From contig NZ_JACXSS010000001.1 in NCBI RefSeq assembly GCF_014850955.1, forward strand, positions 3,782,001-3,846,000: DNA of 64,000 nt. Direction: 5' to 3'. Under the pieces are notes generated by a model. That model saw only the letters and a list, made by a program, of their open reading frames with translations. It was not told where the DNA came from and made no database searches. Position numbers and translations under genes: made by a program. Shown piece after piece: positions 1 through 64,000 of the stretch (within the stretch, counting starts at the first letter, position 1; the number at the start of each line of letters is the position of its first letter). This DNA is from Methylomonas albis. GTDB taxonomy: Bacteria; Pseudomonadota; Gammaproteobacteria; Methylococcales; Methylomonadaceae.

Positions 1-2383
1 CATCGACCGACGCATCGGTGTTTTGCTGTTGGGCCTGAATCTGTTGATTCAGCTGCTCCAATTCGGTTTTCTTATCACCCAAATCACCCAAGGCTTGCTC
101 GGCATCCTGCTTGATCATTTCCGCTTCGGAAATGCTTTCGGCGTTTTCCGCCAGATGCTGACTAATCTCTTCGATCTCATGATCGAGTTGCTCCAAACGG
201 CGTTTTTGCTGCTCAAAACGCGCCGATTGCGCGCTGTATTCCGCGCTTTTCGCGGAAAATTCGGCACTAAGCAGCTTTTCTTTTTGTTGATATTGCTCGC
301 GATTACCCTCGGCAACCTTCAACTCGTGTTCGGAGTTCGCCAACTGTTCTTCGTCCTCGGCAATAGTCATCTGCAATTCGCTTTGCCGTTGCTTCAGTTC
401 GCGTAATTCCTTTTCGCGGTGCAACACCCCGGCCTTGCTGTCGCTGCCGCGGCTGATTTTGATCCAGTCCCTGCCTAGCCAAGTGCCGTCCGCTAGCACC
501 ACCGACTCATGCGGCTGCAAACTCATTTGCCGCGCCTGTTGCATCGTCTCGGCACAGTAAATTCCACTCAATAAACCGGACAAATCCCAACGGCTGCGTA
601 GCTTACTCGCCAAAACTGTCAGGCCATCAGCAGCAGCGGACGCACTCGCATGCGTTTCAAACACCACTAGGGATTGCTTGGTCAAGTCCTGCAACTCGGC
701 CAATATCGAGTCCGCACTATCCACACAGATCGCTTCCAGATAGCTGCCCAACACCGTTTCCACCGCGGTTTCCCAGCCTTCTTCGGCCTCCAGAAACTCG
801 GCTAATCTGGGTTGCTGCGCCAGACCCATCTGCTCCAGCCAAACACCCAGCTCCTTTTTATCCTTACCCATCGCATGCTGCTGCAGCAATTCCAAGGAAC
901 TGATCTTGCCGTTGACCTTCTGCAACTCGGCGCGACCGGCGTGCAAATTATCGTGCAGTTGCTTGATCGCCGGCCGCAACTCGGCTATGCGCTGCAGCAC
1001 CACGTCCAGCTGCTGCTGCAATTGCTCGCGCTCGGCTTCGATTAACTCAATACTGCTATCCAGCGTTTCCAGCTCCAACTGCAATTGGGTATCGGCCAAG
1101 CCACCGCGTTCGCCGCTTAACTTGTCCAACCTAGCCTGCAACTGCCGATTTTGATTTTCCAGCTGCACCAGCTTGGTCCGCTGTACTTCGGCTTGTTCGC
1201 GATAGCCGGCGTTCTCGGCCAGAAAGGCTTCCCATTGCTGCTGCCATTGCTGCTTTTGCAGATGCGCGTCGTGCTGAATATCCAGCAAATCTTCCTCGCG
1301 CTCGCGAGCGACGATCATAGTTTCTTCCGCTTCCAACAAGGTCTGGCGGATTTCTTCCAATTGTTGCCTATCTTGCTCGCATTCGGACTGCGCCTGCTCA
1401 GCCTGCAATTTCATACGATTGATTTCGACCAGGGTTTCTTCGTGGCTTTTTTGATTGTGCTTGATGGTCTGTTCCAACCGACTGACTTCGGCGACCACCG
1501 CATAATATTCGGCTTGGGTGCTGTCCAGATGTTGCTGCTGGGCTTTTTGCTCACCGCGTTTCAGCTCCATGGCTTTTTCAGTATCGCGCAGCAACACGAA
1601 CAAACGGTTGTGCTCGGCGGCGATACTTTGCAGTTTTTCTTCCAGTTTTTGCGCTGAACGTTGAAAGTTTTGCCAGCGCATCGCCAGCAACTCTTGTTTG
1701 TATTGACGTTCCTGCTTTTTTAGCTCGGTGTATTTCTCAGCCTTTTCCGCCTGCTTGGCCAGATTCTTGATCTGCTTTTCGACTTCGTCGCGCAAGTCAT
1801 TCAAGCGTTCCAAATTTTCGCGGGTATGACGCATGCGGGTTTCGGTTTCCGAACGCCGTTCCTTATATTTGGAAACACCCGCCGCCTCCTCGATATGCAC
1901 CCGCAGATCTTCCGGCTTGGCTTCCACCATCCTGGAAATCGTGCCTTGCTCGATAATCGCATAACTGCGCGAACCCAGGCCGGTGCCCAAAAACAGATCG
2001 GTGATGTCCTTACGCCGGCACTTGGAGCCATTGAGCATAAACAGCGACTGGCCGTCGCGACTGACCTGGCGCTTGATGGAGATAGTGGCGTACTGAGAAT
2101 ACTCGCCGCCGGCCTTACCTTCGCTGTTGTCAAACACCAATTCTACGGAGGCCATGCTCACCGGCTTGCGGCCCGACGAACCGTTGAAAATCACGTCCGC
2201 CATATTGCCGCCGCGCAAATGCTTGGCCGAGCTCTCGCCCATCACCCAACGCACTGCGTCGATGATATTGGATTTGCCGCAGCCATTGGGGCCGACGATC
2301 GCGGTCAAGTTGCCGCTGATCGGTATCGTGGTGGGATCGACAAAGGATTTGAAACCCGAAAGTTTGATTTTTTCCAGCTTCAT
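1..2383 (-). CDS. smc: Chromosome partition protein SMC, 3' end cut by window edge
   Basis: This is the N-terminal ~794 residues of the SMC ATPase, which with ScpA/ScpB compacts and segregates the chromosome. The start at 2383 gives MKLEKIKLSGFKSFVDP, the standard SMC beginning. Walker A GPNGCGKSN lies at residues 31-39, followed by the conserved DAVRWVMGE segment. A long Gln/Glu/Leu-rich coiled coil follows. A hinge-like, low-coil region with VLADGTWLGR lies around residues 520-640, and a second coiled coil then runs to the edge. The C-terminal head (signature motif, Walker B) is outside the window. The frame stays open throughout. Identification is secure from the head sequence; only the missing end is unseen. 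Confidence 0.97.
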   Translation of the reverse strand, partial: MKLEKIKLSGFKSFVDPTTIPISGNLTAIVGPNGCGKSNIIDAVRWVMGESSAKHLRGGNMADVIFNGSSGRKPVSMASVELVFDNSEGKAGGEYSQYATISIKRQVSRDGQSLFMLNGSKCRRKDITDLFLGTGLGSRSYAIIEQGTISRMVEAKPEDLRVHIEEAAGVSKYKERRSETETRMRHTRENLERLNDLRDEVEKQIKNLAKQAEKAEKYTELKKQERQYKQELLAMRWQNFQRSAQKLEEKLQSIAAEHNRLFVLLRDTEKAMELKRGEQKAQQQHLDSTQAEYYAVVAEVSRLEQTIKHNQKSHEETLVEINRMKLQAEQAQSECEQDRQQLEEIRQTLLEAEETMIVAREREEDLLDIQHDAHLQKQQWQQQWEAFLAENAGYREQAEVQRTKLVQLENQNRQLQARLDKLSGERGGLADTQLQLELETLDSSIELIEAEREQLQQQLDVVLQRIAELRPAIKQLHDNLHAGRAELQKVNGKISSLELLQQHAMGKDKKELGVWLEQMGLAQQPRLAEFLEAEEGWETAVETVLGSYLEAICVDSADSILAELQDLTKQSLVVFETHASASAAADGLTVLASKLRSRWDLSGLLSGIYCAETMQQARQMSLQPHESVVLADGTWLGRDWIKISRGSDSKAGVLHREKELRELKQRQSELQMTIAEDEEQLANSEHELKVAEGNREQYQQKEKLLSAEFSAKSAEYSAQSARFEQQKRRLEQLDHEIEEISQHLAENAESISEAEMIKQDAEQALGDLGDKKTELEQLNQQIQAQQQNTDASVD

Positions 2384-2657
2384 AGCTGATTTAAGACGCT
2401 CAAGACCGTTTACAAAGCCGGCTATTATCTTCGAAATGCCGCCTTGATTCGAATGGAATTTAAATCGGCTTAACATTGCGCCCTAGATCTGAAGTTTTCG
2501 GCTCCACACAGACTTCACGAAATAACGAGCGATTATCCCGCCGGTCGGGGCGTAGCCGCACCCTTCTTTACATACTGATCGATTGGCTTTTGCACTACCT
2601 AGTATTCTGATGGCTTATTTGCTCGGTGTGCTCATACTCGCAAGCCGTATAGTTTAA

Positions 2658-2795
2658 GGCGCGGAATTTATCATCGAACCGCCGCTGCTTTACATGGGGC
2701 AATTGCGCCACAAGCTGGAAATCAATCCGGCACGTCCGCGTTATTTTTTTACCGAAGTCGGCGTGGGCTATCGTTTGGCGATTGATGACAACTAA
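2658..2795 (+). pseudogene. Remnant of a KdpE-type response regulator C-terminus
   Basis: A 45-codon open stretch follows an in-frame TAA. It reads like the tail of an OmpR/KdpE winged-helix domain: YMGQLRHKLEINPARPRYF then TEVGVGYRL and a stop. In KdpE this block is the recognition helix and wing, ending in the same GVGYR motif. There is no receiver domain, start codon or RBS upstream, and no kdp gene nearby. I read it as the 3' scrap of a deleted regulator. The rest of 2384-3015 shows no convincing gene on either strand. Confidence 0.6.
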
Positions 2796-3015
2796 TTTGC
2801 GATTTTAAGAGGACCCTGTCTGCACCGAACCGTGCATATTTGCGGGCGGAAAGCTTGATAGCCGATTTGAAGATGGCGTCGCTTTTTGATCACCAGCGAC
2901 TAATTCATGCCACCGGCTGATCGAGAGGTATTCGAAGGATGATACGAACATTAACGGAGCCAGCCGCAAGACTGGCTCCCGTCTACGGAAGCAGCATAGA
3001 AAGCACCTAGCGGAT

Positions 3016-3375
3016 CTAATTCAACAAAACGCCTAAGCTGGCGTGCGACCGGTTGGCAATAGCAAATTGGGCTTGACCAGGATTACTTTGAATGTCCGAA
3101 ATCAACTTTCCAACCACTTGTTGCGCCTGCTGCGGGCTATTGATTCTGGCCTGATTGTCGTTATTCTGTCCATTGGCAGCCTGCGCCAACTTTAGAGACT
3201 CCTGAGACAAGTTAACAGTATCACTCAAGCCTTGCTCGGTTCTCTCGACCTGACTCTGTGGGTTATTGGCCTTTCTGCGTTCCGCCGATTCTTCAATCCC
3301 GCCGGATTTTTGGTCCCGCGATACGCTTTGGCTGGCCAAGGTGTTTTGGTTTGGGTATGTAGTGTTGATTTCCAT
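3016..3375 (-). CDS. Hypothetical Gln/Asn-rich small protein (119 aa)
   Basis: I do not recognise the family. The start at 3375 is supported by a GGGGAG ribosome-binding site 6 nt upstream. The protein is hydrophilic, with no signal peptide or membrane segment, and is rich in Gln, Asn and Ser. A central segment TVNLSQESLKLAQ resembles the motif seen in several flagellum-associated small proteins (DxVxLSxEAxxLA). The C-terminal 40 residues (QQVVGKLISDIQSNPGQAQ) look helical. It stands alone, divergent from queF. The flagellar hint is only a motif resemblance. Confidence 0.7.
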   Translation of the reverse strand: MEINTTYPNQNTLASQSVSRDQKSGGIEESAERRKANNPQSQVERTEQGLSDTVNLSQESLKLAQAANGQNNDNQARINSPQQAQQVVGKLISDIQSNPGQAQFAIANRSHASLGVLLN

Positions 3376-3667
3376 CGTCGACTCCCCTTCAAATTGAACT
3401 TACATTCTAGCGGTTTTTACAATTCGCCTTGACAATAATTTTACATCATTTAGTGCAAGTTGTTGACAATTCTAACAACCAATCGTTGCGACTGGATTTG
3501 CACGAACTAATCCGAAACTCGACAAACCCCGCGCCGCAAACCGCAGGATAAGTTATTGAGTTTAAATGCTTAAAACTTTATCGCATCTTAGCTGCTAAAA
3601 TATCGCCAGACTTAACCGGCGGATGCCGAATCCGCCACTCCAGAATCCTCAGTAACCAAGAACAGCA

Positions 3668-4057
3668 ATGACTACAAAACCCAGCGCAGACCTCACCACT
3701 TTCGAAAACCCCAGGCCGGCGCACGACTTCACCATTCGCATCGACATTCCGGAGTTCACCTGTCTGTGCCCGATGACCGGCCAACCCGACTTCGCCAAAT
3801 TGGTTTTGGAGTACGTGCCCAACCAGCTCTGCGTAGAACTTAAATCGCTAAAGCTGTACATGTGGACATTCCGCGAACGCGGTGCCTTTCACGAAGCAGT
3901 GACCAACGAAATACTCGACCACATCGTCGCGGCCATTTCACCGAACTTCATGCGCCTGCGTGCTGAATTCAATGTACGCGGCGGCATCTATACAACGGTG
4001 ATTGCCGAACACCGCAACCCAAACTGGCAAGCACCCGAGCTAGTCAATCTACCCTAA
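3668..4057 (+). CDS. queF: NADPH-dependent 7-cyano-7-deazaguanine reductase QueF
   Basis: It reduces preQ0 to preQ1 with NADPH, the nitrile reductase step of queuosine biosynthesis in the cytosol. At 129 aa it is the short, single-domain (type I) form rather than the long E. coli type. The catalytic Cys34 sits in [12 protein letters not shown] with the partner Asp41. The preQ0-binding/NADPH segment [16 protein letters not shown] and the FHE motif follow. The start ATG at 3668 is 6 nt after the nearby AGCA; no strong RBS is visible. It begins a same-strand run with an FlhB-like gene (6 nt gap) and psd. Confidence 0.95.
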
Positions 4058-4063
4058 CACAGC

Positions 4064-4348
4064 GTGAGCGGCCGAACCTTTTACAACAGCGACATTGCCG
4101 TCGCCCTGCAGTATGACGGCAAGAACGCGCCCAAAGTTACTGCAAAGGGCGAAGGCTTTACCGCTCAACAAATTCTGGCCATCGCCGAAAAACACGGCGT
4201 ACCGCTGCAAAACGAACCGGAACTGGCGCGAATTTTGGCGCAAGTGCCGCTCGGCGAGGAAATTCCCCAACAACTCTATATTGCCGTCGCCGAAGTCATC
4301 GCCTTTGCGTATTTCATCAGCGGCAAAACTCCCGATTCCGAATCATGA
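4064..4348 (+). CDS. Stand-alone FlhB/EscU C-terminal-domain protein
   Basis: This 94-aa protein matches the cytoplasmic substrate-specificity domain of FlhB/YscU export switches: AVALQYDGKNAPKVTAKGEG, then IAEKHGVP, ELARIL, and IPQQLYIAVAEVIAFAY. It lacks FlhB's four membrane helices. The autocleavage NPTH is replaced by YNSD, so self-cleavage is not expected. Such short FlhB-like proteins are known in flagellated bacteria, where they can partly replace the FlhB C-domain. The start is GTG at 4064, 6 nt after queF; its end overlaps psd by 4 nt (ATGA). Flagellar involvement is inferred from family, not from neighbours. Confidence 0.85.
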   Translation: MSGRTFYNSDIAVALQYDGKNAPKVTAKGEGFTAQQILAIAEKHGVPLQNEPELARILAQVPLGEEIPQQLYIAVAEVIAFAYFISGKTPDSES

Positions 4349-5205
4349 ATTTAAAAGAAATATTTACCGTGCTGCCGCAATACGCGTTGCCGCATCACGC
4401 TCTTTCCGGCGTGATGTCCAAACTGACTCACTGCCAAAACAAAACCTGGAAAAACCTGTTTATCAAATCCATCGTGCAAATGTACGGGGTAAATATGCAG
4501 GAAGCCAAGTTTCAAGACCTGGATCACTACTCTAGCTTTAATGACTTTTTTACCCGCGAATTGCGGGACGGCGCCCGCCCACTGACCGCCGCTAAAGACG
4601 CCCTAACCTGTCCGGCGGACGGCGCGATCAGCCAAACCGGACCGATCAGCAACGGTCGAATTTTCCAAGCCAAGGGCCACGACTACAGCGCGCTGGAATT
4701 GCTGGGCGGCGATACCGAACGGGCACAGGCCTTTGAAAATGGCTCCTTCGCCACCATTTACTTATCGCCCAAGGATTATCACCGTCTGCATATGCCGCTA
4801 ACCGGTACTTTGAAAGAAATGGTGCACATTCCCGGCCGGCTGTTTAGCGTGAATAACACCACGGTTGGCGCCGTGCCGAATCTGTTCGCGCGCAACGAAC
4901 GGGTAGCCTGTATTTTTGATACGGCCGCCGGGCCAATGGCTTTGATTCTGGTCGGCGCAATTTTCGTGTCCAGCGTCGAAACCGTCTGGCATGGTGTGGT
5001 AACGCCACCGAGCATCAGCACGCCCAGAACCTGGCGTTATGAAAAAGACGCGCCGACGCTTGAACAAGGCGTGGAAATGGGTAGGTTCAATATGGGCTCA
5101 ACCATTATCGTATTGTTCGGTAAGGATAAAACGGCCTGGAATGAGGATTTGACCGCCGGCAAAGCGGTACAACTCGGAGAGGCTATCGGCCGGACGCTAG
5201 CATAA
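4345..5205 (+). CDS. psd: Phosphatidylserine decarboxylase proenzyme
   Basis: It converts phosphatidylserine to phosphatidylethanolamine at the inner membrane using a pyruvoyl group made by self-cleavage. The 286-aa sequence has the diagnostic C-terminal FNMGSTIIVLFG; cleavage between Gly251 and Ser252 would make Ser252 the pyruvoyl residue. Upstream are the family blocks FNDFFTRELRDGARP, CPADGAISQ, LSPKDYHRLHMP and the VNNTTV region. The length is normal for the bacterial type I family (E. coli 322). The ATG at 4345 overlaps the stop of the FlhB-like gene as ATGA, so the two are probably translationally coupled. Confidence 0.97.
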   Translation: MNLKEIFTVLPQYALPHHALSGVMSKLTHCQNKTWKNLFIKSIVQMYGVNMQEAKFQDLDHYSSFNDFFTRELRDGARPLTAAKDALTCPADGAISQTGPISNGRIFQAKGHDYSALELLGGDTERAQAFENGSFATIYLSPKDYHRLHMPLTGTLKEMVHIPGRLFSVNNTTVGAVPNLFARNERVACIFDTAAGPMALILVGAIFVSSVETVWHGVVTPPSISTPRTWRYEKDAPTLEQGVEMGRFNMGSTIIVLFGKDKTAWNEDLTAGKAVQLGEAIGRTLA

Positions 5206-5313
5206 ACCTGGCAAATCGATAGCGTAATGCGATAAGCACAACGAGTGTGGCATAATGCGCGCCTGTCCGCCCGGCCGGACCATTAAAACGACGATAACAA
5301 TAAGAGGATTACC

Positions 5314-5664
5314 ATGAGTTTCTTGATTTCTGACGCGCTGGCTCAAACCGCGCCCACCGCCGTACAACCTGGTTTTGAAGGCATGCTGTTCCCATTGGGC
5401 ATTTTGATATTTTTCTATTTTCTGTTCATCCGCCCACAATCAAAGCGCACCAAAGAACAGAAACAAATGCTGGCAGCACTGGGCAAAGGCGCGGAAGTCG
5501 TTACCACCGGCGGCATTCTGGGTAAAGTGGCCGAACTGGACGACAACTTCGTCAAATTGGAAGTTTCCGATAACAGCTTTATTCAAGTACAGCGCCACGC
5601 CATCGCCAACATGATGCCCAAAGGCACTTACAAAACCTTGAACAGCAAAAAAACCAAAGAATAA
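5314..5664 (+). CDS. yajC: Sec translocon accessory protein YajC
   Basis: YajC is a small inner-membrane partner of SecDF that assists Sec-dependent export. The 116-aa protein has a short periplasmic N-terminus, one membrane helix at about residues 26-46 (LFPLGILIFFYFLFIRPQ), the conserved RPQSKRTKEQ boundary and a small cytoplasmic beta domain (KGAEVVTTGGILGKV). The start at 5314 has AGAGGAT 6-7 nt upstream. It is followed 75 nt later by secD, the usual order. The tgt and queA genes often found upstream are absent; psd precedes it. Confidence 0.96.
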   Translation: MSFLISDALAQTAPTAVQPGFEGMLFPLGILIFFYFLFIRPQSKRTKEQKQMLAALGKGAEVVTTGGILGKVAELDDNFVKLEVSDNSFIQVQRHAIANMMPKGTYKTLNSKKTKE

Positions 5665-5739
5665 GCTTGCTTTAACCCTGCGATATACCCCGCTTTTATT
5701 CGCAACAGCCTGGCTGTCACTGCTTTTAATGGAATAACC

Positions 5740-7587
5740 ATGCAAAATCATTTCCCTGTCTGGAAAAACATTCTGGTGCTGATCATTTTACTGATCGGTA
5801 CGATTTACGCGCTGCCTAATCTTTATGGCAACGACCCGGCAGTGCAACTGGCTTCGTCCAACGCGACGCCATTGCAGCAGTCTCAGGCTGACGAAGTCGC
5901 AGCCAGCATCAAAAATGCCGGCTTTGCGCTTAAAAGCTTTGAATTTACCAACGGCAAAATTCTGGCGCGCTTCAACAATACCGACGAGCAAATGAAGTCC
6001 GCGGATTTGTTGCGCGAGCAAATGTCCGGCAAAGCCACCGTCGCCTTGAATTTGGCACCGGCCACACCAGACTGGCTGCGGACGCTGGGTGCAAACCCCA
6101 TGCATCTAGGCCTTGATTTGCGCGGCGGCGTGCACTTCCTGCTGGAAGTGGACATGGATAGCGCACTGAAACAGGCTGAAGAGCGCTATACCAACGATAT
6201 TCGCTCCGCCTTCCGAGATGCAAAAATCCGTTATCAATCGGTTGCCAAAGAAGCCAGCGGCATCAAAATCGTGCTGCCTAACGAAGAGGCTAGCGCTGCC
6301 GCCACAGGCGTATTGAACAAAGACTTCCGCGGACTGGATTTAGTGGAAAGCGGTCCAAACGAATTTACGCTGAACATTCCCGAGCGCAACCTGCGCGAAA
6401 TTAAAAAAGCGGCTCTGGGCCAAAACATCACCACGCTGCGTAACCGGGTCAACGAACTGGGTGTAGCCGAACCTATCATTCAGCAACAAGGTGATAGCCG
6501 CATCGTCGTGCAATTGCCCGGCGTGCAAGACACTACCCGCGCGAAAGAATTGTTAGGCACCACCGCCACACTGGAATACCGTTTGGTGGACGTGGAGCAT
6601 GATGTGCAATCGGCCCTGGGCGGTCACGAGCCGATTGGCAGCCGGTTATATAAAGATAAAAACGGCGCGCCGGTACTGTTAAAACGCGCGGTTATCGTCA
6701 CCGGCGACCAGATCACCGATGCATCATCCGGCTTGGACCAAGATGGTTCACCAGCTGTATTCATCACGCTGGATGGTGTCGGCGCCAAGAAAATGGGCAA
6801 GATGACCCAGGAAAATATCGGCAAGCCAATGGCGGTGGTGTTCATCGAATACAAATCCGAGACCAAAGTCGTTAACGGCGAAAAAGTCCAACACAAAGAA
6901 AAAGTCGAAAAAGTCATCAGCGTCGCCACCATTCGCGACAGTTTCAGCAAACGCTTCCAAACCACCGGCCTGGATAGCCCTGAAGAAGCTCGCACCTTGG
7001 CCTTATTGCTAAGAGCCGGCGCACTGGCCGCTCCGGTTGAAATCGTTGAAGAACGCACCGTTGGCCCCAGCTTGGGCCAGGAAAATATCGACCAAGGCAT
7101 GACATCTATTACCGCCGGTTTCCTGCTGGTGGTATTTTTCATGATCGTCTATTACCGCGCGTTCGGCCTGATCGCCAACTTCGCTTTGTTGTTCAACGTC
7201 GTGCTGTTGATTGCCATCATGTCCGTATTGCAAGCCACCTTGACCCTGCCAGGCATGGCCGGTATCGTGCTGACGGTGGGTATGGCGGTTGACGCCAACG
7301 TCCTGATCAACGAACGGATCCGTGAAGAACTACGCCACGGCCTTAGCCTGCAGGCTAGCATTTACGTGGGTTACGAAAAAGCGTTTGCCACCATTCTCGA
7401 TTCCAACGTCACTCACTTGATTGTCGCGGTATTACTATTCGGTTTCGGCACCGGACCGGTTAAGGGCTTTGCACTGGTATTGACCATAGGCATCCTAACT
7501 TCATTATTCACCGCGATTACCGGCACCCGCATGCTGGTCAACTGGTTCTACGGCGGTGACCGTAAAGTCGAAAAACTGTCCATCTAG
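5740..7587 (+). CDS. secD: Protein translocase subunit SecD
   Basis: SecD, with SecF, uses the proton gradient to pull proteins through SecYEG on the periplasmic side. At 615 aa it equals the E. coli protein in length. Seen are TM1 (residues ~7-25), the D1 motif LGLDLRGGVHFLLEVD, the large periplasmic P1 region, and a C-terminal five-helix block with GMAVDANVLINERIREELR, the conserved proton-relay Asp segment. The ending WFYGGDRKVEKLSI is ordinary. secF normally follows directly, but here a weak terminator and then ndk follow, so SecF must be encoded elsewhere. Confidence 0.98.
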   Translation: MQNHFPVWKNILVLIILLIGTIYALPNLYGNDPAVQLASSNATPLQQSQADEVAASIKNAGFALKSFEFTNGKILARFNNTDEQMKSADLLREQMSGKATVALNLAPATPDWLRTLGANPMHLGLDLRGGVHFLLEVDMDSALKQAEERYTNDIRSAFRDAKIRYQSVAKEASGIKIVLPNEEASAAATGVLNKDFRGLDLVESGPNEFTLNIPERNLREIKKAALGQNITTLRNRVNELGVAEPIIQQQGDSRIVVQLPGVQDTTRAKELLGTTATLEYRLVDVEHDVQSALGGHEPIGSRLYKDKNGAPVLLKRAVIVTGDQITDASSGLDQDGSPAVFITLDGVGAKKMGKMTQENIGKPMAVVFIEYKSETKVVNGEKVQHKEKVEKVISVATIRDSFSKRFQTTGLDSPEEARTLALLLRAGALAAPVEIVEERTVGPSLGQENIDQGMTSITAGFLLVVFFMIVYYRAFGLIANFALLFNVVLLIAIMSVLQATLTLPGMAGIVLTVGMAVDANVLINERIREELRHGLSLQASIYVGYEKAFATILDSNVTHLIVAVLLFGFGTGPVKGFALVLTIGILTSLFTAITGTRMLVNWFYGGDRKVEKLSI

Positions 7588-7596
7588 ACTCATCAA

Positions 7597-7626
7597 GCAG
7601 GCAACCCCTGCCTTTTCGCTGCTTTT
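7597..7626 (+). terminator. Possible weak terminator after secD
   Basis: The 5-bp GC stem GCAGG / CCTGC (7597-7611, loop caacc) is followed by CTTTT and, after a few bases, TTTTT. It lies just after the secD stop and before the ndk promoter. The stem is short, so termination may be partial. Confidence 0.4.
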
Positions 7627-7660
7627 TGGTTCTACAATCAATGCATTATGCGCAGGGTGT

Positions 7661-7690
7661 TTCTCATCACCCTGCCGGACGCGATATAAT
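7661..7690 (+). promoter_or_regulatory. Likely sigma-70 promoter of ndk
   Basis: A perfect -10 TATAAT is at 7685-7690, with a weak -35 TTCTCA at 7661-7666 (18-nt spacer). This leaves a leader of about 37 nt before the ndk ATG, which has GGAGT as RBS. Confidence 0.5.
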
Positions 7691-7733
7691 GCGCAACTAA
7701 TTTTTCAATCACTATCCTCACTGGAGTTAAACA

Positions 7734-8165
7734 ATGGCAATCGAACGTACTTTCTCAATCATCAAGCCTGATGCAGTCGCTAAAAATGTGATTGGGGAAA
7801 TTGTCAGCCGCTTCGAAAAAAACGGCCTGCGCATCGTCGCATCAAAAATGCTGCAATTAAGCCAAGAACAAGCCGAAGGCTTTTATGCCGAGCATAAAGA
7901 ACGCGGCTTTTTCAAAGACTTGGTCAGCTTCATGATCTCCGGCCCGGTTGTTGTCCAAGTGTTGGAAGGCGAAAATGCGGTACTGAAAAACCGTGACCTG
8001 ATGGGCGCCACCAATCCTAAAGAAGCTGCGGCTGGCACCATTCGCGCCGACTTCGCGGTCAGCATCGACGAAAATGCCGTTCACGGCTCCGATGCGGCAG
8101 AATCTGCTGCAAGAGAAATCGCTTACTTCTTCTCTGCTGATGAACTCTGCGACCGTATCCGCTAA
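7734..8165 (+). CDS. ndk: Nucleoside diphosphate kinase
   Basis: It transfers the gamma phosphate from ATP to nucleoside diphosphates in the cytosol via a phospho-histidine. The 143-aa length is exact for the family. Seen are the start [15 protein letters not shown], nucleotide-site residues around [12 protein letters not shown], and the active-site NAVHGSDA with His117. The start has GGAGT 8 nt upstream. Its last 26 nt overlap the proposed rlmN start, as part of the conserved ndk-rlmN-pilW run. Confidence 0.98.
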
Positions 8166-9252
8166 GCCAGCATTGATTAATCTGCTGGATTTCGACAGAA
8201 AAGGCCTGCAAGCCTTTTTTGTCGAGCTCGGCGAAAAGCCGTTTCGCGCCACCCAGGTGTTGAAATGGATTTATCAGGAAGGCATCTCGGATTTCGACGA
8301 GATGACCAACCTGAGCAAATCGCTACGCAGTCATTTAAAAGAACACTGCCAGATCAAAGTCCCGGAAATCGTCGCCGAACAATTGGCGTCCGACGGTACT
8401 TGCAAATGGGCGGTACAGATGCATTGCGGCAATCGGGTGGAAACTGTTTACATCCCTGAAGAACGCCGCGCCACCTTATGCGTGTCCTCGCAAGTGGGCT
8501 GCGCGCTGGCCTGCACCTTTTGTTCGACCGCCAAACAAGGCTTCAACCGCAATCTGTCCACCGCCGAAATTATTGGCCAGCTCTATCTGGCACAACAAAG
8601 AATGGGACCGGAGCGCCGCATTACCAATGTGGTGATGATGGGCATGGGTGAGCCTCTGCTGAACTTCGACAATGTCGTGGCGGCAATGAATTTAATGATG
8701 GATGATTTTTGTTACGGTCTGTCCAAACGCCGCGTCACCATCAGCACCTCCGGCATTGTGCCGGCCATGAAGCGTCTGAATGAAGTCTGCGACGTCAGTG
8801 TCGCCGTCTCCCTGCACGCCCCTCATGACGAATTGCGCGACCAACTGGTGCCGATCAACATCAAGTATCCGCTGAAAGAGCTAATGGAAGCTTGCCGCGA
8901 ATATGCGAAAACCGGCCCGCGCAAGCATATTACGTTTGAATATGTGATGCTGGATGGCATCAACGACAGTCCGGAAGATGCGCGAACCTTGGTCAAACTA
9001 TTGAAAACCGTACCGTCCAAACTGAATTTGATCCCTTTCAATCCGTTTCCGCAATCACACTACCGCTGCTCAAGCAATGCCGCGATTCTGAAGTTTCGCG
9101 ATATTCTGCATAACGCCGGCATTGTCACTACCGTCCGCAAGACGCGCGGCGAAGACATAGACGCGGCCTGCGGGCAATTGGTCGGCCAGGTGCAGGACAA
9201 AAGTCGCAGACATTTAAAACTGCAAGCGCAAGGAACCGCGCATGCCGGGTAA
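8140..9252 (+). CDS. rlmN: Dual-specificity RNA methyltransferase RlmN
   Basis: A radical SAM enzyme that methylates C2 of A2503 in 23S rRNA and A37 in some tRNAs. The 4Fe-4S motif CALACTFC gives Cys121, Cys125 and Cys128. The methyl-carrying and resolving cysteines are expected near the C-terminus (DAACGQL) and around residue 110. Other family blocks are [16 protein letters not shown] and [17 protein letters not shown]. The frame is open from 8074, but ATG 8140 ([16 protein letters not shown]) gives a normal length of 370 aa and limits overlap with ndk to 26 nt. It overlaps pilW by 11 nt. Confidence 0.96.
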
Positions 9253-10003
9253 ACGGAGCTCGTGCGGATTAGTGCTGATCGGTTTATTGCTGGGCGGCTG
9301 CGGACTGCTGCCGGACACCCGCGACACAATGAGTAATTCTGAAAAAGCCAAGCTAAATTTACAGATGGGCGCTCGCTACCTGGATATGGGTATGCTCGAA
9401 ATAGCCAAGGAAAAGTTGGAAACCGCAGTACGACTGGACTCCAGCAACCCGGAAACGCATAACACGCTGGCGGTATTTTACGAGCGCATCAAGCAGACCG
9501 AGGCAGCCAGCGACAGCTATCAAACCGCACTGAGCAAGGACCCGGATAACTTCAGCATCAAGAACAACTATGGCCGTTTCTTATGCGAACAAGGTAAATT
9601 CGAGAAAGGCATAGCCTTGCTGCAAGAATCCATGGGCTCGCCAATGAATAGCCGACCCTGGTTTGCGCTGACCAATTTGGGCGTTTGCCATGTAAAGCAA
9701 AACGACATGCAGGGTGCCGAAGAGTATTTTCGTCAGGCTCTCCAATCTCAATCCGACTATTCGCCTGCCTTGCAGGAGATGCAACGCATCAGCTATCAGA
9801 ACGGACAATTCATGTCGGCCAGAGCGTTTCTTGAGCGCTATCTGGGCGTTGCCAAACATACCCCGGAAACGCTGTGGATAGCGTTTCAAACCGAACGGGC
9901 GCTGGGTAACAGCAAAATATCGGAAGAATACCGCGAGCAATTGATTAGCTCATTTCCTGCTTCCAAAGAGGCTCAACAAGTAAGAACCGCGATCAGCAAA
10001 TAA
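9242..10003 (+). CDS. pilW: Type IV pilus biogenesis TPR lipoprotein PilW/PilF
   Basis: An outer-membrane lipoprotein that pilots PilQ secretin assembly for type IV pili. The 253-aa sequence has a lipobox LLLGGC with acylated Cys20, then TPR units: [53 protein letters not shown] and [15 protein letters not shown]. These match PilF/PilW. The start overlaps rlmN by 11 nt. In E. coli rodZ and ispG lie between pilW and hisS; both are missing here. Confidence 0.92.
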
Positions 10004-10022
10004 TCCGGCAACAAACAAGATC

Positions 10023-11309
10023 ATGGCAAAACAACAACAGGCTATCCAAGCCATCCGCGGCATGCACGACATTCTTCCCGAGCAATCGCCTTATTGGCAA
10101 TGGCTGGAAGGCCAAGCCAGACAAGTACTAGGCGCCTACGGCTATCAGGAAATCAGACTGCCCATCGTCGAAAAAACCGAGCTGTTCAAACGCTCGATAG
10201 GTGAAGTCACCGACATCGTCGAAAAAGAAATGTACACCTTCGACGACCGCAACGGCGACTCGTTAACGCTACGTCCGGAAGGCACCGCCGGTTGTTTGCG
10301 CGCCTGCCTGGAACACGGTCTGCTGCATAACCAAACTCACCGGCTATGGTATTACGGCCCGATGTTCCGGCACGAGCGCCCGCAGAAAGGCCGTTACCGG
10401 CAGTTCTACCAACTGGGCGTGGAAACCTATGGCATGCCGGGTCCGGATATCGACGCGGAAATCATCGCCCTAACCGACCGGCTCTGGAAGCAATTGGGGA
10501 TTCGCGATAAAGTCGAGTTGCAAATCAATTCCCTGGGCACCAGCGAAGAACGCCTGGCCTACCGCAGCAAACTGGTCGACTATTTCCAACAGCATTTAGC
10601 CGTTCTGGACGAAGACAGTCTGCGCCGTTTGGAAACTAACCCGCTACGCATTCTGGATAGCAAAAACCCCGACATGCAGGCCATGCTGCAACAAGCTCCG
10701 GTGTTGCTTGAGCATCTGGGCGCAGAAAGCCTGGCACATTTCAACAGTCTGAAAGCCACGCTGGACGACCTGGGCATCGCCTACCAGTTGAATACCCGAT
10801 TGGTACGCGGCCTGGATTATTACGGCAAGACCGTATTCGAATGGGTCACCGAGCACTTGGGCTCGCAAGGCACCATCTGTGCCGGCGGCCGCTACGACGG
10901 TTTGATCGAACAATTGGGCGGCAAAGCCAATTATGCCATCGGCTTTGCGATGGGTATGGAGCGCATCCTGGCCTTGCTGGAGTTACTGGATAATGTCCCG
11001 GTCGCAACGACCACGAATGTCTATATGATACGCGTAGGCAGCAGCGCCGAAGCTGCCGGCATGTGTCTGGCTGAACAAATTCGCGATGCGATTCCAGGCT
11101 TGAAATTGCAAGTCAATTGCGGCGGCGGCAGCTTCAAAAGTCAGTTTAAAAAGGCCGATAAATCCGGCGCCGAGTATGCCATCATCATCGGCGACGACGA
11201 AGCCCAGCGCGGCGAAGTGGCCTTGAAACCCTTGCGCATCGACGCTGAACAAAGCACGCTTAATCACGACCAGCTCCTGCAAACCCTGCAAGACTGGCGC
11301 AACCAATAA
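10023..11309 (+). CDS. hisS: Histidine-tRNA ligase
   Basis: Charges tRNA-His in the cytosol. The 428-aa class II synthetase shows IRGMHDILP at the start and motif 2 ([17 protein letters not shown]). It also has the histidine-specific blocks [15 protein letters not shown] and AGGRYDGL, and the C-terminal anticodon-binding domain (residues ~330-428, [15 protein letters not shown]). The length matches E. coli (424). The ATG at 10023 follows pilW by 19 nt with AACAAG upstream. Confidence 0.98.
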
Positions 11310-11342
11310 ACCCTTGTAACCTGACAATAGAAGAGAACTACC

Positions 11343-11999
11343 GTGGCAATTTACGATACCGAAGAAGAACAGCTGGAACAGTTGAAAAAATGGTGGGAAG
11401 CCAATCAGACTTCATTGATCGCCGGCGTCGTCACCGCAATAGTATTGGTGAGCGGCTGGAATCTCTGGCAAAACCATCAGCTGGAAAAACGCAGCCAAGC
11501 CTCGCAAATGTACCAACAATTGTTGGACAGCGCAGCCAAGGACAATAGTGAATCCACCGAAAAACTGGCGGAACGCTTGCCTATTGAATTTCCGGGCACC
11601 GCTTACGCCCACTATGCCGACCTGCAATTGGCCAAAAGCAAAGTACAAAAAGGCGATATGGAAGGCGCTAAAGCGATTCTGGAAAAATCGATCAAGGAAG
11701 CCGACAGCGACGAATTAAGACATGTAGCTCGTCTGCGTCTGATTCAGTTAATGCTGGCTACCGGTCAATACGAACAAGGCTTGCAACTGATCGCCGCGGT
11801 CGATCCGGCCAAATCCGAAGGCTTCGCCGCCAGTTATGACGAATTGCAAGGCGATTTATACGTGGCCTTGGACCGTTTGGACGAAGCCCGTAGTGCTTAC
11901 CAAAGCGCGATCAGAACCGGTCAAGCCACCCCACTGACACAGTTCAAACTGGACGATGTCGCGACCCCAACCAACGCTGCCCCGGCGACGGCCAATTGA
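11343..11999 (+). CDS. yfgM: YfgM-family ancillary SecYEG translocon subunit
   Basis: YfgM is a bitopic membrane protein whose periplasmic TPR domain works with PpiD at the translocon. This 218-aa protein has an N-terminal cytoplasmic segment YDTEEEQLEQLKKWWEANQ, one membrane helix at about residues 23-42 (LIAGVVTAIVLVSGWNLWQ) and TPR-like helical repeats after it. GTG at 11343 is the start, with AGAAGAGAA upstream. It sits between hisS and bamB as in E. coli, supporting the call. Confidence 0.92.
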   Translation: MAIYDTEEEQLEQLKKWWEANQTSLIAGVVTAIVLVSGWNLWQNHQLEKRSQASQMYQQLLDSAAKDNSESTEKLAERLPIEFPGTAYAHYADLQLAKSKVQKGDMEGAKAILEKSIKEADSDELRHVARLRLIQLMLATGQYEQGLQLIAAVDPAKSEGFAASYDELQGDLYVALDRLDEARSAYQSAIRTGQATPLTQFKLDDVATPTNAAPATAN

Positions 12000-12027
12000 G
12001 TTCACCCCAACGGACACACGCTTTAGC

Positions 12028-13239
12028 ATGTTAATCAGGAACATCAGATACCGCTCACTTTTCCCGCTGCTTGCTTGCCTATCTATGCTGACAGGTTGTG
12101 CGGGACTGGATGCCGGACGCGACTTTGTCTCTGGCTTAACGGAATATATCACCGGCGACGATGACAACGCCGATCCGCCGGCCACCCTGCAGGAATATAC
12201 GCCGGAAGTGCAAGTCGAGGTGCTGTGGAAGGAATCAATCGGTAATGGCGCGGATGAAAAGTATCTGAAACTGATACCTGCGGTCGCCGAAAGCACTGTC
12301 TATGTCGGCGACAACAAAGGCCATTTGCAAGCGCGTGGCGCCGTCAACGGCAGTCTGACCTGGGAAAACAACACCGATTACAGCTTCTCGGCCGGTCCCG
12401 GTTTAGGGGTACACACGGTGATTATGGGTACCAGCACCGGCGAAGTAATAGGTTTTGATAAAGCTAACGGCGAACAACGCTGGAAAATCGATGTGCCCAG
12501 CGAAGTATTGGCCGCCCCCGTGGTGAGTCGCGGTGTCGTCATCATTCGCACCACCGACGGCAAAATCATCGGCCTAAAAGAAGATAGTGGCGCGCAACTC
12601 TGGACTTTCGAACACAGCGTACCGGCCTTGAGTATCCGTGGTACCGGCGCGCCCATCATTATCGACGACAACGTAATCGCCGGCTCGGCCAACGGCAAGC
12701 TGCAAGCCCTGCAATTGAAAGATGGCAAATCCATCTGGGAAGCGACTATCGCGATTCCGAGCGGTCGTTCCGAAGTCGAACGCCTAGTCGATCTGGATGT
12801 CGACCCGGTCGCGGCACGCGGTGCAATTTATATTGCCGGCTTCACCGGCGGCGCCACCTCGGTTTCCGAAGTCGACGGCGACGTACTGTGGCGCAACGAA
12901 GCGGTGTCTTCCTACACCGGTCTAAGCCTGGATTATCGTTACCTTTATGTCAGCGATACCCAAAGCGAAGTCTGGCAACTCGATCAACGCAGCGGTGCCT
13001 CGCTGTGGAAACAAAAAGATCTGCACAACCGCCAATTGACCGCAGCAGTGGTTTATCAAAATTACGTCGTAGCCGGCGATTTCGAAGGCTATGTACATTG
13101 GCTGTCCAATAGCGACGGCCGCCAATTGGGCCGCATTCAGGTCAGTAAAGCGGCGATAGAAGCCAAGCCGGTAGTCGTGGACGACACTGTTTACATTTAC
13201 GCCAAAGACGGCACCTTGGCCGCCTTGAGAGCAAAATAA
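12028..13239 (+). CDS. bamB: Outer membrane assembly lipoprotein BamB
   Basis: A beta-propeller lipoprotein of the BAM complex that inserts beta-barrels into the outer membrane. With ATG 12028 it has 403 aa and a clean lipoprotein signal LSMLTGC with Cys24. The frame is open from 11956, but the extra residues overlap yfgM and precede the signal, so I reject that start. PQQ-like propeller strands repeat: [45 protein letters not shown]. der starts 4 nt after its stop. Confidence 0.95.
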
Positions 13240-13243
13240 ATCT

Positions 13244-14635
13244 ATGTTACCCGTTATAGCCCTAGTGGGCCGCCCCAATGTGGGCAAATCCACGCTGTTT
13301 AATTACCTGACGCGCAGCCGCGAAGCGCTAGTCGCGGACTATCCCGGACTGACCCGCGACCGGCAATACGGCCGCATCAAACGCGGCGAACGCGACTGTT
13401 TGCTGGTCGATACCGGCGGCATCACCGACGAGCAGGAAGGCATAGATGTCTTCGCCAAAAAGCAGGTGGAAATTGCCTTGCAGGAAGCCGACGTGGTGTT
13501 TTTCATGGTCGACGCCCGCGACGGCCTCAACGCCACCGACGAAGCGATTGCCAACATGCTGCGCAAGCTGGGCAAACCGGTGGTGCTCGTGGTCAATAAA
13601 GTCGACGGTATAGACAGCAACACCGTGACCAACGATTTCTATAGCCTGGCACTTGGCGAACCCATCGGGATTGCCGCCACCCACGGCCGCAATGTCCACG
13701 ACTTGCTGGATCGTATCGACGAGCTACTGCCGGTAGTCGAGGATGAATTCGAAGAGCAAGATCCGGGTATCGCCATTGCCATCGTCGGCCGGCCGAATGT
13801 CGGCAAGTCAACTTTGGTGAATCGCCTGCTCGGTGAAGAACGCGTGGTGGTATTCGACGAAGCCGGCACCACCCGCGACAGTATTTACATTCCCTTTGAG
13901 CGCAACGGCCAGAAATTTACCTTGATCGACACCGCCGGCATGCGTCGCCGTTCGCGCGTATCGCTGACGGTGGAAAAATTCAGCATCATCAAATCACTGC
14001 AAGCCATCGAAAAAGCTCATGTGGTCATTTATTTGATCGATGCTCGCGAAGGCATCACCGACCAGGATGCGCATATTTTAGGCTTGGTGCTGGAAGCCGG
14101 CCGGGCCTTGATCATCGGCCTGAACAAATGGGATGGCCTGAACGCTGAACACCGCGATTTTGTGAAAAAACAGATCGAAATGAAATTGTCGTTTCTGGAA
14201 TTCGCCGAAAAGCATCCGATCTCCGCCTTGCACGGCAGCGGCGTGGGTAAATTGTTCGACGTAGTGCATACCTTGTACGACTCGGCAATGACCGACATGT
14301 CAACGCCGTTACTGACCCGGATTTTGACTGACGCCTTGGCCGCGCATCAACCGCCACTGGTCGGCGGCCGCCGGATCAAATTGAAATACGCTCACCAAGG
14401 TGGCCGTAACCCGCCTGTAGTAGTATTACACGGTACGCAGACTGATTCCTTACCTGCCGCATACAAACGCTATCTGATGAATTATTTCCGCGACCAGCTA
14501 AAACTGACAGGTACACCGATACGCTTGGTGTTCAAGTCGCCGGAAAATCCGTTTCAGGGCCAGAAAAACCCGTTGACCGATCGCCAGGTGAAAAAACGCA
14601 AACGCTTGATCGATTTCAGCAAACGGAAAAAATAA
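13244..14635 (+). CDS. der: Ribosome-associated GTPase Der (EngA)
   Basis: Tandem GTPase required for 50S ribosomal subunit maturation. In 463 aa there are two G domains. The first has GRPNVGKST near residue 8, DTGG and NKVDG. The second has GRPNVGKST near residue 185, DTAGMRRR and NKWDG. A C-terminal KH-like domain follows ([16 protein letters not shown]). The tail is Lys/Arg-rich ([15 protein letters not shown]), common in Der. It starts 4 nt after bamB, so the two are almost certainly cotranscribed. Confidence 0.98.
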
Positions 14636-14712
14636 CCACGGGAATCGTGGCCGGCCATCTGTAAGCATGCGCCCGGCCTAATCGCCCCTACTAAACCTAC
14701 GAGAACAACCCT

Positions 14713-15216
14713 ATGGCAATCATCACTTTCCAAGGCAAACCAATCAACACTATCGGCGATTTACCGGCAGTAGGTACTCAGGCGCCGGACTTTCTGCTAA
14801 GCAATCGTAAAATGCAGGACGTTGGTTTGGCTGAGTTCGCCGGCAAGCGCAAAGTGCTAAACATTGTCCCCAGCCTGGATACGCCCACCTGCGCCACCTC
14901 GACGCGCAAATTCAACGAAAAGGCTGCGCACCTGGACAATACCGTCGTGTTGGTGGTTTCCGCCGACTTGCCCTTCGCGCAAGTACGGTTTTGCGAAGTC
15001 GAAGGCGTTAAACACGTCGTGCCTCTATCCACCTTCCGTTCTAAATTTGCCCACGACTATGGCGTCGAATTATTGGACAGCATTCTGGCCGGCCTAACCG
15101 CCCGCGCTATCGTCATCATCGACGAAAACGACCAAGTGATCTACACCCAGCTAGTCAGTGAAATTGCCGACGAACCGGATTATGTCTCGGCCTTGGCAGC
15201 ACTGCATCAAGCATAA
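14713..15216 (+). CDS. tpx: Thiol peroxidase Tpx
   Basis: An atypical 2-Cys peroxiredoxin that reduces peroxides using thioredoxin; in E. coli it is periplasm-associated, but no signal peptide is seen here. The 167-aa length is standard. The peroxidatic Cys60 is in [15 protein letters not shown], and the resolving Cys94 is in [15 protein letters not shown] 14713 follows an ACGAGAAC stretch. It is separated from der by a 77-nt gap containing a small hairpin (CCACG/CGTGG), so it may have its own promoter. Confidence 0.96.
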
Positions 15217-15222
15217 CCCGGA

Positions 15223-15250
15223 GCGCTGAGCTGAAAATCAAGCTCAGCGC
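15223..15250. terminator. Hairpin between convergent tpx and downstream minus-strand gene
   Basis: A perfect 10-bp stem GCGCTGAGCT / AGCTCAGCGC with an 8-nt loop sits 7 nt after the tpx stop and 20 nt from the end of the facing gene. There is no long T-run on either side, so it may act as a bidirectional attenuating hairpin rather than a classic terminator. Confidence 0.6.
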
Positions 15251-15270
15251 AAACAACAGGCTAAAGATCT

Positions 15271-15825
15271 TTATGACTTGGACTGGCATTCCGCCTGTTC
15301 GTACATCGCACAAAATAGCTGAATAACGACATATATCATGGTCCGGGTGGTGCGAACCGCTTCGGCATCCGCCTGACTACCGGCAACATATTCGCTGATG
15401 GACTCGTCCATAAATTTAACCAAGCCGGTTTGCGAGTTGCTTTCGATCAGGCGGTCGGCAAATCGGTTCTGAAATTTGTCGCGGAACTTCGTATCCATCT
15501 GGTTACCCGGCAGGAATGCCTGCAACTCTGCATCAAGTAAGGCAGCCGTATTTTCTAACCATTCCATGTTCAATACGCTCTGATCCGGCAAACCGCCAAA
15601 AGCATGCCTGAACACGCAAAGTACATCGAAGCAAAGATCCATGAATAAGTTCGCCAGATTCCGATCTTTGTCGGCAATCAACGCCGAAAATACGCCAAAG
15701 ATGGTTTGCGCCAAAGCACCCTGCTCGGTCTGAAATTGCTGCAGGATCGCACGACCAGCATTTTCATCCTGGCTTTTGGCGTATTGCAGCGCCTGATACA
15801 ACTCTCGGTCGGTTAACTCACGCAT
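15271..15825 (-). CDS. Hypothetical helical protein (184 aa)
   Basis: I do not recognise the family. The protein appears all-helical and soluble, opening with MRELTDRELYQALQYAKSQDENAGRAI-type acidic helices. It has a Cys/Phe-rich middle (FMDLCFDVLCVFRHAFGG) and a hydrophobic helix near the C-terminus (TMIYVVIQLFCAMYEQ). No catalytic motif, signal peptide or clear membrane segment stands out. It converges on tpx and stands alone. Coding is supported by its length, absence of competing frames and balanced amino-acid use. Confidence 0.75.
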   Translation of the reverse strand: MRELTDRELYQALQYAKSQDENAGRAILQQFQTEQGALAQTIFGVFSALIADKDRNLANLFMDLCFDVLCVFRHAFGGLPDQSVLNMEWLENTAALLDAELQAFLPGNQMDTKFRDKFQNRFADRLIESNSQTGLVKFMDESISEYVAGSQADAEAVRTTRTMIYVVIQLFCAMYEQAECQSKS

Positions 15826-15988
15826 CGTAATGTCTATAGAAGTTCAACAAATATTCAGGCGATATATTATCAAGCCAATACCGGATAACAGATAATTGTT
15901 GATACCAACCGCCCCAGACCCGTCGCAAACATTTCAGTTTTACAAGCACGGCTACTTCGTTAAAAATAGCCGTTTTTAGAATGGAGCT

Positions 15989-16378
15989 TTAGTTGACCAG
16001 AGTATGCCCGCGTTGACGCATGCAGGTTTTAAATGCTCGTTTAAAGCCTTCGTTGGCTTGATAACCTTCCCACAGCCCGGCCGGAATGGCCAAAATAGCG
16101 CCACCGGCGGCACCCGTTGCCGCACTGCCCGCTATAGCACCGACTGCTGCGCCACCCGCCGCACCGGTAACAGCACCAACACCCGCGCCCATACCGATTT
16201 CTTTCGTGATATCCGACGCTTGTTCCGCCAGTAACTTACACTCGACCATGTCGCGCTGCATGGTCTCCGGATGTTGATCCAAGCGAGGATCAACGATGGG
16301 CCGCCAGCCACTCATGGATGCACAGCCGTTAGCTAATGCGGAAAGTACCAACATAGTTGGCAAATATTTTAGTTTCAT
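15989..16378 (-). CDS. Glycine-zipper lipoprotein (129 aa)
   Basis: An exported lipoprotein candidate. MKLKYLPTMLVLSALANGCAS is a signal with a lipobox-like ALANGC (Cys19). The mature part has a hydrophilic segment with a conserved-looking MVECKLLAEQASDITKE. A glycine zipper of about 40 residues follows (GMGAGVGAVTGAAGGAAVGA and on), of the kind found in outer-membrane-associated proteins. The tail has a Cys (FKTCMRQRG). Specific function is unknown; membrane or envelope stress roles are only inferred from the zipper. RBS GGAG lies upstream of the 16378 start. Confidence 0.8.
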   Translation of the reverse strand: MKLKYLPTMLVLSALANGCASMSGWRPIVDPRLDQHPETMQRDMVECKLLAEQASDITKEIGMGAGVGAVTGAAGGAAVGAIAGSAATGAAGGAILAIPAGLWEGYQANEGFKRAFKTCMRQRGHTLVN

Positions 16379-16574
16379 TTTTTTTCTCCAAAAAAGACAT
16401 GTTTAAATCGTTAAATAAAGTTTTAACACTTACGCTGGGGATGCTGAGCGGACGCCACGGCCCCGTTCATGGGGGCAAATCTTTATGGTGAGAATGTGCA
16501 CCACTGACATTGCAAGTTTGGTCTGGTTCCAATACATAAGAGTCGGCACAGCCGGAGGAACACATCTGGAAACA

Positions 16575-16760
16575 TTAGATTTGATAAAGCTGCGGGATAA
16601 TACTGCTGGCTGTTTTGTACCATTCCTTAAAATCTATCGGCAATTCAAGTAGGGGCGCTGTCATGCAATATTTTAAGAGGCCGTCAATTGCGACATAAGT
16701 GCCGCCGCCAATGCGTCTTTCGCCCAGGTATTGCTTCATTACAGTATTCAAGTCGCTCAT
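16575..16760 (-). CDS. Small hypothetical protein (61 aa)
   Basis: Start chosen at ATG 16760 (MSDLNTVMKQYLGERRIGGG) because GGAG lies 5 nt upstream; a GTG two codons earlier lacks such spacing. The sequence is soluble, with no known motif; the C-terminal half is ELPIDFKEWYKTASSIIP. It is isolated between the glycine-zipper gene and the cysteine-cluster gene. Coding is plausible from the RBS and composition, but I cannot assign a function. Confidence 0.5.
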   Translation of the reverse strand: MSDLNTVMKQYLGERRIGGGTYVAIDGLLKYCMTAPLLELPIDFKEWYKTASSIIPQLYQI

Positions 16761-16929
16761 AATCACTCCATAAGTTATTCACTTGCAGAAAATTTTAGAG
16801 ATGGCGGCTTAAAATCTACTTAAGCTTTAATTAGGACTTAGTTAAAAAACAGCCAGCCAGACGATACCCGAACCGGCATTTTTGACGTCAAGGCTTTTCA
16901 AAACACGGTTAAAAAGGCAGTATAGCCAA

Positions 16930-17433
16930 GTGAATACCATCGCCCAAATCCATGCAGATATAGACACCCGCGTAAAAACCATCCGTGACGGCCATCCCGA
17001 TTGGCTCTGCCGGCAGGGCTGCGACGGCTGTTGTCGACGGCTTGCCGAAATACCTAGAATCACTGCGGAGGAATGGAATTGTCTGCAAGAAGGCCTGATG
17101 GCCTTACCCCCGGCGCAACTTCGGGAAATCGGCCGGGAGATTTCCACGCTGGCCGGTCAAATATCGCGCCCGGTCATCTGCCCACTGCTGGACAAAGCAA
17201 AAGGCGCCTGCCTAATTTATGCACACCGCCCGATCGCTTGCCGAACCTACGGCTTCTATGTCCAGCGCGACCTCGGGCTTTACTGCAAGGACATAGAAAC
17301 GCGCGTAAGCGATGGAATGCTGACCGAAGTAGTGTGGGGCAACGATGACGGCATCGATAATCGTCTCCGTGCTCTGGGCGAATCCCGCGAATTGCCGGAA
17401 TGGTTTGCGCACTGGCAGCGGGATACCGATTGA
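16930..17433 (+). CDS. YkgJ-type cysteine cluster protein
   Basis: A member of the zinc/iron-chelating cysteine-cluster proteins (YkgJ/UPF0153 type). The CRQGCDGCCRR cluster is near the N-terminus and more cysteines follow in VICPLLDKAKGACLIYAHRP, then ACRTYGF and YCKD. This spacing is the family signature and probably binds a metal. Function is unknown; some relatives act on metal homeostasis or protein modification. The frame is open from a TTG at 16882, but GTG 16930 (VNTIAQIHADID) with AAGGCAG upstream gives a better start (167 aa). Confidence 0.8.
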   Translation: MNTIAQIHADIDTRVKTIRDGHPDWLCRQGCDGCCRRLAEIPRITAEEWNCLQEGLMALPPAQLREIGREISTLAGQISRPVICPLLDKAKGACLIYAHRPIACRTYGFYVQRDLGLYCKDIETRVSDGMLTEVVWGNDDGIDNRLRALGESRELPEWFAHWQRDTD

Positions 17434-17510
17434 ATTGGGGCTATCGAGCCATTGCGGTCGATTAATCCATCTGATTCAATGACGGCAAGTTGACCTACAT
17501 AGACCAACTT

Positions 17511-17550
17511 GCGTAGCCTGGATGAAGCGAAGCGCAATCCGAGGTTTGGT
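17511..17550. repeat. Possible dispersed intergenic repeat
   Basis: The stretch reads GCGTAGCCTGGATGAAGCG followed by AAGCGCAATCCGAGG, which resembles a repeat commonly scattered between genes in proteobacteria (CGTAGCCCGGATGAAGC...GGAATCCGGG). Only one copy is in this window, so the call rests on recognition. The remaining intergenic DNA at 17434-17671 shows no gene. Confidence 0.35.
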
Positions 17551-17671
17551 AGCCTTCTTCTTTCCCCTACGCTGGGCGGAATAGCGGATTTAGGCAATTT
17601 GAGGTTGATAGACAAGTATCGACCCTCCGCTGCCAGATAAGATTAATTTGAAATGATAAGAAAGGGCAAAT

Positions 17672-17788
17672 ATGCTGTCATTCAAAATGAGATTAGCTTG
17701 CGTAATCACACGTTTCGAAGCCAACACTCACCTTATCGCTTTGGAAGTTAGGGACAAATTAAAAACAGGAGAATCACACAAATGCTAA
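17672..17788 (+). CDS. Possible 38-aa leader ORF overlapping the ATPase start
   Basis: ATG 17672 has AAAGGG 7 nt upstream, and the frame ends at TAA 17786-17788, 7 nt inside the ATPase ORF. The peptide MLSFKMRLACVITRF... ends GESHKC and has no recognised motif. The overlap and RBS suggest a coupled leader peptide, but a chance ORF is equally possible. Confidence 0.25.
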   Translation: MLSFKMRLACVITRFEANTHLIALEVRDKLKTGESHKC

Positions 17789-19178
17789 CCCATTTGCACA
17801 TCAAGAACTTCAAAGCCTGGAAGGATACTGGCCCCATTCGTCTTGCACCATTAACAGTGATTTTTGGCGCGAACAGCGCGGGCAAGAGTAGTTTGGGTCA
17901 TTTATTGCTAGCGCTCAAGCAAACCACGCTATCGGCCGACCGCAAACGGCCTCTTCACTTGGGCGATGAAAATGCCCTGATTGACCTGGGTACGTTTGCA
18001 GAATGCCTACATAACCATGACTTAAAGAATGCATTGGCATTTGAATTGGGATGGAAAATCTCAGGCAAAGAGCAGGGTGCTCGTGATCCGCTCAGCAAAA
18101 AAATATTTGGAGGGGATGAACTGCGGTTAGCCGTCACGCTTTCGGCCGCTGCGAAAGAACAACCCAGAGTTGACAAGTTGACTTATCAACTCTTACGTAA
18201 CACAGAAAATCAGTTGACAGTTGATTACTGGCGCGACGAAAAAAACAAACTCGATATTTCTTCGAGCGACTATAAGTTCGTGCGCAATACAGGAAGAAGT
18301 TGGCCGCTGGATGACCCAGACAAATTTTATCGGATTTCCGATCAAAGCCGCGCCCGCTTCCAAAATGCCGAATTTTTGTCAGATTTTGCCTTGAGTACAG
18401 AAGCGGCGTTGAATAGCGTTTACTACCTAGGGCCCTTACGTGATCATCCAAAACGCATCTATTCATGGTCTGGAGAAACGCCTGAGAGCGTGGGACAAAA
18501 AGGTGAGTTTGCGATTGCTGCCATTTTAGCTGCCAGCGCGCAAGATAGAAAAATTAACCGTGGCCCTAAGAAGCATCTGACTCGCTTTGATGAATTTATC
18601 GCTCTATGGCTTAAAGACTTAGGGGTCATTGAAAGTTTTTCGGTCAAGGCTGTGGCGGAAGGTCGAAAAGAATATGAGGTGCTGGTCAAAACCCATGCCA
18701 CTGCCAGTGAAGTCAAAATTACTGATGTGGGGTTTGGTGTATCACAGTTTTACCAGCTCTAGTCCAAGCATTTTATTGCCCACCCAATTCCACGATCTGG
18801 ATGGAGCAGCCGGAAATTCATTTGCATCCACAGGTGCAGGCTGAACTGGCTGACGTATTTATATCCGCAACGCAAGCCCGTGAAAACGGTAAGGAACGCA
18901 ACGTTCAACTGATCGTGGAAAGCCATTCAGAGCATTTTCTCAATCGCCTGCAACGGCGAGTGGCAGAGGGTTCGGTTTCACCTAACGATGTGGCGGTGTA
19001 TTTTTGCCGTCGCGCTGGTGCCGCAACCGAATTGGAACCATTGCGCTTGAACATATTTGGAGAAATCGAAAACTGGCCGGACAATTTTTTTGGTGACGAA
19101 ATGGCGGATATTGCCGGCCGTACCTTGGCAGCGATGCAGCGCAAAAAAGAACTCAATCAGCAGGGCAGCACGCAATGA
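17782..19178 (+). pseudogene. AAA/SMC-like ATPase (DUF3696 type), broken by one frameshift
   Basis: A member of the AAA_15/21-like ATPases that partner nucleases in several defence systems. The N-terminal frame has Walker A GANSAGKS at residues 29-36 and the family text YYLGPLRDHPKR. The normal C-terminal block VGFGVSQ...LPALVQAFYCPPNSTIW is split: after GVSQ the frame slips and stops at 18762. Inserting one base near 18750 restores LPALVQAFYCPP and joins the second frame, which carries Walker B WMEQPEIHLHP and IVESHSEHFLNRL, ending at 19178. Either the gene is dead, it uses programmed frameshifting, or the assembly lost a base. RBS CAGGAG precedes ATG 17782. It is followed with ATGA overlap by the PIN-like gene. 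Confidence 0.88.
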
Positions 19179-19705
19179 AGGCAGTGGTTGATCCTAATGT
19201 GTTATTGGTGGCGAACGGGCAACATCCGGACGTTTCACCTGAATGCATTGAGGAGTGTGTTCGTCGTTTGTTAACCATGGAAAAATCAGGAATTACCGTC
19301 ATTGATGATGGTTTCCGGGTTCTTGGCGAATATCTGCATAAAACCAAACTAAATCCACCCAAAGGCGTTGGTGATTTGTTCTTGAAATCTCTGCTGCGTA
19401 ATGCGGGAAACCCGGCGCGAGTAGAACAGGTCCGCCTCACAGAATCAGCCGAAAATGAATTTGATGAATGTCCAGATCACGCCTTGCAACCCGCATTCGA
19501 TCCGCTTGATCGTAAATTCGTGGCTGCGGCCAATGCCCACCCAGATAAGCCACCCATCTGGCGAGCAGCCGACTGTACATGGTTGGACTGGTGGCCTAGC
19601 CTGCAGAACAAGGGAGTTAAAGTCGATTTTTTGTGTCCGGAAGACGCTTGCGGGTTTTATCGCAAGAAGTTTCCTGACAATCCGTTGCCTGCGCTGCCGG
19701 TCTGA
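19175..19705 (+). CDS. PIN-like protein in ATPase/ligase cassette
   Basis: A 176-aa protein I cannot assign firmly. It opens KAVVDPNVLLVANG like a PIN ribonuclease first strand (Asp6). An acidic helix follows (CIEECVRRLL, Glu26/27), then FDPLDRKFVAAANAH (Asp109, Asp112) and RAADCTWLDWW (Asp133, Asp138). The spacing fits the four-acid PIN arrangement that binds metal for RNA cleavage. A DDG at residues 44-46 is another candidate. Its ATG overlaps the ATPase stop (ATGA) and the ligase starts 3 nt after its stop, so the three form one operon. Nuclease function is inferred. Confidence 0.65.
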   Translation: MKAVVDPNVLLVANGQHPDVSPECIEECVRRLLTMEKSGITVIDDGFRVLGEYLHKTKLNPPKGVGDLFLKSLLRNAGNPARVEQVRLTESAENEFDECPDHALQPAFDPLDRKFVAAANAHPDKPPIWRAADCTWLDWWPSLQNKGVKVDFLCPEDACGFYRKKFPDNPLPALPV

Positions 19706-19708
19706 GTC

Positions 19709-20407
19709 GTGACCAAATTCTTCCGCTTCCCCCATACTCCGCACCTTGCTTGGCTGGGTGAAGATGCACCACGCAATGACAAGGTGTTGTCCCCCACTGA
19801 GGTTAAATCATTGCTTGCAGGTGTAGTCACGGTCGAAGAGAAGCTGGATGGCGCCAATCTGGGGTTGTCGCTTGATGGCGACGGTCAACTGCAAGCGCAA
19901 AATCGGGGCCAGTATCGCGCTAAGCCTCATGCGGGCCAGTTTACGCGCTTGCCCGCGTGGCTAACACAACATAGCGAGGCATTGCACGCGGTGCTAAAAC
20001 CGCACTTGATCTTATTTGGCGAGTGGTGTGCGGCGCGCCATTCGCTAGACTATACTGCGTTGCCGGATTGGTTACTGCTGTTTGATGTGTATGACAACAG
20101 CGCTGGCCGATTCTGGAGCTCCTCGCACCGTAATAAGTGGGCAAACGAAGCCGGTTTGGTAACAGTGCCGCAAGTGTTTCATGGTAAGACCTCGATTTCC
20201 GCACTGAAACGGCTAGTCGTGGCCGCCTCCAGTAATTATCGACCTGGCCCCCTGGAAGGGCTGGTGATTCGCCGTGAATCGTCAGAATGGTGTGAAGCTC
20301 GCGCCAAGTTGGTACGAGCTGACTTTACCCAGACCATCGACACGCACTGGCGAAAGCGCTTGATTGAATGGAACCTCATTGATTATTCTCCAGAACCTGT
20401 GGAATGA
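19709..20407 (+). CDS. RNA/DNA-ligase-fold nucleotidyltransferase
   Basis: A 232-aa covalent nucleotidyltransferase. Motif I is EEKLDGAN with the adenylylated Lys45; then NRGQY (motif Ia region), LFGEWC and LLLFDVYD (motifs III/IIIa), LEGLVIRRE (motif IV), and AKLVRADF with Lys200 (motif V). These are the ATP-dependent ligase motifs; the set and short length are closer to RNA ligases than to DNA ligases, and no OB domain is evident. It starts at GTG 19709, 3 nt after the PIN-like gene. A role in sealing RNA cut by the partner, or in RNA repair, is inference from context. Confidence 0.82.
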   Translation: MTKFFRFPHTPHLAWLGEDAPRNDKVLSPTEVKSLLAGVVTVEEKLDGANLGLSLDGDGQLQAQNRGQYRAKPHAGQFTRLPAWLTQHSEALHAVLKPHLILFGEWCAARHSLDYTALPDWLLLFDVYDNSAGRFWSSSHRNKWANEAGLVTVPQVFHGKTSISALKRLVVAASSNYRPGPLEGLVIRRESSEWCEARAKLVRADFTQTIDTHWRKRLIEWNLIDYSPEPVE

Positions 20408-20527
20408 ATGCGCTAAAACGCACCGACAACGATAGTGGGTCCGACTGGCTGGCAGTACTCTGCCGAATTTGAACTTACAAAATCGAAACACAGCGCCTTT
20501 CATCTTTCACAATCGCCTATGCGGTAG

Positions 20528-20725
20528 CCACTAGGGCCGAACAATGAAGTTAAAGGCGTCGCCCCGGTGTTGAACGAAATAACTGTAAAGCTAGCCGAGA
20601 ATCCGTCTGCGGGTACGGATAGTAAAACTCCCGTTTTCGCAGGAATGGCCGTCAGCAACCTGGTTGATGATAAACCGCCTCTACAACCAACAATCGATTG
20701 CGCTACCTCATTCCGCAGGCTGTGA
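20528..20725 (+). other. Protein-like open stretch, possible gene remnant
   Basis: After an in-frame TAG at 20525, 65 codons stay open, reading PLGPNNEVKGVAPVLNEITV and then KLAENPSAGT. This resembles the boundary of a cadherin-like or VCBS extracellular repeat. No start codon or RBS is seen, and its end overlaps the 3' end of the minus-strand gene at 20708. It may be a decayed fragment of a large adhesin, or chance. Confidence 0.2.
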
Positions 20726-21217
20726 ATGATGGCGATTATGACCGGGTATTTCCGGATTGCCGTGATCCTGCGCTTGGGCGTCGAACCACTCGTGCAGCGC
20801 CTGAACAAATTGCGGGTATTCACTTGAAAAATGAATTTGTCCGCCATTATCCAAAGCTTGATATTTAACTTTAATATCGTCGGTTTTTGCCATTTTTAAC
20901 TGGGCAAGCCCCGGCATTTCAGCACCGTGCAGACGCTCCGTGACCGAATAATCGCCTGCTTGGTATTGTTCGGCCCTTTTTTGCAAATGCGCCTGGATCA
21001 ATTTTATTTGCGAGGCATTTTCCGCTAATTTGATTACCACATGCTGGACGCCGCCGTGAACTGTTTTGGTGAAGGTTTGTAGCGTCCCTTGCACTGCAAA
21101 GGGCACCACTTTCTGCAATTGCTCGGGACTAATGGACGTAACCGGTGCTTCCTCAATGGCCTGCACGGCGATAAGGCACTGCAGCAGGCCTAATACTATT
21201 AGTAGATAATGTTTCAT
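20708..21217 (-). CDS. Hypothetical periplasmic protein (169 aa)
   Basis: Start set at ATG 21217, where MKHYLLIVLGLLQCLIAVQA gives a signal peptide with cleavage after AVQA; a start ten codons earlier would spoil it. The mature protein contains HGGVQHVVIKLAENASQIKL and helical text QAHLQKRAEQYQAGDYS. An LDNGGQIHFSSEYPQFVQAL segment then suggests a strand-strand-helix ending. I recognise no family. The C-terminal tail is His/Gln-rich. It precedes the GGDEF gene's 3' side on the same strand but with its own RBS-weak leader. Confidence 0.7.
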   Translation of the reverse strand: MKHYLLIVLGLLQCLIAVQAIEEAPVTSISPEQLQKVVPFAVQGTLQTFTKTVHGGVQHVVIKLAENASQIKLIQAHLQKRAEQYQAGDYSVTERLHGAEMPGLAQLKMAKTDDIKVKYQALDNGGQIHFSSEYPQFVQALHEWFDAQAQDHGNPEIPGHNRHHSQPAE

Positions 21218-21313
21218 AACGATACTCTGCGGTGGGTTAACAGTCACTGTTGTTTAGCTTAGTAATTCACAGGCGTAGCTCTGCTACAAACACTATTCGT
21301 TTTCGCAAAATCC

Positions 21314-23152
21314 TTAAGCGTCCCATTTGGCGACTTGATTAAGGCGCTCGACATTGTCGGGTATAAAGACATGTACCTGGTTACGGCCTTTTTTCTTGGC
21401 GCTGTAACACGCGGCGTCTGCATTATTTAAAAATTCGCCGACATCCCGAACGCTACAGGTCACTGCGGCCACCCCGATACTTGCACTAACCGAAAAGTCG
21501 GCATCCCCCCAGTTAAACTTGAAGTTACGCAGGCTGTCGCACAGTTCATGGGCGATGTTTCGCGCTTGATCAAGTGTGGTGTGTTCCAGCAATAATGCGA
21601 ATTCGTCGCCACCCAGCCTAGCCAGGGTATCGCGTTGACGCAGTTTGGAGCTCAACACGGCACCTAGCTTTCGTAGTAATTCGTCCCCAGCCGCGTGTCC
21701 ACAGGTATCGTTGACATGCTTGAAATGATCTAAATCCAGATAACAGACCGCATGTTGAAAATAGCCGGGGCGGGCGCTGGCCAGCACTCTGGCCACGCGT
21801 TGCTCGAACGCTGTCCGATTGACAAGCCCGGTCAGAGGATCATGACTGGCCTGATAGGCCAAACTCTGAATTTTGGCGTGAGATGCCGACATGTCCCAAA
21901 ACACCAACACCACACTGTCGACCAGCCCATCCAATGCGACAGGATAAAATGAATATTCAACCGGAAAAGAATGGCCGTCCTTGCGCTTAAAATTAGCAGT
22001 ACTGCGCTGCGGAATTATCTCGCGGCCGAGGTTAGGCGCTCCAAAAGCTGCCAGCGCTAATGCTAAATCGTCTGTATCGGATGGACCTATCATGGAAACG
22101 ATGTCGTTCCCCAGAGCATCTTTTTCGGCGTATTCCAACATGTCGAGTGCGGCCCGGTTGACGAAGCTGCAGCAGCCGTTCGCATCAAGACCAACGATAC
22201 CTTCGCCTGCCGAGTCAAGCAGCAGGCGGAAACGCCTCTCGCTGTTCCGTACTGCGGTATTTGCTTGCTTCAGCTTGACCAAGGTCGCGTCAAGACTCGC
22301 ATTGGCGGACTTGAGGATCGCGCATTGTTTTTCCAGTTGCTCCGTGCGCTTACACACCAGCTCTTCGAGGCGTTGCCGGTAATAACTTAGCTCCTGCTCG
22401 GTTTCTTTGTCTTTGGTAATATCGACCAAGACACCTTGCAGAAACAAACTTTCACCCGCGTCATTACGCACCACATTGGCTTCGTCCAGAAACCAGCGGC
22501 AATGTCCGTCATTTTTGGTTAAGCGGTATTCGCATCGCAAAGGGACATGATGCTCATAGGTATAGGCATAGGCTTCTATGGTCACGGCCAAATCGTCCGG
22601 ATGGACGCGTTTAAGCAAACCTTGCGGATCATCAAGCCAATCTTTCTCTGAAAAACCCAGTTGAGAAATCTGCGGGCTGACATACAAAAGCTTTACCAGT
22701 GTTTCTAGCGAGGCGATATAGGTGATGACCGGCATTTGTTCAACCAAGGTTCGGTACTTTGCCTCCGCCTCACGCAGTTGACCCAAGGCTTCGGTCTTCT
22801 CCAGCATTATTTGCTGCTCACGCTGTTCACGCAGCGCTTCGCCTGACAATTCGGCGTTCGCAGGGTTGATCGCAGGGCTAATGTCGTTCTTCAGTTTGGC
22901 CGGCAAGGATAGTGTATCCTCCAATTCTGTCCGCATAAGGGTAGGCAATGTCCGTGTTCTGCTATGTTTCCCCGGTTTGGTGACACACCCGGCATCGTTC
23001 ATTTCCGGCAGATACAGGTCTAACATTGGACACTCAGGTTGACGGGCACCGGCATGTTTAAGAGCATAACGATCAGCTTCTCCTTCGAAAAACTCCAAAT
23101 CATCATCCATAAATAGAAAACAGCGATTGGATTTCGTAGATGCAGTATTCAT
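21314..23152 (-). CDS. PAS-PAS-GGDEF diguanylate cyclase
   Basis: A soluble c-di-GMP synthase of 612 aa. A PAS domain with PAC is at about residues 130-260 (YRTLVEQMPVITYIASLE, ending LQGVLVDITKDKE). A coiled coil follows (~265-310), then a second PAS (~310-440, FRLLLDSAGEGIVGLDANG). The GGDEF domain (~450-600) starts with HDPLTGLVNRTAFEQRV and has the active loop LARLGGDEFALLLE. No EAL domain or membrane helix is present. The first ~110 residues look like a degraded receiver (FMDDDLEFFEGE, LDLYLPEMNDAG). It lies next to a Crp/Fnr-type regulator on the same strand. Confidence 0.95.
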   Translation of the reverse strand: MNTASTKSNRCFLFMDDDLEFFEGEADRYALKHAGARQPECPMLDLYLPEMNDAGCVTKPGKHSRTRTLPTLMRTELEDTLSLPAKLKNDISPAINPANAELSGEALREQREQQIMLEKTEALGQLREAEAKYRTLVEQMPVITYIASLETLVKLLYVSPQISQLGFSEKDWLDDPQGLLKRVHPDDLAVTIEAYAYTYEHHVPLRCEYRLTKNDGHCRWFLDEANVVRNDAGESLFLQGVLVDITKDKETEQELSYYRQRLEELVCKRTEQLEKQCAILKSANASLDATLVKLKQANTAVRNSERRFRLLLDSAGEGIVGLDANGCCSFVNRAALDMLEYAEKDALGNDIVSMIGPSDTDDLALALAAFGAPNLGREIIPQRSTANFKRKDGHSFPVEYSFYPVALDGLVDSVVLVFWDMSASHAKIQSLAYQASHDPLTGLVNRTAFEQRVARVLASARPGYFQHAVCYLDLDHFKHVNDTCGHAAGDELLRKLGAVLSSKLRQRDTLARLGGDEFALLLEHTTLDQARNIAHELCDSLRNFKFNWGDADFSVSASIGVAAVTCSVRDVGEFLNNADAACYSAKKKGRNQVHVFIPDNVERLNQVAKWDA

Positions 23153-23240
23153 AAATTCGCCTTCTTATCTGTAACTGGGGTTCAATCGCCGGAATAACCA
23201 GACAAAGCTGCAGGGTGAGTGTCACAGCCGGTTGGTTTTA

Positions 23241-24053
23241 TCAACCAAACGCGAAGCGCCTCCTTGTATCTTTGACATACCCATTAGTAGTGATTGCGGT
23301 AATCGGTTTTGAAAACGGCGACGGATAAGCGCGCATAGCAAGTAAACGATCAAACTCGGTTTTAATGACTTGGTAACACTCGCAACTTTGCGCTTCCAGG
23401 CCGGCGCGCTCCAGCACGCTGATGTGTCCACGGTAATAACGAATCAAACCGGCTTGCTGTAATTTCCCAGCAGCCTCGGTGATGCCTTCGCGACGTACGC
23501 CCAACATGGTGGCGATTGATTGTTGAGTTATCGCTATCTCGCTAGCGCTCTGCCGGTCTAGGATCATCAGCAACCAACGACAGAGTTGCTGTTCAATTGA
23601 ATGATGCCTGCTGCAGGCTGCTATTTGCGCCATATACGTCATCAAGGTCTGGGTATAGCGAAGTAAAATGCCATGTAGCGCCCCACTATGCAGTCCACCT
23701 ATGCGGTTGATTTCCTCCTCGAATCGACTCCTGCGCAACCGATAGGCATAGCCTGGTATCACGACCACAGATTGATGGGGCATGGTTTCGACCCCCATGT
23801 ACAACCCGATGCCCAGCATGCCTTCGTTGCCGATCAACCCCAATTCACTAAAAGCGCCATTCTCCGTATAGTTAAGCTTGCATATCACGCCGGTGATGGG
23901 GAAATAGACATAGCGTAATGCCACCTCCGGTTCGCTCAGGACATCACCGCCGCACAGCTCAACCCGTTCCAACAGGTTTGAAATATACGCAAAATTATGT
24001 TCTGGCAGCATGGCTAGAAGCTGGTTTTGTCTTGGATCGTCCATTTCACTCAT
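23241..24053 (-). CDS. Crp/Fnr family transcriptional regulator
   Basis: A 270-aa regulator. The cNMP-binding-fold half (~20-140) includes YVYFPITGVICKLNYTENG and ELGLIGNEGMLGIGLYMG, which fits the group that lacks both Fe-S cysteines and the classic cAMP site. The helix-turn-helix (~180-215) reads AITQQSIATMLGVRREGITEA. The tail past ~235 is low in structure and possibly extended. It sits 88 nt upstream of the GGDEF gene on the same strand. Similar regulators in other bacteria often carry the motif PLIGNEG; the ligand here is unknown. Confidence 0.9.
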   Translation of the reverse strand: MSEMDDPRQNQLLAMLPEHNFAYISNLLERVELCGGDVLSEPEVALRYVYFPITGVICKLNYTENGAFSELGLIGNEGMLGIGLYMGVETMPHQSVVVIPGYAYRLRRSRFEEEINRIGGLHSGALHGILLRYTQTLMTYMAQIAACSRHHSIEQQLCRWLLMILDRQSASEIAITQQSIATMLGVRREGITEAAGKLQQAGLIRYYRGHISVLERAGLEAQSCECYQVIKTEFDRLLAMRAYPSPFSKPITAITTNGYVKDTRRRFAFG

Positions 24054-24528
24054 CAGTTATTTTTGGATTGTTGGGTAACAGTTGAATCACGTTTTCAGTT
24101 GGCTAAAACGGTAAAACCTACAAGTTTGGTACTTTTTAACACAGCCGCTATTAGCTAAAAATACGTGCTGCTACTTAGGCAAAAGTATGATTAGTAAGCT
24201 TTTAGGCAAGGCGACAGCCTATTCGGTTGGATCTCATGCTTATCAGTGCCAACCCGAGCGCTTCACGTTGCCCATTGATATGCGTTAAACAGCAAAAGCC
24301 TGACTGCATTGCAGATTAATTTGACAGGGTTATTTTTTCGCCAGCATACTTTTGGCGAACAGGGGACGGGATACCAGGTGTTAAAAACCCGTTGCTGAAT
24401 GCAACTTTTGCCAGCTTTGCTAGAACAGAGCTTCCCGGCTACCCAAATCCAAACCATTCGGCTTGGTTTGCGCACATCCAAGAAAAGCCTAAAACTGTCT
24501 CAATTCTGTCCAAAATGGAAGATGTCCG
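24054..24528. other. Divergent intergenic region, 475 bp
   Basis: It lies between the divergent Crp/Fnr-type gene and the PAS kinase. No ORF is convincing. One imperfectly spaced hairpin TTCGCCA / TGGCGAA is at 24337-24359, preceded by TTTTTT on the plus strand, so it does not read as a terminator in either direction. It could be an operator. A TTGACA-like TTGACAGGG is at 24321. Confidence 0.4.
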
Positions 24529-27500
24529 ATGACTGACGAGCGTTACAAGTCTGCATACACTGAAAGCCCTTTTCGACAACAAGCCGAGAAAACTTTGCAT
24601 GAACTGCAAATACGTCAGATTGAATTGGAAATCCAAAATGAAGCATTAAGACAGGCGCAACAAGCCATTCAAGCGTCGCGAGATCACTTCCAGCATCTTT
24701 ATGATTGCGCCCCATTCGCTTATCTCACGCTCAATCCGGACCATTTCATATCTGAAATAAACCTTACCGCGGCCAACTTACTTGGTGTTGATAGCCAGTT
24801 CTTAATCGGTCGGCATTTTCCGACCTTGCTTGCCGATCAGAGCCGTGACTTTTGGGAGCGGTATATGCTGCATATTCAGCAGAGCGGCGAAAATCAATCC
24901 TGCGAATTACAACTGCGCCGCAGTGATGACTCATTGTTCCATGCCAAACTCGACTGTCTGCTGCTCGCCGATACGTGCCAGCAGCCGGAATTACGCATCG
25001 CCCTCACCGACATAACCCAACAAAAGCAAGCAGAGCAAACACACTCTGACAGCCGGCAGCTCCTCGCGGGGATTGTAGAATCGGCAATGGATGCCATTAT
25101 CTGCATCGACGCCGATTACCGTATCGTGCTATTCAATGCCGCGGCGGGAAACATGTTCGGCTGTATTACGGATCAAGCCATCGGCACTGCTATCGCAGCT
25201 TATATTCCAGTCGATTTCCGTACTCTGTGTACCGCGCCAGCGCCCGCTGATAATACTGTCCATCAATCGCGTGAGCTTCGCGTAATCACCGGTATGCGTG
25301 CCAACGGCGAGGCGTTCCCCCTAGAAGCCGGCATTTCCGAAATCGGAACCGACGAGCAAATCTTGTACACGCTTATCCTGCGCGATGTGAGCGCGCGTAG
25401 CCATGCGGATAGCCTCCTGCAAGCAGAACGGCATTTGCAGGATCAGCTTTCCAAAGTAGCGGCATCCGTACCGGGGGTTATTTGTTCGTTCCGTTTGGCG
25501 GCGGATGGCTCGACAAGCATGCCGTACGCCAGCCAGGCGCTTGAATCCTTATATGGACTGCCTCCCGCTGCGGTGGCCGACGACTTTAGTCCGGTGTTTG
25601 CAAGAGTCCATCCCGATGATATTGAGCAGATCAATGAAACCATCAATAAATCCGCTCTTAGCCTCGAACCCTGGCAAGCCACCTTCCGCTACCAACATCC
25701 CAGTAAAGGCGAAATATGGATAGAAGGTCATTCCATGCCTATGCTGGAACAGGATGGCGGCATTCTCTGGCATGGTTATCTGCAAGATATTACCGCGCGA
25801 AAACAGGCCGAAACGGTATACCGCGATCAGGATAAAGAACTGCAACTGATCATAGATGCCACGCCCGCGCTTATCGCCTACTTGGATGTTAATTTTAAGT
25901 ACTTGCGCGTAAATGCGAATTACGGACTCTGGTTTGGCATTGCCCCCGAACACGTTATTGGTCGGACGGTGCAGGAAATTATGGGTAATGCGGCCTGGGG
26001 CATCGTCCGGCCGTATCTGGAACGCACACTGGCGGGCGAGCAGGTTAGCTTTGATCAGCAAATCCCGTATGGCGAGGCCAAACCCCGCTGGGTGCACGCG
26101 ACCTATATTCCCAATACTGATGCCGCCGGTACGCTGAAGGGTATTGTGGTACATGTCATCGATATCGAAGAGCGAAAACTATCAGAGCAAAAAATTTCAC
26201 TATTGAACCAACGCTTGCAGCGCCGACTGCAGGAAATGCAGGTTATTTTCAACACTGTGCCTATTGGACTCTCGATCGCCGATGACAACAGCGGGCAGCA
26301 TATTCGTGGAAATTTGGCCAATGAGCAGATGCTCGGCTTACCCCCTACTGCCGAGCTTTCTTTGTCCAACGAGAACCCGCCGCCCATAACGGTGCTGTTA
26401 AACGGCTTGCCGCTAGCCGCAGATGATCTGCCTATACAGCGCGCATGTCGTGGAGAAGTAGTGAGCGATGAACGTCTGGATATCGTCCGCACGGACGGTA
26501 AAGTGATCACCGTCGTGTCGAATGCCTCACCCTTGCTGGACGATGCCGGTCGGCCTCGTGGGGCCGTGGGTGCATTCCTGGACATTACGCCGCTCAAAGT
26601 GGCGGACGACGCCCTGCGTCGTAGCGAGGCATTCGTACGTTGCATTCTGAATTCGCTACCCGCCCACGTGGCGGTTCTGGATGAACTAGGCGTGGTAACT
26701 ACCGTTAACGCACCTTGGGATAGCTTTGCCATCGAGAATGGCGGTTCGCCCAGCCAACTATCGGAGGGCGCCAATTACCTTGAGGTTTGTCGTCGCTCGG
26801 CGGCGACCGGCGACCGGGATGCGCATAAAGCCTTGGCAGGTCTCGAAGCCTTAATAGCGGGACATCAACAGGAGTTTATGCTGGAATATCCGTGTCACAC
26901 CAAGCTTGGCGAACTCTGGTTTATGATGCATGCCAAGCGCATTACCCAAGGTTTGCAAGGCATGATTATCACCCATGTAGACATTACCGAACTGAAGCGT
27001 ACCCATGCTGAACTGCAACACACTGAAACCCGCCTGGCGTTGATCATCGGCGAAGTGAATGCCGGTTATTGGGATTGGGATTTAGTGTCTCAAACATTAT
27101 TTCTCTCGCCGGAATGGAAGCGACAAATCGGTTTTGACGACCAAGAGTTGCTTAACCAATGGGAAGAATGGGAATCCCGCTTGCATCCCGATGATCGGGC
27201 CATGGTCTTGGCAAGCACCGAGGACTATCTGTCCGGGCATCTGCCAACCTACGAACTGGAATTCCGCTTGCGTCACAAGAATGGCTCGTATCGTTGGATC
27301 CATGCTCGCGGCAGCCTATTGCATGACAAAAGCAAGCGGCCTTATCGATTGTTAGGCATCAATTTCGACATCACCGACTACAAACTGAACAAAGAATTGA
27401 GCGAACGCCGCAATAAGATGGAGCAGTCTTTTCGGGTATCGCTGGCCACCCAGACGATAGCGGCAATAGCCCACGAACTAAATCAACCCCTGGCCGCCAT

Positions 27501-28125
27501 TTCCTCGTACGCCGATGTGGCGCTGCGCTTGTATCAATCGGACAAACCTGACTCGCAAAAGCTCAGCCATGTGCTGGAAGCTTGTGTTCAACAAGCACAG
27601 CGTGCCGGCGAAGTAATAAGGCAATTATTTAGCCATTTGAATAAAACAGAAGCCATCAGTGAACTGATCGATATTAATTTTTTGGTGCATGAGGCGTGCG
27701 TATTCGTCAAAAACGACAGAACCTTAAGCAGCTTTAAATTAGAACTGGACCTCGCTGCCGACTTGCCGCGGATCACGGTCAATGCACTACAAATTCAAAA
27801 GGTGTTGGTCAATCTGATCTGCAATGCTCTGGAAGCCATGCAGGAACAGGGTAAACACGCGGAAATCCTGCGCATAAAAACCGGTCGCTACCCTGATGAC
27901 CCGGATATGGCTTTAGTGACAGTCTGTGACAGCGGAAAAGGCCTGACGGATGCCATTGCCCTGAAAACCCTGTTTCAACCCTTCTACTCGACCAAACCAG
28001 CCGGACTGGGTATGGGCTTGGCCATTAGCCGCGCCCTGATTCAAGCTCACGGCGGGAATATGTGGGCAGAGCGAAATGTTGGCGATGGCCTAACCATGCT
28101 GTTTATCTTGCCGTTTGCGAAATGA
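24529..28125 (+). CDS. Seven-PAS sensor histidine kinase
   Basis: A cytosolic kinase of 1198 aa without membrane helices. Seven PAS-like domains start near residues 45 (LYDCAPFAYLTLN), 180 (IVESAMDAIICIDADYRI), 310 (VPGVICSFRL), 435 (IIDATPALIAYLDVN), 565 (NTVPIGLSIADD), 700 (ILNSLPAHVAVLDELG) and 840 (GEVNAGYWDWDLVSQ). The kinase core has IAHELNQPLAAISSYADV with phospho-acceptor His982, the N box LVNLICNALEAM, VCDSGKGL and GLGMGLAISRALIQAHGG. This HELNQPL type matches FixL-like kinases. Its stop overlaps the FixJ-type regulator by 4 nt. Ligands (heme, flavin or none) cannot be told from sequence. Confidence 0.95.
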   Translation: MTDERYKSAYTESPFRQQAEKTLHELQIRQIELEIQNEALRQAQQAIQASRDHFQHLYDCAPFAYLTLNPDHFISEINLTAANLLGVDSQFLIGRHFPTLLADQSRDFWERYMLHIQQSGENQSCELQLRRSDDSLFHAKLDCLLLADTCQQPELRIALTDITQQKQAEQTHSDSRQLLAGIVESAMDAIICIDADYRIVLFNAAAGNMFGCITDQAIGTAIAAYIPVDFRTLCTAPAPADNTVHQSRELRVITGMRANGEAFPLEAGISEIGTDEQILYTLILRDVSARSHADSLLQAERHLQDQLSKVAASVPGVICSFRLAADGSTSMPYASQALESLYGLPPAAVADDFSPVFARVHPDDIEQINETINKSALSLEPWQATFRYQHPSKGEIWIEGHSMPMLEQDGGILWHGYLQDITARKQAETVYRDQDKELQLIIDATPALIAYLDVNFKYLRVNANYGLWFGIAPEHVIGRTVQEIMGNAAWGIVRPYLERTLAGEQVSFDQQIPYGEAKPRWVHATYIPNTDAAGTLKGIVVHVIDIEERKLSEQKISLLNQRLQRRLQEMQVIFNTVPIGLSIADDNSGQHIRGNLANEQMLGLPPTAELSLSNENPPPITVLLNGLPLAADDLPIQRACRGEVVSDERLDIVRTDGKVITVVSNASPLLDDAGRPRGAVGAFLDITPLKVADDALRRSEAFVRCILNSLPAHVAVLDELGVVTTVNAPWDSFAIENGGSPSQLSEGANYLEVCRRSAATGDRDAHKALAGLEALIAGHQQEFMLEYPCHTKLGELWFMMHAKRITQGLQGMIITHVDITELKRTHAELQHTETRLALIIGEVNAGYWDWDLVSQTLFLSPEWKRQIGFDDQELLNQWEEWESRLHPDDRAMVLASTEDYLSGHLPTYELEFRLRHKNGSYRWIHARGSLLHDKSKRPYRLLGINFDITDYKLNKELSERRNKMEQSFRVSLATQTIAAIAHELNQPLAAISSYADVALRLYQSDKPDSQKLSHVLEACVQQAQRAGEVIRQLFSHLNKTEAISELIDINFLVHEACVFVKNDRTLSSFKLELDLAADLPRITVNALQIQKVLVNLICNALEAMQEQGKHAEILRIKTGRYPDDPDMALVTVCDSGKGLTDAIALKTLFQPFYSTKPAGLGMGLAISRALIQAHGGNMWAERNVGDGLTMLFILPFAK

Positions 28126-28733
28126 GTACTCAACCCTGCGTGTTTGTGGTGGATGACGATGATGCAGTCCGCGATAGCCTGGGCTTGGTGTTTGAAATAG
28201 CCGGCCTTGCGTACCAAACATTTGCCAGCGCTGAATCCTTTCTGGAAAGCTATTGCCCTGGCCAGCCTGGCTGTCTGGTGCTAGATGTCAACATGCCGGG
28301 TCTGGATGGTCACGAACTGCAAGCCGAACTCAACTGCCGCCACATCCGGCTACCCATTATTTTTCTGACCGCATATGGCGATATTCCAATGACTGTTCGA
28401 GCCATGAAGGCCGGAGCTGTCGACTTTCTGACCAAGCCGGTGAGCACGGCACTGTTGATCGAACGGGTGCAAGCAGCGTTGCAGCAGCTTGAAATCAACA
28501 CTCTCGCGCAAGCAATGCAGGGGCAAGCAGCATGTGACCGGCTAAATGGCCTGACTTCACGCGAACTGGAGATCATGGGTATGGTAGTGGCCGGCCTTGC
28601 CAATAAAGAAATAGCGCGGCGCTTGGGCATTAGTCACCGTACTGTTGAAATTCATCGCGCCAGGGTAATGGAAAAAACCGGGGCCACCAATCTACTGGAA
28701 CTCGTCCGCGTCTATGAAGCCTGCCGACAGTGA
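28122..28733 (+). CDS. FixJ-type response regulator
   Basis: A 203-aa two-domain regulator. The receiver (1-120) has the acidic VVDDDDAVRDSL, phospho-acceptor Asp55 in LDVNMPG, and Lys in FLTKPV. The LuxR-type HTH (~140-200) reads LTSRELEIMGMVVAGLANKE then RTVEIHRARVMEK. The start is ATG 28122 (MSTQPCVFVVDDDD), overlapping the kinase stop as ATGA; the longer frame from 28062 lies inside the kinase. The pair is surely a cognate two-component system. Confidence 0.96.
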   Translation: MSTQPCVFVVDDDDAVRDSLGLVFEIAGLAYQTFASAESFLESYCPGQPGCLVLDVNMPGLDGHELQAELNCRHIRLPIIFLTAYGDIPMTVRAMKAGAVDFLTKPVSTALLIERVQAALQQLEINTLAQAMQGQAACDRLNGLTSRELEIMGMVVAGLANKEIARRLGISHRTVEIHRARVMEKTGATNLLELVRVYEACRQ

Positions 28734-28950
28734 GTTTATCTATTCCATTAACCCGGCCCTTCACTATCCTTGTTCCCACTCAGGCTGGAGTTCAATAGCC
28801 ATAAATAGCCCCAAATGCACGCTATTAATAGACCTGATGAATATTACTAATTTAACAAATCCTGTTTTTTGACTTACCGTATGCCAACGTCAAGTAAAAC
28901 CCCATATACAAGACCCGTTAGCAATACCAAATCCGAAAATAGGTGTAACG

Positions 28951-29145
28951 ATGGCTAGAGAAAAACTTACTACTGCTCAAAAAAATCTGCTGAATAAATG
29001 CCCTAAGGAATGGGCTATCTTACCGGTTGGGTCCACTAATAAAACATTGATTGCGCTGATGAAAAAAGGCTTGGTCGATTCGCGGCTATTAATCAATACA
29101 TTGTTTCCGGAGCTCTCCAGATGCGAATGGCGCATAGCGCCATAG
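28951..29145 (+). CDS. Small hypothetical protein (64 aa), possibly truncated
   Basis: ATG 28951 with AGGTG upstream starts MAREKLTTAQKNLLNKCPKE. The first ~48 residues look like a normal small helical protein (ALMKKGLVDSRL). The last ~16 (FPELSRCEWRIAP) have different composition and run into a palindrome at 29127-29143 that contains the end of the frame. So the original 3' end may have been replaced. No family recognised. Confidence 0.45.
   Translation: MAREKLTTAQKNLLNKCPKEWAILPVGSTNKTLIALMKKGLVDSRLLINTLFPELSRCEWRIAP
29127..29143. repeat. Short perfect palindrome
   Basis: ATGGCGC-ATA-GCGCCAT, a 7-bp stem with a 3-nt loop, at the end of the small ORF. It has no T-run. It could mark a breakpoint or a repeat unit. 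Confidence 0.4.
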
Positions 29146-29574
29146 CTGCCAAAACAGCAAACGCTTTGCCATAAAAAGTGCTTGCTGGCCTGCCTTATTC
29201 GGCGAAAAAGGCATAGCCAACAATTTCTCCCGGGCTGCCATCAGCGCTGTCAAAGCCGTTTTGCTGGCATAAGCGGCTTGTCGTCCGACCAACCACTGAT
29301 TTCAAAACCAAAAACCGCAGTTCAATAGCAGGCGGATTTTTAGATCGCCACCCAAATTGCGGGTGATGACTGATCAACTGCCGCGATTACCCGGAACTTT
29401 GTCCAGTAAAATGACATCCGAGGATTAAGTTTGATTGAGCATTTGGGCGGGTACATTTAAAATCCCTACCTACATACTCAGATTTTCTTGGGAAGTTTAT
29501 TATTTTGGCCGAATGTTATTTAGGAACTATTTTTTCAACTTCAATTCGCCGGTTGTCCTCTACAGCATTCGTGT
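29146..29574. other. Gene-poor stretch, 429 bp
   Basis: Several overlapping open frames exist on the minus strand here (for example 29089-29292) but none has an RBS, family motif or consistent composition. Nothing convincing is seen. It may be decayed mobile or accessory DNA. Confidence 0.4.
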
Positions 29575-29592
29575 ATGCGGCGGCATAGGTCA

Positions 29593-29916
29593 ATGGTAGC
29601 CACTATGATGACTAGCGATGATTCGGCACGCCGCCGAGGGGCGCGCCGTCAGCAAGAACGCCGGACTAATCCGTTCGCCTTCAACTCTGCGGAGTGGATC
29701 GCTTTCGTTCAGCAACAATATGTGTTGTGGCCAAAACAAGACCGGCGGGTTTTGGATCGTCGGCGGGCCGAGCGGCGCGAGATAGACCGTCGGGCAGCGT
29801 TGCGCGACGGGGAACAGGAAATGCCCTTTCAACGAACCCGGTGGTTTTCAGCGGAAAAAATTCTCAACGACGAAGAAAAGCAAATGATTCGAGCTTTATT
29901 CGCGGAAGAAGACTAG
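29593..29916 (+). CDS. Arginine-rich hypothetical protein (107 aa)
   Basis: A hydrophilic protein with Arg-rich blocks RRRGARRQQERRTNPF and DRRVLDRRRAERREIDRR, the latter like the repeated RR/D linker found in PilZ- or HD-type signalling proteins. The end is acidic (NDEEKQMIRALFAEED). Start chosen at ATG 29593 with AGGT just upstream; an ATG at 29575 is in frame but has no RBS. No catalytic motif. It precedes, head to head at its 3' end, the nuclease gene (17 nt gap, convergent). Confidence 0.6.
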   Translation: MVATMMTSDDSARRRGARRQQERRTNPFAFNSAEWIAFVQQQYVLWPKQDRRVLDRRRAERREIDRRAALRDGEQEMPFQRTRWFSAEKILNDEEKQMIRALFAEED

Positions 29917-29932
29917 CCTGGAACGAATAGCG

Positions 29933-30754
29933 TCAACGCAACACAATGTCGGCCGGATGCCTGACCTGCACGGCGAAACGCTGTTTCGAGCGTTTAACCC
30001 AGCCCCTAACTTCCACGTCTTTGCCGACATAGGTTTCCAGCGGCGGAAATAAATCCACGGACATGGGTTCTACGCTAATGGATACCGTATCGGAGAATTG
30101 CAGATAGCTGTGTTTGGCCGTCCTTTTTACCGCACGGATGTGTCCGGTTATGCGCTTCCAACCCTGGTAGTTATTCTCGTCGAGTAGTTCGGCGGCCAGC
30201 GGTGCATAAGCCTCATCGGCCCAAATCCCTAGCTTGGCTAGTTCGGCAATATGTTGAGCTGCAAGCAATGGCTCGAGATATTTCAGATTGGGCGGATAGA
30301 TATTGACTGTGGCCAAACCGCGCTTGACCAACTCCACGTTAATTTGTTCCTTGTCTTCGGTGAAGACATAGGCCAGGGTACGCTGATATTTGTCCTGCTT
30401 TTCCACGTCACCCTGCAGAAAAACCTTGCGATGTTCCAACTTATCCTTCAACCAGGCTTTGGCTTGCTCGCCGCCAACTTCGGCAGACTTGTTGCGGCCG
30501 GCAACCTCCGGCGTATTGATCCCCAAAAAACGGACTTTCTGGCCGTCGCTTAATAAGATAGTATCGCCATCGAATACCTTTTCTACCCGAAAGAAAGCAA
30601 CACCGGGATCGATATTTAGGACTTTGGCGTTTTCATTGCCATGATCGGCATAATGGTGGCGACCTTGCTGGTCGGTCCATTGGTACACGTCCGCATGCAG
30701 TAGAGCCGGCAATAACGCCAACAGCCAAAGGCCGTGCTTAGTACTTTTCATCAT
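29933..30754 (-). CDS. Secreted thermonuclease-like (SNase) protein with DUF4124
   Basis: A 273-aa exported protein. The signal peptide is about residues 1-21 (LLALLPALLHA). A DUF4124-like segment follows (DVYQWTDQQGRHHYADH). The SNase domain (~50-180) has the metal site VFDGDTILLSDGQKVRFLGI, TPE, and Arg/Glu residues in KQDKYQRTLAYVF with VNVELVKRGLA-type text. Active-site Asp, Arg and Glu equivalents appear present. A C-terminal OB-like region (~200-273, GHIRAVKRTAKHSYLQF) may bind nucleic acid. It probably degrades extracellular or periplasmic DNA/RNA. It diverges from the DUF1415 gene, 14 nt away. Confidence 0.9.
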   Translation of the reverse strand: MMKSTKHGLWLLALLPALLHADVYQWTDQQGRHHYADHGNENAKVLNIDPGVAFFRVEKVFDGDTILLSDGQKVRFLGINTPEVAGRNKSAEVGGEQAKAWLKDKLEHRKVFLQGDVEKQDKYQRTLAYVFTEDKEQINVELVKRGLATVNIYPPNLKYLEPLLAAQHIAELAKLGIWADEAYAPLAAELLDENNYQGWKRITGHIRAVKRTAKHSYLQFSDTVSISVEPMSVDLFPPLETYVGKDVEVRGWVKRSKQRFAVQVRHPADIVLR

Positions 30755-30768
30755 TTTTTTCGATCACC

Positions 30769-31314
30769 ATGACTAACCAACAAATTATCGCCGCTACGCA
30801 GGCTTGGCTAAAAACTTTTGTTATTGAATACAATATCTGCCCGTTTGCCCGCCGCGAGCAGGAGAAAAACAGTATTCGCTATCAGGTCGTGCCGAGCAAC
30901 AGCATTGAGGATAGCCTGGAAGCGGTAATTACCGAGTGCGTGCATCTCGATTCCGAGCCCGACACCGAGACCACCTTGTTAATTTTTACCGACGCGTTTG
31001 CCGACTTTGAGGATTTCCTGGATTTACTGGCTATCGCCGAGCAATTGCTGATCGATCAAGGTTACGAAGGCATCTATCAATTGGCCAGTTTTCACCCGGA
31101 CTATTGCTTCGCGCAAACGCCGGAAAACGACCCCAGCAATTATACCAACCGCTCCCCCTACCCGATGCTGCATCTGATTCGCGAAGACAGCATTGAAAAA
31201 GCCGTCGCCAGTCATCCCGACCCGGAGGGTATCCCAGAGCGCAATATAGCGCTTACCCGTGAATTGGGCCTGGAAAAATTGCGGGCGATTGTAAATGCCT
31301 GCTACCAACAGTAG
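30769..31314 (+). CDS. DUF1415 family protein
   Basis: The 181-aa sequence matches the DUF1415 family: TQAWLKTFVIEYNICPFARRE near the start, then QLASFHPDYCFAQT, YTNRSPYPMLHLIREDS and the C-terminal NIALTRELGLEKL. The NICPFA cysteine motif is conserved in the family. Function is unknown. No signal peptide. It starts 14 nt from the divergent nuclease gene, leaving little room for a promoter, so promoters probably overlap the facing coding ends. Confidence 0.9.
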   Translation: MTNQQIIAATQAWLKTFVIEYNICPFARREQEKNSIRYQVVPSNSIEDSLEAVITECVHLDSEPDTETTLLIFTDAFADFEDFLDLLAIAEQLLIDQGYEGIYQLASFHPDYCFAQTPENDPSNYTNRSPYPMLHLIREDSIEKAVASHPDPEGIPERNIALTRELGLEKLRAIVNACYQQ

Positions 31315-31555
31315 CGGAAACATTTGCCCGTATGCGTTCGGTTTTCTCGTTTCAAGATTAGCCGAGTTCTGATAGCAAGGCGACGGCGCAAAATAAGCCT
31401 GTCGAATTGTTCTTACGGTGGGATTGAATAAGGCCGTTCACTATGGAATTCGTCTCGCGCCAGTTTATGCGCGGCCATCTCATCGGCTCACTTTGAGTCC
31501 TTGGCTTTTTAACAATTGCCGAATTTAGGTGATAATTTATAGCCGGGAGTGGCAC

Positions 31556-34500
31556 ATGAAACAACGTTTTCCAAGAATATCCGCTTTTGGTTTGGTGATC
31601 GCTGCGAGTTTGGTCGGTGTCTTAGGATTTGCCGCGCTGATGGGCTTGAGCCTGCAGCAAGAGCGCGATAACCACATAGAACACGCGCGTATCGAAACGG
31701 CAAATATCGCTCTGGTTCTGGAGGGGCATGCGCTGGCCACGATACAAAAAATCGATCTGATTCTGAAAGATCTTCAGCGGCATATTCGACTCGACGACAT
31801 GCGCAGCAGCCAGTTCGATAACGCCATTGAAAACCATGCTATGCAAGCCTTGCTGAAGGAAAAGGCCGACGATATTCAGCAAGCGGCGGTGATCGAAATC
31901 GGCGGAATCCAGATATTCAATACCAACGGCGATTGTATCTACAGCTCCATCGATGCTCAGCCAGCCATCAATGTCGCCGACAAAGAAAGCTTTCAATTTC
32001 ATAGGGATCATCGCCAGACTGGCTTACACATTTCCCCGCCGGAAATATCCCGTACCCTGGGCATCTGGCATATCTCCCTGACCCGGCGTGTCGATTTTCC
32101 CGATGGCGGCTTTGCCGGATACGTTAACGTCATTGTGCAATTGAGTTCGTTCGAAAATTTTTACGCGACGCTGAACCTTGGCGAGCACGGCGCGGTTTTA
32201 CTCCGCGACGAACAGATGAGGCTTTGGGCTCGCCATCCGCATCTGGAAGCCAATCTAGGCAAAACCATGCCTAACCACCCCCTGCACCAATACATTGCCC
32301 AGGGCATGACCCACGGTTTCTATCTACAGGCCAGCCCGGCCGATGGCGTCAAACGCCTCTATAGTTTTCGGCGGGTCGGCGATTATCCCTTGTACGTGCT
32401 GGCCGCCATCGCCGAACAGGATTATCTGGCCGAGTGGTGGAAACATTTAGTTTGGTACGGCGCGGCCGGACTCGTCATCTTGATCGCTTCGTTAGTGTTA
32501 GCCTTGGTTGCGCGACACAGCCGTTTGAAATGGCAGAACAACGAAAGAAATTACCGCTACATCATCGAGAATGCACCTGTCGGCATTTTTCAGAGAGATT
32601 TTGCAGGACACTATAGCTTTCTGAATCTCACTTTGGCACGCCAATTGGAATGCGATTCCGTCGACGCCTTTCTGCAACGTTATGTTCCGGCCGAGAAGCT
32701 ATGGGTCGATCTCAATCAATTGAAGTTGTTTTATCAGTTGCTGCAGACAGATAAAGAGGTGCGCGGCTTTGAAGCGCAAGCGGTGCTCATATCCGGACAA
32801 ACCAAATGGTTCTCGATGTCCGCCTACCTGGATGAAGAAAGCGGACAGATCAACGGTTTTACGCTCGACATTACCGAGCGCAAGCAAGTCGAAGAGCAGC
32901 TCAAAACATCGGAAGAGCGTCTGCGTTTGACGATGGATGTGGCACAAATCGGCGTTTTCGATTGGGATGTCAAAAAGGACAGTTTCGAGATGTCACCGAT
33001 TTATTTCACGATGCTGGGCTATCAAGCAAAACCCGGTTCGGGTGATCGTAACGAATGGCTGGAGCGCCTCCATCCGGACGACAGGGCCGGCATCGCCGAA
33101 AAAATTGCTGCCGTATTGTCGAAACGGGCCAATGCCTATAGTTACGAAGCCAGGATGCGCCATGCCAACGGCAGCTATCGTTGGATAAGTGTTAAAGCGT
33201 TCTGCGTGCAACGCGGCGAAGACGACATGGTCACCCGCATCCTGGGCATACGCATGGACATCACCGACCGTAAACACTACGAAGTCGAATTGGAGCACTA
33301 CAAAAACCATCTCGAACACCTGGTAAACGAGCGCACGACGGAGTTGTTGGACGCCAGAAAACAAGCCGACAATGCCAACCTGGCCAAATCCGATTTCTTG
33401 GCGAACATGAGCCACGAAATACGCACACCAATGAACGCCATCATCGGCCTGACGCAACTGGCACTGGATACCGAACTGAACCGGAAGCAACACGATTACC
33501 TCAGCAAGGTATTGAATTCGTCGCGAGCCTTGCTGGATATTCTCAACGACATTCTCGATTACTCGAAAATCGAAGCCGGGCGCATAGACATCGAGGCCAT
33601 CGATTTCAGTTTGGAAGAAATACTACGGGCGACGGCAGACTTATTCTCCATACGTGCCGATGAAAAAGGTCTTGAGCTGTTCATCGATATGGCGCTGGAT
33701 GTGCCCGATCAGCTGCAGGGCGACCCGCTCCGCCTCAGCCAGATCATTAACAACCTGGTCGGTAACGCCATTAAATTCACCCAACATGGCGAAGTCCACC
33801 TTCGCGTCGAGACGCAGGAAAGGACCGACGATGCCATACGCCTGCGTTTTGCGGTGAGAGATACCGGCATCGGCATCACGACCGAACAAGCCGGCCAACT
33901 GTTTCAGCCTTTCGCGCAGGCCGACGCCAGTATCACCCGCAAATTCGGCGGCACCGGCTTGGGGCTGACGATCTCGAAACGCCTGGTGGAATTGATGGAG
34001 GGAGAAATCACCCTGGAGAGCGAACCCGAATCCGGCAGTATCTTTGCCTTTACGGTTCGACTAGGCCTGCCAGCCGGCATTTCGTCAAGCGAGCAGACAC
34101 AGGACCGGCGTTTACAGGGTTTATGCCCCATGCGCACCCTGGTGGTCGACGACCAGGAAACCTCGCTGACGATACTGCGCTCGATTCTGGAAAGTTGGCA
34201 ATTCGAGGTGATGACGGCCGGTTCGGGCGAAACAGGTTTGCGCTTGTTTACCGAAGCGGCGCGATGCGGCAAACCCTTCGAGCTGTTGTTATTGGATTGG
34301 AAAATGCCCGGCATGAACGGTCTGGAGCTGGCCGAGACCATAGCCCATAGCGAGCATAACAGCCGGCCGCCAATATCCATCATGATCACGGCTTATGAGC
34401 GCGAGGCGCTGGCCAAGTCGGCCGGCAACATACGAGTGGATGCGATCATCGCCAAGCCGGTCACGCCCTCCAGCCTGCTCAACACCCTGATCCAACTGCA

Positions 34501-35629
34501 ACGAAACAAAACCAACCAGCCTGTTCCCGTCGCCGAAGTATTCAACGCCACCCGCACCACGCTGGCAGCCATCCGCGGCGCTCGGATCTTGCTGGTCGAG
34601 GATAATCAACTCAATCAACAGGTGGCGCAGGAATTTCTGATTAAAGGCGGTCTGGAGGTCACGACTGCCAACAATGGCCTGGAGGCCTTGGATTGGCTGG
34701 AGAAATCCAGTTTCGATGCGGTGTTGATGGACCTGCATATGCCGGTGCTGGACGGCCTGGAGGCTGCCCGCAGGATACGCCAATCGGCAGCGTTTAAGGA
34801 ATTGCCCATCATCGCGATGACTGCTGCGGCGATGAATCAGGATAAAGAGGCCTGCGTAGCGGCCGGCATGAATGACCACATCGCCAAGCCGGTCGAACCG
34901 GAAGAACTTGCCAATGCGCTGGCGAGGTGGATCAAACCCAAAACCGCTGCGGCGCAACAGGAAAAAGCTGCCGACATTACCACGGATACCAAGGCAATTG
35001 CCAAACTCGAGAGCAATCTGCCAGGCGTGGCGGTGCAAGCGGCTTTGGCCCGGCTGGGAGGCAATATCGCCCTTTACCGGCGCCTATTGCTCGCGTTTGC
35101 CGAACAGCATCAGAACGCTGCAACGCTATTGCGCCAACGGCTTGCCGATGGCGATTTGGAGCAACTGTTTTTCGTCGCTCACAGCCTGAAAGGCGAGGCC
35201 GGCAATTTAGGTTTCGGCGCTCTACAATCCTCGGCTGACCAACTTTGCCGGATGCTCAAAAGCGGTGAGGAGAAGAATTTGATGGAGCAAACGGAAGTCC
35301 TTGTACAGAAATGCGAGGCAGCACTGCTTTTATTAAGTCAGCCTGAAGCAAATGCTAACGATAGACTGCTTGCCTCATCGATCAATCCGGAAGAACTGTT
35401 TAAAAATGCTAGCCTGATTCCCGACCTAAAGAAATTGCTGCGCCAGCTGAAAGCTAAGAATCTGGATGCCCGATATTCGGTCACCGATCTCGTCCGCAAG
35501 ATAGGCGATCACGAACTAGCCTTGGAATTTGCGGAAATTGCGCAAGCGACACACGAATTGCGCTACGATGCAGCATTAATTGCATTAGAGAAACTCTTAG
35601 AACGCAATAGCTGGACAGACCATGAATAA
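31556..35629 (+). CDS. Membrane hybrid sensor kinase (Cache-PAS-PAS-HisKA-REC-REC-Hpt)
   Basis: 1357 aa. TM1 at ~8-30 (FGLVIAASLVGVLGFAALMG), a periplasmic Cache-like sensor (~35-300), TM2 at ~305-325 (AAGLVILIASLVLALVA), and two PAS domains (~335-450, 455-570). HisKA follows, with NMSHEIRTPMNAI (His619), and HATPase with GTGLGLTISKRLVELM. REC1 (~860-980, VVDDQE, LLLDWKMPG) and REC2 (~1010-1130, LVEDNQLNQQV, MDLHMPVLDG) lead to a C-terminal Hpt (~1165-1300, AHSLKGEAGNLGF with His1209). It is a complete phosphorelay in one chain. Start ATG 31556 has GGGAG 6 nt upstream; the longer frame from 31529 lacks one. The end overlaps the HD-GYP regulator by 8 nt. Confidence 0.95.
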   Translation: MKQRFPRISAFGLVIAASLVGVLGFAALMGLSLQQERDNHIEHARIETANIALVLEGHALATIQKIDLILKDLQRHIRLDDMRSSQFDNAIENHAMQALLKEKADDIQQAAVIEIGGIQIFNTNGDCIYSSIDAQPAINVADKESFQFHRDHRQTGLHISPPEISRTLGIWHISLTRRVDFPDGGFAGYVNVIVQLSSFENFYATLNLGEHGAVLLRDEQMRLWARHPHLEANLGKTMPNHPLHQYIAQGMTHGFYLQASPADGVKRLYSFRRVGDYPLYVLAAIAEQDYLAEWWKHLVWYGAAGLVILIASLVLALVARHSRLKWQNNERNYRYIIENAPVGIFQRDFAGHYSFLNLTLARQLECDSVDAFLQRYVPAEKLWVDLNQLKLFYQLLQTDKEVRGFEAQAVLISGQTKWFSMSAYLDEESGQINGFTLDITERKQVEEQLKTSEERLRLTMDVAQIGVFDWDVKKDSFEMSPIYFTMLGYQAKPGSGDRNEWLERLHPDDRAGIAEKIAAVLSKRANAYSYEARMRHANGSYRWISVKAFCVQRGEDDMVTRILGIRMDITDRKHYEVELEHYKNHLEHLVNERTTELLDARKQADNANLAKSDFLANMSHEIRTPMNAIIGLTQLALDTELNRKQHDYLSKVLNSSRALLDILNDILDYSKIEAGRIDIEAIDFSLEEILRATADLFSIRADEKGLELFIDMALDVPDQLQGDPLRLSQIINNLVGNAIKFTQHGEVHLRVETQERTDDAIRLRFAVRDTGIGITTEQAGQLFQPFAQADASITRKFGGTGLGLTISKRLVELMEGEITLESEPESGSIFAFTVRLGLPAGISSSEQTQDRRLQGLCPMRTLVVDDQETSLTILRSILESWQFEVMTAGSGETGLRLFTEAARCGKPFELLLLDWKMPGMNGLELAETIAHSEHNSRPPISIMITAYEREALAKSAGNIRVDAIIAKPVTPSSLLNTLIQLQRNKTNQPVPVAEVFNATRTTLAAIRGARILLVEDNQLNQQVAQEFLIKGGLEVTTANNGLEALDWLEKSSFDAVLMDLHMPVLDGLEAARRIRQSAAFKELPIIAMTAAAMNQDKEACVAAGMNDHIAKPVEPEELANALARWIKPKTAAAQQEKAADITTDTKAIAKLESNLPGVAVQAALARLGGNIALYRRLLLAFAEQHQNAATLLRQRLADGDLEQLFFVAHSLKGEAGNLGFGALQSSADQLCRMLKSGEEKNLMEQTEVLVQKCEAALLLLSQPEANANDRLLASSINPEELFKNASLIPDLKKLLRQLKAKNLDARYSVTDLVRKIGDHELALEFAEIAQATHELRYDAALIALEKLLERNSWTDHE

Positions 35630-36785
35630 CCAAGATAAACGACCAAAAATCCTGATCGTAGACGACTCCTTAAATAATATCGAGGTGTTGAGCAACATCT
35701 TGGGCAAGGGATACAGCACCCGCTTTGCCAGCGATGGCTCCGAGGCTTTGGCGCTGATTAGCCGGGACGCGCCGGACCTGATATTGCTGGATGTCGTCAT
35801 GCCGGGCATCGACGGCTTCGAGGTTTGTAAGCAACTTAAAGCCAACCTCGCGACTCGCGATATTCCGGTGATTTTTCTGACCAGCTTGGATAGCGCCGTG
35901 GACGAGGAGTGTGGCCTCTCGCTGGGCGCCGAGGATTTTATTCACAAACCGGCATCCGCACCGGTGGTGTTGGCCCGGGTCCGTAATCATCTGACCCTGG
36001 CCACCACCAGGCGCGAGCTGAAACAGCATAACGAAAATCTTGAGCAATTAGTGGCCGAGCGCACGGAAGAGTTGTTCCGCAAAGATAGGCAGCTGATCGC
36101 CGCGCAAAGCTCCATCATCGCGGCTTTTTGTGCGTTGGCGGAGGTCAGGGACAACGAGACCGGCAACCATATACGCCGTACCCAACGATACGTAAAGCTG
36201 TTGGCCGAACGGTTGCGCACCAATGCTCGCTATAGTCTCTCCGATGGCGCCATCGAACTGTTGTTTAAATCCGCGCCTCTGCACGACATCGGCAAGGTTG
36301 CCATTCCCGATGCGATACTTCTAAAGCCGGGAAAACTATCGCCGGATGAATGGCAGATTATGAAAACCCACTGCGAGGAGGGAAGGTCTGCCATCTTGTC
36401 GGCGGCACGGGATTTTGGTGACGGCGACTGGTCATTTTTGAATTACGCGGTGGAGATTGCTTATTGCCACCATGAAAGATGGGATGGCGCCGGTTATCCG
36501 CAAGGGCTTTCGGGAGAGCAAATCCCGCTTAGCGCCCGGTTGATGGCAGTCGCCGACGTTTACGACGCTCTGATCAGCAAACGCGTTTATAAAGAAGCGT
36601 ATCCCCACGAAGAAGCTGTACGGCTGATCGCTAAAGGCCGGGGAACTCACTTCGATCCGGATATCACCGATGCCTTTTTGGCTATCGCCGAAGCATTCGA
36701 TGAAACCGCTCAGCACTACAAGGATGTCGGCGACGCAAAGCCTGCCATGGAAACCGAAGAGCATTCACTATCAGCTAAATCCTGA
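35622..36785 (+). CDS. HD-GYP response regulator (c-di-GMP phosphodiesterase)
   Basis: A 387-aa RpfG-type regulator. The receiver (1-130) starts PKILIVDDSLNNIEVLSNIL and has phospho-acceptor Asp57 in LLDVVMPG. A coiled-coil linker (~135-165, NLEQLVAERTEELFRKD) leads to HD-GYP (~165-370) with LHDIGKV (His221/Asp222), HCEEG, CHHERWDGAGYPQGL and RLMAVADVYDAL. All expected metal and GYP residues are present, so it should hydrolyse c-di-GMP. It overlaps the hybrid kinase by 8 nt, suggesting that kinase controls it. Confidence 0.96.
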   Translation: MNNQDKRPKILIVDDSLNNIEVLSNILGKGYSTRFASDGSEALALISRDAPDLILLDVVMPGIDGFEVCKQLKANLATRDIPVIFLTSLDSAVDEECGLSLGAEDFIHKPASAPVVLARVRNHLTLATTRRELKQHNENLEQLVAERTEELFRKDRQLIAAQSSIIAAFCALAEVRDNETGNHIRRTQRYVKLLAERLRTNARYSLSDGAIELLFKSAPLHDIGKVAIPDAILLKPGKLSPDEWQIMKTHCEEGRSAILSAARDFGDGDWSFLNYAVEIAYCHHERWDGAGYPQGLSGEQIPLSARLMAVADVYDALISKRVYKEAYPHEEAVRLIAKGRGTHFDPDITDAFLAIAEAFDETAQHYKDVGDAKPAMETEEHSLSAKS

Positions 36786-37015
36786 AAGACAGAGGCAAAA
36801 ATATCGAAACAATCATTATAAATCAATAGCTTAATCATCATATTCAGCAATAACATCTTCATGATTTTAATGAAAAAAAATACCCGGAGCTTCAGCGTAA
36901 AAAAATGCTGTGCTCGCCGCACCACTGGCAAAGTTCATCTCTCTGGCACCGTGAACGACCAGATGGGGTTTTGGCCAAGATTTGCCGGCTAGCTTCAGTT
37001 GCTTGTGCCCCCTCA

Positions 37016-37159
37016 GTCGATTGTTTAATGTATCAACTACAATCGAACAGCATCAGCGCCGACGACGCCTTGAATTTTCTATGCAATTGGTTTGCTTTTC
37101 ATACCTCGTCCGAGGACAAAAAACGGGTTGACCAGGTTGAAACCAGTGCAGATGGATAG
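37016..37159 (+). pseudogene. C-terminal fragment of a bacteriohemerythrin
   Basis: The frame ends ALNFLCNWFAFHTSSEDKK, matching the last helix of bacteriohemerythrins (xxNFLxxWLxxHxxxxDKKY), where His and Asp bind the di-iron centre. The N-terminal helices with the other iron ligands (HxxxE, HxxxH) are not found upstream in any frame. The frame extends back to 36905 but with unrelated text. Probably a 3' relic. The rest of 36786-37248 shows no gene. Confidence 0.45.
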
Positions 37160-37248
37160 TCTGAATACTTCAGACCTAAAACCCCGCTAAATCTTGGTTC
37201 CCGCAGGGTATTAAAGCTTGAACTGCCTAAAGCGGCGTGGACAGCAAA

Positions 37249-37950
37249 TTAAGAGTAATAATCGAAATCCTCTTTTTTCTCCAGTTTGAAGCCCGGCTCC
37301 ACATTGATTTCAATATCCTTGATTCTAGTTTTTTCCGGTGCAGGCGTGGCGCGAACCTCATCCATAAACTCCTTAAACCAATTGGCGTTGATAACGTCAG
37401 CCATGTCTTCGTCTTGCAATATATTTTGTTCGTCGGGTAAGCTGCCAAAGTCCCTGGCAGTTTGCAACGCGGCCAAACAGGCGTCGTTATCGCCGCGCAA
37501 AGCATAAACGCAGGCCAGATTGTAAGCCGCGCTGCCTTTTTGAATACCACAGGCCTTCTCGAAAAAATCTTCCGCCAAATCGTAAAGGTCAGGCTTCGCC
37601 GCGTCGGAACTGATGCGGGCCAATTCCATAAACGCCACCCCGCCGTCTATCGCGGCCCCCAAATAATTTGGCGAAATCAGCAAACAAAAAGAAAACTTGG
37701 AAATAGCATCTTCGTATATTTCAATAGCCAATTTCGGCTCTTGAGTCCGGGCTTCGTGCAATAAAGCAAATCCCCAATGATACAGCGCTTCGGAAACAAT
37801 CAAATGATCAGCAATCACATTGGCAAAGCCTTGATACGCACCCTTGTATAGTTGCTCGGCTTTGCTGCCTTCGCTTTTACGGGCCTGGGCAACTTGCTTA
37901 ATCGCCGCGTCCAGGGTGGAACGCTTTTTAAATGAACTCAATAGCGACAT
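37249..37950 (-). CDS. TPR-repeat protein (233 aa)
   Basis: A soluble helical protein whose text fits tetratricopeptide-like repeats: LYKGAYQGFANVIADHLIVS, ALYHWGFALLHEARTQ, LAIEIYEDAISKFSFCL and SAAYNLACVYALRGDNDACL. The last is the TPR end-of-group motif, followed by LPDEQNILQDEDMADV. No signal peptide or catalytic motif. It would be a protein-interaction scaffold. Divergent from the DUF2288 gene, with about 88 nt between starts. Confidence 0.8.
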   Translation of the reverse strand: MSLLSSFKKRSTLDAAIKQVAQARKSEGSKAEQLYKGAYQGFANVIADHLIVSEALYHWGFALLHEARTQEPKLAIEIYEDAISKFSFCLLISPNYLGAAIDGGVAFMELARISSDAAKPDLYDLAEDFFEKACGIQKGSAAYNLACVYALRGDNDACLAALQTARDFGSLPDEQNILQDEDMADVINANWFKEFMDEVRATPAPEKTRIKDIEINVEPGFKLEKKEDFDYYS

Positions 37951-38038
37951 GGATGAATCCTCACTTCTGTTTTGTAAACCGGGTTACGATAAAATAGCTG
38001 GGCATACTACAACATCCTATAACAACCGGAAAATGTTA

Positions 38039-38365
38039 ATGACCGACGCGCTCCCAAACCTGGAAAAAGCCAAGGTGAATTTAGAGACTTCGTCCATTCC
38101 CTGGGCCGAGTTGCAAAGATTTTTCGCGGCCGGGCTGGCGATCTCGGTAGCGGAGGGACTGGATCTGGTCGAAGTGGCTTATCAGTTCTCCCAGGACAAT
38201 AAAACCCAAGTCGAACAGTGGCTGACTGCCGGCCAAATCGGTCATGTTTCGGATCGACAGGCCGGCGAATGGATCAGCGCCAACAGCTCAGTCTGGGCTG
38301 TTGTGGTTAGACCCTGGGTGCTAGTTCAGGCAAGTATTTGCGCGCCAGCCAATAATCAACACTGA
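38039..38365 (+). CDS. DUF2288 family protein
   Basis: 108 aa matching DUF2288: MTDALPNLEKAK, SIPWAELQRFFAAG, GLDLVEVAYQFSQDN and the C-terminal WAVVVRPWVLVQ. The family is small, cytosolic and of unknown function. Start ATG 38039 is chosen because CCGGAA is about 8 nt upstream; ATG 38033 is too close to it. The 3' end overlaps the convergent DoxX gene by 59 nt, with both tails in family-consistent text. Confidence 0.88.
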   Translation: MTDALPNLEKAKVNLETSSIPWAELQRFFAAGLAISVAEGLDLVEVAYQFSQDNKTQVEQWLTAGQIGHVSDRQAGEWISANSSVWAVVVRPWVLVQASICAPANNQH

Positions 38366-38966
38366 CGAACCTGCCGCCGCCCAGAAAAAATAGCGCCAGC
38401 AACATCACGAAATAGGTGGCGGCAAATTCAATCCCGTTATTCAATATCACCAAGACGCCATTCTCGCTAAGCCATTGATAGTCGCCTTGAACCTGTAAAA
38501 TTTCCTTGGCCCGCTCCAAACGCTCTATCGCACCTATCGTGCGTTCGGTGGCGAAAATACCGCTGCCGGCTGCAATGGCCAGCCAACCATTTTTGAGGTG
38601 CGCGCTAACGGCTGCTACCACCATGATAACTATCAAGGGCATGGTAATCGGTCGCGTGGCGAAGCCGAATAACAAAAACAAGGCCCCGACAATTTCAAAT
38701 AACGCCACCAGAAACACCAACACATAAGGCGCCGGCAAACCCAAACCCCATTCGGCGTTACCAAACCATTCAGCCGTGTCGGAAAAGTTTGCGAATTTTT
38801 TAGTGCCCGCCATCCAAAATACCGGCGCCAAATAAAGCCGCAGTAACAGCGGCGCCAAAAAATCCACACATTTAGCGGTATCGCAACTGCGTTGGGACAG
38901 TTGCATAATCCCCGGTAGCTTATCGATAACCACCGCCATTAACGAAGCAAAAGACGTATTATTCAT
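38307..38966 (-). CDS. DoxX family membrane protein
   Basis: A 219-aa integral membrane protein of the DoxX/quinol-oxidase-subunit type. Membrane segments: LLLRLYLAPVFWMAG, VLVFLVALFEIVGALFLLFG, ITMPLIVIMVVAAVSAH and AATYFVMLLALFFLGGG. The motif FVALFEIVGA is DoxX-like. Start at ATG 38966 (MNNTSFASL), with GGAGGGG 6 nt upstream; the earlier in-frame start is weaker. Function in oxidative stress or sulfur oxidation is known only for some relatives. Confidence 0.88.
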   Translation of the reverse strand: MNNTSFASLMAVVIDKLPGIMQLSQRSCDTAKCVDFLAPLLLRLYLAPVFWMAGTKKFANFSDTAEWFGNAEWGLGLPAPYVLVFLVALFEIVGALFLLFGFATRPITMPLIVIMVVAAVSAHLKNGWLAIAAGSGIFATERTIGAIERLERAKEILQVQGDYQWLSENGVLVILNNGIEFAATYFVMLLALFFLGGGRFVSVDYWLARKYLPELAPRV

Positions 38967-39007
38967 TTCATTCCCCTCCCCCAATTTATTATTATGTGCC
39001 CGCTTTT

Positions 39008-39352
39008 ATGAAGATCAGCAGTTCGTGCATTTTTACAGACATTCCAGCTCAGTTGCCAATAGAATTATGCCAAACCTTGTTTAGCAAACCTAATATTCGC
39101 ATCGAGCGCATCGTTTCCAAGGGCCATAGCAGCGCCAAAGACGAATGGTACGATCAAAATCAGGACGAGTGGGTGATGTTGTTACAAGGCGAAGCACGGC
39201 TGACATTCGCCCTATCCGCGCCTGTCGACCTGAAGCCGGGCGACTATTTGCTGATTCCGGCGCATTGCCGGCATAGGGTGGATTGGACCCATCCGGACAT
39301 TGAATCTATATGGCTGGCAATCCATATTTTCGCGGAGCCGGTTGCGGAATAA
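39008..39352 (+). CDS. Cupin domain protein (114 aa)
   Basis: A small cupin: WYDQNQDEWVMLLQGEARLTF is cupin motif 1 and LKPGDYLLIPAHCRHRVDWT is motif 2, with the metal-ligand histidines partly kept (HCRHR). The first motif lacks the usual HxH, having DEW instead, typical of the group whose relatives are annotated as phosphoribosylaminoimidazole-type or capsular proteins; substrate unknown. ATG 39008 gives MKISSSCIF; a GTG at 38996 is also in frame. Divergent from the DoxX gene. Confidence 0.82.
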   Translation: MKISSSCIFTDIPAQLPIELCQTLFSKPNIRIERIVSKGHSSAKDEWYDQNQDEWVMLLQGEARLTFALSAPVDLKPGDYLLIPAHCRHRVDWTHPDIESIWLAIHIFAEPVAE

Positions 39353-39412
39353 ACGGACATTCGGCGAGAGACGACTGTCGCACCCATGGCCGGGCACGAC
39401 GAGCCAAACTGA

Positions 39413-40696
39413 TCAGCGAGGTTTAGCCACTTGCTGACGTGGTTTACGAGAACTTGGCGCACGTTTACCCTGTTCCGCCGACCGGCCGTTCTGCGGCCGT
39501 CTTGCCGGCTTGCTCGGCTGTGTCGTTTGCGGTTTCGGCTTGCTATTGGTAACCTCCAAAGACACGTTGGGATAGCCGGTATCATCGACTCGCGGGATCG
39601 GCCTTTTCAACAATTTTTCGATAGCGGCCAATAGATAGGCCTCTTCCGGATCGACTAACGAAACTGCCTGACCTTCGGCGCCAGCGCGACCGGTACGGCC
39701 GATTCGATGCACATAATCTTCCGCCACTTGTGGTAAATCGAAATTCACCACATGCGGCAATTGATCAATGTCCAAGCCGCGCGCAGCGATGTCGGTGGCA
39801 ATCAGCGCGGTAATAGAACCGTTTTTAAACTCCTCCAAGGCTCGCACCCGAGCGCCCTGGCTCTTGTCACCATGCAAGGCCGCGCAACGTATGCCATCCT
39901 TGATCAACTGCTTGGCCAAACGATCCGCGCCGTGTTTGGTACGGACGAACACCAACACTTGCTGCCAATTGCCATTGCCTATCAGATAGGACAGCAATTC
40001 GCGTTTATATTCGCGCTGAATGCCGTAGACCAACTGGGAGACAGTATCAGCCGCAGCATTGCGCTTCGCGACCGAGATTTCTACAGGATCGTTGAGAATT
40101 TGTTCCGCTAGCGCGCTAATTTCCGGGGCATACGTTGCCGAAAACATCAGATTCTGGCGTCTACTGGGCAGCAAAGCAATGATTCTGCGAATATCGCGAA
40201 TAAAGCCCATGTCCAGCATGCGATCAGCTTCATCGAGTACAAAATGTTCAACCTTAGACAAATCCAGATGCTGTTGCTGAATCAAGTCCAGCAATCGACC
40301 AGGCGTAGCAACGATAATATCGGTACCGCGCTGTATTTTTTGAATCTGTGGATTAATACTGACGCCACCGAAAATGGCTTCTGCAAAAAACGGTAAATGC
40401 TTGCCGTAGGTTCTGACGCTTTCAAAAACCTGCATCGCCAATTCGCGAGTCGGCGTTAAAATCAATACCCGAACCGGACGCGGCTTTTGCGGAAGCGGTT
40501 GTTCCTGCAACAACTGCAGTAAAGGCAAGGTAAATCCAGCGGTTTTGCCAGTGCCGGTTTGGGCGCCGGCGAGGACATCGCGGCCTTGCAAAATGACCGG
40601 AATGGCCTGCGCCTGAATCGGTGTCGGGGTTTCATAGCCTTGCTCGGCAACAGCTTTGAGAAGCTGCTCGGACAAACCCAATTCTGAAAATAACAT
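39413..40696 (-). CDS. rhlE: DEAD-box RNA helicase RhlE
   Basis: A 427-aa ATP-dependent RNA helicase in ribosome assembly and RNA turnover. Q motif [14 protein letters not shown], motif [12 protein letters not shown], motif [12 protein letters not shown], motif III SAT, motif [12 protein letters not shown]. The fold and the RhlE-specific start [13 protein letters not shown] support the symbol. The C-tail (~385-427) is Lys/Arg/Pro-rich ([19 protein letters not shown]) and basic, as usual for RhlE. ATG 40696 is in a normal context. Confidence 0.93.
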
Positions 40697-40847
40697 GCAA
40701 AAACCTTATGTTGTGCCCGTAATTAACGGGTGTATGAAAAGAAAAGATATGGCATGATAAACACACCAACAGTAGCAAAAACTGACTTTGCGCCTACACT
40801 AAACCCTCGATAGCGTAACCACGATCCTTCAGCAGAGGTCAAATCAC

Positions 40848-41210
40848 ATGAGTTTCGAGAAACGAATTCACCGTAGAGTAAAACCTAGAGGCCTGCAAGC
40901 AGGCATTATTTTCAATAGCAGAACATCCCGGGAGATTTCGCTGAATGCGGAAATTCTGGATATCAGCTACAGCGGCATCCGGGTTAAACTCCAAAACCCC
41001 ATCAGTCCCGATGTTGCCGGCAAAGTTAAAATCACCATGGTATTGCCTGAATCCGGAACGCCTTTCAGTGTACACGGCATTCTGAAACATCAACATGTCG
41101 ACTCAGAGTGCGGTCTGCACTATATCGACCACGTCGAAGGCTCTATCGACGACCTGATGTTTGAATGCGTGGAACTGGACGACACCACCGTGCTGATCAA
41201 AACCGCTTAA
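40848..41210 (+). CDS. PilZ domain c-di-GMP-binding protein
   Basis: A single-domain PilZ protein of 120 aa. The c-di-GMP-binding RRxxR is at the N-terminus (HRRVKPR) and the second motif D/NxSxxG reads LDISYSGIRVKL. AGAGG lies upstream of ATG 40848. It is likely a free c-di-GMP receptor, consistent with the GGDEF and HD-GYP genes in the window. No partner gene adjoins it. Confidence 0.9.
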   Translation: MSFEKRIHRRVKPRGLQAGIIFNSRTSREISLNAEILDISYSGIRVKLQNPISPDVAGKVKITMVLPESGTPFSVHGILKHQHVDSECGLHYIDHVEGSIDDLMFECVELDDTTVLIKTA

Positions 41211-41263
41211 TCGTCATCCCGGCAAAAAACGGCGCCTGCTCGCCGTAAATCGCTGTCGGCAAG

Positions 41264-44026
41264 TTAGCTGGTAATCACAAACCGCACCGCATCCAGCCGC
41301 AACTGGGTTTCCTGTATGCTTTCGTGCGATAGCATGGTCATTTCTTTGAGCTGCTCGATTTCCTGCTCCTTGATACCTGGATTGATCTTTTTCAGCCGCA
41401 CCAGACGTTTGATTTCGCCGGTTAGTGTCGCAATCATCTGATTACTGCTTTCCGCTATCAATTTCTGCATTTGCGCGTCTGCCAGCTGTTCCGCAACTTT
41501 GATCATGTCCTGAATATGCTGACGCTGGCTGTTCAAAAACTGGCTGATTTGCGCCTTATCGAAACTATCGCCGGTCTCGACCAAGCTGTCGTGGCCAATC
41601 ACGGACGTTAGATCTTTTTTATGTTGATCGACTAAAACGCGCAGCGGTGTATGCGGTAAAAATCGGCCAATTTGCAGCTCGGCAGGTGCACTGCATTCCG
41701 CAACAAACAGTAGCTCCAACAGGAATTGGCCGGCTTTCAGTTGCGGATGTTTGACTACACTAACCGCAGCATTGCCGGTCTCGCTAGACAACACCAAATC
41801 CATAGCTGACAAAACCATAGGATGTTCGGCGGTCAGAAATTGCATGTCTTCCCTGGCCAGCGCAATGTCGCGATTGATGGTTACCGTCAAACCGTCGTCC
41901 TGCAGCATAGGGAAATGGGCAATACGCAGATTTTCGCTGGGCCACAGAATATGGCAATCGCGCGAGTGATCTTCAACATCGACACCATAACAGTCGAACA
42001 TGGCTTCCATAAAAGGCCACAAACGACCATCGCATTCGCCGGCACTGATCTCTTCCACCAACCGCGCGGCTTCTTGCGGCCGGCAAGAATTCAGCTCTAA
42101 CAGCAAGTCGCGGCCCTTATGCAGCTCGTCTTCCACTTGGCTGTTCAAAGCTTTTGTATGGGCGATCAAGGCCTCGACTGCCGCCGGATCGCGACTGACC
42201 AATGCGCTATCGCGAGCATCACCCAGTAATTTCAAGACTTGCGCGGCGCCGGAACAATTATGGCGAAATGCATCCAAACCTTCATCGTACCAGCGGAATA
42301 ACACCTGCTGAGCACTATCAAGCAGATACGGAATATGAATTTGAATCACATGCTTCTGGCCGATCCGGTCCAAACGACCTATCCGTTGCTGCAGCAAATC
42401 CGGATTTTCCGGTAGGTCGAACAGAAACAGATGACGCACGAATTGAAAATTGCGACCTTCACTGCCGATCTCGGAACAAATCAGTACTTGCGCCCGGCTC
42501 TCTTCATCGGCAAAAAACGCCGCCGCCCGGTCGCGCTCGACGATACTCATACCTTCATGAAACACCGCTGCAGTGTGTCCGACATGCTGCCGCAAACATT
42601 GCTCCAGCTGAATCGCGGTTTCAGCGCGCTTACAGATCAACAGCGCTTTTTCGTTGCCTAAGGCTTTCAGCTGCCCAATCAACCACTGCAGATACGGACT
42701 GTTAGCCAAATCCGCAGCCTCATCACCTTGCAGCGGATAAGCATAGCGTTGCCGATCCGGAAAACCCTGTACGGTTTGCCGAGAGTTTCTAAATAAAATT
42801 CGGCCGGTGCCATGGTGATCAAGCAACAATTTGATCAATTCTTCCCGAGCATTGGCTTCAACGTCGTTGACCTGTTGCAGCAACTTATCAACATTATCCT
42901 GCTTTAATAAGTTTTTCAGTTGGCCTTGCTGTTCGGCATCCAGCGCTTCGCCGGAAATCAGCCAATTGGCCAGTCTGGCCACCGGTTCAAACTGACTTTC
43001 TTCCCGCAAAAACTGCTCGAATCGGTAAAAGCGGTCGGGATCGAGCAAGCGCAAACGCGCAAAATGGCTTTCCTTACCCAATTGCTCGGGCGTCGCGGTC
43101 AACAAAATCAGACCGGGAGACGCCAAGGCTAATTGCTCGACAAATAGATAATCGGCGCTGGGTGCCTCTTCGCTCCATTCCAGATGATGCGCTTCATCGA
43201 CCACTACCAGATCCCAACCGGCATCCAAGGCTTGTTGCTGGCGATGCACGGAATCGGCAAAGAAGCGCTGGCTGCACAATACCAATTGCTCGCTGAGAAA
43301 CGGGTTCTCGTCCGGACTGGCAAAGCAGCGGCTTTCGTCAAAAATACTAAAGCGCAGATTGAAGCGGCGCAGCATCTCCACCAACCATTGATGCAGCAAG
43401 CTTTCCGGCACCAAAATCAACACACGATTGCTTAAGCCATTGATCAAGCGATGCTGAATGATCAAACCCGCTTCTATGGTTTTACCCAAACCCACTTCGT
43501 CGGCCAACATAATGCGCGGTAAGGCTCGACTGGCGGCTTGATGGGCAATGTATAACTGATGTGGAATCAGCGAAGCCCGCGCGCCCTGCAAGCCTTTGGT
43601 AGCCGCCTGTTGGTGCTGTTGCTGACGCAGCCAGGTTTCGTAGCGTAATAAAAACCAGGCTGTCGGATCGAATTGGCCGGTAAACAAACGGTCTTGCGGT
43701 TTGTTAAATTGAATATGATGGTTAAGCTCCATCTCGTCGATTTGCTGCAACTGACCGTCTGCATCGATACCAATATAGGTCAATAAACCATCGTGCGTTT
43801 GCACCTGCTGCACGCTAAGCTTTGCATAGTCCGCAGACTCGATCACATCGCCTTCGTTGAACTGGACACGGGTCAAAGGCGCGTTATCTCTGGCGTACAC
43901 CCGTCTGTCGCCAGTCGCTAAAAACAGTACGGTGACGCGGTTAAATTCCGCATCCACCACCATACCCAAACCGAGTTCCGATTCGGTATTACTAATCCAG
44001 CGTTGGCCGGGGATAAACTCATTCAT
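41264..44026 (-). CDS. rapA: RNA polymerase-associated helicase RapA
   Basis: A 920-aa Swi2/Snf2 ATPase that recycles RNA polymerase during transcription. The N-terminus has the tandem Tudor-like region (MNEFIPGQRWISNTESELGLG). Motif I is MLADEVGLGKTIEAGLI, motif II VVDEAHHLEWS, and the C-terminal helicase half contains QVLICSEIGSEGRNFQF and QQRIGRLDRIGQ. The length is close to E. coli RapA (968), with the difference in the C-terminal third. The C-terminal RapA-specific region (~600-920) is present. It is an isolated minus-strand gene. Confidence 0.96.
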   Translation of the reverse strand: MNEFIPGQRWISNTESELGLGMVVDAEFNRVTVLFLATGDRRVYARDNAPLTRVQFNEGDVIESADYAKLSVQQVQTHDGLLTYIGIDADGQLQQIDEMELNHHIQFNKPQDRLFTGQFDPTAWFLLRYETWLRQQQHQQAATKGLQGARASLIPHQLYIAHQAASRALPRIMLADEVGLGKTIEAGLIIQHRLINGLSNRVLILVPESLLHQWLVEMLRRFNLRFSIFDESRCFASPDENPFLSEQLVLCSQRFFADSVHRQQQALDAGWDLVVVDEAHHLEWSEEAPSADYLFVEQLALASPGLILLTATPEQLGKESHFARLRLLDPDRFYRFEQFLREESQFEPVARLANWLISGEALDAEQQGQLKNLLKQDNVDKLLQQVNDVEANAREELIKLLLDHHGTGRILFRNSRQTVQGFPDRQRYAYPLQGDEAADLANSPYLQWLIGQLKALGNEKALLICKRAETAIQLEQCLRQHVGHTAAVFHEGMSIVERDRAAAFFADEESRAQVLICSEIGSEGRNFQFVRHLFLFDLPENPDLLQQRIGRLDRIGQKHVIQIHIPYLLDSAQQVLFRWYDEGLDAFRHNCSGAAQVLKLLGDARDSALVSRDPAAVEALIAHTKALNSQVEDELHKGRDLLLELNSCRPQEAARLVEEISAGECDGRLWPFMEAMFDCYGVDVEDHSRDCHILWPSENLRIAHFPMLQDDGLTVTINRDIALAREDMQFLTAEHPMVLSAMDLVLSSETGNAAVSVVKHPQLKAGQFLLELLFVAECSAPAELQIGRFLPHTPLRVLVDQHKKDLTSVIGHDSLVETGDSFDKAQISQFLNSQRQHIQDMIKVAEQLADAQMQKLIAESSNQMIATLTGEIKRLVRLKKINPGIKEQEIEQLKEMTMLSHESIQETQLRLDAVRFVITS

Positions 44027-44224
44027 GTGTTACTTCTTGGAAATTTAATTCGACTTTAAAAGCGCTGCTTAAAGCAGCCGGGATGATATAAAAAGCGGAT
44101 TAATTCATGATTAATTTGTCGGGGAAAAAGAATCGAGAATTTCAGCAATGCTTGAAAACATGTTTAAATTTAGCAGAATGCTCATATCTTCAATGCTCTA
44201 AAACTCATCATTATCAGGAATAGC

Positions 44225-44662
44225 ATGGCCAAGCCAATCACACCGTTGTTAGCCGCCGATATTTTGATCGAATTGATCGATCATCCGCAGCGCCCTTTCG
44301 TGTTGATAGAACGGAAATATCCACCCTTCGGCTGGGCTGTGCCCGGCGGGTTTGTCGACGTCGGCGAAACGCTCGAGCACGCGGCAATCCGCGAAGCCAA
44401 GGAAGAAACCTGCCTGGATGTAGAACTCATCGTCTTGCTGGGCCTTTACTCCAATCCGCAACGCGACCCGCGCAATCACACTGTCACTGCCGTGTATCTG
44501 GCGCAGGCTCACGGTACGCCAATGGCGGCAGACGATGCTAAGAACTATGGACTCTTCGGCTTTGACAATCTACCAAGCTTGTTGGCTTTCGATCACGCGC
44601 AAGTAATAGCGGACTACCGCCATTATAAACTGACTGGCGAGGTAACGCCTCTACGAATATAA
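44225..44662 (+). CDS. Nudix hydrolase
   Basis: A 145-aa cytosolic hydrolase with the Nudix box in [20 protein letters not shown] followed by ETCLDVELI; the usual Gly before the last aliphatic residue is Cys. Upstream text [19 protein letters not shown] fits the ADP-ribose pyrophosphatase-like group, and [16 protein letters not shown] fits the same. Substrate is not decidable. ATG 44225 follows AGGAATAGC. Convergent with dapB. Confidence 0.93.
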
Positions 44663-44706
44663 GCCTTAGCTGATTCAGCGGCGTGCAGACAAGGTTTAAG
44701 ACCTGA

Positions 44707-45516
<810 letters not shown>

Positions 45517-46656
45517 TTATCCTGTTAACTTGTCGAAAAAGCTTTTAACGCCATCCATCCAGCCATGCTCTTGCGGACTGTGATGCTTGCCGCCACCGGA
45601 CAGGGATTCACCGAGCTTTTCGATCATGGATTTCTGTTCCTTAGTCAGATGTACCGGGGTTTCCAGTTGCACCTTACATAACAAATCGCCTACCAAACCG
45701 CCTCTAACCGGTTTAACGCCTTTACCGCGCAAACGGAACATTCTGCCGGTCTGGGTTTCCGGCGGAATTTTCAACATGACCTTACCGTCCAGGGTAGGAA
45801 CTTGCAGTTCGCCGCCCAAGCATGCCATCGAAAAACTGATTGGCACTTCGCAGTATAGATTGGCGCCGTCGCGGGTAAAGATCGGGTGATCCTTAACCTG
45901 CACTTGCACATACAAGTCCCCTGCCGGACCACCGTTCGCCCCCGCTTCACCCTCTCCTGCCAAACGAATCCGGTCGCCTGTATCGACACCGGCCGGTACT
46001 TTGACATTGAGGGTTTTGGTTTCCTGGGTTCGACCTTGTCCATAGCATTTCGGGCAAGGATCCTTGATTTGCTTGCCAGTACCGCGGCAGGTAGGACAGG
46101 TTTGTTGCACCGAGAAAAAGCCTTGCTGCATCCTAACCTGACCGTGACCATGACAGGTAGAGCACGTTACCGGACTGCTGCCTTTTTTGGCGCCACTGCC
46201 ATTACACTCGACGCAAGCGACCAATACCGGCACTTTAACGGTCGCTTCAGTGCCGCCGACCGCTTCTTCCAGGGTTAATTCCAGGTTATAGCGTAAGTCG
46301 GCACCGCGCTGCACGCTGCTACGCTGCTGGCGGCCACCACCAAAAATATCGCCAAAAACATCGCCGAAAATATCGCTAAAGTTCTCCGCGCCGCTAAAGC
46401 CGCCGCGACCGCCCCCCATTGAAGAATCGACGCCGGCATGACCGAATTGGTCATAGGCCGCGCGTTTTTTAGGGTCGGACAAAATCTCGTAAGCTTCCTT
46501 GACCAGCTTGAATTTTTTCTCGGCCTCTTCCGGATTATCGTTATTTCTATCGGGATGAAACTTCATCGCCATCTTGCGATAGCTCTTCTTAATCTCGGCT
46601 TCGCTCGCGTTGCGATCCAATTCCAGCAGTTTGTAAAAATCTTCTTTTGCGGCCAT
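45517..46656 (-). CDS. dnaJ: Chaperone DnaJ
   Basis: Co-chaperone that stimulates DnaK ATPase. The 379-aa full-length type: J domain with His34-Pro35-Asp36 in KFHPDRN, Gly/Phe-rich region ([13 protein letters not shown]), four zinc-finger repeats ([32 protein letters not shown]), C-terminal substrate-binding domains and a basic tail. Directly before dapB. It is separated from dnaK by the ~1.2 kb accessory segment, unlike the usual adjacency. Confidence 0.97.
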
Positions 46657-46698
46657 TTAAATGTCTTCGGTATTATTATTCAGTATTGATATATTCAG

Positions 46699-46992
46699 TT
46701 ATAACCGACCCAACCAATAATCGGGCCTTCTTTTTTTATGCGAAACCGCCAAAACTTGTACACCGGCATGATTATCCCTAAAGATAATTCTCTAAGGAAA
46801 TTTAAGCAGGGAAACCACTCGGATATTAGGCTTTCGCTCAATTCGATAACGTCCCGGCATATCGGCAACGCTAATCATAAAACTCTCAAACTCCGCCAAA
46901 TATACCGCACCTAAACCTGGCTGCCTTGATTCGTAAAATCCGATAATTTCTAAATGTTCATGCTGAGCGCCGGGGTGAAATCGATAGTTCAT
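46699..46992 (-). pseudogene. ParE/RelE-type toxin inactivated by a nonsense codon
   Basis: The first 66 codons read MNYRFHPGAQHEHLEIIGFY and then ADMPGRYRIERKPNIRVVSL, LLKFP, a RelE/ParE toxin. An in-frame TAG then stops it. Immediately after it the same frame continues RIIFRDNHAGVQVLAVSHKK and RRPDYWLGRL before a TAA at 46699-46701, which is the normal toxin C-terminus (family: ...LLKFPYxIxYR...RRPGYW). One TAT/TAC-to-TAG change therefore truncated a 97-residue toxin by its last third, which holds the catalytic/basic region. Its ATG overlaps the antitoxin stop by 4 nt. Confidence 0.88.
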
Positions 46993-47213
46993 TTCAACAA
47001 CAACCGCGCTTTAGCGCTGACGTCCTCCGCTGAAATCAATTCGACAAAACCTTGATCTATTTCATCGGCACGTCGTTGAGCCTCATCCAGCCAAGCTTCA
47101 TGCAATTCAGTATCGGTGAGGTTTTCTAAGCTTAACAATAAATTATGAGCAAGTTTAGCGCGTTCCGCCGCAGGAAGATGAAGGGCTTCGCGTTCGATTA
47201 CTGTGCTATCCAT
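46989..47213 (-). CDS. Addiction-module antitoxin (RelB/ParD-like)
   Basis: A 74-aa acidic antitoxin-like protein: MDSTVIEREALHLPAAERAK, LAHNLLLSLE, EAWLDEAQRRADEIDQGFVE and AKARLLLK, matching the short addiction-module component group found before RelE/ParE toxins. Start at ATG 47213 with GAGGTGAG 5 nt upstream; a GTG three codons earlier is less likely. It remains intact while its overlapping toxin is broken. Confidence 0.85.
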   Translation of the reverse strand: MDSTVIEREALHLPAAERAKLAHNLLLSLENLTDTELHEAWLDEAQRRADEIDQGFVELISAEDVSAKARLLLK

Positions 47214-47249
47214 AATTCTCACCTCGAAAAATACCTTGGAAGTTTGTAC

Positions 47250-47435
47250 TCAATCAAACACGCGATCAAAATGTTTTTCGACTTCCTCGTGGGAAACAGT
47301 CCCTTCGGTTTCTGCCCTAGCGATTCCTTGCTGAATTTTAGCAATGACATAAAGGTGATATTGAATATCCTCATAACTGCTTTCTTCAGGCAATTTATTC
47401 AGCAATTCTTTGACTTCCGATACAGCGGTTTGCAT
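47250..47435 (-). CDS. Second antitoxin-like small protein
   Basis: 61 aa reading MQTAVSEVKELLNKLPEESS, EDIQYHLYVIAKIQQGIARA and EGTVSHEEVEKHF. This text is typical of short orphan-type antitoxins that accompany RelE/ParE toxins. No toxin lies next to it: the neighbour on the downstream side is the RelB-like gene, giving two antitoxin-type genes in tandem. Start at 47435 is preferred over 47441, with AAGGATGG upstream. Confidence 0.65.
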   Translation of the reverse strand: MQTAVSEVKELLNKLPEESSYEDIQYHLYVIAKIQQGIARAETEGTVSHEEVEKHFDRVFD

Positions 47436-47454
47436 ACCCATCCTTCACACAAAC

Positions 47455-47476
47455 AAAAAGGTACGCGATGCGTACC
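47455..47476 (-). terminator. Terminator of the GrlR-like gene
   Basis: The perfect 7-bp stem GGTACGC / GCGTACC with a 3-nt loop (47460-47476), read on the minus strand, is followed by TTTTT (A-run 47455-47459 on the plus strand). It lies 9 nt beyond the stop of the GrlR-like gene and separates it from the antitoxin genes. Confidence 0.8.
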
Positions 47477-47485
47477 CTACATGGC

Positions 47486-47827
47486 TCATGGATTTGGAAG
47501 TTCCGCTTGGCGATAGGCTCTAATAGTAATTTTCCTCGAGCTGTCTTCTACGACAAAACCAGACAATATCAACTCCTGACTATCTGGCTTGCCAGTAACT
47601 TTGAGGGTAAAACTGTCTAAACCGACGGAAGAAACCATTCCAGGAACATTGGCATATTTGCGCACATTAATTTCTGCATAAATATCACCGTTTTCGACCT
47701 GGTAACTACCAACATAAATCATGCTGCTATCACCACCAAAAACACGGCCAGTTTCAAATACTACGACACCATTTCCAGAAATATTGAAATTCGAGCTAAA
47801 TTCAACCGACCATAGAGCTTCCAACAT
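47486..47827 (-). CDS. GrlR-like regulatory protein
   Basis: 113 aa resembling GrlR, an anti-activator of type III secretion regulation in enteropathogens: LEALWSVEFSSNFNISGNGV, VFETGRVFGGDSSMIYVGSY and QVENGDIYAEINVR match the beta-barrel-like core that binds the partner. Also called negative regulator GrlR. No GrlA or T3SS genes are nearby, so the role is probably different here. Isolated by terminators on both sides, it may be an accessory arrival. Confidence 0.8.
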   Translation of the reverse strand: MLEALWSVEFSSNFNISGNGVVVFETGRVFGGDSSMIYVGSYQVENGDIYAEINVRKYANVPGMVSSVGLDSFTLKVTGKPDSQELILSGFVVEDSSRKITIRAYRQAELPNP

Positions 47828-47864
47828 ATTTAGTCCTTGTTCCTAATATTTAACACATAAGACG

Positions 47865-47890
47865 GAAAACGGACGGCTTTCGCCGCCCGT
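47865..47890 (-). terminator. Terminator of dnaK
   Basis: Read on the minus strand, ACGGGCGGC-GAAA-GCCGTCCGT forms a 9-bp stem with one G-U pair (47869-47890), followed by TTTT (47865-47868). It ends 9 nt from the dnaK stop and isolates dnaK from the accessory genes. Confidence 0.7.
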
Positions 47891-47899
47891 CCTACGTTA

Positions 47900-49834
47900 T
47901 TACTTCTTATCGTCCTTAACCTCTTCAAACTCCGCATCGACCACATTGTGATCTTCCTCCGCAGCAGCTTCTGCCGCGCCAGCTGCATGCCCAGCCTCGG
48001 CGCCGCCTTCCGCGCCTTTTTGCGCATAGACTCGTTCGGCCAACTTGCCGGACAATTCGGTCAAGGCGTGGGTTTTAGCTTCGATGGCGTCTTTGTCGTC
48101 GCTTTTCAGCACGGCATGCAAGTCCTTGATCGCCGATTCGATGGCCGATTTTTCGTCGCTACCGACTTGGTCGCCCAGCTCTTTCATCGACTTTTCGGTG
48201 GCGTGTATCATGCCTTCCGCCGAATTACGCGCAGACACCAACTCTTTCAGTTTGCGATCTTCGTCGGCGTGCAATTCCGCATCTCTTACCATGCGTTCGA
48301 CTTCGTCATCGGATAAGCCGCTGGAAGCTTTAATCACGATGGATTGTTTCTTGCCAGTGGCTTTGTCTTTAGCGGAAACATTCAAGATACCGTTGGCATC
48401 GATGTCGAACGACACTTCGATTTGCGGGATGCCGCGCGGTGCGGGTGGAATGTCCTGCAAATCAAAACGACCCAGTGACTTGTTACCGGCCGCCACTTCA
48501 CGCTCACCTTGCAATACATGCACGGTCACTGCAGTTTGATTGTCGTCCGCAGTCGAGAAGGTTTGCGATGCATTGGTTGGGATCGTGGTGTTTTTCTCGA
48601 TCAGCTTGGTCATCACGCCACCCAGGGTTTCGATACCCAAAGACAGTGGTGTTACATCCAACAGCAGCACGTCTTTAACGTCGCCACCTAATACACCAGC
48701 CTGAATCGCCGCACCCAAGGCCACTGCCTCGTCAGGGTTGACGTCTTTGCGCGGTTCTTTACCAAACAATTCTTTAACAAAAGCCTGTACTTTAGGCATA
48801 CGGCTTTGACCACCGACCAAAATCACATCGTTGATTTTAGATGTGGAGATCCCCGCGTCTTTAATCGCTTGCAAGCAAGGGCCTTTGGTTCTTTCGACCA
48901 ACTCGTCAACCAGCGACTCCAGCTTGGCACGGGTCAGTTTGACGTTCAAATGTTTAGGGCCAGCCGCATCCGCGGTGATGTAAGGCAGATTGATGTCGGT
49001 TTGCTCGGCTGAAGACAACTCGATTTTGGCTTTTTCCGCTGATTCTTTCAACCGTTGCAACGCCAAAGGATCGTTGTGCAGATCAATGCCGGTATCACGT
49101 TTAAATTCACCTGCCAAAAATTCGATAATGCGCAAGTCAAAGTCTTCACCGCCCAGGAAGGTATCGCCATTGGTGGCCAATACTTCGAACTGGTGCTCGC
49201 CTTCGATTTCAGCGATTTCGATGATTGAAATATCGAAGGTACCGCCGCCCAAATCGTAAACCGCGATGGTGGTATCGCCTTTAGGCTTGTCCATACCAAA
49301 GGCCAACGCTGCTGCGGTCGGTTCGTTGATGATACGTTTTACGTCCAGGCCGGCAATCCGGCCGGCATCTTTGGTCGCTTGACGTTGCGAGTCATTGAAG
49401 TAAGCCGGCACGGTAATGACCGCTTCGGTCACTTCTTCACCCAAAAACGCTTCGGCGTCTTTTTTCAGCTTCATCAACACGCGTGATGACACTTCAGGTG
49501 GCGCCATTTTTTTACCGTGGCATTCTACCCAGGCGTCGCCGTTGTTGGCTTCCATGATTTTGTAAGGCACCATTTTGATGTCTTTTTGTACCGCATCTTC
49601 TTTGAAGCGGCGGCCGATCAAACGTTTGATCGCGAACAAAGTGTTTTCAGGGTTGGTTACCGCCTGACGTTTGGCGGACTGGCCGACCAACACTTCGTTG
49701 TCGCCTGTGAAGGCGATGATGGAGGGCGTCGTACGCGCGCCTTCGCTGTTTTCGATGACCCGCGCGGTGCCGTTTTCCAGTACTGCGACGCAGGAGTTGG
49801 TGGTTCCCAAATCGATGCCGATCATTTTGCCCAT
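47900..49834 (-). CDS. dnaK: Chaperone DnaK (Hsp70)
   Basis: ATP-driven folding chaperone of 644 aa. The nucleotide-binding domain has [14 protein letters not shown] at the N-terminus, [14 protein letters not shown] and VGGQSRMP. The substrate domain begins near residue 390 ([16 protein letters not shown]). The lid ends in the usual acidic tail FEEVKDDKK. Length and motifs are fully standard. It lies between grpE and the accessory segment; expression with grpE is likely under the hrcA/CIRCE control. Confidence 0.98.
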
Positions 49835-49905
49835 TGATATTCTCCAGACTTGAATAGGTAATAAATTAAAAAGTTGTTAGTGATATGTGGTTGATCGAAT
49901 TAATT

Positions 49906-50547
49906 TCAAGCCTGCTCATCAATTTTTGCGCTATCGGCAGGCTTGTCGTCGGCTTTGGCGACTACCACCATGGCCGGACGCAGCAAACGACCGTTCAATA
50001 CATAACCTTTTTGGAAAACGTTTAACACGGTATTGGGTTGGGCAGTGGCGCTTGGTTGCATCACCATGGCCTGGTGCATTTCCGGGTTGAACGGTTGGCC
50101 GGTGGGATCTACGGTCTCGATATTGAATTTGGCGAATACCGACTCGAATTGTTTGATGGTCAATTCACTGCCTTCGCGCAGTCTCACAATTTCCGGGCTA
50201 TCGCCGGTCGCCGCTTGTAGGCCTAATTCCAGACTATCCAATACACTTAGCAATTCCTTGGCGAATTTCGCCAGCCCGTATTTACGTTCGTCATCCAAGT
50301 CTTTTTGTACGCGTTTTTTCAGGTTCTCCATTTCCGCCATGGTGCGAATCGCTTTATCCAGATTGGCGGCGGCTTGTTGTTGAGCTTGTTCCAACTGCTG
50401 TTGCAAGGCTTCCACAGTCAAACCTTCACCCGTAGCAGGCGCTTCGTTAGACTGTTCTTCGGCGTTAGCCGGATTAGTTTGTTCCAACACTTCGGCGATT
50501 AAATCGCTATCCGACTGTTGTTCGTGGCTTGACTGCTGATGACTCAT
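49906..50547 (-). CDS. grpE: Nucleotide exchange factor GrpE
   Basis: Helps DnaK release ADP. 213 aa with a long N-terminal coiled coil rich in Gln/Glu (AEEQSNEAP...QLEQAQQQAAANLD), the LKKRVQKDLDDERKYGLAKF helix, and the C-terminal beta-wing block FNPEMHQAMV with VLNVFQKGYVLNGRLLRPAM. The N-terminal acidic extension is longer than in E. coli (197). Between hrcA and dnaK, as usual. Confidence 0.96.
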   Translation of the reverse strand: MSHQQSSHEQQSDSDLIAEVLEQTNPANAEEQSNEAPATGEGLTVEALQQQLEQAQQQAAANLDKAIRTMAEMENLKKRVQKDLDDERKYGLAKFAKELLSVLDSLELGLQAATGDSPEIVRLREGSELTIKQFESVFAKFNIETVDPTGQPFNPEMHQAMVMQPSATAQPNTVLNVFQKGYVLNGRLLRPAMVVVAKADDKPADSAKIDEQA

Positions 50548-50597
50548 TACTTACTCCATGGTTCTAAATTCTTTAGTTCGCCTAACGATAGGGCCAT

Positions 50598-51638
50598 TTA
50601 TTTGGGATTCAAGGCCGCGCCCAATAATTTTGCGGTCACGTCTACAAACGGAATGACTTTCTCATAGGCCATTCGCGTCGGCCCTATCACGCCCAACACG
50701 CCCACCACTTCGTCATTGACCGAATAAGGCGCCGTCACCAGACTGCAATGATCGAATGCGCTATAGCCGGACTCTTGGCCGATAAATATCTGCACGCCTT
50801 CCGTCTGCAAACATTGATCCAATAAATGGATCACGCCACGCTTTTGACTAAACGCTTCGAACAACTGTTTCAGTCGCTCCATATCCGACAGCTCGGAAAA
50901 GCCCATTAAATTGGTTTCGCCACTCAACACATAATCGTCGTTAGGCTGTTCGGTGAAGGTAAGCTGCGCCATGTTGACAGCGTCTATCATGCCCTGATTA
51001 ACCTGCCGCTGATCCTGCTCCATTTCCTGAAGTATCAGATCACGGATTTTCGCCAAGCTACGACCGGAATAGACTGAATTCAAATAGTTGGCAGCCTGTT
51101 GCAATTCGGCGGGGCTAAACTGCTTATGGGTGTGGATAATTTTGTTATGTACTTCTTGATCGTCGGTGACGAAAATAACCAACACCCGAGTATTGGACAT
51201 GGGCAGGAATTCGATATGCCGCAATGTAACGCTTTCCCGACGCGGCAATGTCACTACGCCGGCCATCCGCGTCACATCAGACAATAATTTAGAGGCCTTG
51301 CTCAGCACATCGCTGGCTTTATCCGCGTCGCCTTGCAAGCCGTGCTGCAAATGGTCCAATTCGCTGGATGCCAAAGGTTTGACCGTTAACAAACTGTCGA
51401 CGAACAAACGATAGCCACTCACCGTCGGTACTCGGCCGGCCGAAGTATGCGGGGAATGTATCAAGCCCATCTCTTCCAGATCCGCCATCACATTACGAAT
51501 ACTAGCGGGGCTGAGCTTGAGTTGCGGATCTTTAGACAATATACGCGAACCAACAGGCTGGCCGTCCTGGATATAACGCTCAACCAAGGTTTTCAATAAA
51601 TACAGCGATCTTTCGTTTAAATCTTGTCCGCCAGCCAC
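50598..51638 (-). CDS. hrcA: Heat-inducible transcription repressor HrcA
   Basis: Represses heat-shock genes by binding CIRCE. 346 aa with GTG 51638 as start (MAGGQDLNERSLYLLKTLVE); GGGGG is 5 nt upstream. The winged-helix text VGSRILSKDPQLKLSPASIR and NVMADLEEMGLIHSPHTSAG is the conserved HrcA DNA-binding part. The dimerisation and inserted domains follow, ending with a GVIGPTRMAYEKVIPFVD motif. A CIRCE element is 19 nt upstream, which implies autoregulation. Confidence 0.96.
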   Translation of the reverse strand: MAGGQDLNERSLYLLKTLVERYIQDGQPVGSRILSKDPQLKLSPASIRNVMADLEEMGLIHSPHTSAGRVPTVSGYRLFVDSLLTVKPLASSELDHLQHGLQGDADKASDVLSKASKLLSDVTRMAGVVTLPRRESVTLRHIEFLPMSNTRVLVIFVTDDQEVHNKIIHTHKQFSPAELQQAANYLNSVYSGRSLAKIRDLILQEMEQDQRQVNQGMIDAVNMAQLTFTEQPNDDYVLSGETNLMGFSELSDMERLKQLFEAFSQKRGVIHLLDQCLQTEGVQIFIGQESGYSAFDHCSLVTAPYSVNDEVVGVLGVIGPTRMAYEKVIPFVDVTAKLLGAALNPK

Positions 51639-51656
51639 TTCATCCCCCAAATTTCG

Positions 51657-51683
51657 TTAGCACTCGATATTGGTGAGTGCCAG
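51657..51683. promoter_or_regulatory. CIRCE operator upstream of hrcA
   Basis: TTAGCACTC-N9-GAGTGCCAG at 51657-51683. The left half matches the consensus exactly; the right half departs from GAGTGCTAA at two positions (CAG for TAA at its end). It is 19 nt before the proposed hrcA start, and HrcA should bind here to repress hrcA-grpE-dnaK under normal conditions. Confidence 0.9.
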
Positions 51684-51840
51684 AGAGCAAAGCTATCAGC
51701 TGGGTCCAGCGTTGTCAACGGCACTAACAGGCGATCAATAAACTAAGCTCCACCAGTCTACTCAGGGGCTTAAGGCCAAATCCCTGGAAACCCGACCACC
51801 TATCTTCAAAATCGCCCAAAAGCTGACCGCTGGCAATAAA

Positions 51841-51872
51841 AAACCCTGCAAGTCTTGCGACTTGCAGGGTTT
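51841..51872. terminator. Strong intrinsic terminator
   Basis: A 14-bp perfect stem AAACCCTGCAAGTC / GACTTGCAGGGTTT (51841-51854 and 51859-51872, loop TTGC) carries A/T runs on both sides (AAAAAA before, TTTT after), so it can work in either direction. It sits upstream of hrcA and below the small membrane peptide gene, ending the minus-strand transcript from 52.1 kb. Confidence 0.85.
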
Positions 51873-51960
51873 TAGGCGATCTCGCGTTTAGTTATACGAA
51901 CTCTATGACAAAAACCGATTTGAAGCACAAAGTGACCATAAATCGCTAGCGCTTGTGAAC

Positions 51961-52095
51961 TCAAGCCCCTATTTGGGAGAAAGACAAAACATAGTAGCTG
52001 TAGTAGACGACGACAAAAAACAACAATACATTCAAAAGCTTTTCCACTCTAGTGTATTGCTCTTGTTGATATTTTTTACCACCTTTTATTCTCAT
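51961..52095 (-). CDS. 44-aa single-pass membrane peptide
   Basis: ATG 52095 has a textbook AGGAGG 5 nt upstream (AGGAGGACAAAATG). The peptide starts MRIKGGKKYQQEQYTRVEKL, then a hydrophobic helix VLLFFVVVYYSYYVLSF (residues ~23-39) and ends QIGA. A positive N-terminus before one membrane span is typical of bacterial small membrane proteins. It is followed by the strong terminator at 51841-51872, so it has its own transcription unit end. No family recognised. Confidence 0.7.
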   Translation of the reverse strand: MRIKGGKKYQQEQYTRVEKLLNVLLFFVVVYYSYYVLSFSQIGA

Positions 52096-52173
52096 TTTGT
52101 CCTCCTGTCTAATGAGACACCCTAAACTCAGAACCTGTCACTAAATTACTCGTAATAGTTGCCCGGTAATCGT

Positions 52174-52479
52174 TTAACGACTCATGCCATTACCGATCCA
52201 GGCGCCAGCTGCGGCGCCGATACCTGCACCTAGCGGATCTCCCCTGCTCATCTCATAACCTGCCGCACTGCCTAAGGCACCACCTAACAAGCCCTGGGTG
52301 GATCGCTGATCGTAACTGTTGTAACGCGGTGCGGGCTGTGGTGTCTGGACATACGCCCGCTCAACCTCGCCATAATGAGCGTGATGTTTGTGATGACCGT
52401 GCCCGTGCCCGTGACCATCAGCCAAGGCCAATGGCGAAACCAGCAAACTCATTGCAACAATACTTGTCAGTCTGAACAT
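52174..52479 (-). CDS. Exported glycine-zipper protein with His-rich segment
   Basis: 101 aa. Signal peptide at residues 1-20 (MFRLTSIVAMSLLVSPLALA) is followed by a His/Gly run DGHGHGHGHHKHHAHYG, a Pro/Tyr linker (QTPQPAPRYNSYDQ) and a glycine zipper at the end (LLGGALGSAAGYEMSRGDPL, GAGIGAAAGAWIGNGMSR). The histidines could bind metal and the zipper could insert in the outer membrane. Function unknown. Confidence 0.82.
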   Translation of the reverse strand: MFRLTSIVAMSLLVSPLALADGHGHGHGHHKHHAHYGEVERAYVQTPQPAPRYNSYDQRSTQGLLGGALGSAAGYEMSRGDPLGAGIGAAAGAWIGNGMSR

Positions 52480-52717
52480 AAAAAACGCCTTCTCCGGAGA
52501 ATAATTCAGTTACGAATTGATTCTAGAAGGCATTGTTTAAGTCTTGATGAGGAACAGATTAAGAACAGATGAAGTCGGCGAAATCAGTGCGTATATTGCC
52601 TATTTTTGTGACCCATGCACGCAAGGTGAGCGTTAGAAACCGTAAATAGCCATTACTCCGGATACTCGGTTTGCGAATATCCGGAGCAGGTTAAGCAAGG
52701 CGTGGCAGTCACTCGCA

Positions 52718-54640
52718 TTAGAAGCTATAAGACACTTCCCCATATACAGTTCGGCCGGCTTGTTGGTAAAACACTGACGCTGAAAATCTTGGAAACGGAG
52801 CGATAGCGAAGTGACGATTTTTAGTCCCCGATAGCCGTAGCGCCAGGCGGGTTTTCGCAGCGAAGCGGAGAAAACCTGCAAGGCATCGCGACACGGCGTC
52901 AAGTCATGCGAGAGCCGATGTTTCGACCCCCTGTTGGGTCGAAACGAGGTGACGCGGACGAATCGGGGCCGCCGAAGGCATAAACTGCCAGCAAATTTTT
53001 CGCGCTGAAATCGGATGGGACCCATTTCAGCTTTACCGAAAAATGCTGGCGCTCTTGATACTCTCGATCCAGGAGGTTGTTCACTGAAAACGACAGATCG
53101 ATATTTTTCGTCGCTTGGTAGGCAATGCGGGTATCAAGCAGAAAATAAGGGTCGTAACTGCCTGCTCGACCTGTAAATGAGTCGGAGTTTAAGTCATTAA
53201 ACGATGGCTGACTGACATAGCGACCAATGATGCCGCCGGCCCATTTATCGTATTTAACATCCAGACCGCCGCTAAACATGGTCTGTGGCAGCTGTTGCAT
53301 TTGCTTGCCAACAATCGCCGCATTCGCCGAATTTTTGGTAATGATCGAGTCGTTAAGCGTATACGTGCCGTTAAAGTGCAACCAATCCCAATACAACTGC
53401 TGCCTGACTTTGACTTCTACACCTTCAACTTCGGCCTCTCCGGCATTTTGTTTTTCCGACAAGGTCTGGTTGTTTGCATTGGTGCCGATGGTTTTGTTGT
53501 AGATCAAGTCAGAGATGTAATGATGGAAGTAGCTGGCAGCAATCGTGGTGCCCTTAACCGGATTGGCCTCGCCACCGACTTCCCAGGAATACATTGTTTC
53601 GGGGTTTAAATTCGCATTGGGTTCGGTAAGCGTCGACGATGTGATGCTGCTGCCATAAAGTTCAAAATTTGTAGGCGGACGGAATGCCCAACCCGTTGAC
53701 GCAAACAATTTGTAACCATCAACCGGCAACCAGGTCAAACTGAATTTCGGATTGAATTGATTCACCGAATGCTCGGTATAAGTTTTGTTGAACGCAGGCG
53801 ACACGTTTAGATTGGAACCGGAAGTAGTCCAGTCGTCGTAGCGCACGCCCAAATGAGCAATCAAATTTTTCATTATCCACAGCTCGTCTTGGATATACGC
53901 CGAGTAAATACTTGACTCACCTTTACTGAGTGCGGCCAGCGAGCTGGTCGAATCGGAATTTCGCCAGTAACCCAGATTGTAACGCGACTGGCCTTCAAGC
54001 GTGGTTTGACTGGAGCCAAAGCCCACGGTCACAAAGTTTCGTTCATCCCACAAGAAAGGAAATCGCAACGAGACATTGCCGTCTATTCGGTTGCTGGGCG
54101 TCTGCGTCAGCGTACCGGTACCGCCATTTAGTGTTGCCGTGGCGCCAGGACTGGTCGAGGATGTTTCGGTTTGCATATATTGAAAATCGACGTTGAGTTT
54201 TATATCACCGCCAAAGTCGTGTTTCATATGGGCAAAATAACGCCGCGTATCTTCGATAGCCGGAAGAAAGTGCATAAAGGCGTTTTCGGATACCGAGTAT
54301 CTTCTGCCATCGATATTGAGATTACTGCTGCCACTGCCAATAGCAACGGGCGTACCATCAAGCCGGGTTAAATAGCTGTTATATGCACCGTTATCATTGG
54401 TTTCGCCTCGACTCCACCCCATGCCGCCGTCAATTTGAGTGTTCGGACTCAAATCGTAGTAAAGGTGTAATGAAGCATTGTTTTGCTCCCAAGGCCGCCG
54501 GCCTTTGTCACCGATAATATATTGCTGGGTTTGGCCGGTATTGTTGGTAGTCGGAATGGCACGCCGCACGGGAATCGAACTACCGTTGATCGCAGCGTTA
54601 CCCCTGTTGATCGTTACATAAAAGGCGGGGGGACTTCTGA
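52718..54640 (-). pseudogene. TonB-dependent receptor, 5'-truncated and interrupted
   Basis: A siderophore- or vitamin-type outer-membrane receptor barrel. In frame from about 54640, INRGNAAINGSSIPVRRAIP leads to barrel strands, with LGVRYDDW, ASTGWAFRPPTNFELYGSS, ANLNPETMYSWEVGGE and SFSVNNLLDREYQERQ. The plug and TonB box are absent. After DREYQERQ the frame leaves the family text and ends at 52899, but about 270 nt further on the expected C-terminus FYQQAGRTVYGEVSYSF plus stop (52718) is found in another frame. The intervening ~260 bp is a separate element. Hence a dead gene missing both its start and its frame. Confidence 0.85.
52782..53044. repeat. Structured ~260-bp element inserted in the TonB receptor
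   Basis: Between the two halves of the receptor's final strands lies DNA that reads differently. It holds a perfect 10-bp hairpin GTTTCGACCC / GGGTCGAAAC with a 6-nt loop (52920-52945). A second stem, GGTTTTC / GAGAAAACC, is near 52850-52880, and phrases such as GCGATAGCGAAGTGACG resemble dispersed proteobacterial repeats. The flanks share an imperfect 12-bp direct repeat, CGTCAGTGTTTT and CGCCAGCATTTT in the minus reading. No transposase is encoded. It is probably a non-autonomous repeat or MITE-like unit; boundaries are approximate (a few bases either way). Confidence 0.55.
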
Positions 54641-54976
54641 TAACGGCTAGCAGCGGACTGCTGCGTTTCGACCATCAGTGCGGAAATTGGATGGTTTGCT
54701 GTCTGAGAGTTTAGCTATATATGCTTGATCGTAAGACCTGACCCAGACTTCCGCCGATTTCCGAATCGTGGCTTCACGGCAACCCTCAAAACCGGACGGA
54801 GAGTTTTCCTCGAGTGAAATGTTTGGGAGTGCTTTAATTGAAGCGAATCATTTGATTCAGGGGGCAAAGTAGCGGCGAGACACTTTGAAACGTTTGGTAT
54901 GTGGTTGCAAACCCCGTCCCGCTGGGGAAGTCTAGCGTTGTATACTAGCCAGACTAAGGACTGTCACGAAAACACA
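54641..54976. other. Intergenic region before the GT-STAND-TPR gene
   Basis: No gene supported. Near its right end TATACT at 54941-54946 could be a -10 for the large gene; a matching -35 is not obvious. A TAAGGA at 54954 is 18 nt before the chosen ATG, rather far for an RBS. The left part contains the broken 5' junction of the receptor pseudogene. Confidence 0.35.
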
Positions 54977-57900
54977 ATGCACTCACTAATTGCTTTTGCC
55001 ACTCAATGGGGCAGTAAATTCGGTGGAATCAACGCCTTTAACACCGACTTTCTAAGTCACTTCGGCGTCGCCTATCCCACACAGCTTCAGGTCATTTGCA
55101 TTGTTTCCAGTGCCACAGAGACAGAAATTGCCGATGCCAAAAATGACAATGTCACCCTGGTAACGCTTCCTTACCCTCCGAGTGACAAGCTATTCACAGT
55201 GCAGCAAGCCAACGCCGCCATCGACGAACTCGCCAAACAAGGCATCCCGCTAACCCCAGAATTTACCATCTGGCTCGGTCATGACCGAATCAGTGGCCGT
55301 GCAGCACTCCAAGCCGCTAAGCAATTCGGCGGTCGCTCTGCGCTGATTCACCACATGAGCTATGCAGCCTACGAAGCGTACGCCGAAGACTCACACTCAG
55401 CGCACAGTAAAAAAACTGACCAAGAAGAATTATTTAAGCAAGCCGACCTGCGTTTAGCGGTTGGCCCAGGCTTACACGAGGCGCTTTGCGACTTGATTGA
55501 TGTCAAGTCCGAACAAATACATCTAATCATTCCTGGCTTAGCCAATATTGACCCGCGTAATAACACCCCACAAAAATTCAGCGCCTTTATCAGTGGCCGT
55601 TTGAGTGACGATGCTGCCCGCATTAAACAAGCGCAACTCGGAATTGCCGCATTTGCTAACGCCATAAAACAAGCGCAAAACAACCAAGCTCCAGAAAAAC
55701 TGATTAATCAGCCAAAACTGACTTTACGCGGCGTCGATTTTGAATCACGCCTTGATTACAACCAAAGCCAATCCACCAACCCTGAACAAGAGTTACTGCA
55801 ATTTGCTGAAAGCTACGCTGATCAAGTCATCACCTTACACGCACTACCGTATACCCAAGATCGAACGGAGCTATACAACGACTTAAAGTCTGCCAGCGCG
55901 GCTATGATGCCTTCCTGGCACGAAGGTTTTGGTTTGGTGGCCTGGGAAGCGATTGCCGCCTGTGTACCGTTAATTGTCAGTATGCAAAGCGGTGTCTACC
56001 AACTGCTTAAACAGCAAGGGCTTGAAGGATTTGTTTATCCCATACAGGTTCGTGGCAAAACCGAAAGCCCCTTTTTCCACGATGACGACCTTGCCAAAGT
56101 TGCAAAAGCGCTAATCCATATTGCAACCAACGTTGACGCCGCCAAGCAAAAAGCCCACAAGCTGAAAACCGATTTAGCAGCCCACACCTGGTCGGCCTGT
56201 GTGGAAGAAGTTGCAAAAGAATGTTTTAAGTGGCACATCGAAAAAGGCAGCCCCAAGCTAGAGACAGCGACTGCGCAACTACCACAACTCACTAACCCAC
56301 AACAACCACTCGACGATTCGCCACTGACACTGCCCGTCAAACAATGGCGCGCCGATTTAGGCTATGCCGAAAGCCAGATGCTCCGCGCCGATTTTGCTTT
56401 GGTTCCGTTTGATCCAGGCCGCCAAACCGAGTTGAATACGCTCAACGCATGGCTGGATAACCAAGACGGCAACGATTATCTCATCAAAACTCGCTTGCTG
56501 ACGGGCGCCGGCGGCTTGGGCAAAACCCGCTTGGCGATTGAATTGTGCCAACAACGCATGAACAGCGGCTGGCATTGCGGCTTTCTCAATCGCGAAGATT
56601 CGGCACAAAGCTGGGCCAAGTTGCAAACCGCACAAAAACCGCTGCTTATCGTGATCGATTACGCGGAAACCCGTCAGGAAACCTTATTAAACCTGCTCAA
56701 AGCCCGGCTCAAAGCGGACTACCCACATCCGGTTCGCTTGTTATTACTGGCGCGTGGCGGCGGCGAGTGGTGGGATCAGCTGCCCGGCAAAGACGCCGAA
56801 TGCGAAGCACTATTAAACGGTTATGCCACCTCCGGGCCATACGTGTTGCCAGAGCTCTATCTGGATCAAAACAGCCGCCAACAAGCCTATCAAAACGCGC
56901 TAGCAGCTTACGCAACAGCCACCGATCGGCAAATCCCGGCGGGCATCCCTGATCTCGGCGGCGAACATTTTGCTAAGCCGCTGTATCTACAAATGGCGGC
57001 GCTGTTGGCGCTGTACGGTGAACGCCCCACCACCGCAATCGGCTTAACCCAATCGCTGCTGAATCACGAACGGCGTTATTGGCTGGAAACGCTCAAGGCG
57101 TTGGACTTAGTCAATCCACAACAACACGCCCAGGACTTGCTGGCGCTAACCACATTAAGCAACGGCTTCAAAACCCCGAAACAGGCTTACGAGTATTACG
57201 CCAAAGCCAAACCGGGCTTGATTACCCAGTCCGTTTTTAGCCCGCTATTCAAGCAACTAGAGCCACTGTATCCCGGTACGCAAGGCTTACAAGGCATCCA
57301 GCCCGACATATTCGGCGAAGCGCTGGTTGCGCAAAGCCTGCAACCAACAACCGGCCTGGATTTGCTGGACGTGATTTTGAGTAGCTCCGCCGATAAAGCC
57401 GTTCAACATCATGCGTTGACAGTTTTGGCGCGATTGAGTCTGCATGCACCGGAATTGGATAGCGTGTTAATCAAAGCCATACAAAACAACTTCGTCGCCT
57501 GCTGTTTGGAACTCGTGGATGTGGCCGTGCAAACGCAAAGTCGTTTGCCTAATTTGGCACAGCAAGCTTTCCAACAATTAACGCCACAACAAAAAAGCCA
57601 AACGGCGGGGTTATTGGAAAACCGTTTCGAGTACGAATCAATTTGTTTAGCTGAATTGGCGTATGAGGTGACATTTTTTAAAACAAAAAAATCGGCTCAA
57701 AAACTTAAAAAAAACCGAAGAGACATTCAGCTATTGTCGAAGCATGCTACTGATTTACTTAATCTAACGGTAGATGCCCTTCGGTTAGGTAAAGACGATG
57801 AGGCAGTTAATTTTGCTCAACAAGCCTTACAAATTTTCAAACAACTTTGTCATCAGCACCGAGTCCAATTTGAGCCAGATTACGCGTGGTCTCTCGACAC

Positions 57901-59134
57901 TTATGCGCTTCCCCTAAGTAATTTAGGGCGTAACGACGAGGCAGCAGACTATACCAAACTGGCGCTAGAAATATACGAGCGCTTAGCGCAGCAAAAACCG
58001 GATCAGTTTGAGCCAGATTACGCCAAGTCTCTCCACAACTATGCACACCATCTTGGTAAGTTAGGCCGCAACGAGGAGGCCGCAGATTATACTCAGCGGG
58101 CTCTGGCGATCCGTGAACGATTGGCGCAACAAAGACCGGATCGATTTGAGCCGGATTACGCCATGTCGCTCAGCAACTATGCGAGTCATCTGATTAATTT
58201 AGGCCGTGACGATGAGGCGACAAACTATCCCCAGCAGGCGCTGGCAATCTATGAACGCTTGGCGCAACAAAGACCGGATCGATTTGAGCCGGATTATGCT
58301 GTGTCGCTGAACAACTATGCGAGTCACCTGAGTTATTTAGGCCGGAACAATGAGGCGGCAGACTATGCCCAGCAGGCGCTGGCAATCCGCGAACGCTTGG
58401 CGCAACAAAGACCGGATCGATTTGAGCCGGATTACGCCACTTCTCTGAGCAACTATGCGAGTCACCTGAGTGATTTAGGCCGGAACGATGAGGCGGCAGG
58501 ACATGCCCAGCAGGCGCTGGCAATCCGCGAACGCTGGGCGCAACAAAGACCGGATCGATTTGAGCCGGATTACGCTCTGTCGCTGAACATTTATGCGAAT
58601 CGCCTAAGTGATTTAGGCCGGAACGATGAGGCGGCAGACTATGCCCAGCAGGCGCTGGCAATATACGAACGCTTGGCACTGAAAACTCCGCAACGATTTA
58701 ACAACAACCACTTTACTGTTCAATGTTATTGGCTATTTGCTGAATGGCTGAGCTTATCGCCTGCTTCGGTGAGCTTAGAATTTGGGCATATTGCTGAATT
58801 GCCGGATTTTATTGCCACACACAAACAACCCGCCTGTCTGTTTTATGCGCGTTTTGTGCAAGGCTGTTTAAGCCAAAATGCCGCTCAGCAGTTTCAGCAA
58901 GCCATCGCCCTCTGGTCGCAACTGACCAAGACAGATCAGCAAAATAATCGCGCCGAGTTTTTATGTGTTTGTGCTTGGTTAGCTCAATACGACGCCGATG
59001 CACTGCCTGAGCAAAACTGGCTGGATGTCTGGCAACAGTTTACCCGGCAACGCCAAGGTCGCTTACCGAAATGGCTGGAAACCGTGGCGGCGCGATTGGA
59101 CTTTTCATGGCCCCAGTCAACCAGTTTGGACTAA
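54977..59134 (+). CDS. Glycosyltransferase-like / STAND NTPase / TPR protein
   Basis: 1385 aa, three parts. (1) Residues ~1-430: GT-B-like domain (MHSLIAFATQWGSKFGGINA) with the GT4-type sugar-nucleotide motif MPSWHEGFGLVAWEAIA (Glu316). (2) ~450-900: P-loop STAND NTPase, with a preamble FDPGRQTELNTLNAWL, Walker A GAGGLGKT at 510-517, Walker B LLIVIDYAE (Asp561), then LLLLARGGGEWW like the sensor arginine. (3) ~935-1235: TPR array of 46-residue units, then ~150 residues of helix. This is the architecture of NLR-like sensors: variable repeat sensor, NTPase switch, N-terminal effector. Start ATG 54977 chosen; the frame is open from 54899 but only the shorter start begins like a GT domain. No signal peptide. 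Antiviral defence is inferred, and I know of no characterised member with this effector. Confidence 0.88.
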   Translation: MHSLIAFATQWGSKFGGINAFNTDFLSHFGVAYPTQLQVICIVSSATETEIADAKNDNVTLVTLPYPPSDKLFTVQQANAAIDELAKQGIPLTPEFTIWLGHDRISGRAALQAAKQFGGRSALIHHMSYAAYEAYAEDSHSAHSKKTDQEELFKQADLRLAVGPGLHEALCDLIDVKSEQIHLIIPGLANIDPRNNTPQKFSAFISGRLSDDAARIKQAQLGIAAFANAIKQAQNNQAPEKLINQPKLTLRGVDFESRLDYNQSQSTNPEQELLQFAESYADQVITLHALPYTQDRTELYNDLKSASAAMMPSWHEGFGLVAWEAIAACVPLIVSMQSGVYQLLKQQGLEGFVYPIQVRGKTESPFFHDDDLAKVAKALIHIATNVDAAKQKAHKLKTDLAAHTWSACVEEVAKECFKWHIEKGSPKLETATAQLPQLTNPQQPLDDSPLTLPVKQWRADLGYAESQMLRADFALVPFDPGRQTELNTLNAWLDNQDGNDYLIKTRLLTGAGGLGKTRLAIELCQQRMNSGWHCGFLNREDSAQSWAKLQTAQKPLLIVIDYAETRQETLLNLLKARLKADYPHPVRLLLLARGGGEWWDQLPGKDAECEALLNGYATSGPYVLPELYLDQNSRQQAYQNALAAYATATDRQIPAGIPDLGGEHFAKPLYLQMAALLALYGERPTTAIGLTQSLLNHERRYWLETLKALDLVNPQQHAQDLLALTTLSNGFKTPKQAYEYYAKAKPGLITQSVFSPLFKQLEPLYPGTQGLQGIQPDIFGEALVAQSLQPTTGLDLLDVILSSSADKAVQHHALTVLARLSLHAPELDSVLIKAIQNNFVACCLELVDVAVQTQSRLPNLAQQAFQQLTPQQKSQTAGLLENRFEYESICLAELAYEVTFFKTKKSAQKLKKNRRDIQLLSKHATDLLNLTVDALRLGKDDEAVNFAQQALQIFKQLCHQHRVQFEPDYAWSLDTYALPLSNLGRNDEAADYTKLALEIYERLAQQKPDQFEPDYAKSLHNYAHHLGKLGRNEEAADYTQRALAIRERLAQQRPDRFEPDYAMSLSNYASHLINLGRDDEATNYPQQALAIYERLAQQRPDRFEPDYAVSLNNYASHLSYLGRNNEAADYAQQALAIRERLAQQRPDRFEPDYATSLSNYASHLSDLGRNDEAAGHAQQALAIRERWAQQRPDRFEPDYALSLNIYANRLSDLGRNDEAADYAQQALAIYERLALKTPQRFNNNHFTVQCYWLFAEWLSLSPASVSLEFGHIAELPDFIATHKQPACLFYARFVQGCLSQNAAQQFQQAIALWSQLTKTDQQNNRAEFLCVCAWLAQYDADALPEQNWLDVWQQFTRQRQGRLPKWLETVAARLDFSWPQSTSLD
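57840..58690 (+). repeat. Six tandem 138-bp units encoding TPRs
   Basis: The mark TTTGAGCC(A/G)GATTA recurs at exact 138-nt steps (57869, 58007, then 58145, 58283, 58421, 58559), giving 46-residue units. The last four units share long exact stretches, for example CAACAAAGACCGGATCGATT, while the first two are diverged. Such near-identity between in-frame repeats suggests recent duplication or gene conversion. Confidence 0.9.
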
Positions 59135-59698
59135 CTTACCGCCCTGAGCGAGACGGTTTTTGTAGATCCATCCTCAACGTTTTAAGTTGGCAATCCAAGT
59201 GAATAACCCGTTACGAACGGGATAAATATCCAGTCCGGCAAGGGCAATGCCGTTAAGTTAAGATGATGATCGGCACGGGATGACGGGCATTACGCCCGTC
59301 ACCTCTACCACACCACCGGACTTGAGGTTTTCCGAACTGTCGGGTAAACCCAATTAGTGATGTTGTCACACAGTTTGACGGCACCCATAAACCCCATCCT
59401 TTCACTCTTGCATTGTTGAGTACCGCGTCAGCATTGGGCTTCTTGCTATCCGCCAGGCGCCGACCGATGCGCTGGTTTGGGAGGAAACGATCCTTGCGAT
59501 CTATCCCCGTAAGACATTTCTAGCAAACCTACCCTCTCAAGTAGCGCAGTTGACTTTTGATACTCGTGCAGTCGTCTTCAGACATTGACAGCAATAACTG
59601 GCCTCGACTCGAAAAACTATTTTTTGGCTTGGAATTGCAACCGGTGGGATTTAGCCGGAGTGTCGAGGCCGGTCCGTAAATCCGCCGTTCGGTTATAT
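59135..59698. other. Intergenic region with hairpins, 564 bp
   Basis: Two perfect inverted repeats: CCCGTT-ACG-AACGGG at 59207-59221 and TGACGGGC-ATTAC-GCCCGTCA at 59281-59301, neither with a T-run; they could close the preceding transcript. A frame reading RVSIGLLAIRQAPTDALVW then ETILAIYPRKTFLA is open from about 59390 to 59584 on the plus strand, without start or RBS; it may be a gene remnant. Minus-strand frames near 59529-59975 are shadows of the next gene. Confidence 0.4.
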
Positions 59699-60805
59699 TT
59701 ACAACATGGTCCGCTCCACCAACCAAAACACACCCATCAGGCTGACCGCGACCGAGCCGCCTCTCAAAAATTTCGCAGAGGCCTCGACCTGATTGTTCAA
59801 CCACCAGATCATCGGCAACACAATAGCAGCCACGGCGATTTGCCCGGTTTCTATGCCCAAGTTGAACGACAACAAGGGCAGCAGGATGCCGGTGTCGCCG
59901 GAGGAAATGTCCATTTCCTGCAACACGCCGGCAAAACCAAAGCCGTGAATCAAACCAAAACCAAAAGTCAGCCAATGCCTGCCCTTGGGATGATCGCCGC
60001 GAATGATGTTTTCCACGCCAACATAAATAATCGTCGCGGCAATGAACGGCTCTACGAAACTGCTGGGCAGCTCAATCAGATTAAGTCCGGCGCAAGCCAG
60101 CGTGATGGAATGGGCTATCGTGAAAAAAGTGATGATCTTCAGCGCAGGCCAAAAGCTGTGCGTGACCGCCAACAGCGCGAACAAAAACAGCAAATGATCG
60201 TAACCGGTGAGGATATGCTCGATACCCAGCTTAAAAAAATCGCCGAACGCCGCAAACACTGAGTGCGTTGCGGCTATTCCGGCGGCGTTTGCAAGCGGCA
60301 GCTTGACCTCATCGTCGTGTTTGCCAAGCATCTTCTCGGTAAGCGTCGTGCCATCGCCATCTTTGATCGTTAGATATTGCTGATGAGCCTCGGGCAATAG
60401 CGCCAAGAACTTGGATTGCACCAACAGCTCCTGTTTCGGCATAGCCGCATAGCGCAGCTCAACATGGGCATTGTTCTGCTCATCAAAGCTAACTTGCCCC
60501 GGCTCCGCCAGCACGGCATCTTGGCCATCCACGCCAACACGCAACTGCCCTGCCAGCAATGTGGCGATAGCCGGCTTAGCGGCCTCGCGCTCGGCATCGG
60601 TCACTTCCGCATCCAGATCGCTATCCATAGGCGCAAAAGCTTCGATGTCTTGCACGGCGAAAGTCACTTTGGCATCGATCCTGGCAGGTTTTATCGACAC
60701 ATCCAGCGAGCTGAGGCCCGGCGGATGGGCATAAGCTCCCGCCGACTGCAACATCAATAGCGCTGAAAACAACCAGCTTCCGTAGTTCATGGTGCGAAAT
60801 CTCAT
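59699..60805 (-). CDS. HupE/UreJ family membrane protein
   Basis: 368 aa. A signal segment (LFSALLMLQSAGAYA) is followed by mature HPPGLSSLDV and a ~150-residue periplasmic domain. About six membrane spans then carry the HupE/UreJ signature: GIEHILTGYDHLLFLFALLAV, HSITLACAGLNLI, GFGLIHGFGFAGVL and SFNLGIETGQIA. The His/Asp residues in GYDHLLF and FGLIHGFGF are those thought to bind nickel or related metals in this family. Start at 60805 has GGATGGG upstream. It is 10 nt downstream of the TonB receptor gene on the same strand, so cotranscribed. Metal uptake is inferred. Confidence 0.9.
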   Translation of the reverse strand: MRFRTMNYGSWLFSALLMLQSAGAYAHPPGLSSLDVSIKPARIDAKVTFAVQDIEAFAPMDSDLDAEVTDAEREAAKPAIATLLAGQLRVGVDGQDAVLAEPGQVSFDEQNNAHVELRYAAMPKQELLVQSKFLALLPEAHQQYLTIKDGDGTTLTEKMLGKHDDEVKLPLANAAGIAATHSVFAAFGDFFKLGIEHILTGYDHLLFLFALLAVTHSFWPALKIITFFTIAHSITLACAGLNLIELPSSFVEPFIAATIIYVGVENIIRGDHPKGRHWLTFGFGLIHGFGFAGVLQEMDISSGDTGILLPLLSFNLGIETGQIAVAAIVLPMIWWLNNQVEASAKFLRGGSVAVSLMGVFWLVERTML

Positions 60806-60815
60806 CGGCCCATCC

Positions 60816-63017
60816 TTAAAAATTAACTGTAATGGTGCCGCGCACCATACGGGGTTCGACAGGATGCTTCAGGATGCCAGAGCCGGCCGAGCCTTGCGGA
60901 TATTCATAGCCGTAGGCATAGGCGATGTCGTTGCTTTGCGAACCCAGGATATTAAATATGTCGATTTCGAACTTGTATTGCTTTTGCTTATAGCCGGCAC
61001 CCAGGTTGACGATATTGGTGTCGCCGGACCATTGATCGGTGCCATTGTCATCCGGCCCCAGATAAACCCGTCCGAAGTGGCGCAAACGAATGGTGCCGAA
61101 CAGTCCATTCGGTGCTTCGATGGTGGCGCCGGTGGAAACGACGCGGCCTACCGAATTGGGGATGTAGGTGTTATCAGCGGCGTACTTGGCGGTGGTTAAG
61201 GCAAAATCGGCGTCCAAAGTCAGCCACTCAAAGGGTTTGTAATAGTTGGTAAACTCCACGCCATAACGATGCGATTTACCGGTCACATCGGTGGTGCCCT
61301 CGTCGCCAACGAATACCAACTCCTGACTGGACTCCAACCACCACAAGGCAAAAGTACTGCTCAAGCCGGGAATGTAATTGCTGCGGATACCCGCCTCGCC
61401 GCCACGCGACCAGGCAGCCGGCCTGATTCTCGCGGCGGCCGAATCGACGGGGCTGCCGTCATTCGGATTGGCTTGCAGCGTGGTGCCGCGCGCGTCATTG
61501 GAATGATAGCCATAGCCAACATTGAAGAAATATTCGGTGTCGTACCAAGGACCAACCACCAAGCTTAACTTCGGACTAACCATGGCTTTGCCGCGGCTAC
61601 CGGAATTAGCAGCGCTGACGCTGGGATCGTGGTTTTTGTTGTCCAGTACATCCACTTCGTTATTGATGAAATCACCCCGTAAGCCCGCAACAGTGCGCAC
61701 CTTGTCATGCCAATGCGTGGTGTTTTTAAAGTAGGTTCCTACTGTGGTCACGCCGACATTGCTTTTGCTGACAGTATTGAGGATTTGCCGGGCTTGAGTT
61801 TCGTACAGTCCCAAGTCCAGAATCTGGTCGTTGCGAAATTGCAAACCGACGCTGTTATCCATTTCAAATCCAAACCATTTGTTGTAACGGGTATGCTCGA
61901 AATGGCCGCCGGTTTGTACGCGGCGTTCGGATTGCAGAATTTGGTCGCCTTCGGGACCGCGGGTAAAGCCGCTGAAATTGGAAAACAACTGCAAATCGGT
62001 ATACAGCGCATACAAGTTAGCATCGTTCTTCCAGTTACCGCCTTGATTCCAAAAACTACTGGAGACACTGTAGCGGTTGGACTCGCCGCCATCCGTGGGG
62101 TCCATACTGCCGTATAAACCGATGCTGCCGTTGTCGACAGCTGCTTGTGGAATCTGATTGGTAGCGGTCCAGCTATTGGTATAAGCCTTACCGTTGATCG
62201 ACATACCCCAGTCGCCGCGATCCAGCGTATATCGCATCTGGCCGTTAAATTTTTTGGAATCTTCCGGCACTTGCCAAACGCCGTTGTAGAGATTGAATTC
62301 GCCGGCATACAACAAATCGCCGTCGCCCACTTTGGAGGAATTGGCAACCAGCGTCCGGTAGTAATCGAACGAGCCAGCGGTAAATTTGGCGATCCCCTTA
62401 TCCAGCTTGTCTACCGTAAACATTTTGGCGTAACCCGCCGCCGAAAAGTCACCAACTTCCGCGTAATAAGGGCCTTTGCCGTACTCGACTTTTTTCACCA
62501 GCTCAGGAATGATGCTGTTGATGTCCATATAGCCTTGGCCGTGCGCATGCGTGGTCATGTTCATCGGGATACCGTCGACATAGGTAGTAAAGTCGGTACC
62601 GTGATCCAGATTAAAGCCGCGCAAAAAATACTGGTTAGCCTTGCCGGAACCACTGTGCTGAGTAGCCACAGCCCCCGGCACGACTTCAATCAGTTCGCCA
62701 TTTCTAGAGAATGGCCGGTGTTCAAACTGCTTTTGGCTGACTTCGCCTTGCGACGCCGAACCGGCAATACCGAGCAGATTTTTGCCTCTACCATCTTCCT
62801 CAACCGCTACCGCTTCCAGTTCTTCAGCTTTTTCGGCCTTCGCGGCACGCTTGGTTTTCGTCGGCTGTTTAACCTGTTCAGCAGGCTCGGATTGTGTCTC
62901 CTGCTCAACCGGCTCGGCACCTGGTGCGGCCTGCAAGGTCGCGCAGCTTAGGCCCAAAATAATTTCGAGGGCAACGATCAAGGGTTTCTTTTTCATAATT
63001 GCGTTATACGGATTCAT
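60816..63017 (-). CDS. TonB-dependent receptor (outer-membrane uptake)
   Basis: 733 aa. The start MNPYNAIMKKKPLIV is supported by GGAG 5 nt upstream. A signal peptide (~residues 8-30, ALEIILGLSCATLQA) precedes an unusual Glu/Lys-rich linker (~32-75, PVEQETQSEPAEQ). The plug domain follows (~80-210) with GELIEVVPGAVATQHSGSG, FLRGFNLDHGTDF and the VEYGKGPYYAEVGDFSAAG text. The barrel ends KHPVEPRMVRGTITVNF, with the usual C-terminal aromatic. A linear TonB box is not obvious. Followed by the HupE/UreJ gene 10 nt on. Substrate probably a metal complex; no siderophore genes are near. Confidence 0.93.
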   Translation of the reverse strand: MNPYNAIMKKKPLIVALEIILGLSCATLQAAPGAEPVEQETQSEPAEQVKQPTKTKRAAKAEKAEELEAVAVEEDGRGKNLLGIAGSASQGEVSQKQFEHRPFSRNGELIEVVPGAVATQHSGSGKANQYFLRGFNLDHGTDFTTYVDGIPMNMTTHAHGQGYMDINSIIPELVKKVEYGKGPYYAEVGDFSAAGYAKMFTVDKLDKGIAKFTAGSFDYYRTLVANSSKVGDGDLLYAGEFNLYNGVWQVPEDSKKFNGQMRYTLDRGDWGMSINGKAYTNSWTATNQIPQAAVDNGSIGLYGSMDPTDGGESNRYSVSSSFWNQGGNWKNDANLYALYTDLQLFSNFSGFTRGPEGDQILQSERRVQTGGHFEHTRYNKWFGFEMDNSVGLQFRNDQILDLGLYETQARQILNTVSKSNVGVTTVGTYFKNTTHWHDKVRTVAGLRGDFINNEVDVLDNKNHDPSVSAANSGSRGKAMVSPKLSLVVGPWYDTEYFFNVGYGYHSNDARGTTLQANPNDGSPVDSAAARIRPAAWSRGGEAGIRSNYIPGLSSTFALWWLESSQELVFVGDEGTTDVTGKSHRYGVEFTNYYKPFEWLTLDADFALTTAKYAADNTYIPNSVGRVVSTGATIEAPNGLFGTIRLRHFGRVYLGPDDNGTDQWSGDTNIVNLGAGYKQKQYKFEIDIFNILGSQSNDIAYAYGYEYPQGSAGSGILKHPVEPRMVRGTITVNF

Positions 63018-63107
63018 TTCAGCTCCTTTACTGACCGTTAGCTGGCTTCAGTGAACAAAAGACATAGGCACTGCCGGTGCAATGGGTTTGGGTGTGCATT
63101 GGTTTCC

Positions 63108-64000
63108 TCATAAGTCGAATACTTTGTTGTTTTTTATTGTTATGTTTGGAACGGGAATAGCTCGGTCGAGCGATTTTGCGAACATTGCTAACGGCGCACA
63201 AAAGTGGCTTGCCGGAAGTAAATGAAGTCTGGACGTGTTGGCGGATGCGGCGCTGAAAGGCTTAGCGCAGGTCGTCAAATGCGATGAAAAATTAGTGTGG
63301 CAAACAAGGCCGCTGTCAGCGGATTGCCAAGTGAGGCTTTGATGACGAACGGCGCAATCCTGCCTAAGGTATTTGATCGGCTGGGTATGGAGATTGCCAA
63401 TAGCGGATTGGGCAAAGATCAATTGAAGATCGGACTCTTCAATGAATGAAATCGGGGTAGTGCGGAGATTTTGAACGACTTGCGGGGCTAAAGCGGTGGA
63501 AACGGGCGGCGAAGTGAGGCCGACGCCGTTGCTGAGCAGATGCTTGCCGGGCGTGTGGTTGACATCCCGGTAATAGTGTTTGAAATCCAATCCGGCCTTG
63601 ACCAGATGATCGCCGTCGAATATTGCTCTATCCTGAAAAATAGCCAGCCCCTGAGCAGGTTTGGTTTTGGCGAGCAACTGATGGTCTTGTGGTTTATCGC
63701 AGCAATACTCGGTGCTGCTGAATAAGCTTGATTTGCCCGAAGACCAGTCTACCGGCACACGGCTTAACTTGTCGCGGCAACGTTCAGTATCGGCGTTCAG
63801 CGCACGCGGCCGAGAGAGCTGATCACTATCCGCCCCTCCCGCTATCCGCATAGTCAGCCAGAACGGCGTTGTTTGCGGCATCCCGGAATGCTGTACCAAT
63901 TTGCTAGCCGCGTTCAAATGGTCGTCATGGATAGAATCGGTGGATTTAGCCAGTGCCTCATTGGCAAACATCGCGGTCAACAGACAAGTGACACAAAACA
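63108..64000 (-). CDS. Exported hypothetical protein, 5' end outside window
   Basis: The frame is open to the window edge and reads FCVTCLLTAMFANEALAKST at its visible start, the end of a signal peptide with cleavage likely after EALA. So the true start lies beyond 64000. The mature part (~290 residues visible) has many Ser/Thr/His, scattered Cys and no motif I recognise. It ends 91 nt before the TonB receptor start on the same strand and may belong to the same uptake locus. Confidence 0.6.
   Translation of the reverse strand, partial: FCVTCLLTAMFANEALAKSTDSIHDDHLNAASKLVQHSGMPQTTPFWLTMRIAGGADSDQLSRPRALNADTERCRDKLSRVPVDWSSGKSSLFSSTEYCCDKPQDHQLLAKTKPAQGLAIFQDRAIFDGDHLVKAGLDFKHYYRDVNHTPGKHLLSNGVGLTSPPVSTALAPQVVQNLRTTPISFIEESDLQLIFAQSAIGNLHTQPIKYLRQDCAVRHQSLTWQSADSGLVCHTNFSSHLTTCAKPFSAASANTSRLHLLPASHFCAPLAMFAKSLDRAIPVPNITIKNNKVFDL

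Follow-up and report, generated by a model that had tools for sequence, protein, structure and literature searches.

The effectors characterised in bacterial NLR-like proteins are nucleases, NADases, proteases or membrane-active domains. The prediction of a glycosyltransferase effector dates from 2021, when GT4 domains in fusions with AP-ATPase, NACHT and SWACOS STAND modules were proposed as effectors against invaders (Kaur et al. 2021 eLife 10:e70394, PMC8195603). That paper describes GT4-STAND proteins some of which also carry TIR or caspase effectors, places the GT4 domain often at the C-terminus and reports related GT4 domains in TRADD-N proteins of marine invertebrates (PMC8195603). Among the papers listed in our literature searches there was neither an experimental test of a GT4-STAND effector nor measured phage protection. 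A preliminary description of the gene presented here had regarded its effector type as not described before; this claim is not supported in view of the 2021 prediction (PMC8195603) and of the Pfam name of the family PF20706.

A chain of glycosyltransferase, STAND NTPase and TPR domains

The gene spans 54977..59134 (+) of the 64-kb stretch of Methylomonas albis DNA that was analysed as a whole and is called the window. Its frame is intact over 1385 codons from the ATG at 54977, as had been claimed for a single chain of that length, and the database entry P0001 is the 1385-aa version with this start. An in-frame ATG at 54899 may alternatively be the start and would give 1411 aa; the relative L021 likewise has an open 26-codon extension upstream of its start. 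The features of the locus are the following.

53059..54578 (-), TonB-dependent receptor gene, truncated, with a barrel remnant that matches PF00593 (E 1.4e-48)
54641..54976 (+), upstream region travelling with the gene, 85% identical to its M. methanica counterpart
54977..56236 (+), GT-B (GT4-conflict, PF20706) domain, residues 1-420
55022..55027 (+), G16-G17 loop in the N-terminal Rossmann half
55922..55948 (+), E316-x7-E324 motif (HEGFGLVAWE), from alignment conservation
56237..56416 (+), linker, residues 421-480, its first part of low model confidence
56417..57346 (+), STAND NTPase core with helical/winged-helix part, residues 481-790
56504..56527 (+), Walker A GAGGLGKT, residues 510-517
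56657..56659 (+), Walker B Asp561 (LLIVIDYAE), from alignment A2
57347..57736 (+), helical arm between NTPase and TPRs, residues 791-920, helices in the model
57737..58726 (+), TPR array (TPR_12/TPR_10), presumed sensor, residues 921-1250
58727..59131 (+), C-terminal tail, residues 1251-1385, without Pfam match

Pfam matches far above chance (PF20706, E 2.1e-79; TPR_12, 7e-22; TPR_10, 5e-21) support the three-part NLR-like layout proposed earlier. Profile searches found no further effector domain beyond GT4 in the chain, and Pfam no DNA-binding domain. In the predicted structure, pLDDT falls below 50 in the linker over most of residues 425-460 and 431-445.

The glycosyltransferase domain covers profile positions 2-384 of 385 in PF20706, 'Family 4 Glycosyltransferase in conflict systems' in Pfam, with 267.8 bits against a cut-off of 26; this cut-off is also passed by ordinary GT4 enzymes, and what counts is the gap, within the genome, between its 271.5 and the next best score, 38.9. 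The preliminary description had staked its GT-B/GT4-like assignment on structure prediction and a fold search, and both returned the GT-B fold: the solved structures listed as matches are GT-B retaining glycosyltransferases, GT4 enzymes first. The peptide MPSWHEGFGL that it had singled out lies at residues 311-320 and enters the E316-x7-E324 motif, which we take to be the GT4 donor/catalytic signature. The predicted structure thus combines the GT-B fold with the GT4 E-x7-E signature, and the STAND module in the same chain provides the NTPase/conflict-module fusion expected of a GT4-conflict protein.

At twelve positions of this domain (G16, G17, H102, D103, H125, H126, R208, K217, R251, H315, E316 and E324) all 54 rows of alignment A1 agree. 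A wider set of 64 domains, partly selected on the G16-G17 motif, retains G16-G17 and E316 in 64/64 and E324 in 62/64, with Asp in the other two; the conservation of G16-N19 and W314-E316 in these wider loci is partly selected because the peptides served as search patterns. Judged from its residues, the N-terminal glycosyltransferase is apparently intact as a sugar-transferring enzyme. Invariance of catalytic-type residues in 54/54 rows, and near invariance in the 64 domains, exceeds what sugar binding alone would need and disfavours the non-enzymatic binding domain that had been offered as an option. A related reading would make the GT-B domain a sensor or a module that binds an NDP-sugar, a glycan or glycosylated phage DNA, and leave the downstream action to a partner protein or to some other part of the chain; it is for this reason rather unlikely; the domain moreover holds the N-terminal position, the usual one for effectors, in a chain where no other effector domain was found. 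Such a sensor would suit P0030, which couples the same GT4 to TIR, itself a common effector, and L059, where AAA/NACHT comes first and GT4 last, as well as the TIR- or caspase-bearing and often C-terminal GT4 arrangements mentioned above (PMC8195603).

The P-loop STAND NTPase announced by the preliminary description was found with its Walker A at residues 510-517 and with Asp561 in LLIVIDYAE, both conserved in the 53-row alignment A2, where D, Y and E of DYAE are invariant and A reaches at least 90%. Script patterns applied to 34 proteins of this STAND type detect Walker A in 32/34 and DYA[ED] in 18/34, so that this form of Walker B does not hold throughout the wider set. By sequence the module gives a weak Pfam match, nSTAND3 at E 0.0045, below its cut-off, and the relatives L025 and L057 show weak nSTAND_NTPase5 matches. 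The predicted fold displays the nucleotide-binding, helical and winged-helix domains of STAND/NLR-like proteins; its best match is EfAvs5 by Foldseek, and NLRC4, EfAvs5, NLRP3 and NRC1 by VIA-align, with ordinary AAA+ ATPases ranking close behind NLRs in the match lists.

The superstructure-forming repeats that NLR-like proteins carry at their C-terminus are represented by TPR_12 and TPR_10 matches, and TRF resolves 57868-58677 into 5.9 tandem units of 138 bp. Repeat count and length vary among close homologues. Within the four nearest pairs tested, the TPRs are the least conserved of six segments, with 73-78% identity versus 82-90% for the GT domain and 89-94% for STAND; this faster change is absent from the two more distant pairs tested (P0007, P0008).

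Insertion site, distribution and mobility

The plastic region beside a decayed receptor that had been noticed earlier is real: the neighbouring TonB-dependent receptor gene is a truncated relic, whose ORF measures 784-830 aa in the three relatives inspected at ORF level, and similarity to relatives ends at 54521-54578, beside the gene. The M. methanica homologue that shares the upstream region sits at a different locus. A search for junction repeats gave nothing convincing, the best match (E 1.4) being at chance level. The gene occupies a replacement site, and a dispersed 280-bp repeat lies nearby.

Such a site, with a broken gene beside it and this repeat close by, could also house a selfish or degenerate accessory gene without current function. 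This is highly improbable, since the 1385-codon frame is intact, the motifs are retained and dN/dS against the M. methanica homologue NG86 is 0.26 for GT, 0.15 for STAND and 0.30 for TPR, the last value coming from 195 codons in a repeat array that a contig end truncates, where misalignment is possible. The gene is under purifying selection.

It is also rare and mobile. It occurs in 2/37 genomes of the genus and in 7/311 and 1/398 genomes of larger sets, the window's own genome being included in each count. Phyla are intermixed in the GT tree, and three distant relatives on plasmids (30-36% identical) have integrases, IS3 transposases or T6SS genes close by. A search of 50,697 phage records (E 1e-10) gave no match.

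The 66 relatives, counting the window itself, divide into 34 with this STAND type, 5 with another P-loop motif, 11 with a B12-radical SAM module and 16 in which the script found none; in this last group contig ends truncate L024 and L036, the ORFs of L032 and L060 span only part of the match and L059 has weak AAA_16/NACHT matches. Other chains join the GT4 domain to NACHT-HEAT, TIR or B12-radical SAM modules, a spread over varied chains as a portable functional module would show; its association with B12-radical SAM in 11/66 means that it is not diagnostic of STAND-based immunity.

Effector swapping on this STAND type was considered and no clean swap emerged. Seven proteins without PF20706, picked by eye among the best 120 of 512 matches to residues 470-900, have alignments that start no earlier than query residue 375-475. 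Five begin at most 2 residues before the alignment, while in P0124 and P0125 it is preceded by 15 and 42 unaligned residues; the seven look N-terminally short rather than re-equipped. P0125 sits on a 4.9-Mb contig, therefore not all seven are cut by a contig end.

Genomic neighbourhood

Among the 25 PADLOC families listed out of 39 matched within the 64 kb, no defence operon or defence genes were recognised around this copy; the families listed are mainly helicase-type and fit the RapA and DEAD-box genes there. Neighbours of homologues were sampled at 20 loci with flanks of at most 6 kb, some one-sided at contig ends, and compared with 12-kb stretches on the same 20 contigs; ORFs above 1600 aa and below 120 aa were excluded from both, and after a random drop 124/168 neighbour and 135/182 control ORFs were scanned. 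PADLOC families numbered 68 in the 124 neighbours versus 29 in the 135 controls, most with a single gene, a rough comparison that yields no clean enrichment number because only per-family counts are available and one gene can match many families. Plausible neighbour families, among the best 25 of 68, are type III and IIG restriction enzymes, a SIR2/pAgo type and PD-T4-6; mad3, mad8, RtcR and MzaA profiles match in neighbours and control alike, and the control has its own defence-named profiles, AriA, PDC-M16A, PDC-S68 and AbiLi among the best 25 of 29. PADLOC includes AVAST models. Searched against it up to E 1, the protein matched only TPR (E 4e-5) and PDC-M16B (E 0.52), and no Avs profile; beyond the generic TPR profile PADLOC thus offers no model for it.

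A polysaccharide cluster as the usual setting was rejected: no Pfam glycosyltransferase family occurs in at least 2 of the 124 neighbours (E 1e-8), in a scan without control where 25 of 160 families were listed and single glycosyltransferase neighbours may be hidden. One GDP-mannose dehydratase was present. Homologues are therefore not always accompanied by polysaccharide genes, the pattern that, together with a lack of defence contexts, the preliminary description had named as fatal to its proposal. The same scan speaks against a STAND signal protein serving the cell's own physiology, like MalT/AfsR, in which a ligand-gated glycosyltransferase would modify the envelope or a metabolite outside immunity. 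Patchiness and rarity even within the genus, horizontal spread across phyla and a chain in which no DNA-binding domain was found likewise make this reading quite unlikely.

Proposed mechanism and comparison with known systems

We consider it probable that the gene encodes a single-gene, horizontally transferred, NLR-like conflict protein, presumably directed against phages. More tentatively, it may be a bacterial NLR with an inducible glycosyltransferase effector, whose STAND oligomer, formed upon ligand binding, would switch on GT4 domains that glycosylate a component of the invader, an essential factor of the host or a nucleotide-sugar pool. In the mechanism proposed for the first of these readings, the TPR array and C-terminal tail would bind a ligand that comes from the invader or is altered by infection; the STAND NTPase would then exchange nucleotide and oligomerise, gathering and activating the N-terminal GT4 domains, which could move sugar from an NDP-sugar onto a host or invader macromolecule or metabolite and so halt the infection or the cell. 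If true, glycosylation would be an added chemistry of NLR immunity, for which we found no experimental example in the literature. The prediction is testable since catalytic-type residues are intact, the frame is complete, close homologues exist and the genus is culturable.

The GT4 metabolic enzymes MshA, BshA and GlgM share the whole GT-B fold and the E-x7-E motif with the GT domain described here; they are free-standing and about 15% identical to it, and their substrates are not transferable. Animal and plant NLRs (NLRC4, NLRP3, NRC1) differ in that TPRs here replace LRRs and an enzyme fold stands at the N-terminus; CARD, PYD, CC or TIR were not found in the chain. Avs5 of AVAST type 5 (9jap, 9nc9) has in common an N-terminal enzyme, a STAND NTPase and a long C-terminal part, with a SIR2 effector instead of GT4 and about 12% identity; Foldseek ranks it first for the STAND model (E 1e-6), yet the alignment is loose (VIA rmsd 19.6). 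The GT4-STAND fusions of 2021 unite, as here, the same GT4 family and a STAND NTPase in one chain; that paper puts the emphasis on AP-ATPase, NACHT and SWACOS modules and on a GT4 domain that is often at the C-terminus, whereas the present protein shows weak Pfam matches in its STAND module and an N-terminal GT4 with a TPR array following (PMC8195603).

Domain architecture and conservation

The gene encodes one chain joining a GT4-conflict domain, a STAND NTPase and a TPR array, with the following features:

54977-59134 (+): open frame of 1385 codons encoding the GT4-STAND-TPR protein
Residues 6-411: GT4-conflict domain (PF20706; Pfam, E 2.1e-79, 267.8 bits against a cut-off of 26)
Residues 507-561: nSTAND3 (Pfam, sub-threshold)
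TPR array: 5.9 copies of a 138-bp unit, with Pfam matches to TPR_12 and TPR_10

An in-frame ATG at 54899, 26 codons upstream of 54977, is also a possible start. The Walker A motif (residues 510-517) and Walker B residue Asp561, located by a preliminary description that proposed a GT-B/GT4 effector fused to a STAND NTPase and a TPR array, are borne out in the protein sequence. PADLOC defence profiles gave no model beyond generic TPR for this protein. PF20706 also picks up ordinary GT4 enzymes: all 14 control genomes are matched at its default limit, none of the 14 at E 1e-40. Within its own genome the protein scores 271.5 bits against 38.9 for the runner-up. Inside the TPR repeats lies a 161-codon ORF on the opposite strand (58194-58679, -), which looks like a shadow of the repeats and not a gene.

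Residues G16, G17, H102, D103, H125, H126, R208, K217, R251, H315, E316 and E324 are identical in all 54 alignment rows. Across 64 GT domains (63 loci and the window; 2 of 66 proteins were left out as too short), 10 of 11 checked positions are invariant, the exception being E324, replaced by Asp in two. Because the loci were retrieved through peptides around G16 or E316, bias is limited to these positions. We take the E-x7-E motif to be the GT4 catalytic/donor signature. The main rival explanation, in which the GT fold would serve as a sensing or binding module, has to be weighed against this conservation, whose simplest reading is that the GT4 domain is an enzyme under selection. Segment by segment, NG86 dN/dS against the Methylomonas methanica homologue L021, over the 1115 codons available up to the contig end, is 0.26 (GT), 0.15 (STAND) and 0.30 (TPR).

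Compared with the protein relatives P0002, P0003, P0005 and P0006, identity reaches 82-90% in the GT domain, 89-94% in the STAND module and 73-78% in the TPRs; together with the window protein, these span 1293-1431 aa and 3-5 matched repeat motifs. The position of the TPRs as least conserved segment does not hold for the more distant P0007 and P0008. A changing repeat array would fit a sensor role, with slippage drift of repeats as the alternative cause.

Insertion site, neighbourhood and spread

By eye, from translations, the neighbouring genes look like hrcA, grpE, dnaK, dnaJ and dapB; HupE/UreJ and TonB receptors are also in the window. Two features adjoin the insertion:

53059-54578: truncated TonB receptor gene, its 5' side lost where the GT4-STAND unit begins
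52777-53058: 282-bp repeat insert in the receptor relic, near its 3' end

Stretches beside hrcA were compared in nine relatives. Six of them (L087-L092) align with the window as far as 54521-54578 and then again starting at 59587 or 59682; the intervening stretch, about 6 kb, is other DNA, and in L087, L088 and L091, whose ORFs were examined, it comprises a full TonB receptor (784-830 aa), an ORF of 1317-1321 aa and one of 202 aa. Of the other three, L094 stops at a contig end, the segment is missing from L093, and L095 has a different arrangement. The GT4-STAND-TPR gene thus takes the place of other DNA, and the receptor gene in the window is without its start. M. methanica R-45363 has a gene-free hrcA site (L088) and carries its copy on another contig; since similarity to that copy begins at 54641, the upstream region moved along with the gene. 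No repeats were seen at the insertion junctions. The 282-bp insert, absent from the compared relatives, has 26 matches in the genome including itself, 18 of them nearly full length at 97-100% identity, which suggests a short element that has recently been mobile.

At E 1e-40 the GT part turned up in 2 of the genus's 37 genomes, in 7 of the 311 from the order and in 1 of the 398 in a phylum sample, each count including the window's own genome; the STAND part was found at E 1e-20 in 4 of the 311. A protein search yielded 426 relatives among 7995 scored candidates. Scanning named genomes gave 66 loci, which span Pseudomonadota, Nitrospirota, Acidobacteriota, Thermodesulfobacteriota, Myxococcota, Planctomycetota, Cyanobacteriota, Bacteroidota and Bacillota. 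In the GT tree the window adjoins other methanotroph copies within a starred 32-row set also including Nitrospirota, Acidobacteriota and Thermodesulfobacteriota, a mixture pointing to horizontal spread. Integrases, IS3 transposases or T6SS genes are found close to three distant relatives on plasmids.

Helicase-type profiles make up most of the PADLOC matches listed for the window, and they fit RapA and a DEAD-box helicase. The 124 neighbour proteins taken from 20 homologue loci hit 68 PADLOC families and the 135 control proteins 29; the majority of families have a single hit, and defence-named profiles also turn up in the control. No Pfam glycosyltransferase family matched two or more of these 124 neighbours. 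The context of the gene and its homologues speaks for mobility and against a polysaccharide cluster, and is only weakly suggestive of a defence role.

Other chains built around the GT4-conflict domain

Chain types were assigned by script to 66 proteins (65 loci and the window; L086, with a match of only 51 residues, was dropped). The window's STAND type, assigned by its own profile at E under 1e-20, accounts for 34, another P-loop motif for 5 and B12-binding plus radical SAM for 11; the other 16 form a rough "none" class, in which L024 and L036 are cut by contig ends, the ORFs of L032 and L060 cover the match only partly and L059 nevertheless has a weak Pfam AAA_16/NACHT. A Pfam check of 16 of the 66 chains and of P0030 confirmed the NACHT-HEAT (L056), B12-radical SAM (L072, L082) and GT4-TIR (P0030) types. 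Chains of note are:

L056:624-6500: GT4, NACHT and a long HEAT/Arm repeat array (Myxococcales, 1958 aa)
L059:6240-10850: weak AAA_16/NACHT first, then GT4 at residues 983-1373 (Planctomycetota, 1536 aa)
P0030: GT4, then TIR at residues 464-572 (918 aa)
L072:9848-14188 and L082:9995-14140: GT4-conflict, B12-binding and radical SAM (Pfam)
L073-L078, L081, L084 and L085: the same architecture, by similarity to L082

Judged by its domains, L056 is another NLR-like build around GT4-conflict. The P0030 GT4 domain is 55% identical to that of the window, and Pfam found no STAND module in this protein. The 11 B12-radical SAM chains (1280-1446 aa) make up a separate side of the GT tree together with two shorter chains, and a plasmid relative annotated as cobalamin-dependent protein sits among integrases.

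Proposed mechanism and known systems

Most likely, the TPRs would bind a ligand, binding would drive nucleotide-dependent oligomerisation of the STAND core, and oligomerisation would activate the clustered GT4 domains. What the data establish is the domain layout; such activation, enzymatic activity, a target and a role in defence are what we infer for this protein.

C-terminal GT4 placement, as in L059, is common according to Kaur et al. 2021 (PMC8195603), whose main text does not contain the terms radical SAM, B12 or cobalamin. Passages of Kaur et al. 2020 (PMC7159879) place at least three glycosyltransferase families among the effectors of related systems. Since GT4-STAND fusions were predicted as effectors by Kaur et al. 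2021 and no experimental follow-up was found in the titles and opening abstract lines of the open-licence PMC papers listed, the GT4-STAND-TPR protein is best regarded as a further example of this predicted fusion type.
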